Position numbers and translations under genes: made by a program
In this document: positions 1-25,452 of the stretch, piece by piece
Position numbering within the stretch: the stretch's first letter is position 1
Layout of the letters: each line of letters opens with the position of its first letter
Notes under the pieces: model-generated
What the model was told of the DNA's origin: nothing
What the model saw: only the letters and a program-made list of their open reading frames with translations
The model's database searches: none
Source: a virus
Direction: 5' to 3' (one strand)
Virus record (IMG/VR): IMGVR_UViG_3300001589_000033
Span: 19,853-45,304 of that record
Length of the DNA stretch: 25,452 nt

Positions 1-207
1 TGGTATATAGACGCAAGTAAATTAGACGAAAACTTTGCAGACGGTAAGAAAAAAGGCAAAAGCAAACCAGGTAGAGTAAAGAAGTCTGGTGCAAGTTGTA
101 ACGGATCTGTTACTAAATTAAGAAAACAGGCAAAAAATGCAAGTGGAGAAAAAGCTAAGATGTACCACTGGTGTGCCAATATGAAGTCAGGCCGCAAGAA
201 AAAATAG
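1..207 (+). CDS. C-terminal end of a basic phage protein (5' truncated)
   Basis: Frame 1 is open from the window edge to a TAG at 205-207, giving 68 residues of a protein whose start lies upstream. The tail is Lys/Gly/Ser rich and ends in a patch with two Cys (CNGSVTKLR and YHWCANMKSG) and a basic terminus. I recall this closing pattern from hypothetical or virion-associated proteins of marine T4-like phages, but I cannot assign a function. It is followed by a 22-base gap with a good ribosome binding site for the next gene. It could be a nucleic-acid-binding tail; that is inference from charge only. Confidence 0.7.
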   Translation, partial: WYIDASKLDENFADGKKKGKSKPGRVKKSGASCNGSVTKLRKQAKNASGEKAKMYHWCANMKSGRKKK

Positions 208-229
208 TAAATATAGCAAAGGAGCGCCA

Positions 230-796
230 ATGCTAGAACATTTTTTATTGCCCGACCTTAAAATAGACAAAGAATTTTTCACTAAAAAAGTACATGACCA
301 ATGTGAAAGCTGGGGTCATTTCGGAACAGGACGTTTCAAGTTCTTTGTCGGGTTACCCGACGACGATACACTAGACTACTTAGATAATACTTTTCAAAAT
401 GCGGTAGATATTATTGTTCGAGTAAACTATAATAGAGTAAAATCAAATAATATTATAGGTCCGCATACTGATTATGAAAGCGGCTGTACACTTAATATTC
501 CTATTGTTGGAGACTTTGCAAATAGTTCATTAGACCATTACGAATGGACTGAACCAGTTAACGTTATTTCTCCATCACAACAGTTTGATGTAGTACCTGA
601 AAGTAGATTTTATCCACATAGTGAAATAGAGGAACAAATTAGTTATACTGTTCCTATCTGTTTTGATACACGTATACCGCACGGTGTTACTAATCAAACA
701 AAAGAAGATAGGTTTATATTAGGTTGTAGTTTTCGTGTAGACTTAACAAATGCAGATCTAAAGCGAATGTATGACAACGGAGAATTACTTAAATGA
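230..796 (+). CDS. 2OG-Fe(II) oxygenase-like protein
   Basis: A 188-residue protein with the facial-triad pattern of 2-oxoglutarate/Fe(II) oxygenases: H79-x-D81 in GPHTDYESG, a distal H151 in RIPHGVTN, and Arg at 161 or 169 as candidate 2OG-binding residue. Spacing and the double-stranded beta-helix-like strands around the His residues fit the family. Such enzymes hydroxylate proteins, nucleic acids or small molecules; the substrate here is unknown. The start follows AAAGGAG six bases upstream. The stop overlaps the next start (ATGA). A second oxygenase of a different subtype is encoded at 14643, so the phage carries at least two. A cupin-fold protein without this activity is the alternative. 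Confidence 0.65.
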   Translation: MLEHFLLPDLKIDKEFFTKKVHDQCESWGHFGTGRFKFFVGLPDDDTLDYLDNTFQNAVDIIVRVNYNRVKSNNIIGPHTDYESGCTLNIPIVGDFANSSLDHYEWTEPVNVISPSQQFDVVPESRFYPHSEIEEQISYTVPICFDTRIPHGVTNQTKEDRFILGCSFRVDLTNADLKRMYDNGELLK

Positions 797-1038
797 CCGG
801 AGTTATAGGGCATAATAGTAAAAATAAACTTATCATTGATCTTAACGATATATACGATCAACGTGCTAGAAAGAAAAAAGAACTTGATTTTTATACGAAA
901 GAGCTAGACAAATGTATAAAGAAACTTGGTATGATACAACACGAAATCGGAGTAAACGAAGCTATTATTAAGCTAATTGAGAACGAACAGATATTAGACT
1001 TACAAGAAGCTATTAGAGAAAAAAGGAAATCATTATGA
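793..1038 (+). CDS. Small coiled-coil protein, unknown function
   Basis: 81 residues, ATGA-overlapped with both neighbours, so translationally coupled. From residue 20 onward it is heavily charged with heptad-like hydrophobic spacing, predicting one long helix or coiled coil. No Cys cluster, signal peptide or membrane segment is visible. I do not recognise the family. Its place in the overlapping chain after the oxygenase is the main support that it is real. Confidence 0.65.
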   Translation: MTGVIGHNSKNKLIIDLNDIYDQRARKKKELDFYTKELDKCIKKLGMIQHEIGVNEAIIKLIENEQILDLQEAIREKRKSL

Positions 1039-1223
1039 GTATAGTAAACGGAATATATACTCAACCATGTGTGTATGAAAGCGGACTTTGGGTTACATTA
1101 ATGTGTCCTCATCCCTTTACTAATAGTACTGAAATAGTTGTTCAAGATGATAAGTATATAGAGTACGAAGAAAGTAAATTATTTGGTGTAAATGACAACT
1201 ACAAGAGCACAACAGAACGATAA
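1035..1223 (+). CDS. Small hypothetical protein
   Basis: 62 residues, starting in a four-base ATGA overlap and preceded by AAAGGAAA. It contains two Cys (12 and 24) in a short beta-rich stretch with an acidic C-terminal half. No known domain recognised. Its last 32 bases overlap the Cys-rich frame that starts at 1192. Confidence 0.55.
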   Translation: MSIVNGIYTQPCVYESGLWVTLMCPHPFTNSTEIVVQDDKYIEYEESKLFGVNDNYKSTTER

Positions 1224-1320
1224 AAAATGCAAAAGTTGCGGACACCCATGTCACTGTGACGGTGACGGCATATGTAAAAAGTGTGCAAACGATGTATGCG
1301 GATATTGCAAGTGCGAATAG
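1192..1320 (+). CDS. 42-residue Cys-rich putative metal-binding microprotein
   Basis: A short frame from ATG 1192 to TAG 1318-1320. It encodes 42 residues with nine Cys at 13, 16, 20, 22, 28, 31, 36, 39 and 41, arranged as CxxC, CxC, CxxC and CxxCxC, plus two His (18, 21). That density fits a zinc-ribbon or metallothionein-like fold. It overlaps the end of the upstream gene by 32 bases in another frame and fills the space before 1330, where no other + strand gene fits. The ribosome binding site is weak (GGTG), so translation probably depends on coupling. The opposite-strand frame here lacks a ribosome site and is treated as a shadow. Confidence 0.55.
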   Translation: MTTTRAQQNDKKCKSCGHPCHCDGDGICKKCANDVCGYCKCE

Positions 1321-1329
1321 GAGCAAATA

Positions 1330-1554
1330 ATGAGAGCAGATGAATTTATTAACGAAACAGCAACAGAAGGTTCTACTAGTGCCGGAAATGTAGCTAGTAT
1401 TTCAAGTGTAGTTGGTGCTAAACGTAATGTTGCAAAAGCAGGGCGTTATGGTGCACCTAAAGCACCACAAAAACTTAACTCAGATGGTACAGCAAAGAAT
1501 GCATTAGACATGAAGAATAGTAACGTCATGGGCGGTAAGGCTATAAAAAGATAA
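1330..1554 (+). CDS. Small Ala/Lys-rich protein, possibly virion-associated
   Basis: 74 residues, preceded by TAGGAG eight bases upstream. The protein is low-complexity, rich in Ala, Ser, Asn, Lys and Gly, with no Cys, His or membrane segment, and has a basic end. The opening MRADEFI resembles the start of many small proteins of marine T4-like phages, which is recall and not a search result. Its stop codon lies inside the ATAAATA element that precedes the next gene. Confidence 0.6.
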   Translation: MRADEFINETATEGSTSAGNVASISSVVGAKRNVAKAGRYGAPKAPQKLNSDGTAKNALDMKNSNVMGGKAIKR

Positions 1555-1557
1555 ATA
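1550..1557 (+). promoter_or_regulatory. T4-like late promoter candidate
   Basis: GATAAATA followed by C, 20 bases upstream of ATG 1578. It is one base off the T4 late -10 sequence TATAAATA. The same element occurs ahead of genes at 20425 and 25238, and a variant ahead of 23975. It overlaps the stop codon of the upstream gene. Confidence 0.5.
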
Positions 1558-1577
1558 CATTGTAACGGAGTTTTAAG

Positions 1578-2231
1578 ATGAACAAAAAAGAAGTAATGGA
1601 AGGGTTAGGCGAATTAGCAGATATTGCCGAACGTGACCATGAAGTACAAATGGCCCGTGCAGAGCTATACAAACTAGCAAAATATGCAGTAAAATTACAC
1701 GATATGCTAAAACGTGTTAGCGAAGCAGAAGGATTAGAGGGTTGGGTACAATCTAAAATTACTAAGTCAGCAGACATGATTGGTAGTGTGTATCATCACT
1801 TAGATTACGAAGAAAGCCCAATGGCAGAAAATAAAACAATAGCTGAGTCTCAAAAAGACACACATTGTTCAGATAAATGCTGTGGGTCGGACGTTAAAAG
1901 AGAAGATTGTGGATGTTCAGCAGACTGCGAACATTGTAATTGCAACGATGATAGTATTCCTGAAATGTCCTCCGCTTTAAAAGCCCACACTGGTAATGAA
2001 AAATATGGCAAAGAAGGCATGAAAAAGTTACAAAAAGCTGGACGTGAGGGCGGCGGCGAAGAAGCCAAAGGTAAAATTAAAGATAAAATACTAGGTAAGA
2101 AAAAGATAACTTCATCTTATAAAGAGTCTTTAGTAAAAAAACTAACACAAGCCTCTGAAGGTAAAAGTCCCCATAAAAAAGGTACTAAAAAGTACAAAGC
2201 CCATATGGCGGCAAAACACGCAAACCAATAA
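1578..2231 (+). CDS. Lys-rich phage protein with internal Cys cluster
   Basis: 217 residues in three parts. Residues 1-78 are a helical domain ending in SADMIGSVYHHLDYE. Residues 97-122 hold eight Cys (97, 101, 102, 111, 113, 117, 120, 122) in an acidic stretch. Residues 132-217 are basic, Lys/Gly rich, and end in a KKGTKKYKAHMAAKH-type tail. I recall the N-terminal and tail segments from head or scaffold-region hypothetical proteins of marine T4-like phages, but I cannot name the gene. Lys/Ala-rich tails and late expression would fit a virion or assembly role. The Cys segment looks like an insertion between two otherwise simple domains. The GGAG site and upstream ATAAATA element support start and timing. 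Confidence 0.7.
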   Translation: MNKKEVMEGLGELADIAERDHEVQMARAELYKLAKYAVKLHDMLKRVSEAEGLEGWVQSKITKSADMIGSVYHHLDYEESPMAENKTIAESQKDTHCSDKCCGSDVKREDCGCSADCEHCNCNDDSIPEMSSALKAHTGNEKYGKEGMKKLQKAGREGGGEEAKGKIKDKILGKKKITSSYKESLVKKLTQASEGKSPHKKGTKKYKAHMAAKHANQ

Positions 2232-2244
2232 TAAAATAAAACAC

Positions 2245-2273
2245 TTGACAATTACCTAAATACACAGTATAAT
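2245..2273 (+). promoter_or_regulatory. Consensus sigma70-type promoter for dsbA-like gene
   Basis: Perfect TTGACA (2245-2250), 17-base spacer, perfect TATAAT (2268-2273). Predicted start near 2280 gives a leader of about 24 bases before ATG 2304. The spacer holds ACCTAAATA at the same register as in the promoter at 16603. Confidence 0.85.
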
Positions 2274-2303
2274 ATAAACTGTTATACTTTATTGGAGATT
2301 GAA

Positions 2304-2564
2304 ATGAGTGATCGTACCTATGGTGCTGAAGAAAAAGCAAAGCTAGAACGTCTTGTTAACGAAGGCGTGACTGTACTGCAAGAAGTAGAAGATCTACAAG
2401 CTGGACTAAAAGATACTGTAAAAGCAGTAGCAGAAGAACTTGATATTAAGCCAGCAATGATTAATAAAGCAATCAAAATTGCACAAAAAGGTGACTGGGA
2501 AAGAGTTGCTGATGAATTTGATGACTTAGAAACCTTAGTTGTAACGGTAGGTAAAGATAAGTGA
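2304..2564 (+). CDS. dsbA: DsbA-like dsDNA-binding protein
   Basis: 86 residues from ATG 2304. I rejected the TTG at 2292 because it overlaps the GGAG ribosome site (2294-2297), which sits well placed for 2304. The protein is small, acidic and helical: a leading coiled-coil helix, a KAVAEELDIKPAMINKAIKIA segment that reads as a helix-turn-helix, and an acidic tail. Size (T4 DsbA is 89 residues) and topology match the DsbA-like proteins annotated in marine T4-like phages. T4 DsbA binds double-stranded DNA and affects late transcription. Sequence identity to T4 itself looks low, so assignment rests on layout and recall of phage relatives. Confidence 0.6.
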   Translation: MSDRTYGAEEKAKLERLVNEGVTVLQEVEDLQAGLKDTVKAVAEELDIKPAMINKAIKIAQKGDWERVADEFDDLETLVVTVGKDK

Positions 2565-2839
2565 TTAGTAAGGTTACCTCCTTTTTTAAAGAAAGTCATA
2601 GGTTAAGTCCTGTTGCATTTTACTGCGAAATGGTTGAAGCCGTTTTCTTAATATCGGCTAGTGCAATACTTAGTTTTACTATACTTGATCCTGCTACTAA
2701 ACTATTTGTTCCTATGTATCTTATAGGAAGTGTGTTAGGAGTTATAAGTGCAGTTATTAGACAAGCGGCATTTGTAATACTACTTTGTAGCTGGTTTACT
2801 GCTATGAATTTATATGCACTGGTACAATTATTCCTATGA
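2561..2839 (+). CDS. Small membrane protein, three predicted helices
   Basis: 92 residues starting at GTG 2561, overlapped with the dsbA-like stop, and ending in an ATGA overlap with the next gene. Hydrophobic segments at about 25-43, 49-68 and 72-91 predict three inner-membrane helices after a short basic amphipathic N-terminus. No catalytic motif is visible. Size would allow a holin or antiholin, but nothing in the surroundings (no lysis enzyme nearby) supports that. Confidence 0.65.
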   Translation: MISKVTSFFKESHRLSPVAFYCEMVEAVFLISASAILSFTILDPATKLFVPMYLIGSVLGVISAVIRQAAFVILLCSWFTAMNLYALVQLFL

Positions 2840-3405
2840 AAATTTTAGTTGCTGGAGACAGTTTTGCGGCACAATGGTCGGGCAATAATGGCTGGGTTAA
2901 GTTACTTGCAAAAGAATTTAACGTAACTAACGTTGCCCAGGCCGGAGTTAGCGAATACAAAATCTTAAAACAAATTCAAAAACAACAATTAGATAATTAT
3001 GACTGCTTTATTGTAAGTCATACAAGTCCTAGTAGGGTGCATACACCAAACCATCCGTTACATAAAGAAGGACTACATAAAGACTGTGATTTATTATACA
3101 ACGATATTGATAGAACTAGTCTTTTTAATTCGAGCTTATCTTCTGCTAAGAGTTATTTTAAATATCACTATGATGACCAATACCAGTGTGACATATATCA
3201 CTTATTACGTAAAGAAATTAATAATATATTAGCAACAAAAAAGTATATTAGTATGTCTCACATAGAAGTTGCTAAATTGTTTATTGTGGAAGATAACCAT
3301 TTAGACTTTAGCGAGTTTTGGCAGGCACACAAAGGCAATGAAAATCATTATAATAAAGAAGGCAACCAGAAACTGTTAAAAATAATCATTGACGCAGTTA
3401 AATAA
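2836..3405 (+). CDS. SGNH/GDSL-family hydrolase-like protein
   Basis: 189 residues. Block I is GDSF with candidate nucleophile S9. Block II glycine is in NVAQAGVS (G37). SHTSPSR (61-67) occupies the block III position. The C-terminal ENHYNKEGN places catalytic His171 before a Gly, as in block V. The canonical block V Asp is replaced by Glu/Asn, so the catalytic dyad may be altered. Family members are esterases, lipases or carbohydrate deacetylases. In a phage the targets could be a glycan on the virion or host surface; that is inference. It overlaps the membrane gene upstream by four bases. A second SGNH protein lies at 15796. Confidence 0.7.
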   Translation: MKILVAGDSFAAQWSGNNGWVKLLAKEFNVTNVAQAGVSEYKILKQIQKQQLDNYDCFIVSHTSPSRVHTPNHPLHKEGLHKDCDLLYNDIDRTSLFNSSLSSAKSYFKYHYDDQYQCDIYHLLRKEINNILATKKYISMSHIEVAKLFIVEDNHLDFSEFWQAHKGNENHYNKEGNQKLLKIIIDAVK

Positions 3406-3417
3406 ACATGTTATAAT
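3389..3417 (+). promoter_or_regulatory. Sigma70-type promoter for DNA polymerase
   Basis: TTGACG (3389-3394), 17-base spacer, TATAAT (3412-3417) with an extended -10 TG (ATGtTATAAT). It overlaps the end of the SGNH gene. A second TATAAT at 3433-3438 lacks a good -35 and may be a secondary start. Confidence 0.75.
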
Positions 3418-3454
3418 AATAACAAGACGCTGTATAATCGGCATGTAGAAGGCA

Positions 3455-3472
3455 CGTTGGCCACAAGCAACG
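3455..3472 (+). promoter_or_regulatory. Leader hairpin, candidate autogenous operator of gene 43
   Basis: CGTTG (3455-3459) pairs with CAACG (3468-3472) around an 8-base loop, and the stem ends directly against the AAGGAG ribosome site (3473-3478). T4 gp43 represses its own mRNA by binding a 5-bp stem, 8-base loop hairpin at this same place. The architecture matches; the loop sequence differs. Confidence 0.5.
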
Positions 3473-3482
3473 AAGGAGCAAA

Positions 3483-6152
3483 ATGAGTTACGTAGACGCA
3501 CTGTTTGACAGAGATCACGACCAGATCAAGGTAGTTGAACGCAAAGACGGAAAGAAAGTTTTCCGCGAATATCCAGTAAAATATACATTTTATTATAAAG
3601 ATCAAAGAGGCAAGTATAAAAGTGTTTATGGCGATCCTCTAAGTCGTATTGTAAGTAAAAATACAAAAGATTTTAGAAAAGAAGTTGCTATTAATCGTGA
3701 CAAGGAACTTTTTGAAAGCGATATCAATCCTATATTCCAATGCCTAAGTGAAAACTATCTTAACCAAGATGCACCCAAACTAAACATTGCGTTTTTTGAT
3801 ATTGAAACTGACTTTGATCCAGAGCGTGGCTTTGCTGATCCAAGTGATCCTTTTATGCCAATTACAAGTATCAGTGTATACTTGCAATGGCTCGAGACAA
3901 TGATATGTTTAGCTGTTCCTCCCAAGACACTTACTATGGAAGAAGCAAAGAAAACACTTGAAGGCATTGACAATGTAATGCTTTATGAAAAAGAAGGTGA
4001 CATGATTGATACTTTCTTAACACTAATTGAAGATGCTGATATTTTATCAGGATGGAACAGTGAAGGATATGATATTCCTTATACTGTAAATAGAACAAGC
4101 CGTGTATTAAGCAAAGATGATACAAGACGTTTTTGTTTATGGGGACAACTTCCTAAGAAACGTGAGTTTGAGAAGTATGGGAAAACAGCGGAAACCTATG
4201 ACCTAGTAGGCAGAGTGCATTTAGATAGTTTGAATTTATATCGTAAATACACGTATGAAGAAAGACACAGTTACAGACTTGATGCTATTGGCGAAATTGA
4301 AGTTGGCGAGAACAAAGTACCTTATGAAGGAACTTTGGACGCATTGTACAATAATGACTTTAGAAAGTTCATTGAATACAACATACAAGATACCGCACTA
4401 CTGGACAAGTTGGACAAAAAACTAAGATTTATTGATCTTAGTAATGAACTTGCACATGCAAACACTGTTTTGCTACAGACCACTATGGGTGCAGTAGCAG
4501 TTACAGAACAAGCAATCGTTAACGAAGCACATCATAGAGGATTACAAGTACCTAATCGAAAAAAACGTGATGATGAGAATACACAAGCGGCAGGTGCTTA
4601 TGTTGCATTTCCTAAAAAAGGACTACATAAGTGGATTGGATCAATGGATTTGAATTCACTGTATCCTAGTGTTATTCGTGCATTGAATATGGCTCCAGAA
4701 ACTCTTATAGGTCAGATACGTCCGGATACGAGTGATGCTCGTGTACATGAAGATATGGGTCTAAAGAAGAAGAGTTTTGCCGGAAGCTGGGAAGGACGTT
4801 TTGCTACAGAAGAATACGATGTTGTTATGGAGAAGAAACGTGATATTTCACTTAATGTAGACTTTGAAAACGGTGAAACAGTGGTAATGAGCGGTGCTGA
4901 ACTACACAAACTAATATTTGATAGTAATAATCCTTGGATGCTTAGTGCTAATGGTACTATTTTTACTACAGAGTTTGAAGGTGTTATTCCAGGTATCTTA
5001 AAACGTTGGTATAGTGAACGTAAAGAATTGCAGAAGATGCTTAAAAAAGCAAAGGATGCAGGTAATGCGGCAGAGATCGAGTATTGGGATAAGCGCCAGT
5101 TAGTTAAGAAGATTAATTTGAATAGTTTGTATGGTGCTATTCTTAATCCAGGTTGTAGATTCTTTGACAAACGTATTGGGCAGAGTACTACACTAACAGG
5201 CAGAACTATTGTTAAGCATATGAGTGCCGAAGTTAACAAAACTATTACAGGTGATTATGATCATACAGGTGATGCAATGATTTATGGCGATACTGACTCT
5301 TGTTACTTTAGTGCATGGCCTATGATGAAAGCTGAAGTTGAAGCGGGCAAGATTCCTTGGAGTAAAGAGAATGTTATTACACTTTATGATCAAGTATGCG
5401 AAGCGGCAAACGTAACATTTCCAGACATGATGCAAAAGTCATTTCATTGTCCAAAGAGTAGAAGTGATGTTATTGCGGCGGCTAGAGAAATTGTAGCTGA
5501 AAGCGGTTTGTTTATTACTAAGAAACGTTATGCGGCACTAGTTACAGACATCGAAGGTTTTAGAACTGACGTAGACGGCAAGCCCGGTAAAGTAAAAGCT
5601 ATGGGGTTAGACTTACGTAGGTCGGATACACCTGTTTTTATGCAACAGTTTCTAAGCGAACTATTACTTATGGTACTTACTGATGTTCCGCAACAAGAAA
5701 TACTAGATAGAATTACAATGTTTAGACAGGAGTTTAGCGAAAGACCTGGTTATGAAAAAGGATCGCCTAAACGTGCAAATAAAGTAGGACACTATCAAAG
5801 GCTTGAAGAAAAACAAGGTAAAGCAAATATGCCCGGACATGTTAGAGCAAGTATTAACTGGAATACACTTAAACGTATGAACGGCGACAAGTATTCACAG
5901 GAAATTGTTGATGGTATGAAGGTTATTGTTTGTAAACTAAAGCAAAATCCATTAGGATATACTAGTGTAGCGTATCCTACAGATGAATTACATATACCTG
6001 ATTGGTTCAAAGAGTTGCCATTTGATGATGCGGCAATGGCAGAAACTATTATTGATAACAAACTAGATAACTTAATTGGTGTGCTTAACTATCCATTAGA
6101 GGATACAAAAAGACACAATACGTTTACTAGTTTGTTTGATTTTGGAGAGTAA
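3483..6152 (+). CDS. 43: DNA polymerase, family B, T4 gp43-type
   Basis: 889 residues, close to the 898 of T4 gp43. The 3'-5' exonuclease domain shows Exo I FDIETD (D106, E108), Exo II in GWNSEGYDIPY (D197) and Exo III YNIQD (D303). The polymerase domain shows motif A MDLNSLYPS (D389), motif B KKINLNSLYG (about 542-551) and motif C YGDTDS (601-606), all intact. The C-terminus, TSLFDFGE, resembles the T4/RB69 clamp-binding tail, so it should dock on the gp45-like clamp at 9021. It is the replicative polymerase with proofreading. A strong AAGGAG precedes ATG 3483, and promoter and hairpin lie upstream. Unlike T4, the clamp is not close behind: an accessory block of six genes separates them. Confidence 0.98.
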   Translation: MSYVDALFDRDHDQIKVVERKDGKKVFREYPVKYTFYYKDQRGKYKSVYGDPLSRIVSKNTKDFRKEVAINRDKELFESDINPIFQCLSENYLNQDAPKLNIAFFDIETDFDPERGFADPSDPFMPITSISVYLQWLETMICLAVPPKTLTMEEAKKTLEGIDNVMLYEKEGDMIDTFLTLIEDADILSGWNSEGYDIPYTVNRTSRVLSKDDTRRFCLWGQLPKKREFEKYGKTAETYDLVGRVHLDSLNLYRKYTYEERHSYRLDAIGEIEVGENKVPYEGTLDALYNNDFRKFIEYNIQDTALLDKLDKKLRFIDLSNELAHANTVLLQTTMGAVAVTEQAIVNEAHHRGLQVPNRKKRDDENTQAAGAYVAFPKKGLHKWIGSMDLNSLYPSVIRALNMAPETLIGQIRPDTSDARVHEDMGLKKKSFAGSWEGRFATEEYDVVMEKKRDISLNVDFENGETVVMSGAELHKLIFDSNNPWMLSANGTIFTTEFEGVIPGILKRWYSERKELQKMLKKAKDAGNAAEIEYWDKRQLVKKINLNSLYGAILNPGCRFFDKRIGQSTTLTGRTIVKHMSAEVNKTITGDYDHTGDAMIYGDTDSCYFSAWPMMKAEVEAGKIPWSKENVITLYDQVCEAANVTFPDMMQKSFHCPKSRSDVIAAAREIVAESGLFITKKRYAALVTDIEGFRTDVDGKPGKVKAMGLDLRRSDTPVFMQQFLSELLLMVLTDVPQQEILDRITMFRQEFSERPGYEKGSPKRANKVGHYQRLEEKQGKANMPGHVRASINWNTLKRMNGDKYSQEIVDGMKVIVCKLKQNPLGYTSVAYPTDELHIPDWFKELPFDDAAMAETIIDNKLDNLIGVLNYPLEDTKRHNTFTSLFDFGE

Positions 6153-6491
6153 ATGAAACTAGATATTAAAAATATAGGCGGAAAAACTGTTAAAGAAGAT
6201 ACAAGATATGTTGTAAAAGATAATACAACATTAAAAAATCTAGTATTAAGTAGCACTCGACTACAACCAAACAAATCAACAACAGGACATAAACATCCAG
6301 GTCAAGAAGAAGTATATTATTTTATTGAAGGCAAAGGTACAATAGAACTAGCACAAAAAGATAATATTAACACTTTAAGAGTAAAGCCAGGCGATGTTGT
6401 ATTAATTGAAGATGGCGTATTTCATCGTGTACATGCAGGTGCAGACGAAATGTATTTTGTTTGTGTATTTGACGGTAAAAGGAAACACTAA
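6153..6491 (+). CDS. Cupin-domain protein
   Basis: 112 residues, starting at the base after the polymerase stop. Cupin motif 1 is TGHKHPGQEEVYYFIEG (metal ligands H46, H48 and E52 or E53). Motif 2 is PGDVVLIEDGVFHRV (H91). This is a single-domain cupin of usual length with a complete metal site. Family members include sugar isomerases or epimerases, dioxygenases and binding proteins. Its position ahead of sugar-phosphate and nucleotide-sugar genes makes a sugar-related role possible, such as an isomerase supplying the phosphomannomutase. That link is inference. It overlaps the next gene as TAATG. Confidence 0.85.
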   Translation: MKLDIKNIGGKTVKEDTRYVVKDNTTLKNLVLSSTRLQPNKSTTGHKHPGQEEVYYFIEGKGTIELAQKDNINTLRVKPGDVVLIEDGVFHRVHAGADEMYFVCVFDGKRKH

Positions 6492-6925
6492 TGAAAAAGT
6501 TATTAGAAAGATTAGATTTAGAAAAAGTAAACAGTGGGTTACACTGGACAACACTCTATAGTGAAAAGTTATTGTTAGCTATAATTGGTATGCTAACAAT
6601 GTTTGCCGCAGGTATAGACATTTATAATATGGTAATAAACTTAACAGTAAAATTAGGTGACTTGTTCCTACTATTCATTTATGCAGAAATTATTGGAATG
6701 GTTGGAGCATTTTATATTAGTAATAGAATACCGGTTACACTACCAATTATAATTGCAATGACAGCTCTTTGTAGACTTATTGTGTTACATTCAAAAGAAG
6801 CTGACCCGTGGATGCTTATTGCTGAAGCAGGTGCCATTGCAGTACTAGCCGTTGCGGCTTATTTAATGAGTATGAAAGATAAACTTAGTCTTGAGAAAAA
6901 GGAATTACGAAAGGAAAAACTATGA
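6491..6925 (+). CDS. PsiE-like four-helix membrane protein
   Basis: 144 residues. Hydrophobic segments lie at about 27-49, 57-76, 80-98 and 108-126, with charged ends on both sides. The core resembles the phosphate-starvation-inducible PsiE family by eye: an acidic residue in helix 2 (E66, in FIYAEIIG), a TALCRLIVLH segment with R95 as in E. coli PsiE TAIVRLIIVDH, and a final Ala/Leu-rich helix. PsiE is induced by phosphate starvation in E. coli, but its biochemical role is not established. A phage copy would suggest altering the host under phosphate limitation. Family assignment is by recall and should be tested by profile search. Confidence 0.6.
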   Translation: MKKLLERLDLEKVNSGLHWTTLYSEKLLLAIIGMLTMFAAGIDIYNMVINLTVKLGDLFLLFIYAEIIGMVGAFYISNRIPVTLPIIIAMTALCRLIVLHSKEADPWMLIAEAGAIAVLAVAAYLMSMKDKLSLEKKELRKEKL

Positions 6926-7326
6926 GAGTAGGATTTACATGTAGTACATTTGATTTATTACATGCAGGACATATTATAATGTTGCGTGAAGCAAAAGAAC
7001 AATGTGATTATCTTATATGCGGGTTACAAGTTGATCCTAGTCAAGACCGTAAAGATAAGAACGCACCAGTACAATCTATTGTTGAAAGATATACACAACT
7101 TAAAGCAGTTGGGTATGTAGATGAGATTATTCCGTATGGTACTGAAGAAGACTTAGTAGATATTCTAACTATGTATCCACTTGATGTACGTATCCTAGGA
7201 GAAGAATATCGTGAGAAAGACTTTACAGGTAAAAATCATTGCCAAGGAAGAAATATAGAACTATACTTTAATAAAAGAGATCACCGTTTTAGTACAAGTG
7301 ACTTAAGAAAAAGGGTGTGCGAATGA
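6922..7326 (+). CDS. Glycerol-3-phosphate cytidylyltransferase-like nucleotidyltransferase
   Basis: 134 residues, about the length of TagD (129). It has the nucleotidyltransferase signature HAGH (H14, H17), ERY at 55-57, and the C-terminal HRFSTSDLRK (121-130) matching the RTxGISTS-type substrate loop. These enzymes join CTP or ATP to a phosphorylated small molecule, giving for example CDP-glycerol or an activated heptose. Substrate cannot be set from sequence alone; TagD-like is the best fit. It overlaps both neighbours by four bases, placing it in one operon with the phosphomannomutase and nucleotide-sugar dehydrogenase. Confidence 0.8.
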   Translation: MRVGFTCSTFDLLHAGHIIMLREAKEQCDYLICGLQVDPSQDRKDKNAPVQSIVERYTQLKAVGYVDEIIPYGTEEDLVDILTMYPLDVRILGEEYREKDFTGKNHCQGRNIELYFNKRDHRFSTSDLRKRVCE

Positions 7327-7511
7327 ACTGGTTATTATTTGTAATAAGTTTTACATTAACCGAAGGAGGTTATGCTAGAGATGCAGATACAAAGATGACA
7401 TTATTTAATGAGTATAAGACTAAAACAAGTTGTGAAATTGTAAGAGATCAACTTATGGAAAACTTTACAACAGGTGAAATTGCAGTCTGTATAGAGGATA
7501 AAGATGAATAA
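7323..7511 (+). CDS. Small exported protein with N-terminal hydrophobic segment
   Basis: 62 residues from ATG 7323, which forms an ATGA overlap with the upstream stop; the GTG at 7317 is a less likely start. Residues 2-13 are hydrophobic (NWLLFVISFTLT) and followed by GGYARDA, consistent with a short signal peptide or anchor. Two Cys (37, 56) could form a disulfide in the periplasm. Function unknown. Confidence 0.6.
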   Translation: MNWLLFVISFTLTEGGYARDADTKMTLFNEYKTKTSCEIVRDQLMENFTTGEIAVCIEDKDE

Positions 7512-8208
7512 GTTTATATTTGATGTAGACGGAACACTAACACCAAGTCGTGGAAAGATAGACGAAAAGTTTGCACAGTTCTTCTTTGACTTTTGCACAC
7601 TGCATCATGTTTATCTTGTTACAGGTAGTGACAAACCTAAAACAGTTGAACAAATAGGCAACGTAATTTATGGTATGGCTAAACGTGTTTATAACTGTTC
7701 AGGTAGTGAGGTATGGAAAGGTTCCGAATTAATTAAAGTTAACGACTGGACTATACCTATGCACGTTAAATCGTGGTTACAAGATAAATTAGAAGAGAGT
7801 ACATTTCCGTTACGTACAGGGTTGCATATTGAAGAACGATCAGGTATGATAAACTTTAGTGTTGTTGGTCGTAATGCTACAATTGGTGAAAGAAAACTGT
7901 ATGTAAAGCATGATACAAAAAACAACGAACGTGATTATATTGCAGAGTTATTTAATTTAGACTTTCCAGAACTAATTGCAAGACCGGGTGGAGAAACTGG
8001 TATTGACATTAGTCCTAAAGGTTCTGATAAAAGTCAAATAGTAAATGATTTTGACCCTAATCATACATTACATTTTTACGGAGACAGAATGGATGTACAT
8101 GGTAATGATTACCCTTTGAAAAAAGTAATAATAGATAATGATTTAGGGTTTGCAGTTGAAGTACACGATTGGAAAGATACATGGACTAAACTAAAGGAAC
8201 TTGTATGA
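7504..8208 (+). CDS. Eukaryotic-type phosphomannomutase (HAD family)
   Basis: 234 residues, near the 246 of human PMM2. HAD motif I FDVDGTLTPS gives nucleophile D7 and acid/base D9. NFSVVGRNATIGER (117-130) matches the PMM substrate segment with conserved Arg123. The acidic Mg site is FYGDRMDVHGND (191-202). This eukaryotic-type PMM family, unrelated to the bacterial ManB/AlgC type, interconverts mannose-6-P and mannose-1-P, the precursor of GDP-mannose. It lies in an overlapping operon with a nucleotidyltransferase upstream and a nucleotide-sugar dehydrogenase downstream, suggesting a sugar-nucleotide pathway. No GDP-mannose pyrophosphorylase is visible in the window. Confidence 0.85.
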   Translation: MNKFIFDVDGTLTPSRGKIDEKFAQFFFDFCTLHHVYLVTGSDKPKTVEQIGNVIYGMAKRVYNCSGSEVWKGSELIKVNDWTIPMHVKSWLQDKLEESTFPLRTGLHIEERSGMINFSVVGRNATIGERKLYVKHDTKNNERDYIAELFNLDFPELIARPGGETGIDISPKGSDKSQIVNDFDPNHTLHFYGDRMDVHGNDYPLKKVIIDNDLGFAVEVHDWKDTWTKLKELV

Positions 8209-8984
8209 GAATACTAGTAGTAGGTTATGGATTTGTAGGTTATGCTTTTGATAAAGCAGTTAATACAACAAATGAAGTTAGTATAAGTGATCCTGCAAAA
8301 GGTCACTTATATGATTATCATGATGAAATACATCCCCAGGGAATTGTAGTATGTGTGTCAACGCCTCAAAACGAAGATGGTTCGTGTAATATTGATAATG
8401 TATACCAAGTAATTGAGAAAGCACCAAACGTACCTATTTTAATTAAAAGTACTATTAGTTTAGAAGGTTGGGAATTTCTAAAAAAATCTTTTCCTAATAA
8501 AAGCATGTGCTTTAATCCAGAATTTTTAAGAGCAAAAACAGCAGTTGAAGATTTCGAGAATATGGCATATACTATAATTGCAGGCGAACAGGAAGACACA
8601 AAATTTTGGAATACCTGGTTCAAAAAACAAGTATGTTGGTCAGACTTAAGAATTTATAACTGTCCTGTTCCTGAAGCAATTACTCTTAAGTATGCAGAAA
8701 ATAGTTTTCTTGCCCTTAAGGTAAGTTTTTTTAATCAAATATACGACTTTTGTAAACTAACAAATCAAGACTTTGAAACTGTACGTGACTTACTATGCTT
8801 AGACAAACGGATAGGTGATGATCATAGTATGGTTACAGAAGAAAGAGGTTGGGGAGGACATTGTTTTCCTAAGGATACATCTGCTTTCCTAAAAACAGCA
8901 GAGAAATATGGTTATGATCTAAATATACTTAGAATAGCAGTAGATTATAATAAACAGATAAGAAAAACTGTTGACAATCAATAG
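8205..8984 (+). CDS. Shortened UDP-glucose/GDP-mannose dehydrogenase family protein
   Basis: 259 residues. The N-terminal Rossmann fold has GYGFVG (7-12), then STPQNEDGS, KSTI and FNPEFLRAKTAVEDF. The central domain carries K162 and N166 in LKYAENSFLA and catalytic Cys220 in GWGGHCFPKD. All catalytic residues are present, but it ends about 40 residues after the Cys. Usual family members are near 390-450 residues and have a C-terminal nucleotide-sugar-binding domain that is absent here. The enzyme oxidises a nucleotide sugar to its uronic acid with NAD; the substrate is open. The stop is followed by the clamp gene promoter, not by a broken remnant, so this looks like a settled short form. It overlaps the phosphomannomutase gene by four bases. 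Confidence 0.85.
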   Translation: MRILVVGYGFVGYAFDKAVNTTNEVSISDPAKGHLYDYHDEIHPQGIVVCVSTPQNEDGSCNIDNVYQVIEKAPNVPILIKSTISLEGWEFLKKSFPNKSMCFNPEFLRAKTAVEDFENMAYTIIAGEQEDTKFWNTWFKKQVCWSDLRIYNCPVPEAITLKYAENSFLALKVSFFNQIYDFCKLTNQDFETVRDLLCLDKRIGDDHSMVTEERGWGGHCFPKDTSAFLKTAEKYGYDLNILRIAVDYNKQIRKTVDNQ

Positions 8985-8999
8985 TTTAAGTGTTATAAT
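8971..8999 (+). promoter_or_regulatory. Consensus sigma70-type promoter for clamp gene
   Basis: TTGACA (8971-8976), 17-base spacer, TATAAT (8994-8999) with extended -10 (GTGtTATAAT). The predicted start near 9006 leaves a leader of about 15 bases before ATG 9021. It overlaps the end of the dehydrogenase gene. Confidence 0.85.
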
Positions 9000-9020
9000 A
9001 AACAGAGAATGGAGATATAC

Positions 9021-9749
9021 ATGAAAGATATATTACAAGACGTGGTAGCACATACACATGCACTAGGCTTTCTTAGCCTAGTTAAGGTAACAAACGATAG
9101 TAGCACAACTGTTGAGTCTATGGCTGAAGACAGAAGTGTTATTTTAGGTGCAACTACACATACACCAGTTGGTGAATTTGAAGGCACATTTGGTATGCCT
9201 AACTTAGATAAACTTGCATTGCATTTAAAGAACCCCGAGTATCAAAAAGATGCAAAACTTGATGTAGTTAAAGCAGAACGTAACGGCGAAACTATTCCTA
9301 CACACATTCACTTTGAAAATGCGGCAGGTGACTTTCAGAATGATTATCGCTTTATGAACAAAGCAATTATTGAAGAGAAACTAAAAACTGTTAAGTTTAA
9401 AGGCGCAAGTTGGAATGTTACATTTCAACCTAGCATGGCAAGTATTCAACGTATGAAGCTACAAAGTGCGGCACATAGTGAAGAGCCTACATTTAATGTA
9501 AAAACTGTAGACGACAACTTAGTGTTTAGCTTTGGTGATGCAAGTACACACGCAGGTGAGTTTGTATTCCAGCATGCAGTTGGTGGTACACTTACACATA
9601 CTTGGAGTTGGCCAGTAGCACAAGTACAAAGTATCTTAAACTTAGATGGCGATGCAACTATGAGCATTAGTGATCAAGGCGCTATGCAGATTAGTGTAGA
9701 TAGCGGCATGGCAAAATACGATTACATTTTACCAGCACAGAGCAAATAA
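9021..9749 (+). CDS. 45: Sliding clamp, gp45-like
   Basis: 242 residues (T4 gp45 has 228). Start 9021 is chosen because GGAG lies six bases upstream and the transcript begins near 9006; the in-frame ATG at 9009 overlaps that ribosome site. Features that suggest a clamp are the alternating beta-strand and short-helix pattern, FGMPNLDKLALHL near residue 60 where gp45 has its FGxxDL segment, acidic character, and a C-terminal strand ISVDSGMAKYDYILPA. The clamp rings DNA and tethers gp43; in T4 it also activates late transcription. Neighbours (polymerase upstream, own strong promoter) fit. No single catalytic motif can prove this, so confidence is moderate. Confidence 0.65.
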   Translation: MKDILQDVVAHTHALGFLSLVKVTNDSSTTVESMAEDRSVILGATTHTPVGEFEGTFGMPNLDKLALHLKNPEYQKDAKLDVVKAERNGETIPTHIHFENAAGDFQNDYRFMNKAIIEEKLKTVKFKGASWNVTFQPSMASIQRMKLQSAAHSEEPTFNVKTVDDNLVFSFGDASTHAGEFVFQHAVGGTLTHTWSWPVAQVQSILNLDGDATMSISDQGAMQISVDSGMAKYDYILPAQSK

Positions 9750-11318
9750 ATGAATAAAGACTTAACAACAGCACAGAACGACTACGCACACTTTTTGCCA
9801 GCATTGAGCGGCTTTTATGCGACATACATAGGCAAGCAACGTTTTCCTGATCCTGTTAAAGGTCTTTATGTTGACACTGCTAGAATGCCTAGTAATTTTA
9901 GTAATGGAATGGAAAGTCTTAACTATCTTAATAAGCAACAAGGACAGTTTACTTATAAATGGTGTTTATACTCTGCAGGACATGCAGAGTTAGATATTAA
10001 TAAACATAGTCCTAAAGAAGATATGGTACGTAATCGCGATAGAGAAAATACTTGGCTACTTGGCGATAGTGGTGGTTTCCAAATTGGTAAAGGTGTTTGG
10101 GAAGGCGATTGGAAAGATCCTAATTGTCCTAAAGCACAAAAGAAACGTGATGGTGTTCTACGTTGGATGGATGCATACATGGATTATGGAATGATACTTG
10201 ATATTCCAGCCTGGGTTGCACGTTCGCCAGCAGGTCAAAAAGCAACAGGTATTAGTACATATCAAGAAGCTGTTAATGCTACACGTATTAACAACGACTA
10301 CTGGATGAAACACAGAACAGGTGCCTGTAAGTTCTTAAATGTATTACAAGGCGAGAATCATGCTGACGCTGAAGATTGGTATCAGCAGATGAAAGACTAT
10401 TGTGATCCAACTAAGTATCCAGACAACCATTTTAATGGGTGGTCAATGGGTGGTCAGAACATGTGTGATGTGCATTTGGTTCTTAAACGTCTAGTTGCAT
10501 TGAGGTTTGACGGACTACTGGAGCAGGGCATACATGACGTTATGCACTTCTTAGGTACAAGTAAGCTAGAATGGGCTACGTTACTAACTGATATACAACG
10601 TGCAGTACGTAAGTATCATAATCCAAACTTTATGGTTACATTTGATTGTGCTAGTCCTTTCTTAGCAACTGCTAACGGACAAATTTATTGCGAGCTAGAA
10701 ACACAATCCCAATCAAAGTGGGTCTATCGAATGGTTCCTAGTATTGACGATAAAGCACTAGCAACTGATACTACGCCTTTTGCACAAGCATTTGTACGTG
10801 AAGGAAAACATACTAGCTTTAAAGACTCTCCTGTAACAGATGGACTAGAAGCAAAAGACATTTGTCATTATGGTCCTGGAATGTTAAACAAGATAGGCAA
10901 AGAAGGCAAAACTAGCTGGGATAGCTTTAGTTATGCTATACAGATGGGTCATAACGTATGGAGTCATATTAATGCTGTACAAGAAGCTAATAGACAGTAT
11001 GACGCAGGCGTTAATCCTAAGATGTTAGTAAGAGAACGTGATGGTTTAAAGTTTAAAGATATTGTAGAAGCAGTCTTTATGGCAGACAACCGTGATGATG
11101 CAAATGCAATACTTGATGCATATTCTAAATTCTTTGATACTATTATTGGAACTAGAGGCAATACCGGAAAACGTATTGTAAATGCAGAAACACAGTTTCA
11201 AAATCATTACGAAACAGTAGATATTGAATCTATGGTTAGTGACGAAGATATGCAGGTATGGGAAAGAACTAAAGAACAATATAAACCTGTAATGGACAAT
11301 AGCCTTTGGGAGATATAG
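9750..11318 (+). CDS. tRNA-guanine-transglycosylase-like enzyme, DpdA-type candidate
   Basis: 522 residues, beginning one base after the clamp stop. TGT-family marks appear in order: LLGDSGGFQIG (D106, matching the DSGGxQ base-binding Asp), D151 in ILDIPAW, Q200-G201 in NVLQGE, GWSMGGQ (230-236, matching the GGLAVGE loop), HFLGTSK, and TFDCASPF with D299 as the covalent nucleophile. The CxCxxC zinc site of tRNA TGTs is not seen, and the protein is longer than bacterial Tgt (about 375). DpdA enzymes are TGT relatives that exchange guanine in DNA for 7-deazaguanines in phages and Dpd islands. With QueE at 16655, DNA rather than tRNA modification is the best guess. Confidence 0.75.
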   Translation: MNKDLTTAQNDYAHFLPALSGFYATYIGKQRFPDPVKGLYVDTARMPSNFSNGMESLNYLNKQQGQFTYKWCLYSAGHAELDINKHSPKEDMVRNRDRENTWLLGDSGGFQIGKGVWEGDWKDPNCPKAQKKRDGVLRWMDAYMDYGMILDIPAWVARSPAGQKATGISTYQEAVNATRINNDYWMKHRTGACKFLNVLQGENHADAEDWYQQMKDYCDPTKYPDNHFNGWSMGGQNMCDVHLVLKRLVALRFDGLLEQGIHDVMHFLGTSKLEWATLLTDIQRAVRKYHNPNFMVTFDCASPFLATANGQIYCELETQSQSKWVYRMVPSIDDKALATDTTPFAQAFVREGKHTSFKDSPVTDGLEAKDICHYGPGMLNKIGKEGKTSWDSFSYAIQMGHNVWSHINAVQEANRQYDAGVNPKMLVRERDGLKFKDIVEAVFMADNRDDANAILDAYSKFFDTIIGTRGNTGKRIVNAETQFQNHYETVDIESMVSDEDMQVWERTKEQYKPVMDNSLWEI

Positions 11319-11319
11319 T

Positions 11320-11535
11320 ATGGGTAACTATAGCGATGCACACGATAAAATTGTTGTACACTTACAAGAATTATATAAGAAGCATAGAACACTAGATCAC
11401 GAAGTAGCAGACTTAGGAAAAGCATTTAATTCGGATCGAGAAATTCGAGTTTTAAAGACTAAAAAACTTTGGTACAAGGACGAAATCAACAGATTAGAAA
11501 ACGAACTGAAGATGTTAGGAAATGGTAACTTATGA
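11320..11535 (+). CDS. DUF465/YdcH-like small coiled-coil protein
   Basis: 71 residues. It matches the DUF465 pattern: KKHRTLDHEVADL, then a basic REIRVLKTKKLWYKDEI helix and NRLENEL. These are short two-helix proteins common in Proteobacteria, with no settled function. A phage copy may come from a proteobacterial host, which is mild evidence on host range. The start lies one base after the TGT-like stop, with GGGAG upstream, and the end overlaps the next gene (ATGA). Confidence 0.7.
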   Translation: MGNYSDAHDKIVVHLQELYKKHRTLDHEVADLGKAFNSDREIRVLKTKKLWYKDEINRLENELKMLGNGNL

Positions 11536-12050
11536 AAAGAGATTATGAAAATGGTGTAAGTGATACACCAATGTTCTTTACAGGAATAGAAGTTGAAAAA
11601 ACTCCTGCATACGGAATGAAAACATTATTTGTAACAGGATTGCAAGACCCAAAAGAAATTGAAAAGTTTTATAAAAAAGAACACTGCGAACATATCTTCT
11701 TTGGTGCTAATCATAGTTTTGCACCAACTGAAAATCCTGAATGGGATGAATGGGAATTTATGATTAGGTATTTTCTAAAAAAAGATACGTTGTGTAGTTT
11801 AGATATTCCAATTCAATATGCAGAAGAGTTCCTCGAAGGTGGCCTTACAGAATATGAAAACTTTATTCCACAACTACGTATTCCTTTGCCTTATATAAAA
11901 CAGTGGAATTATAACACTATGATTAAAATTGATGACAAAGATTTTAAAGCGACTAATCCAGGTGTTTGGTGTCATAGTTTGCACGATTTGATGGACAGAA
12001 AAAAGTTCACAGATTGGACAAAATATGGCCTTGACAAAGTAATTAAATGA
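11532..12050 (+). CDS. Conserved phage protein of unknown function
   Basis: 172 residues. Notable segments are HIFFGANHSFAPTENPEW (54-71), LCSLDIPIQYAEEF (87-100), LPYIKQWNYNTMIKIDDKDF (119-138) and GVWCHSLHDLM (144-154). I recall close counterparts in marine T4-like phages, always unnamed. Conserved aromatic, Asp and His residues suggest a folded globular protein, possibly an enzyme or core-replication partner, but no known motif is seen. The sigma70-type promoter for the next gene lies within its last codons. Confidence 0.7.
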   Translation: MKRDYENGVSDTPMFFTGIEVEKTPAYGMKTLFVTGLQDPKEIEKFYKKEHCEHIFFGANHSFAPTENPEWDEWEFMIRYFLKKDTLCSLDIPIQYAEEFLEGGLTEYENFIPQLRIPLPYIKQWNYNTMIKIDDKDFKATNPGVWCHSLHDLMDRKKFTDWTKYGLDKVIK

Positions 12051-12059
12051 AAGTATAAT
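12031..12059 (+). promoter_or_regulatory. Consensus sigma70-type promoter with start at the next ATG
   Basis: TTGACA (12031-12036), 17-base spacer, TATAAT (12054-12059). The expected transcription start, six to eight bases after the -10, coincides with ATG 12066. The -35 lies inside the upstream coding region. Confidence 0.8.
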
Positions 12060-12065
12060 AGTACT

Positions 12066-12536
12066 ATGTTAGAAGATTCAAATACACAACAACACGAACC
12101 TTATTATGAATATATGGGTCGTAGAATGAGAGAAGAGGATGCAAAAATGAAAGCAGATGAAGCAAGTAGAAGTATTTGGGTAACCTTTAGAAAAGAAGGA
12201 GTTCACTTATACCCTGGAGCAGATAAAGATCCTAAACTGGCAACAGGTGATTGGGATGATGTATCATTTCTAGGTATTGCTCATCGACATATTTTCCATT
12301 TTAAAGTACGTATTCAAGTATTTCATAATGATCGTGATATCGAGTTTATACAATTTAAAAGATGGATGGAAAGGTTATATGCACAAGATGTAATACAACT
12401 AGATCATAAGAGCTGTGAAATGATTGCAGATGACTTATATAAAGAAATCAATACAAAGTACCCAGGCCGCTTTGTAGAGATTGACGTTGCCGAAGATGGC
12501 GAAAACGGCTGTTCAATTTATTATCCCGCAACTTAG
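12066..12536 (+). CDS. Conserved phage protein, possible T-fold (QueD-like) domain
   Basis: 156 residues from ATG 12066. An internal ATG at 12147 (M28) has GAGG eight bases upstream and may be the true start, because the promoter would start transcription at about 12066. From residue 36 the protein resembles a family I recall in marine T4-like phages. AHRHIFHFKVRIQVFHNDRD (72-91), QLDHKSCEMIADDLY (111-125) and VEIDVAEDGENGCSIYY (137-153) echo, in order, the His strand, the LDH helix and the Et..a.y strand of QueD/PTPS T-fold enzymes. The exact zinc His spacing is not kept, so this is a hypothesis only. Confidence 0.65.
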   Translation: MLEDSNTQQHEPYYEYMGRRMREEDAKMKADEASRSIWVTFRKEGVHLYPGADKDPKLATGDWDDVSFLGIAHRHIFHFKVRIQVFHNDRDIEFIQFKRWMERLYAQDVIQLDHKSCEMIADDLYKEINTKYPGRFVEIDVAEDGENGCSIYYPAT

Positions 12537-12555
12537 CTATTAAAAGGAAACAAAA

Positions 12556-12753
12556 ATGGCTATTCAATTTAATCGTAATGCTTACAATCGAGTATTTAAT
12601 GACTTGGATAAATTACGCGACTACTGTCGCTTTGAAGGAAAGGTCTTTAATGAGAAAGATCTTTATAAAGAAGATGCACCTGTTTGGATTGCATATAACA
12701 AATACCAAGGATGGTTACGTGCTAAAGCCCGTAAAAATTTAAGGAAGAACTAA
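12556..12753 (+). CDS. Small conserved phage protein
   Basis: 65 residues with AAAAGGAAA eight bases before ATG. Basic and helical, with aromatic residues (AYNKYQGWLRAKARKN) and a KDLYKEDAPVW segment that I recall in small proteins of other marine T4-like phages. No function known. It ends in a TAATG overlap with the glycosyltransferase. Confidence 0.65.
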   Translation: MAIQFNRNAYNRVFNDLDKLRDYCRFEGKVFNEKDLYKEDAPVWIAYNKYQGWLRAKARKNLRKN

Positions 12754-13811
12754 TGACTATATACATTGTAGATATCGAAGCAGTTGATACACGCTATACC
12801 AAGCAATGGAAAGAACACCTTCCTAAGCAACTTCAACGGTCTACAAATGAAGATGTAGAAGTTGTTAGTGGCGGAGAAACTCCTCAGGCTACAACGCCTG
12901 GGGCATTTCTTAACTTTGGTGGTACCAATGTTTACAAAAGTAAGCAACTTGAAAAGATAGGAGTTATGTTTTGTAATGGAGTCATTGAGGATGGTGATTA
13001 TTTTCTCTATACCGATGCCTGGAATCCTACAGTTATTCAATTACGGTATATGGCAGAACTATTGGGTGTTGATATTACTATTGGTGGTCTCTGGCATGCA
13101 GGTAGCTATGATCCGCAGGATTTTTTAGGTAGACTCATAGGCGATAAGCCTTGGGTAAGACATGCTGAAATGTCAATGTTTGAATGTTATGATGATAACT
13201 TCTTTGCAAGTGACTTTCATATTGATATGTTTACAGACGTATTTGACGAAGACTATGCAATAGACTGGGACAAAATAAATCGTGTAGGTTGGCCTATGGA
13301 ATATTTAAAGGGTAGTTTACAACAGTATCAAGGCATGGAAAAACGTGACATTATACTTTTTCCACATAGAGTTGCACCTGAAAAACAAGTAGATATTTTT
13401 CATGATCTTAGATCTTCTCTTCCACAGTATGAATTTATTGTTTGTCAAGAGAAAATGCTTACAAAAAATGAATATCATAATTTACTAGGCGAAGCTAAGA
13501 TGGTGTTTAGTGCTAACTTGCAAGAAACACTTGGCATTAGCTGGTACGAAGGTGCATTAGTTGATGCTATACCTATGGTTCCAGATAGACTAAGCTACAG
13601 TGAAATGGCATTGCCTGAATTTAAATATCCAAGCGAATGGACGACATCTTACAAAGCATACTCTCAAAATAAAAATAATGTTGTAAATCAGATTATAGAA
13701 TATATGGAAAACTATAATGACTACTTGCCTGCAATACGTAAACAAGTAAATACACTTAACAAAGAATTCTTTAGTGGCGAAAAACTTTACAGGACTATAT
13801 CAAATGAGTAA
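12753..13811 (+). CDS. GT-B-fold glycosyltransferase-like protein
   Basis: 352 residues. The C-terminal half has the donor-binding layout of GT4-type enzymes: ILFPHRVAPEKQVDIF (201-216, with basic R206 and K211), then QEKMLTKNEYHNLLGEAKMVF, then the E-x7-E motif in QETLGISWYEGALVDAIPMVP (E258, E266). The N-terminal half is a less clear acceptor domain with DGDYFLYTDAWNP. T4-like phages use glycosyltransferases to sugar-coat modified DNA bases; others glycosylate virion or host glycans. Neighbouring nucleotide-sugar genes 4 kb upstream could supply a donor. Acceptor is unknown. It overlaps the next gene by eight bases. Confidence 0.7.
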   Translation: MTIYIVDIEAVDTRYTKQWKEHLPKQLQRSTNEDVEVVSGGETPQATTPGAFLNFGGTNVYKSKQLEKIGVMFCNGVIEDGDYFLYTDAWNPTVIQLRYMAELLGVDITIGGLWHAGSYDPQDFLGRLIGDKPWVRHAEMSMFECYDDNFFASDFHIDMFTDVFDEDYAIDWDKINRVGWPMEYLKGSLQQYQGMEKRDIILFPHRVAPEKQVDIFHDLRSSLPQYEFIVCQEKMLTKNEYHNLLGEAKMVFSANLQETLGISWYEGALVDAIPMVPDRLSYSEMALPEFKYPSEWTTSYKAYSQNKNNVVNQIIEYMENYNDYLPAIRKQVNTLNKEFFSGEKLYRTISNE

Positions 13812-14151
13812 TGACGACTATACTATTACTATAAGTTCTACTCCATCTACAGGTGGACTAACATATTCTACACCTACTTATGACTTTAGTAATTTAATTG
13901 ATAATCAGGACGATGTAATTACAATTGACACTTCAGCATATAATCCGGGAGCAACTGTACACGGAAGTTGTATTCATGATGTTACATTTACATCATCTAA
14001 TACACTTAAACATGCTGATGATGTAGTATATTATATTGATCAAATTGAAGAAATGTGCAAAGATTATCCTGCGTTAGATAAGGCGTATGAAAATTTTAGA
14101 ACAATATATAAAATGGTATTCCAAGACTGGAAGGGAAAACAAAATGATTAA
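13804..14151 (+). CDS. Small conserved phage protein
   Basis: 115 residues from ATG 13804, chosen over ATG 13774 because AGGA lies about nine bases upstream and the overlap with the glycosyltransferase shrinks to eight bases. The N-terminal half is Ser/Thr/Asp rich with repeated short beta-like stretches. The C-terminal part (ALDKAYENFRTIYKMVFQDWK) is one helix. No known domain recognised. Confidence 0.6.
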   Translation: MSNDDYTITISSTPSTGGLTYSTPTYDFSNLIDNQDDVITIDTSAYNPGATVHGSCIHDVTFTSSNTLKHADDVVYYIDQIEEMCKDYPALDKAYENFRTIYKMVFQDWKGKQND

Positions 14152-14650
14152 AAAACATTACTATAGTTGGAATGATGTAGAATCAATGTGTACTAGTATT
14201 GTACTACAGATGTATGCTGATAATTTCCGACCTGATTACATCGTAGGTATTACCCGAGGAGGTAATGTGCCTGCTACGATTATTAGTAATATGACTAGCA
14301 TACGTTGCGAAGCAATTAAAGTAAGTTTACGTGATGATACTAGTGAAAGCGAAAGCAATTTGTGGATGGGCGAAGATGCATATCACGGCAAGAATATTTT
14401 AATTGTCGACGATATCAACGATACTGGTGCTACATTTAATTGGATTATGAAAGACTGGCAATCAGGATGTATGCCAAACGACGACAAATGGCAAAGTGTA
14501 TGGAACAATAATGTTCGCTTTGCTACACTAACAGATAATTTAGCAAGTGAATTTACAGAGCATTGTGCTTACACTTGTCACGAAGTTAACAAATCTGAGG
14601 AAGACGTCTGGTTAGTTTATCCTTGGGAAAGTGTAGGCATATATGGATAA
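14144..14650 (+). CDS. Phosphoribosyltransferase
   Basis: 168 residues from ATG 14144, which has AAGGGA upstream; the longer frame from 14087 lies mostly inside the previous gene. The PRPP-binding motif is ILIVDDINDTGATF (85-98), and YIVGITRGGNVPA (32-44) matches the PPi-loop region of purine-type phosphoribosyltransferases such as Gpt. It salvages a free base onto PRPP, or acts on a related nucleobase. Given the 7-deazaguanine genes in the window, a role with a modified base is possible but unsupported by specific residues. It overlaps both neighbours by eight bases. Confidence 0.8.
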   Translation: MIKKHYYSWNDVESMCTSIVLQMYADNFRPDYIVGITRGGNVPATIISNMTSIRCEAIKVSLRDDTSESESNLWMGEDAYHGKNILIVDDINDTGATFNWIMKDWQSGCMPNDDKWQSVWNNNVRFATLTDNLASEFTEHCAYTCHEVNKSEEDVWLVYPWESVGIYG

Positions 14651-15254
14651 TATTGATAGAATGGATCTTTTTCCAGTTCCTATTTTTGGTGCTGAGTTTG
14701 AAAAAGGTGAAGAGTTAAGAAAAACTATTATGCCAATACTACGAAGTATTGAAGATGAAGATGAAAACCCTCATATTTATAGTGCAAAAGGGTATACAAA
14801 TTATAATCCAGAACAACAAATTATTAATCGCCCAGAGCTAGAAGATTTATGTAATTTTATCTTTGATGTTGGGTTTGAAGCAAACAATACTATAGGACTT
14901 AATAACGGACTAATGTTTACCGGTAGCTGGTTTAGTATTAATAGATTATATAGCACACATCTTCCACATAATCATATTCCTAGTACATGGAGTGGTGTTT
15001 ATTATGTACAAGCTGACGAGAATGATGGTGTATTAAGTTTTATTGATAAAAATAAAGAATGTAATTGGCCTTGGGCTAATAACATACAAACTAATGCATA
15101 TTCAACTACGCAATTTAGTATTAAACCAAAGACAGGAAGGTTAATTATATTTCCTGCATACTTACAACATATGGTTGGTGAGCAAAAGCAAGATACTGAA
15201 AGAGTAACTATTAGTTTTAATCTTTCAATAACAGCGGAACAAGCAAATGAATAA
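14643..15254 (+). CDS. 2OG-Fe(II) oxygenase (2OG-FeII_Oxy_5 type)
   Basis: 203 residues. It begins with LFPVPIFGAEF, the usual opening of this phage-rich subfamily. The core has WFSINRLYSTHLPHNHIPSTWSGVYYV reading across 96-122, with H109 and H111 as metal ligands, then GRLIIFPAYLQHMV (H176) and R187 in ERVTISFN. These oxygenases are common in cyanophages and pelagiphages; the substrate is not established. It overlaps the phosphoribosyltransferase by eight bases and the HIT gene by eight. Confidence 0.85.
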   Translation: MDNIDRMDLFPVPIFGAEFEKGEELRKTIMPILRSIEDEDENPHIYSAKGYTNYNPEQQIINRPELEDLCNFIFDVGFEANNTIGLNNGLMFTGSWFSINRLYSTHLPHNHIPSTWSGVYYVQADENDGVLSFIDKNKECNWPWANNIQTNAYSTTQFSIKPKTGRLIIFPAYLQHMVGEQKQDTERVTISFNLSITAEQANE

Positions 15255-15597
15255 ACCTTGGACCGATGTATTAATTGATACAAAAGAATTTACAGTTTAC
15301 AAAGACAAGTATCCTGTAACAGAAGGACATGTTCTTTTTGTGCCTAAAGTAGAAGACTGGAAGCACTTAACAGCATGCTTCGAAGCCGCATATAAATGGG
15401 GCTACGATTGGGTTGAACGCGATTATTGTCAAGCGTTTAATATTGGACAGAATGTAGGCACAGCCGCAGGACAAACGGTTGATTACCCCCACGTCCATTT
15501 AATACCCCGAAGGAACGGGGATATGCAAGACCCAAGAGGAGGAGTGCGACATGTTATTCCTAGTAAGGGCAATTATAGAAAGGAAGAACAAGGATGA
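15247..15597 (+). CDS. HIT-family nucleotide hydrolase
   Basis: 116 residues, the usual HIT length. It shows GHVLFVPK (27-34), FNIGQNVGTAAGQTV (64-78) and YPHVHLIPRRNGD (80-92). Catalytic His82 and His84 are present; the first His of the HxHxHxx motif is replaced by Tyr80, a variation I believe occurs in some bacterial HIT proteins. Family members cleave NMP from dinucleotides such as Ap4A or from NMP-amidates. Role in the phage may be nucleotide or alarmone clean-up. It overlaps the next gene by four bases. Confidence 0.85.
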   Translation: MNKPWTDVLIDTKEFTVYKDKYPVTEGHVLFVPKVEDWKHLTACFEAAYKWGYDWVERDYCQAFNIGQNVGTAAGQTVDYPHVHLIPRRNGDMQDPRGGVRHVIPSKGNYRKEEQG

Positions 15598-15803
15598 AAG
15601 TCGGAGAAATGATGATTAATGCGGCTAAGAAACAAGCAGAAGGCGAAGTTGCAGTTCATTTAGCAAACATTGAAGTTTATAAAACTATGCCAGCAGGTAT
15701 TGGTGAACACTCAGATGTTACTGAAGCAGTGATAGCAGAACTTGATAAATTAGCGGCGGCAGACGACAGACTTGACATGATTGAAAAATACTTTAATGGC
15801 TAG
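15594..15803 (+). CDS. Small conserved phage protein
   Basis: 69 residues, ATGA-overlapped with the HIT gene and preceded by AAGGA. All-helical and acidic, with GIGEHSDVTEAVIAELDKLAAADDRLDMIEKYF making a long amphipathic stretch. I recall near counterparts in marine T4-like phages. Function unknown. Confidence 0.7.
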   Translation: MKVGEMMINAAKKQAEGEVAVHLANIEVYKTMPAGIGEHSDVTEAVIAELDKLAAADDRLDMIEKYFNG

Positions 15804-16617
15804 AACACTATTCTTAGGTGATAGTCATACATGTGGATACGATACTCTACCAGGGCAAATAGGCCCTGGTAGTTTTAGTGTATGGCAAGATAACAACTAT
15901 GCAGAGCTATATGCAAAAGAACATAATAAAAATGTTATAGTATATGCAATGCCAGGTAGTAACAATAGAGCATACTCGGACTGGTTAGGAAGTATGTTTA
16001 AGAAGTACGACGATATCGACGAAGTATTTGTACTTCTAAGTAGCATGAATAGATTCATGTTAGCACACAATGATAAGCTATTATCTGATACTGTTCCAAT
16101 AGATCAATTTACAACCTTTGAGGGACAATCTGAAGATTGTCTTAGTGATAGGTATATAGATGCAACTACTGTAGGTGATTACTTTCAACTATATCAAAAA
16201 CCAATAGCAGAAGATTATGATAAGTTTCCTGGTATTGATTTTAACTATCAGGATGGACTAGTAAAGCCTAACATACGAGAAGCTTCGTATATGCAGATTA
16301 AAACATTTTTTGAATTGAATACACACTTAGAGCAACGTGATTTTTTTAAAGATGTATACACATGGGATAATATGTGTGCGGATAGAAATATCCCAATATA
16401 TCTTTTTCAAATGCGAGAAAGACTAAAATTTCCAAAAGAGCTAGACTTTTACGGAAAGTTAAAGGCTACAACAATAGCAAAAACTAGCATAGAAGAATAC
16501 TTTAGGAAAAAGAACCTTAATCCTGACAAGTATCATACAGACGATAAAGAACATTATAATCAACAATTTCACCATTTAATAGCTACAAAATTTTTAAAAT
16601 ACTTGACAAAGACCTAA
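15796..16617 (+). CDS. SGNH/GDSL-family hydrolase-like protein
   Basis: 273 residues from ATG 15796; the TTG at 15781 was rejected. No clear ribosome site is visible, so translation is probably coupled to the overlapping upstream gene. Block I is FLGDSHTCG (nucleophile S10). AMPGSNNRAYSD (52-63) holds the block II Gly and an Asn. LLSSMNRF has N85. DDKEHYNQQ places D249/D250 and H253 as block V. It has the full catalytic set, unlike the shorter SGNH protein at 2836. Likely an esterase or deacetylase of unknown substrate. A perfect 10-bp hairpin followed by TTTT lies within its first 80 bases. Confidence 0.75.
   Translation: MARTLFLGDSHTCGYDTLPGQIGPGSFSVWQDNNYAELYAKEHNKNVIVYAMPGSNNRAYSDWLGSMFKKYDDIDEVFVLLSSMNRFMLAHNDKLLSDTVPIDQFTTFEGQSEDCLSDRYIDATTVGDYFQLYQKPIAEDYDKFPGIDFNYQDGLVKPNIREASYMQIKTFFELNTHLEQRDFFKDVYTWDNMCADRNIPIYLFQMRERLKFPKELDFYGKLKATTIAKTSIEEYFRKKNLNPDKYHTDDKEHYNQQFHHLIATKFLKYLTKT
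15847..15876 (+). terminator. Terminator-like hairpin inside the SGNH coding region
   Basis: CTACCAGGGC (15847-15856) pairs perfectly with GCCCTGGTAG (15863-15872) around a 6-base loop, followed by TTTT (15873-15876). It looks like an intrinsic terminator but lies inside an open reading frame, so it may attenuate rather than end transcription. Confidence 0.45.
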
Positions 16618-16631
16618 ATATAGTATATAAT
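16603..16631 (+). promoter_or_regulatory. Consensus sigma70-type promoter for queE
   Basis: TTGACA (16603-16608), 17-base spacer containing ACCTAAATA, TATAAT (16626-16631). The leader is about 17 bases, with TTGGAG before ATG 16655. It overlaps the end of the SGNH gene. Confidence 0.85.
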
Positions 16632-16654
16632 AAAGCTATACATTTGGAGTTGTA

Positions 16655-17554
16655 ATGAAAGAAGAAAAGAAATACTACTATAGTGAGATATTTCACAGTA
16701 TACAAGGTGAAGGACATTATACAGGTGTACCTACTGCTTGGATACGATTCTTTCTATGCAATTTACAATGCAATGGATTTGGACAACTGTTTCCTACTAA
16801 ACCTGATACATATGAATTACCGTTTGAAGACTTTGATGTATCCAGTGTAAGCAGAGTAGAAGATTTACCAGTTTGGGATAAAGGTTGCGATAGTAGTTAT
16901 ACTTGGGCTAAAAAGTTTAAAAGTCTAATGGGGCAAGAAACTCCAACAGTACTAGCAAATAAGATTGTTGATATTATGAAAAATGAAAGCAACCCAGAAG
17001 GATTGTTTTTACATCCAGTAAGTAAGCAACAACAACATTTGTGTATTACAGGTGGCGAACCTCTTATGGTGACAGGGCAAATGGCTACTATAGGAATACA
17101 CAACGAACTAGTAAAACAGAATAATGTACCGAGTAGTATGACGTTTGAAACTAACGGAACACAACGATTACGTCCTGAGTTTATGGAGTGGGGTACTAAT
17201 ACTGATACAGAATTATTTTTTAGTGTTAGTCCTAAGTTATGGACGGTTGCAGGTGAAAAAACAGAAAAAGCAATTAAACCTGAGATAGTAGCAGACTACT
17301 ATAAAGTTAGTAAAACTGGGCAACTAAAATTTGTTGTAGGACACTTAGATGAACAATGGGAAGAAATGGAAACTGTAATTACACAGTTTAGAGAAGCAGG
17401 AGTTGACTATCCTGTTTGGGTTATGCCAGTTGGAGCAAGATCAGAAGAACAAGAAGAAAGTGCAGGAGCAGTAGCAGAAAGAGCATTTAAACGTGGTTAT
17501 AATGTAGCGGCTCGTGTACATGTTTACTTGTTTGGTAACGCAATAGGAACTTAA
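16655..17554 (+). CDS. queE: QueE-type 7-carboxy-7-deazaguanine synthase (radical SAM) with split Cys motif
   Basis: 299 residues. SEIFHSIQGEGHYTGVPTAW (10-29) is the QueE opening. The cluster Cys are unusual: C35 and C39 in FLCNLQC, then the third, C78 in KGCDSSYTW, after a 38-residue insertion where standard QueE has CxxC. CITGGEPLM (GGEP 133-136) and the later TFETNGT strand bind SAM and substrate. QueE converts 6-carboxy-tetrahydropterin to 7-carboxy-7-deazaguanine, the core step to preQ0. No queC, queD or folE is certain in the window. Own promoter with no upstream overlap suggests a separate transcription unit. With the TGT-like gene it implies 7-deazaguanine supply for nucleic-acid modification. 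Confidence 0.85.
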   Translation: MKEEKKYYYSEIFHSIQGEGHYTGVPTAWIRFFLCNLQCNGFGQLFPTKPDTYELPFEDFDVSSVSRVEDLPVWDKGCDSSYTWAKKFKSLMGQETPTVLANKIVDIMKNESNPEGLFLHPVSKQQQHLCITGGEPLMVTGQMATIGIHNELVKQNNVPSSMTFETNGTQRLRPEFMEWGTNTDTELFFSVSPKLWTVAGEKTEKAIKPEIVADYYKVSKTGQLKFVVGHLDEQWEEMETVITQFREAGVDYPVWVMPVGARSEEQEESAGAVAERAFKRGYNVAARVHVYLFGNAIGT

Positions 17555-17568
17555 ATAAGGAGAATTAT

Positions 17569-18030
17569 ATGCATAGACTATTAACAATTATAGCAGTATT
17601 GAGTATTATTTCAACGTCAGCTATAGCCGGATATAAAATTTTAGATCCTAAGACGGGTAAAGTACAAGGACCAGCAGGAATTGAATATTTTCCTGTAGCA
17701 AAAGATGGCAGTGTTATTTGGGATCGTAAAGCATTACCGAATGACTTTGGTGGCTTTGGAGATAGAGAAAATGCTATACAAACTTTGCAATTACAAGGCT
17801 TTAAGATAGGAGGCAACTTTATGACAGGTGATTCTGATTATTCTAAAGATAGTACAGGTGCTTATGTTCCTAGAAAAGATGCAGAGGCAGATGATTGGCA
17901 AGTAAATGTAGTAGTACCAGCTGATGAAATAAATGCCGCTACTGATGCATACTATGCTGAACTTGCAAAGAAGGCAGAAGCACAAAAGGCAAAAAGTAAG
18001 ACAGGAGAATATGATGAAGTGGTTAGATAA
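17569..18030 (+). CDS. Secreted or periplasmic protein of unknown function
   Basis: 153 residues with AAGGAG seven bases before ATG. A classic signal peptide covers residues 1-20: basic MHR, hydrophobic core, cleavage after SAIA before GYKIL. The mature part is mixed alpha/beta, contains no Cys and ends in a Lys/Ala-rich helix. No known domain recognised. It follows queE by 14 bases, so it is probably co-transcribed. A structural or periplasm-directed role (for example on the host envelope) is only a guess. Confidence 0.75.
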   Translation: MHRLLTIIAVLSIISTSAIAGYKILDPKTGKVQGPAGIEYFPVAKDGSVIWDRKALPNDFGGFGDRENAIQTLQLQGFKIGGNFMTGDSDYSKDSTGAYVPRKDAEADDWQVNVVVPADEINAATDAYYAELAKKAEAQKAKSKTGEYDEVVR

Positions 18031-18391
18031 GATTAAAGGCAAAAAAGAAAAAGTTGTAGATGATTTAAGCAACGAACAACAACGTAGAGCTATTCTTGAA
18101 AAAGAAAAAGCACAAGCAACTAAAGATAAGAAGCCTTGGGTAGCAGTACTTGATACACAAGTTAATCCAGATAACATTCGAAACGGATTCTTTGAGATCG
18201 ATTGGAATAATCAGTTCATTGAAGAACTACTTGACGCCGGTTATAGCGGTGAAACAAATGAAGAAATTGTCGATGGATGGTTTAAGACTATTGTATCGCA
18301 ACTTTTGGAAGAAGAAGGACTTGACAAATCAAGAGATGCAGGCTATATTAATGTAGTACCAATAGACAAAGGTAAAAGTGAAGTATCATAA
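18014..18391 (+). CDS. Conserved phage protein of unknown function
   Basis: 125 residues. ATG 18014 is preferred because AGGAG (18003-18007) is six bases upstream; ATG 18011 is the alternative, and longer upstream extensions lie inside the previous gene. The N-terminal 30 residues are a basic coiled coil. The rest (PWVAVLDTQVNPDNIRNGFFEIDWN, then GETNEEIVDGWF) is a globular domain I recall in unnamed proteins of marine T4-like phages. It overlaps the next gene by one base. Confidence 0.7.
   Translation: MKWLDKIKGKKEKVVDDLSNEQQRRAILEKEKAQATKDKKPWVAVLDTQVNPDNIRNGFFEIDWNNQFIEELLDAGYSGETNEEIVDGWFKTIVSQLLEEEGLDKSRDAGYINVVPIDKGKSEVS
18321..18349 (+). promoter_or_regulatory. Possible internal sigma70-type promoter
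   Basis: TTGACA (18321-18326), 17-base spacer, TATATT (18344-18349) inside the 18014 gene, about 35 bases before ATG 18391. Since these bases also code, chance is possible. Confidence 0.35.
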
Positions 18392-18600
18392 TGAGTACTG
18401 GTATAATATTAGGACTAGGGTTAGCATCAATTGTTATAGTTTTTTATATAATGCTTAACTTTAATATGTGGATAACAACGGAGAATAATAATATGAAAAA
18501 AGTAATTAAGTTTTTCCATGATCCTAACATGGTTATTTGCATTCCAGTATGGACAATGTTTGGATACGGAGTATATGTTGTTGTATTGGAATTTATTTAA
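18391..18600 (+). CDS. Small membrane protein
   Basis: 69 residues starting in a TAATG overlap. Two hydrophobic stretches (about 4-26 and 47-67) separated by a basic NNNMKKVIKFFHDPN loop predict a two-pass inner-membrane protein. An internal ATG at 18493 has GGAG upstream and would give a single-helix form. No family recognised. Confidence 0.55.
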   Translation: MSTGIILGLGLASIVIVFYIMLNFNMWITTENNNMKKVIKFFHDPNMVICIPVWTMFGYGVYVVVLEFI

Positions 18601-18622
18601 ATGATGAGAGAAGACTTGATGG

Positions 18623-18651
18623 TTGACAACAGCCAGATCTGGTGCTATAAT
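18623..18651 (+). promoter_or_regulatory. Consensus sigma70-type promoter for rnh, with palindrome in spacer
   Basis: TTGACA (18623-18628), 17-base spacer, TATAAT (18646-18651) with extended -10 (GTGcTATAAT). The spacer contains the perfect palindrome CCAGATCTGG (18633-18642), a possible operator. Confidence 0.85.
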
Positions 18652-18680
18652 AGTATTATAAATTACACAAAGGCAAACTA

Positions 18681-19670
18681 ATGGCAACTTATATTCTAGT
18701 AGACACAGCAAATACATTCTTTCGTGCAAGGCATGTAGTACGTGGCGATATTGATACTAAGGTTGGTATGGCACTACATATTACTCTTGCAGGTGTTAAG
18801 AAGGCATGGAAAGACTTTAATGCAGATCATGTTGTGTTTTGTTTAGAAGGTCGTAGCTGGCGCAAGGACTTTTATGCACCTTACAAACGTAATAGGCAAG
18901 TAGCACGTGACAAGATGACTGTTACAGAAAGTGAAGAAGATAAAGTGTTTTGGGAAATCTTCGACGAGTTTAAAGACTTTGTTAGTACTAAAACTAACTG
19001 CACTGTTATGCAACACAAGCAACTAGAAGCAGATGATCTTATTGCAGGCTGGACACAAGCACATCCTAACGATAATCATATTATTATTAGTACTGACGGT
19101 GACTTTGCACAACTAATTGCACCTAATGTAAAACAGTATAACGGCATACAAAACACTATCATTACACACGAAGGTTACTTTGATGATAAGAAGCTAGAGC
19201 CAGTAATTGACAAGAAAACTAAAGAAGCAAAGCCTGCTCCGCAACCTGACTTTATGTTATTTGAAAAGTGTATGCGAGGCGACACTAGTGATAATGTGTT
19301 TAGTGCATACCCAGGTGTACGTAAGAAAGGTACTAAGAATAAAGTTGGCCTTGTTGAAGCATTTGCTGACAAAGATACAAAAGGCTACAACTGGAATAAT
19401 ATGATGTTACAACGATGGGTAGATCATGAAGGCGCAGAACATCGTGTACTTGATGACTATCAACGTAATGTTATCCTTTGTGACTTAACTGCTCAACCCG
19501 GTAACATTAGAAGCATCATTAACGATGTTGTAGAAGACCATATGACTCCTAAGACTGTAACACAAGTTGGTATGCGTCTTATGAAGTTTTGTGCTAAGTG
19601 GGATATGCAACGTATTGCAGACCAGGCACAACAATTTGCAGAACCATTACAAGCGAGGTACCCCGTATGA
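18681..19670 (+). CDS. rnh: 5' nuclease / RNase H, T4 Rnh-type (FEN family)
   Basis: 329 residues (T4 Rnh has 305). Metal-site motifs are in order: VDTANTFFRARH with D8, CLEGRSWRKDFYAPYKRNR with the basic arch segment (54-72), QLEADDLIAG with E116, D118 and D119, STDGDFAQL with D139 and D141, and GDTSDN with D201 and D204, followed by the helix-hairpin PGVRKKGTKNK. T4 Rnh removes RNA primers and flaps from the lagging strand in concert with gp32 and gp45. A strong promoter and 23-base leader precede it. The following gene overlaps by four bases. Confidence 0.92.
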   Translation: MATYILVDTANTFFRARHVVRGDIDTKVGMALHITLAGVKKAWKDFNADHVVFCLEGRSWRKDFYAPYKRNRQVARDKMTVTESEEDKVFWEIFDEFKDFVSTKTNCTVMQHKQLEADDLIAGWTQAHPNDNHIIISTDGDFAQLIAPNVKQYNGIQNTIITHEGYFDDKKLEPVIDKKTKEAKPAPQPDFMLFEKCMRGDTSDNVFSAYPGVRKKGTKNKVGLVEAFADKDTKGYNWNNMMLQRWVDHEGAEHRVLDDYQRNVILCDLTAQPGNIRSIINDVVEDHMTPKTVTQVGMRLMKFCAKWDMQRIADQAQQFAEPLQARYPV

Positions 19671-20131
19671 CAATAAAAGCAAAAGAAGTATTAAAAGGTA
19701 AATTTTGGATCGTTGAAGAGAACGGTAGTAAGGTAGGTACATTAAGTGCCGCCGAAGAATGTTATACTTATAGTTGTGCTAATGGCGTTGAAGTTTTTAG
19801 TAGTTTTAACCAACTTAAAGAAAAGTTAGGTAAAGTTAATTGGACTGCTGGCGATGCACCCCCAGACGGTGAGAAAGAATGTCATAGCTATCCAACTAGC
19901 TGTGTTCCATATAATCCAATGTATGACGTAAAGAATAAATTACCATTATTTACAAAAAGTAACAAAAGTAAAAGTCTTTACTGTGCAGGATACTATTGTA
20001 TACAGTTTGATAAAGGTTGGGTAAAAAGTTTTTGCCCTAAACTTATTACTATCGAAAGATATAACTATAGTGGTCCATTTAAGACAGATATTGAAATGAG
20101 AACGGAGTTAAGTCGTGTCAACAGTCTCTGA
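19667..20131 (+). CDS. Conserved phage protein of unknown function
   Basis: 154 residues from ATG 19667 (ATGA overlap with rnh). It opens with KEVLKGKFWIVEENGSKVGTL, a strand-rich module seen in small proteins beside rnh in marine T4-like phages. A central Cys-rich stretch (YPTSCVPYNPMYDV) and SLYCAGYYCIQFDKGWVKSFCPKLIT carry most of its Cys. No named domain. Placement after rnh suggests a replication or nucleic-acid link, by neighbourhood only. Confidence 0.7.
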   Translation: MTIKAKEVLKGKFWIVEENGSKVGTLSAAEECYTYSCANGVEVFSSFNQLKEKLGKVNWTAGDAPPDGEKECHSYPTSCVPYNPMYDVKNKLPLFTKSNKSKSLYCAGYYCIQFDKGWVKSFCPKLITIERYNYSGPFKTDIEMRTELSRVNSL

Positions 20132-20363
20132 GCCATTAAATACTAGTTCAATACAAAACTTTATTCAACAAGTTAAAAGTGCTGAAACTAGTAATGCTAG
20201 AGAAGTTAAGTTGACTATGCAACAGTCTAAGAATCTTGCTTATACATTAGGAATAGTTATGGCAAGATTACACGGTGACTTAGAACTGTTTGTTAAAGAA
20301 AATAAAGGTAGCACCGACGATAATATAGAAGTACAACTAGACGGTGGTACTAATTGGAAGTAA
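20115..20363 (+). CDS. Conserved small phage protein, GTG start
   Basis: 82 residues. GTG 20115 has CGGAG seven bases upstream; no ATG lies at an equivalent position. Helical with an EVKLTMQQSKNLAYTLGIVMARLHGDLELF core and a closing EVQLDGGTNW that I recall from other marine T4-like phages. In T4, gene 33 (late coactivator) lies near rnh, but no diagnostic gp33 feature is visible, so it is left unnamed. Confidence 0.7.
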   Translation: MSTVSEPLNTSSIQNFIQQVKSAETSNAREVKLTMQQSKNLAYTLGIVMARLHGDLELFVKENKGSTDDNIEVQLDGGTNWK

Positions 20364-20388
20364 ACTACTAACTTAATGGTCTAAAAGA

Positions 20389-20396
20389 GATAAATA
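20389..20396 (+). promoter_or_regulatory. T4-like late promoter candidate
   Basis: GATAAATA, 28 bases before ATG 20425, in the only sizeable gap of this operon. Same element as at 1550 and 25199. Confidence 0.5.
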
Positions 20397-20426
20397 TATG
20401 CGTAGTTAATTAGAAGGAACGCATAT
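20396..20426 (+). repeat. Inverted repeat spanning ribosome site and start codon
   Basis: ATATGCG (20396-20402) is complementary to CGCATAT (20420-20426), enclosing AGAAGGAA and touching ATG 20425. If both arms are transcribed, the hairpin would occlude the ribosome site. Confidence 0.4.
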
Positions 20427-20715
20427 GAGTAGACCCAAGCCTACGGTAATATTAGAACACATTAATAAAAAAACATACCGTAGTGAGCAAGTGCTAGTAG
20501 CAGAAGCAATATGGTCAGTCTTTTACAAGAACGAACCATTCAATCTTAAAAGCTCTAACATGCTTACAAACTATCCAGGACCTAAGTATAAAAAGGTCTC
20601 ATTCTCTAATCCAGGACATGCACATAATTTAGCTAAGAAGTTAAACGATATGTTTGACTCGGAAGACTTTGCAGTGCATAAACTCACTACAGGCGAAGTA
20701 GTAACTGAAGAATGA
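20425..20715 (+). CDS. Conserved small phage protein
   Basis: 96 residues with AGAAGGAA upstream of ATG. Basic, starting with SRPKPTVILEHINKKTYRSEQV, with NYPGPKYKKVSFSNPGHAHNLAKKLN in the middle. I recall close relatives among unnamed proteins of cyanophages. Basic charge suggests nucleic-acid binding, but no defined fold is recognised. It overlaps the next gene by four bases. Confidence 0.7.
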   Translation: MSRPKPTVILEHINKKTYRSEQVLVAEAIWSVFYKNEPFNLKSSNMLTNYPGPKYKKVSFSNPGHAHNLAKKLNDMFDSEDFAVHKLTTGEVVTEE

Positions 20716-21098
20716 ACTGGAAAGCCACATACACTAAAATTTTTTTAAAACAGTTAAACATTGCTATTAGTGAAGCAACATTAAAAGAATATACTCCTGT
20801 TTGGTGGCAAAATAACAGATCAAAAGAAACAGGTGGATTACGTTTAACTGATGAAGGTATTCGAGTTTTAACTGATGACGTACAGTTAGCAACTTATGAC
20901 GTACCTTTTCCAAAAGACTTCGAACTTACGACAAATGCTTTAATTTGGTTAGATCAATTTATCGACTGCCCTTGGTGGCTAGGACGACACGGAATGGTTG
21001 TAACGGACGAAAGAAAGGCTGTCGAACTAAGTCTTTTTTCCGGAGATGTTCGTAAGTATGGAATAACAAAAGCATTAAATAGACAAAATAAAGGTTGA
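20712..21098 (+). CDS. Conserved phage protein of unknown function
   Basis: 128 residues. GLRLTDEGIRVLTDDVQLATYDVPFP (42-67) reads as a winged-helix-like segment, followed by FIDCPWWLGRHGMVVTDERKAVELSLFSGDVRKYG. I recall the last part from marine T4-like phages. DNA binding is possible from the helix-strand layout but unproven. The promoter of the AAA+ gene overlaps its stop codon. Confidence 0.7.
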   Translation: MNWKATYTKIFLKQLNIAISEATLKEYTPVWWQNNRSKETGGLRLTDEGIRVLTDDVQLATYDVPFPKDFELTTNALIWLDQFIDCPWWLGRHGMVVTDERKAVELSLFSGDVRKYGITKALNRQNKG

Positions 21099-21123
21099 CC
21101 TTTAGTAATAGTGGTGCTATAGT
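21095..21123 (+). promoter_or_regulatory. Sigma70-type promoter for AAA+ gene
   Basis: TTGACC (21095-21100), 17-base spacer, TATAGT (21118-21123) with extended -10 (GTGcTATAGT). The leader is about 44 bases, with AAGGA before ATG 21174. Confidence 0.75.
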
Positions 21124-21173
21124 ATATGTATAGTTAGACATAGGCACTGTAACTTAGAGAAGGAATACACAGA

Positions 21174-22259
21174 ATGGAACAACTAGTAGTACGTCAAGTT
21201 ACTCCAAACGGAGCAAAGAAAAGCATTGTAAGAGCTTTTAAGAAAAAACGTCCAATATTTTTATGGGGACCTCCGGGTATTGGTAAGTCAGAAGTAATTG
21301 AACAAATTACAGACGATCTTGGAGATAGTAAATTAATTGACATTCGTTTGTCGCTATGGGATCCTACAGATATTAAAGGTATGCCATATTATAGTGCAAA
21401 CGATAATACAATGAAATGGGCACCGCCTGCAGAACTTCCTACAGAGGAAGAAGCGGCAAAATACAAATGGATCGTTGTATTTTTAGATGAAATGAATTCG
21501 GCAGCACCAGCTGTACAAGCGGCGGCTTATCAGTTGATACTAAATCGTAGAGTAGGACAATACACTCTACCAGATAATGTGTTACTTGTAGCGGCAGGTA
21601 ATAGAGATGCTGACAAAGGTGTTACTTATAGAATGCCTGCTCCGTTAGCAAATAGATTTGTTCACTTAGAACTTCGTGTAGATTTTGACGATTGGTTTCA
21701 GTGGGCAGTACAGAACAATATACACAAAGACGTTGTAGGTTACTTAACTTTTGCTAAAAAGGACCTATACGACTTTGATCCGCGTTCACCGAGTCGTGCT
21801 TTTGCTACACCTCGATCTTGGGCCTTTGCGTCTGATTTAATCGAGGACGATGACGATGAAACTACCACTGATTTACTCAGTGGTACAGTTGGGGAAGGGT
21901 TGGCTGTCAAGTTCATGGCTCACCGTAAGGTTGCGGCGAGTATGCCTAATCCAACTGAAATACTAGCAGGTAAGATAAAAGAGTTGAAAACCAAAGAAAT
22001 CAGTGCCATGTATTCCTTAACGGTTTCGCTCTGTTATGAATTAAAAGAATCATCAGACAAAGGCGATAAAAAGTTTGATGACAAAGTTAATAACTTCCTG
22101 CGATTTGCAATGGATAACTTTGAAACAGAATTAGTTGTAATGGGCATACGCCTTGCTATTACACAATATCAACTTCCAATCGATCCAGATGAAGTTGAAT
22201 GTTTTGATGAATTCCATGAGCGATATGGAAAGTACATACAGGCCGCAAACGGTCAATAA
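21174..22259 (+). CDS. MoxR-type AAA+ ATPase
   Basis: 361 residues. Walker A is GPPGIGKS (32-39), Walker B VVFLDE (101-106), sensor 1 Asn143 in AAGNRD, and the arginine finger region R161 in APLANRF. SLWDPTDIKGMP and the insert around the ATPase are typical of MoxR proteins, which act as chaperone-like ATPases with VWA-domain partners. The C-terminal part (about 190-361) is helical with an acidic stretch (EDDDDE). The gene ends just before a hairpin and the separate promoter of its likely partner at 22358. Two-gene pairing is the strongest support for function: remodelling or metal insertion into an unknown target. Confidence 0.9.
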   Translation: MEQLVVRQVTPNGAKKSIVRAFKKKRPIFLWGPPGIGKSEVIEQITDDLGDSKLIDIRLSLWDPTDIKGMPYYSANDNTMKWAPPAELPTEEEAAKYKWIVVFLDEMNSAAPAVQAAAYQLILNRRVGQYTLPDNVLLVAAGNRDADKGVTYRMPAPLANRFVHLELRVDFDDWFQWAVQNNIHKDVVGYLTFAKKDLYDFDPRSPSRAFATPRSWAFASDLIEDDDDETTTDLLSGTVGEGLAVKFMAHRKVAASMPNPTEILAGKIKELKTKEISAMYSLTVSLCYELKESSDKGDKKFDDKVNNFLRFAMDNFETELVVMGIRLAITQYQLPIDPDEVECFDEFHERYGKYIQAANGQ

Positions 22260-22266
22260 TGTATAT

Positions 22267-22292
22267 GGTAGAGTGTTCTTTTACACTCTACC
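22267..22292 (+). terminator. Hairpin between AAA+ and VWA genes
   Basis: GGTAGAGTGT (22267-22276) pairs perfectly with ACACTCTACC (22283-22292) around a 6-base TCTTTT loop. The T-tract after it is poor, so it may be a partial terminator or an mRNA stabiliser. Confidence 0.55.
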
Positions 22293-22304
22293 TATCCATT
22301 TCGG

Positions 22305-22332
22305 TTGACTTATAGTACAACGATGCTATACT
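22305..22332 (+). promoter_or_regulatory. Sigma70-type promoter for VWA gene
   Basis: TTGACT (22305-22310), 16-base spacer, TATACT (22327-22332) with extended -10 (ATGcTATACT). The leader is about 19 bases before ATG 22358. Confidence 0.7.
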
Positions 22333-22357
22333 GTATAAGTAATAAGGAGACATGGCA

Positions 22358-23674
22358 ATGACAATAGATACTAAAGGCTTTACACCAGTAGAACTTACAG
22401 ACGAAGAACTTGCTATAATGCGAGCAGATGTACACGATCGAGTAATTGTTGCTCGAGTAGGGTTGCTATTAAGACACCCGTTCTTTGGTAATATGGCAAC
22501 ACGTATGGCTGTTAAAAATTGTGATGACTGGTGCCCTACTGCGGCAACAGACGGAAAGACTCTTTATTACAATACACAATTTTTTAATATGTTAACTAAC
22601 AAACAGATTGAATTTGTTATTGCACATGAAATTTTACATTGTGTTTTTGATCATATTGTAAGACGCGAAGATAGAGATGGACCAATATATAATATTGCAT
22701 GTGATTATCTAGTTAATAATTGCCTTGTTCGTGATAGCATAGGTGAAGTAGTAACTCAAATTAAAATATTCCAAGACTTTAAATATGAGAATTGGTCATC
22801 TGAACAAGTGTATGATGATATCTTTGAAAAGTATGATGAAGAAGATTTAAAACAACTTGGACAATTACTAGACGAACATATTGATTGGGAAAAAGATGGC
22901 GATCAAGAAGGTGAAGCAGACGGTGGCAAACCTTGTTCTAGTAAAGAAGGTACTAGTAAAGAAGGCAAAGGTAAAGGCGAAAAAGGTAAAGGACGACCTA
23001 CCTATACTAAAAAACAACTAAAAAAGATACGTGACGAAATAAAAGAAAGTATGATATCTTCTGCACAAGCCGCTGGAGCAGGTAACTTACCAGGCGAAAT
23101 AGCACGTATGATTAGAGAGCTTACAGAACCTAAAATGAATTGGCGTGAACTTATTCGTCAGCAGGTTCAATCAACGATACGTAATGACTTTACATTTCAA
23201 AGACCGTCACGTAAAGGTTGGCACACTAATGCTATTATTCCAGGTATGAACTTTGATAACACTATTGATATTTGTATTGGTATTGATATGAGCGGATCAA
23301 TTGGTGATGCACAAGGTGCTGACTTCTTAGGAGAAGTTAAAGGTATTATGGAAGAATACGACGACTATAATATTAAGGTTTGGTGTTTTGATACTAAGGT
23401 TTATAATGAACAAGAGTTTAGTCCTGCTATAGGTGACGACTTACGTGATTATGAGCTTATGGGCGGCGGTGGCACTGACTTTATGTGCAACTGGAAATAC
23501 ATGAAAGATAATGATATTGTTCCAAAGAAATTTATTATGTTTACTGACGGGTATGCTTGGGATAGTTGGGGTGATTCGGACTATTGTGAGACATTATTTG
23601 TTATACATTCAAATAGAGATAAGAATCTAGAAAGTCCATTTGGTATGTCAGTACACTATGATGAGGCGGCATAA
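22358..23674 (+). CDS. Metallopeptidase-like plus VWA-domain protein (DUF2201-type)
   Basis: 438 residues from ATG 22358; AAGGAG sits eight bases upstream, while ATG 22352 is only two bases from it. Numbering below counts from 22352. The N-terminal domain holds HEILH (92-96) with a following CDYLVNN (D118 as possible third ligand), a zincin signature. Residues 181-217 are a low-complexity Gly/Lys/Glu linker. The C-terminal VWA has MIDAS DMSGS (312-316), T375 in GGGGTDF and D399 in FTDG, all present. This DUF2201-like order is found with MoxR ATPases in bacteria. The pair may form a chaperone or proteolytic system; the target is unknown. Confidence 0.88.
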   Translation: MTIDTKGFTPVELTDEELAIMRADVHDRVIVARVGLLLRHPFFGNMATRMAVKNCDDWCPTAATDGKTLYYNTQFFNMLTNKQIEFVIAHEILHCVFDHIVRREDRDGPIYNIACDYLVNNCLVRDSIGEVVTQIKIFQDFKYENWSSEQVYDDIFEKYDEEDLKQLGQLLDEHIDWEKDGDQEGEADGGKPCSSKEGTSKEGKGKGEKGKGRPTYTKKQLKKIRDEIKESMISSAQAAGAGNLPGEIARMIRELTEPKMNWRELIRQQVQSTIRNDFTFQRPSRKGWHTNAIIPGMNFDNTIDICIGIDMSGSIGDAQGADFLGEVKGIMEEYDDYNIKVWCFDTKVYNEQEFSPAIGDDLRDYELMGGGGTDFMCNWKYMKDNDIVPKKFIMFTDGYAWDSWGDSDYCETLFVIHSNRDKNLESPFGMSVHYDEAA

Positions 23675-23938
23675 TTGCTTAAAGAACCTAACCCATTAAA
23701 CGTATATAAAATAAGGACACTAAAAGTACCACCCCCACACTTTGAGTATTGTACTATGCCAATGTCTTATAACTTGACAGAAGCTATGTCAAATTGGGTT
23801 ACTGATAACCTTAAAGGAAGATATTATATAGGATCAACTATTGATCAAAATTATAAAAATACCCTAAAGATAGGGTTTGAAGAGCCAAAAGAACTAAGTT
23901 ATTTCATGTTAGCTTGTCCACTTTTGAAGTACAAATAA
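23675..23938 (+). CDS. Small conserved phage protein, TTG start
   Basis: 87 residues. The reading frame begins at TTG 23675 immediately after the VWA stop, with GAGG about nine bases upstream; no ATG occurs before residue 28, and the region before it looks coding (KIRTLKVPPPHFEYCTM). Contains GRYYIGSTIDQNYKNTLKIGFEEPKELSYF, a strand-rich segment I recall in short proteins of other T4-like marine phages. Function unknown. Confidence 0.6.
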   Translation: MLKEPNPLNVYKIRTLKVPPPHFEYCTMPMSYNLTEAMSNWVTDNLKGRYYIGSTIDQNYKNTLKIGFEEPKELSYFMLACPLLKYK

Positions 23939-23941
23939 ATA
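23934..23941 (+). promoter_or_regulatory. Late-type promoter candidate
   Basis: AATAAATA overlapping the upstream stop codon, 33 bases before ATG 23975. It matches six of eight positions of the T4 late -10 and seven of eight of the GATAAATA form seen elsewhere here. Confidence 0.35.
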
Positions 23942-23974
23942 AAGTACGCATATATATAGTATAGGAGTTAAAAT

Positions 23975-24247
23975 ATGAGCGAAAAAACAAATACAGAAGC
24001 ACCTGTTGAACAGCAGATGTCTGAACAAGCTATTGAATCTGCTACGGAAGCACCTAAAGAAGGACAGCAGGCCGCAACAGATCTTTCAGTACAAGACTTA
24101 CAAGCATTAAAAATGATCATTGATGTTGCTAGTTCGCGTGGTGCGTTCAAGCCAAACGAAATGGTACAAATCGGCCAAACTTATAATAAGTTAGATGGTT
24201 TCTTAGCGGCAGTAGCCGAACAGCAATCAAAAACAGAAGGAGCATAA
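23975..24247 (+). CDS. Small acidic phage protein
   Basis: 90 residues with TAGGAG upstream of ATG. The first 35 residues are Glu/Gln/Ala rich and probably disordered. The rest (DLSVQDLQALKMIIDVASSRGAFKPNEM, then YNKLDGFLAAV) is a conserved helical module that I recall in unnamed cyanophage proteins. One base separates it from the next gene. Late-type promoter upstream hints at a virion or assembly role. Confidence 0.65.
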   Translation: MSEKTNTEAPVEQQMSEQAIESATEAPKEGQQAATDLSVQDLQALKMIIDVASSRGAFKPNEMVQIGQTYNKLDGFLAAVAEQQSKTEGA

Positions 24248-24248
24248 A

Positions 24249-24875
24249 ATGGCGCAAAATATAAAACATGTTGGTAGACTAAAAACTAATAACAGAAAAG
24301 CAATCGTAGCATTTAGAGTTATCCCAGATGATCCACTAAACTGCTTAGTTGTTATGACTGAGAGCCTTGAAGCAGGTGATCACGATGTATTAATTAGTCT
24401 AGTTGATAGTCCAACTGGACAAAATGAATACGAACTAGGATCAGCAATGATGAGAACTAAGTTACCTGATGGTTCTAATATGCTTGCACGATTTAGTCAA
24501 ACTGGTAAACTAATGAAAATGCCAACTGATGCTATTGAAATGACACCTAATTTTCAATCTAGTGTTAATCTTAAAGAACTTAATCAAATCGTAGCTGATC
24601 ACAGAGGAGTAACAGTAGCAGATCTTGCAGTTAAGGATCCAAATGCTGAAGCACCTGCAACACCAGCACCTGCGGCACCTGTAACGGTAGCTCCTGAGAT
24701 GACTGCAATGGACGAAGCATTAAATACTGCTGAACAGCCAATGACTGATGACGTAATGGCGGCTAGCCTAAGAAGCCAAGCTGATGCAATGTTTAAAGAG
24801 GCTAAAGCTCTACGCGAACAAGCTGAAGAACTTGTTCCAACTAAGCGTAAGACAAAGTCTAAAGAAAGTGCCTAA
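24249..24875 (+). CDS. Conserved phage protein, possible virion or assembly role
   Basis: 208 residues. The N-terminal domain (1-130) contains KAIVAFRVIPDDPLNCLVV and LPDGSNMLARF, then AIEMTPN, a pattern I recall in cyanophage proteins of unknown role. A Pro/Ala-rich linker (134-150) follows, then a charged coiled coil and a basic end (KRKTKSKE). Architecture suggests a scaffold-like or structural protein. No catalytic motif is visible. Confidence 0.7.
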   Translation: MAQNIKHVGRLKTNNRKAIVAFRVIPDDPLNCLVVMTESLEAGDHDVLISLVDSPTGQNEYELGSAMMRTKLPDGSNMLARFSQTGKLMKMPTDAIEMTPNFQSSVNLKELNQIVADHRGVTVADLAVKDPNAEAPATPAPAAPVTVAPEMTAMDEALNTAEQPMTDDVMAASLRSQADAMFKEAKALREQAEELVPTKRKTKSKESA

Positions 24876-25185
24876 AAAAGGAAAATTACACCCCGATTTA
24901 GTTAAACACTGGCCAGAAATATTTAAAGACATTAGCGTTAATGCAATACCTGTTGAATACCTTAATGCTGTTTATGTAACTTTTAATGACGGAAAAGTAT
25001 GGGTTATTGAGTTAGGTAAAGATGCTAACAAAGAAGCTACTCCAGAAGATATTGAGTACGGATTGGAAGAACTATTAGATCAGTATGAGGACGTTATAGC
25101 AAACGTTGATTTTAGAATAAACACTAAAAAAGTTAAATATGACATGCAAAGACGCACAAAACACTTTCTAAAGAAAGGAAAGTAA
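24868..25185 (+). CDS. Conserved small phage protein, GTG start
   Basis: 105 residues from GTG 24868, which overlaps the upstream stop. The longer ATG 24784 frame would run 92 bases inside the previous gene and adds residues of a different character. The protein begins MPKKGKLHPDLVKHWPEIF and contains DGKVWVIELGKD and NVDFRINTKKVKYDM; I recall near identical layouts in other marine T4-like phages. Function unknown. The ribosome site is weak, consistent with coupling. Confidence 0.65.
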   Translation: MPKKGKLHPDLVKHWPEIFKDISVNAIPVEYLNAVYVTFNDGKVWVIELGKDANKEATPEDIEYGLEELLDQYEDVIANVDFRINTKKVKYDMQRRTKHFLKKGK

Positions 25186-25198
25186 TTCTATCCTAAAA

Positions 25199-25206
25199 GA
25201 TAAATA
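25199..25206 (+). promoter_or_regulatory. T4-like late promoter candidate
   Basis: GATAAATA followed by C, 31 bases before ATG 25238, in a gap ahead of a virion-type gene. Best-placed of the four late-type elements. Confidence 0.6.
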
Positions 25207-25237
25207 CTGTTAGTAATAGATTATCAGGAGTTACCAA

Positions 25238-25452
25238 ATGAGTTTACGCATTAGAAGAGGTACAGACAGTCAGCGCCAAGGAATTACTCCGCTAGAAGGC
25301 GAGCTGATCTACGCAACAGACACCAAAAAGCTATATGTAGGAGATGGATCCACAGGTGGTGGTATTGTTGTTGATTCTTCTGCTGGTAGTTCAAATTTAA
25401 ACGACTTAGCTAATGTTACAGCACCAAGTCCCAATGTCAACGATATTATTAA
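25238..25452 (+). CDS. N-terminus of a tail-fibre-type virion protein (3' truncated)
   Basis: 71 residues are visible before the window ends. CAGGAG lies eight bases before ATG. The opening LRIRRGTDSQRQGITPLEGELIYATDTKKLYVGDGSTGGG reads across about residues 3-42 as the Mtd-N-like module that starts many phage tail fibres and hyaluronidase-type receptor proteins (R-G-T ... G-E-L-x-Y-x-T-D ... L-Y-V-G-D-G). It is followed by a Ser/Asn-rich joint (SSAGSSNLNDLANVT). Full length and receptor part are outside the window. The upstream late-type promoter supports a late structural gene. Confidence 0.8.
   Translation, partial: MSLRIRRGTDSQRQGITPLEGELIYATDTKKLYVGDGSTGGGIVVDSSAGSSNLNDLANVTAPSPNVNDII

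Follow-up and report, generated by a model that had tools for sequence, protein, structure and literature searches.

The window, the whole stretch of 25,452 nucleotides analysed here, carries a gene for a TGT-like protein and, downstream of it, a queE gene. This raises the question of whether the two belong to one system that replaces guanine in phage DNA with a 7-deazaguanine, as a preliminary description had proposed, and what the final base would be. We think it rather probable that the window holds most of a phage module for 7-deazaguanine in DNA, whose base is probably glycosylated. A glycosyltransferase, a small protein and a phosphoribosyltransferase, all outside that description, alter the likely identity of the final base. 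The genes are listed in Table 1.

Table 1. Genes of the candidate module, with positions in the window
Feature	Position	Strand	Remarks
TGT-like base-exchange enzyme, predicted	9750..11318	+	522 aa; fold, 13 invariant residues, separate clade
Conserved 172-aa protein, no assigned function	11532..12050	+	kept in viral loci; ACP17 homologue
Small conserved protein, H.....HRH-like pattern	12066..12536	+	companion of glycosyltransferase
Predicted GT-B glycosyltransferase, GT4 type	12753..13811	+	352 aa; AF2 model, EX7E residues
Purine (guanine/xanthine-type) phosphoribosyltransferase	14087..14650	+	PF00156, PDB matches
Phage-type QueE, 7-carboxy-7-deazaguanine synthase	16655..17554	+	299 aa; PHROG 2076, PDB 6nhl matches

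The TGT-like protein and its place in the superfamily

The reading frame of 522 residues, D106, D299 and the DSGGFQ motif had all been claimed before, and all were found in the sequence, the motif as D106-S-G-G-F-Q111. The claimed loss of the CxCxxC zinc site also holds, as no such motif appears on reading the protein. Profile-profile alignment with canonical Tgt pairs D106 with the aspartate of DSGGFQ and D299 with that of FDCVxP, and shows no cysteine partners in the family for the CxCxxC stretch of Tgt. Chance does not explain the motif match, because D106, D299 and other columns (L73, G77, S107, G108, G109, Q111, D151, W210, G230, H266 and L268) are invariant in 71 of 71 aligned relatives, whose identity to the window protein falls as low as 23%; F110 varies among them.

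Searches with the protein in Pfam, PHROGs, NCBIfam and the PDB sequences came back empty; Pfam, including PF01702, gave nothing up to an E-value of 5, and the family profile found no match among PDB sequences. The AlphaFold2 model (pLDDT 91.3, pTM 0.87) has the TGT fold, and its best solved match is the Tgt of Thermotoga (Z 19.8, 301 residues, 4.2 A). Judging from the modelled barrel fold, the catalytic aspartates and DSGG(F)Q, the protein belongs to the TGT superfamily. It shares the fold (Z 19-20), DSGGFQ and the catalytic aspartates with canonical bacterial Tgt, whereas its family has no zinc cysteines and no PF01702 match and forms its own clade.

The preliminary description had also proposed a comparison with the DpdA and Tgt families, and this places the protein outside the bacterial Tgt clade. 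In a tree of 43 rows, which has long branches and whose family part consists of 21 of the 71 alignment rows and three named phages, the 24 family members form one group (support 99/97), the eight Tgt rows another (100/99) and the eleven DpdA2 rows a third (100/100). Identity with the canonical tRNA enzyme was rejected on the separate group, the missing zinc motif and the blindness of PF01702 to the protein. The nearest family by hhalign is DpdA2 (98%, E 1.3e-13); membership in the DpdA2 clade with Vibrio phage nt-1 was likewise rejected, as the two form separate groups. Against the DpdA of Enterobacteria phage 9g, hhalign gave 0.3%, with a shallow 9g-type profile of 6 sequences. The 9g DpdA is also a phage base-exchange enzyme, and its gene lies beside folE, queD, queE and gat-queC; unlike the window family, it has 317 aa and no such glycosyltransferase among its annotated neighbours. 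The TGT-like gp52 of Cellulophaga phage phi47:1, which we take to be a possible DpdA3 comparator, groups with the 9g DpdA set. Cui is said to have reported in 2023 that some phages contain 7-carboxy-7-deazaguanine or 7-deazaguanine in their DNA, along with the further subfamilies DpdA3 and DpdA4. The window's family could overlap DpdA3 or DpdA4; as set against Tgt and DpdA2 sequences, it appears to be a new clade of the superfamily.

The cultured carriers are PA5oct/Paride, Sinorhizobium phage Phosso and Vibrio phage 2.275.O. The gene has matches in 13 phage records, where one phage under two accessions counts as separate records, as it does in the count of glycosyltransferase relatives in phages. 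Scans of viral contigs with the proteins of Paride and Vibrio 2.275.O gave no result.

Predicted glycosyltransferase and companion genes

The AF2 model of the glycosyltransferase (pLDDT 93.5) best matches sucrose-phosphate synthase (Z 25.9, 318 residues, 3.1 A), followed by BshA (Z 24.9) and MshA (Z 24.8), and Foldseek gave 6.4e-10. GT4 enzymes have an EX7E motif and a conserved arginine and lysine at the donor site, and R206, K211, E258 and E266 are invariant in 51 of 51 relatives. We predict from this a GT4-type glycosyltransferase with intact EX7E and donor-site R/K. Pfam Glycos_transf_1 did not match the window protein; relatives reach 15-21 of the 26.4 bits needed, and that of Xanthomonas phage X1 passes with 45.5 bits.

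The small protein adjoins the glycosyltransferase in Paride as well, and its homologues score 216 bits in Phosso, 178 bits in Acidovorax phage ACP17 and 142 bits in X1. It had no PF01242 match, and its profile found nothing among PDB sequences; hhalign to QueD gave 9% over 44 columns, and comparison within a small set yielded weak cross-matches at E 0.017 to 0.05. It is possibly a diverged QueD/T-fold protein. The 172-aa protein has no Pfam or NCBIfam match, and a homologue (8.1e-19) lies directly upstream of DpdA2 in ACP17. The phosphoribosyltransferase matches PF00156 with 47.9 bits and, in the PDB, a purine phosphoribosyltransferase (4z1o, 2.8e-10) and HGPRT (1.8e-9); with the NCBIfam xanthine phosphoribosyltransferase it reaches 50.5 bits, under the cut-off of 138.

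Gene association was counted in 154 viral loci, that is 158 minus four repeat contigs (L125, L131, L133 and L144), with other near-identical contigs retained. Among the 67 with at least 9 kb downstream, drawn from the 80 top-scoring loci in each of two capped scans and so not a random sample, the glycosyltransferase and the small protein each occur in 66, the 172-aa protein in 61, folE in 60, the phosphoribosyltransferase in 57 and queE in 56; 11 have no queE within reach and seven no folE. A partner counted wherever it lay in the fetched locus; detection used profiles built in part on these very loci (E up to 1e-5) or, for queE and yhhQ, phmmer at 1e-6. Searches with the window sequence by itself recovered the glycosyltransferase from 75 of 80 covered loci; for the small protein the count was 84 of 85, again within best-80 lists. 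Common descent of related phages accounts for much of this association in the viruses.

The pair also occurs in other surroundings. In ACP17 it stands beside a true DpdA2 with FolE, QueE and QueD, in X1 beside a true DpdA2 with FolE and QueE, and in Phosso it adjoins folE and queE, the TGT-like gene being 170 kb away. Neither member was found in the stretches read of the DpdA2 phages nt-1 and Mendera, in which the window module differs from nt-1.

In seven bacterial loci, the glycosyltransferase and a Vut_1-like (preQ0-transporter-like) gene lie next to the TGT-like gene; six of the seven Vut_1-like proteins score under the Pfam cut-off. The match in locus G021 arises by construction, because the query alignment A6 holds the L188 protein; those in G022 and G023 do not. 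Loci G024-G028 are without glycosyltransferase within the fetched 10-kb flanks. No queE was found near the bacterial elements, and three of four such genomes gave no QueD match; the base made there may therefore be a different one. Some alphaproteobacterial loci look mobile, and tblastn in plasmids found the TGT-like gene in one Azospirillum plasmid and gave no result for the bacterial glycosyltransferase.

These surroundings bear on whether the glycosyltransferase is a mere neighbour that acts on another acceptor, for instance a protein of the phage or a glycan on the host surface, the DNA carrying a plain 7-deazaguanine (dCDG, dPreQ0 or a decarboxylated deazaguanine). The 7-deazaguanines reported in phage DNA are all unglycosylated in the available part of Hutinet 2019 (PMC6884629). 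Vibrio 2.275.O and locus L094 have the TGT-like gene with neither the glycosyltransferase nor the small protein, and of the four Xanthomonas/Erwinia phages with a 25% relative of the glycosyltransferase, PhiXhv-16, the one whose surroundings were read, has no deazaguanine-type neighbours beside it. Against this, the pair accompanies two transglycosylase clades, stands with folE and queE alone in Phosso, and in bacteria the glycosyltransferase again lies by the TGT-like gene. We give the plain base a real but minor probability.

Target of the enzyme and supply of its base

That DNA is the likely target had been proposed before, and we infer the same from the clade apart from Tgt, the absent zinc motif, the co-occurrence of the family with folE (20 of 23 records) and queD (five of 23), and the companions common to DpdA2. 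Nearness to replication genes, which had been offered in support, is weak evidence and was rejected as proof. In the available part of Hutinet 2019 (PMC6884629), 7-deazaguanines were measured in the DNA of phage nt-1 and tied to DpdA2. Two companion genes of our family also flank DpdA2 in ACP17 and X1. The published accounts of Callisto, MIJ3 and Paride make no mention, in the parts available, of 7-deazaguanine in phage DNA.

An enzyme acting on phage or host tRNA, with a module that alters translation in infection, would fit the fold, which is that of the tRNA enzymes. Queuosine in animal tRNA can be glycosylated, which would suit such a module. The authors of the Ps15 paper (PMC9025141, available in part) interpret the enzyme of the Stenotrophomonas phage as one that acts on tRNA. 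The missing zinc motif, the clade apart from Tgt and the companions shared with the DNA-linked DpdA2 argue against RNA, as does the canonical Tgt (>500 bits) that all nine searched bacterial genomes with a TGT-like relative own as well. We consider RNA an improbable target.

The distance of about 5 kb to queE in the preliminary description agrees with the 5337 bases between the two reading frames. The QueE matches PHROG 2076 'QueE-like' (5.9e-54) and the PDB 7-carboxy-7-deazaguanine synthase 6nhl (3.6e-5); NCBIfam QueE models match partially, all far under cut-off (at most 43.6 bits where 260.1 are required). Its cysteines read C35, C39, then an insert, then C78. No queC, queD or folE had been called certain, and indeed PF06508, PF01242 and PF01227 have no match in the record of 45,304 bases, nor have PF02592 (YhhQ) and PF14489 (QueF); the record may be a fragment.

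DpdA2 of nt-1 is likewise a TGT-superfamily transglycosylase that lacks CxCxxC, in a phage with FolE, QueD and QueE (Hutinet 2019, PMC6884629, in the part available). Unlike it, the window family is a separate clade, and Paride and Phosso, in which FolE, QueD and QueE are present, gave no match to the QueC profile PF06508. This set points to 7-carboxy-7-deazaguanine (CDG) as the substrate; since QueC can come from Pseudomonas and other hosts, it may instead be preQ0. Partial QueC matches were seen in five contigs and inspected by eye, one of them (G013) being above the cut-off.

QueE might instead boost host queuosine or disturb the host, its place near the TGT-like gene being chance. The QueE of E. 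coli moonlights as a division regulator (PMC11142719, in the part available), and queE occurs in 173 phage records, most of them without this TGT-like gene. We find this very hard to accept, since in 39 loci whose TGT-like protein is at least 74% identical to that of the window the same position holds a QueE despite two QueE types (at least 70% identical in six, below 45% in 33), and folE stands beside in most loci, as counted above. Equally implausible is a route in which the phosphoribosyltransferase, placed between glycosyltransferase and queE, makes a deazaguanine nucleotide that is reduced and incorporated by polymerase while the TGT-like enzyme only edits: tubercidin synthesis does join a 7-deazapurine to ribose (PMC6112128, in the part available), but in ACP17, X1 and Phosso the stretches with the other partners lack the gene, and guanine recycling is the simpler account of it.

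Proposed module and its significance

For the glycosylated 7-deazaguanine that we favour, FolE and QueD, supplied by the host or the phage, would together with the phage QueE produce CDG, folE being phage-borne in most relatives. The TGT-like enzyme would excise guanine from phage DNA and join CDG or a derivative to deoxyribose, with D299 as the presumed nucleophile and D106 as the general acid/base, and the phosphoribosyltransferase may recycle the guanine released. We predict that the GT4 enzyme puts a sugar on the deazaguanine, either while the base is free or once it sits in DNA; the small protein may assist it or carry out tailoring of its own. The product would shield phage DNA from restriction enzymes.

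We extend this only tentatively, as a possibility that falls a little short of an even chance, to these phages and some mobile-looking alphaproteobacterial loci as a group, in which guanine would be replaced by a glycosylated 7-deazaguanine through a transglycosylase from two interchangeable clades, the GT4 enzyme and its small partner. T4-type phages carry glucosylated hydroxymethylcytosine in their DNA, and the proposed order, a modified base and then a phage glycosyltransferase, is the same; here the sugar would instead go onto a 7-deazaguanine, and the closest folds to that of the enzyme are the GT4 folds of BshA, MshA and sucrose-phosphate synthase. Both 7-deazaguanine DNA and glycosylated pyrimidine DNA are known; to our knowledge, no glycosylated purine-type hypermodification of DNA has been described. 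Titles and abstract beginnings of the open-licence papers listed yielded no paper joining a glycosyltransferase to a DpdA-type system.

If this is true, it would mean a new kind of DNA base and a further transglycosylase clade, and probably a widespread counter-defence system, with at least 591 related stretches in viral contigs, and carried also by cultured phages of laboratory hosts. Several PA5oct/Paride genes annotated as hypothetical would become testable enzymes. Many environmental phages carry this TGT-like branch together with genes for a replacement base and a sugar-attaching enzyme, and their DNA may bear sugar-decorated substitute guanines.

The TGT-like family

The preliminary description had claimed a TGT-like gene and queE in the window (bases 19853-45304 of the 45,304-base virus record), and an ORF check found both as described. 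The TGT-like protein had no family match in Pfam, PHROGs, NCBIfam or PDB sequences. In a tblastn search of 50,697 phage records, relatives were found in 13, namely 11 PA5oct-like Pseudomonas phages (36% identity), Vibrio phage 2.275.O (33%) and Sinorhizobium phage Phosso (27%). Two scans of viral contigs gave at least 599 and at least 591 relatives, and one scan of genome contigs gave 44. The AlphaFold2 model (71-row alignment; pLDDT 91.3, pTM 0.87) had TGTs as its best solved Foldseek matches (QTRT1, 2.3e-6). VIA-align gave Z 19.8 to Thermotoga Tgt (301 residues, 4.2 A) and Z 19.1 to Zymomonas and archaeal TGT. Thirteen residues, including D106 and D299, are invariant in 71/71 rows.

The hhalign comparison indicated that DpdA2, a phage transglycosylase family, is nearest to the TGT-like family (98%, E 1.3e-13), followed by canonical Tgt (94%, 1.5e-7); no likeness to the 9g DpdA was detectable (0.3%) with the shallow 9g profile. 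In a 43-row tree, the TGT-like family (24 rows), Tgt (8) and DpdA2 (11) formed one group each, their order being unsure because of long branches. The family was a group of its own; it did not show the placement inside the bacterial Tgt clade that would speak against DNA modification. A PF01702 search found one canonical Tgt per genome in 9/9 bacterial genomes with a TGT-like relative, and no match in the six phage records searched.

Partner genes and their association

The reading of the TGT-like enzyme with QueE as a candidate 7-deazaguanine DNA modification system was supported, and it is extended here by partner genes that had been missed (table). The partner counts cover 67 viral loci that extend 9 kb or more downstream of the TGT-like gene, drawn from the best 80 of each of the two viral-contig scans; folE was present in 60, queD in 7 and yhhQ in 4. 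The sole locus without the glycosyltransferase, L094, was likewise the sole one without the small protein.

Genes of the window and of related loci (L, loci around relatives of the TGT-like gene; fractions out of 67 refer to the viral loci)
Record	Position	Feature	Observation
Window	6153-8984	Cupin, cytidylyltransferase-like, phosphomannomutase-like, UDP-glucose/GDP-mannose dehydrogenase genes	18/100, 44/113, 33/124, 9/131 covered loci, respectively
Window	9009-9749	246-aa protein directly upstream of TGT-like gene	133/133 covered loci; PHROG 12062 (unknown function); no Pfam match
Window	9750-11318 (+)	TGT-like protein, 522 aa	
Window	11532-12050	Protein	61/67
Window	12066-12536	Small protein	66/67
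Window	12753-13811	Predicted glycosyltransferase, 352 aa	66/67; between TGT-like gene and queE; no family name in Pfam, PHROGs, NCBIfam
Window	14087-14650	Purine phosphoribosyltransferase	57/67
Window	16655-17554 (+)	queE	56/67
L002 (Vibrio phage 2.275.O)	11905-21290	TGT-like, Amidoligase_2-like, QueF, YhhQ-type transporter, QueC, glutamine-amidotransferase-like, FolE, QueE	
L261 (Stenotrophomonas phage Mendera)	7950-13476	FolE, myo-inositol-1-phosphate synthase, QueC, DpdA2 (annotated hypothetical), QueE, in row	
L246	877-1485	Diverged PP-loop, QueC-like ORF	By eye; contig of TGT-like family
L249	121-861	As L246	Next ORF with CxxxCxxC, as in radical-SAM enzymes (by eye)
L250	95-835	As L246	As L249
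L200	11186-12943	~580-aa protein near TGT-like gene	Bacterial locus; no Pfam match
L205	8269-9999	As L200	As L200

By its predicted fold (pLDDT 93.5, 51-row alignment), the 352-aa protein is a GT-B enzyme of GT4 type, with structural matches to sucrose-phosphate synthase (Z 25.9), BshA (24.9) and MshA (24.8). E258-x7-E266, R206 and K211 are invariant in 51/51 rows. The genes at 6153-8984 suggest sugar-nucleotide metabolism; given their low locus counts, they show no tie to the module.

Shared descent lies behind part of the association in viral loci, and other settings therefore matter. A single gene run in Acidovorax phage ACP17 comprises QueD, FolE, the 11532-12050 homologue, DpdA2 (296 bits), both partners (glycosyltransferase, 319 bits; small protein, 178 bits) and QueE. 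In Xanthomonas phage X1, DpdA2 (261 bits) is accompanied by both partners (glycosyltransferase, 187 bits; small protein, 142 bits) and by FolE and QueE. In Phosso, folE and queE are grouped with both partners (small protein, 216 bits; glycosyltransferase, 457 bits) at 150-156 kb, apart from the TGT-like gene at 323 kb.

The glycosyltransferase was present in 12/44 genome-contig loci. Five (L172-L175 and L186) are phage-like and have the window's phage DNA polymerase as well. The other seven (L178, L188, L189, L190, L194, L196, L200) are labelled alphaproteobacterial, and in each the TGT-like gene lies next to the glycosyltransferase and a Vut_1-like transporter gene. Their Vut_1-like proteins scored 24.7-29.0 bits in Pfam, only L178 exceeding the 27.2 cut-off; PMC5372724 describes YhhQ, a member of this family, as transporting preQ0. 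These loci may be mobile, given a phage-integrase-family gene in some (L178). The small protein was found in 3/4 searched genomes of glycosyltransferase-bearing bacterial loci (one by construction) and in 0/5 whose TGT-like locus has no glycosyltransferase. The ~580-aa proteins form one cluster in 16/42 loci and another in 10/42.

Some observations argue against the link. No such glycosyltransferase was found in Vibrio phage 2.275.O, where an Amidoligase_2-like gene, just under cut-off (21.9 of 22.0 bits), follows the TGT-like gene; the gene run listed for L002 perhaps gives another tailoring of the base. Neither the glycosyltransferase nor the small protein occurred in the stretches read of the DpdA2 phages nt-1 and Mendera. 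Four Xanthomonas/Erwinia phages carry a 25% relative of the glycosyltransferase, and in the one read, PhiXhv-16, no module-type genes adjoin it.

Precursor supply and QueE

Precursor genes were surveyed in 23 records (the window's record, 19 long contigs, Vibrio 2.275.O, Paride and Phosso), with folE in 20, queD in 5, the VUT/YhhQ transporter in 4 and QueF in 1. QueC matches (E <=0.001) occurred in six, two over cut-off: Vibrio 2.275.O (1.7e-51) and the contig G013, as a pair of short pieces; the remaining four were partial and weak. None of these five genes was found in the window's full record, in agreement with the caution that no folE, queD or queC was certain in the window; two other contigs also had no folE. 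The genomes of Paride and Phosso, which were deposited as complete, match FolE and QueD and have annotated QueE genes, with no QueC match. This gene set points to 7-carboxy-7-deazaguanine (CDG), unless a host QueC carries on. For a phage without QueC, PMC6884629 already considers that CDG may be a base in its DNA.

QueE was compared across 39 loci in which the TGT-like protein shares at least 74% identity with that of the window. Its identity to the window's QueE was at least 70% in 6/39 and below 45% in 33/39, with none between. The two types are about 75-81% or 30-39% identical, beside TGT-like proteins of 76-93%; in L053 the TGT-like protein is 93% identical and QueE only 34%. A distant homologue has taken the place of QueE, and the TGT-like gene is still followed by a queE 5 to 9 kb downstream. 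That QueE was exchanged yet retained in place is a further sign of need.

Proposed pathway and target

We propose that FolE, QueD and QueE would supply the base, the TGT-like enzyme would exchange it into DNA, the phosphoribosyltransferase (nearest to guanine/xanthine types) would recycle the guanine, and the GT4 enzyme would transfer a sugar. The analysis shows folds, residues and gene associations. We infer DNA as the target because some companions also occur with DpdA2 and because a separate canonical Tgt is present in bacterial carriers, and glycosylation is predicted. In DNA of the DpdA2 phage nt-1, dG+, dPreQ0 and dADG were measured (PMC6884629). Of the four genomes of bacterial loci searched, three had no QueD match, so that an imported, perhaps different, base may be used there. 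Glycosylated 7-deazaguanine DNA is a bold, testable prediction.

Follow-up and report, generated by a model that had tools for sequence, protein, structure and literature searches.

A phage gene pair encoding a MoxR-type ATPase and a zincin-VWA protein: NorQ-NorD-like architecture, separate conserved promoters and natural losses of the zinc site

The window analysed in this study, i.e. a stretch of 25,452 nucleotides that is part of a 45,304-base IMG/VR virus record, contains two neighbouring genes on the same strand that encode a MoxR-type AAA+ ATPase and a protein in which a zincin domain is joined to a VWA domain; the two open reading frames agree exactly with the coordinates given in the original prediction. 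Both genes, as well as a 5'-3' exonuclease gene located further upstream, are preceded by a promoter of the same class, and a hairpin separates the ATPase gene from that of its partner. The features are the following:

18623..18651, + strand, promoter ahead of the 5'-3' exonuclease gene, same class as the two below
18681..19670, + strand, 5'-3' exonuclease (phrog_107), about 1.5 kb upstream of the ATPase
21095..21123, + strand, promoter of the ATPase gene (TTGACC, 17 nt, extended TGC-TATAGT)
21174..22259, + strand, MoxR-type AAA+ ATPase, 361 aa (phrog_1297; homologue of N4 gp24)
21267..21290, + strand, Walker A, GPPGIGKS, residues 32-39
21474..21491, + strand, Walker B, VVFLDE, residues 101-106
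21600..21602, + strand, sensor 1, N143
21654..21656, + strand, arginine finger R161, role by AAA+ homology
21813..21815, + strand, sensor 2, R214 (PRSW), role by homology
22267..22292, + strand, 10-bp hairpin GGTAGAGTGT-TCTTTT-ACACTCTACC, 3' of the ATPase stop, terminator-like, without a good T-run
22305..22332, + strand, promoter of the zincin-VWA gene (TTGACT, 16 nt, extended TGC-TATACT)
22352..23674, + strand, zincin-VWA partner, 440 aa (phrog_1314; homologue of N4 gp25)
22448..23215, + strand, DUF2201_N putative metallopeptidase domain (Pfam PF13203), residues 33-288
22625..22654, + strand, HEILHCVFDH, i.e. HExxHxxxxH metal site (H92, E93, H96, H101)
22703..22717, + strand, D118-x3-N122, probable further metal-site or structural residues
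23264..23659, + strand, VWA domain (PF09967) with MIDAS residues D312/S314/S316, T375 and D399

The ATPase is matched by phrog_1297 over residues 7-357 (E=2.8e-102). At the level of Pfam domains it is matched by AAA and AAA_5 (27.6 bits for AAA_5, cut-off 22), and the MoxR-type domain AAA_3 scores 23.4 bits, below its curated cut-off of 27. The original prediction described Walker A, Walker B and sensor 1 as intact, and all three are present with key residues (K38/S39, D105/E106 and N143, respectively) that are invariant across 88 homologues, as are R161 and R214. A Foldseek search of the PDB with the AlphaFold2 model of the ATPase (pLDDT 89.3) returned NorQ and NorQ-NorD VWA complexes at ranks 1-11 and CbbQ at rank 15, and a profile search matched midasin. 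Two strands of the model (70-74 and 79-83), which follow strand 52-58, can be read as the beta-hairpin of the MoxR helix-2 (H2) insert. The protein displays several of the features by which MoxR AAA+ proteins are recognized, namely AAA+ motifs, an H2-insert beta-hairpin and an adjoining gene for a VWA protein, and its model has NorQ and CbbQ as nearest structural relatives, as is characteristic of the CGN subfamily (CbbQ/GvpN/NorQ), to which a cyanophage homologue has been assigned by tree (PMC9964418).

The partner is matched by phrog_1314 (E=6e-108) and consists of DUF2201_N (E=5e-43, 148 bits) followed by the VWA-like DUF2201 (1e-15, 58 bits), both of which exceed their cut-offs. The first domain contains an HExxH motif with a further ligand, which is the hallmark of a zincin: H92, H96 and H101 are invariant across 89 partner sequences and E93 is found in 88 of these, while D118 and N122 do not vary among the 89, nor in a set of 47 that includes bacterial homologues. 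In the second domain the MIDAS (D312-x-S-x-S316, T375, D399) is complete and made up of invariant residues. Pfam domains and invariant residues thus agree with the initial description of an HEILH zincin joined to a VWA domain with a complete MIDAS. Searches with the VWA part of the AlphaFold2 model (pLDDT 80.8) retrieved integrin I domains and human MDN1-MIDAS in Foldseek, and a profile search with the zincin part pointed to a weak kinship with the PDB entries for MJ1213 and an M48 peptidase. Judged from its sequence, the partner is likely to be a metalloprotease that performs cleavage in this phage. As read from the DNA, its translation probably starts at the second ATG (22358) rather than at the ATG at 22352, because the former has the better spacing from AAGGAG at 22344-22349. 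The label 'HNH endonuclease' that RefSeq and PHROGs attach to phrog_1314 was rejected, as only DUF2201_N and DUF2201 were detected in the window protein, in N4 and in other homologues.

The pairing of the two genes is strongly conserved. A survey of gene neighbourhoods, which had been put forward as a check on the original prediction, covered 80 marine relatives (partner identity 64-84%), and every one of the 79 for which sequence upstream is available has the ATPase gene immediately ahead of the partner gene, in the same orientation and as a rule 95-135 nt away; the pair is thus conserved together in relatives. Beyond this clade, tblastn searches of phage records retrieved 763 records with the partner and 791 with the ATPase, always at less than 60% identity. 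A search of genome contigs yielded 38 loci with a partner gene; the ATPase is also present at 31 of them, and most of the remaining loci are truncated. Bacterial carriers of the pair on these contigs include Hymenobacter, Anaerovibrio and Allobaculum. Within IMG/VR, 2 loci are akin to N4 gp25 and 2 to the PA5oct partner. The pair is shared by podo- and myoviruses, the tails of which are unrelated, and the genes can be retained while their arrangement varies: in rV5-like phages they lie on opposite strands with a few kb between them, in Vibrio phage phiKT1024 (VWA near 82 kb, ATPase near 128 kb) the distance is about 46 kb, and in Gotham, BIS47 and phage G they are separated or unlinked. The tree distances of the ATPase and its partner are correlated with an r of 0.74, while permutations reached 0.34 at most; this could reflect physical interaction or simple co-inheritance, and shared descent by itself could account for part of it.

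Separate promoters had been claimed for the two genes, and both were found and proved to be conserved: a sigma-70-like motif (TTGAC, 15-18 nt, TATWNT) precedes the ATPase gene in 77 of 79 relatives, the partner gene in 75 of 80 and the exonuclease gene in 44 of 61, and it is absent ahead of five further genes nearby (0/68 to 0/78 for each). The tight form of the motif (TTGAC...TGCTATA) occurs exactly 3 times in the window, where 0.05 occurrences are expected, and these belong to the ATPase, the partner and the exonuclease. The 10-bp hairpin that had been noted between the genes likewise recurs, with a stem of at least 9 bp in 35 of 58 distinct relatives compared to 6.6% in dinucleotide shuffles. 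As these hairpins have 33 different 5' arms, the pairing is kept while the sequence varies; many copies finish in a T-run, and the fold of the intergenic region has a z of -3.8. Because of their conservation in relatives, promoters and hairpin go beyond chance. The hairpin looks like an intrinsic terminator that separates two transcription units, and the poor T-run of the window copy makes read-through likely. The suggestion that the ratio between ATPase and partner may be controlled stands in so far as separate promoters and a terminator-like hairpin allow such control, whereas control itself is not thereby demonstrated. With respect to timing, the promoter type suggests early/middle expression, and it was not possible to define a class of late promoters; the T4 late promoter TATAAATA was tried as a timing marker and found uninformative, as it occurs below expectation in the window and 6 times in 180 kb of a relative. 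A search of the window for known RNA families and tRNAs returned none.

The genome context of the pair is also conserved. A 5'-3' exonuclease gene is located near the pair in all 56 relatives with enough sequence, and the order of exonuclease and pair is shared by PA5oct, SCTP-2, Phosso and Atu_ph07. The block that runs from the exonuclease to four ORFs past the pair is present wherever the sequence of the relatives suffices; the other neighbours of the pair in the window are small phage ORFs. The DNA polymerase encoded in the window is nearest to those of the large phages Phosso (50%) and Atu_ph07 (45%), and a T4-type gp23 capsid gene is present in close relatives of the record. In a relative of 185 kb the pair occupies 9-12 kb, and the genes for portal, prohead protease and gp23 are located at 91-97 kb. 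Given a DNA polymerase and a 5'-3' exonuclease in the window, and head genes some 80 kb away in the relative, it was fair to speak of a replication region. Moreover, genes of DNA or nucleotide metabolism are annotated near the pair in most lineages, namely thymidylate synthase (RaK2, GAP32, 2.275.O and, as ThyX, S-TIM66), dCTP/dCMP deaminase (N4, 4L372D), thymidylate kinase (BIS47), exonuclease (the window and the four phages that share its gene order), helicase/polymerase (Ab09, phi 1) and RNase H (phiFa). In RaK2 and S-TIM66 the pair has genes for structural virion proteins beside it. Some individual annotations may be added: the window also encodes a 2OG-Fe(II) oxygenase and QueE-like genes, a gene annotated as AcrVA2 lies close to the pair in Pag-Yong1, and the PA5oct ATPase carries the annotation 'ESI-MS/MS', so that virion association is possible.

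Both genes are subject to purifying selection (dN/dS about 0.05-0.15, and 0.05-0.11 for the zincin part), and all 80 marine relatives retain E93, as does the window. Across the family as a whole, the catalytic Glu is not invariant: E93 is replaced by Q in Atu_ph07 and by T in a homologue on a Bacteroidetes contig (L106; no ATPase is seen in the available stretch of this contig), and in a Sulfurimonas homologue (L115) the whole zinc site is gone while the MIDAS and the adjacent ATPase are kept. A search for close kin of the E-to-Q variant returned Atu_ph07 alone. An alignment-based scan of IMG/VR retrieved mostly the same marine clade, and it was excluded from the active-site statistics because its pattern is biased to HExxH. 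The losses, which concern few homologues, weaken the case for 'protease' as the core activity, and cleavage may not be shared by all members of the family.

In the tree the window falls in a clade with the rV5-like phages, the RaK2-like phages (RaK2, GAP32), PA5oct and Phosso/Atu_ph07 (99% SH-aLRT), S-TIM66 clusters with Hymenobacter (99%), phage G with Bacillota (94%), and the N4-like phages are placed apart. These groupings of phages with bacteria tentatively point to several exchanges with bacteria, the tree being a quick one with long branches.

That the pair has the architecture of a NorQ-NorD-like remodelling machine is well supported, and the structure and profile matches support an AAA+ ring with a VWA adaptor. 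From the gene pair, its motifs, promoters and hairpin, and its pairing across lineages, we infer complex formation, a client, proteolysis and a timing in this phage as follows. The two gene products would form one machine of the NorQ-NorD/midasin kind, in which the ATPase, by homology, assembles into an AAA+ ring onto which the partner docks through its VWA domain, with the MIDAS metal gripping an acidic residue of the client. Hydrolysis of ATP would then pull on or remodel the client, and in most phages the VWA-fused zincin most likely cleaves the client so presented. The zincin would nevertheless be a dispensable add-on, because the few homologues that lack the catalytic Glu or the metal site keep the MIDAS (and the ATPase where this can be checked). 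The genes would be expressed as two separate units, each driven by a strong host-type promoter and parted from the other by the terminator-like hairpin, within a region of DNA replication and nucleotide metabolism. Promoter type and region together make early/middle proteins the likeliest clients, i.e. phage complexes of DNA/nucleotide metabolism or host proteins that are being taken over, and not the capsid. We prefer this early/middle role on DNA/nucleotide-metabolism or host proteins, and consider the chances of its being correct to be evenly balanced.

The main rival is a function in virion assembly, with the ATPase and the VWA domain acting as a chaperone that assembles tail or head and the zincin as a maturation protease that trims structural proteins. 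The original prediction held a role inside a T4-like phage replication region not to be established, and this has to be qualified: the pair had been described before, both as core genes of N4-like phages and, by Iyer et al. 2021, as a MoxR-vWA pair with N-terminal metallopeptidase in group 2.2 jumbo phages, for which virion assembly was proposed by analogy with the MoxR-VWA pair of the Acidianus two-tailed virus (PMC7824862). The structural genes beside the pair in RaK2 and S-TIM66 and the 'ESI-MS/MS' note in PA5oct are in line with that proposal, as is the second, mid-phase tail module that adjoins gp24/gp25 in RN4 phages (PMC4193335). The same source, however, lists N4 gp24 and gp25 as middle, not late, transcripts and as two of the 14 core genes, present in all 25 N4-like phages compared (Chan 2014; PMC4193335), and the accessible portion of the RPP1/RLP1 virion list is without gp24/gp25 homologues; a text search for virion proteomics found no mention of either protein in the MIJ3 and RaK2 papers with the terms used. 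Relatives of the window, moreover, own a T4-type prohead protease beside gp23, about 80 kb from the pair, and the pair is distributed over podo- and myoviruses whose tails are unrelated. On balance we regard virion assembly as possible but unlikely.

A further alternative is that the pair inserts a metal cofactor or activates a metalloenzyme, like NorQ-NorD at the iron site of NO reductase or CbbQ-CbbO in Rubisco activation. NorQ and CbbQ being the nearest solved structures, the tree-based CGN assignment of the cyanophage homologue (PMC9964418) and the presence of 2OG-Fe(II) oxygenase and QueE-like genes in the window speak for it, but no one metalloenzyme accompanies the pair across N4, rV5-like and RaK2-like phages, phage G and phiFa, and factors of this kind do not need an HExxH site, which makes this explanation improbable. 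Slightly more doubtful still is a protease for counter-defence or host takeover, by which an immune or housekeeping complex of the host would be inactivated. It would agree with the early/middle placement, the AcrVA2-annotated gene in Pag-Yong1, the presence of the pair in bacteria and the occurrence of related MoxR-VWA systems in conflict systems (PMC7159879). Typical counter-defence genes are variable, however, whereas this pair is core in 25/25 N4-like phages and shows purifying conservation and stable synteny. PADLOC, in addition, holds no specific family for the pair: it has no match for the partner, and the ATPase obtains weak, generic AAA matches only (best DolB, E=4.7e-05, AAA-only). 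For the VMAP/bpMoxR ternary conflict system, bpMoxR scores 16.5 bits against a cut-off of 27, and in place of a third component the neighbours are small phage ORFs and the exonuclease. A defence module, one of the bacterial roles that had been brought up for such pairs, was therefore not substantiated.

If the preferred early/middle role on DNA/nucleotide-metabolism or host complexes is extended to phages at large, the pair might be a general, ATP-driven remodelling protease, distinct from Clp/Lon and acquired several times from bacteria, in which MIDAS and ATPase are essential and the zinc protease is optional; we offer this generalization as a tentative one that is somewhat less likely than not. 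More than 750 sequenced phage records, including that of laboratory phage N4, carry the pair, which is among the few N4-like core genes without a function and is hidden by the label 'HNH endonuclease'. The NorQ-NorD-like identity, the conserved promoters of the pair and the loss of the zinc site with retention of ATPase and MIDAS make the decisive part and the stage of action directly testable in N4.

Among known systems, RavA-ViaA likewise combines a chaperone-like MoxR ATPase with a separate VWA cofactor; the searches made gave no direct sequence match of the pair to it, and to our knowledge ViaA has no zincin. Midasin (Rea1/MDN1) has AAA+ units that are akin by profile and a MIDAS domain that is akin by fold, but it is one giant polypeptide that functions in ribosome assembly and lacks a zincin. 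NorQ-NorD and CbbQ-CbbO, in which an AAA+ ring works with a VWA partner, are the closest solved structures to the phage ATPase, whereas their clients are host enzymes and the phage ATPase has an extra C-terminal helical part. We know of no DUF2201_N zincin in NorD or CbbO. N4 gp24/gp25, described in the literature on N4-like phages as an ATPase and as a vWFA protein or metallopeptidase (PMC2784036, PMC6992544), are homologous to the window pair (about 27% identity for the partner, 28% for the ATPase) and share its order, strand, motifs and replication-region setting; the N4 pair, however, is transcribed by the phage's own middle RNA polymerase, whereas the window pair has sigma-70-like promoters. 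The pair of the group 2.2 jumbo phages, finally, has the same domain architecture and pairing, and the accessible text of Iyer et al. 2021 does not include separate conserved promoters, a covarying hairpin or natural active-site losses. Compared to the accessible parts of the published accounts, the following are new: the gene-specific conserved promoters, the covarying hairpin, the natural losses of the zinc site, the repeated occurrence of the pair among genes of nucleotide metabolism, and the erroneous HNH endonuclease label of phrog_1314.

The DUF2201 protein (phrog_1314), i.e. the zincin-VWA partner of the MoxR-type ATPase, bears the label 'HNH endonuclease' in both PHROGs and RefSeq (see e.g. 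NC_008720, where it is N4 gp25, NC_019526 and NC_023719), and elsewhere it is listed as 'homing endonuclease' or 'Zn-dependent hydrolase'. No HNH domain was found in the protein of the window, in that of N4 or in other homologues; the label 'HNH endonuclease' is an erroneous annotation that has been propagated across many records.

Other genes of the same phage, and one of a relative, are the following:

L153:12536-14767 (the window's own viral record, upstream of the window), ClpA/ClpC-like double AAA+ gene, phrog_4871
window 7504-8984, phosphomannomutase-like gene, then a short UDP-glucose/GDP-mannose dehydrogenase-like gene
window 16655-17554, QueE-like radical SAM gene, phrog_2076
L144:15956-17182 (185-kb marine relative), minus strand, tryptophan halogenase-like gene, phrog_2928

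The ClpA/ClpC-like protein (744 aa) has a Clp N-terminal domain, and the phage therefore encodes a second AAA+ unfoldase in addition to the pair. The QueE-like gene, which adjoins the 5'-3' exonuclease gene and was found in all 37 of the 37 relatives with enough sequence, suggests a deazaguanine-type pathway. The phosphomannomutase-like and dehydrogenase-like genes represent sugar metabolism within the DNA polymerase region. The halogenase-like gene lies a few kb from the pair.

The record of Listeria phage LPJP1 shows the ATPase gene and its partner gene (5055-7501) seemingly split into fragments, either as pseudogenes or through sequencing errors. L091, a 335-kb contig that was binned as bacterial in a Neomarinimicrobiota assembly, carries a closely related pair (68% identity); gp23 matches in the same assembly suggest a large phage that has gone unrecognised.
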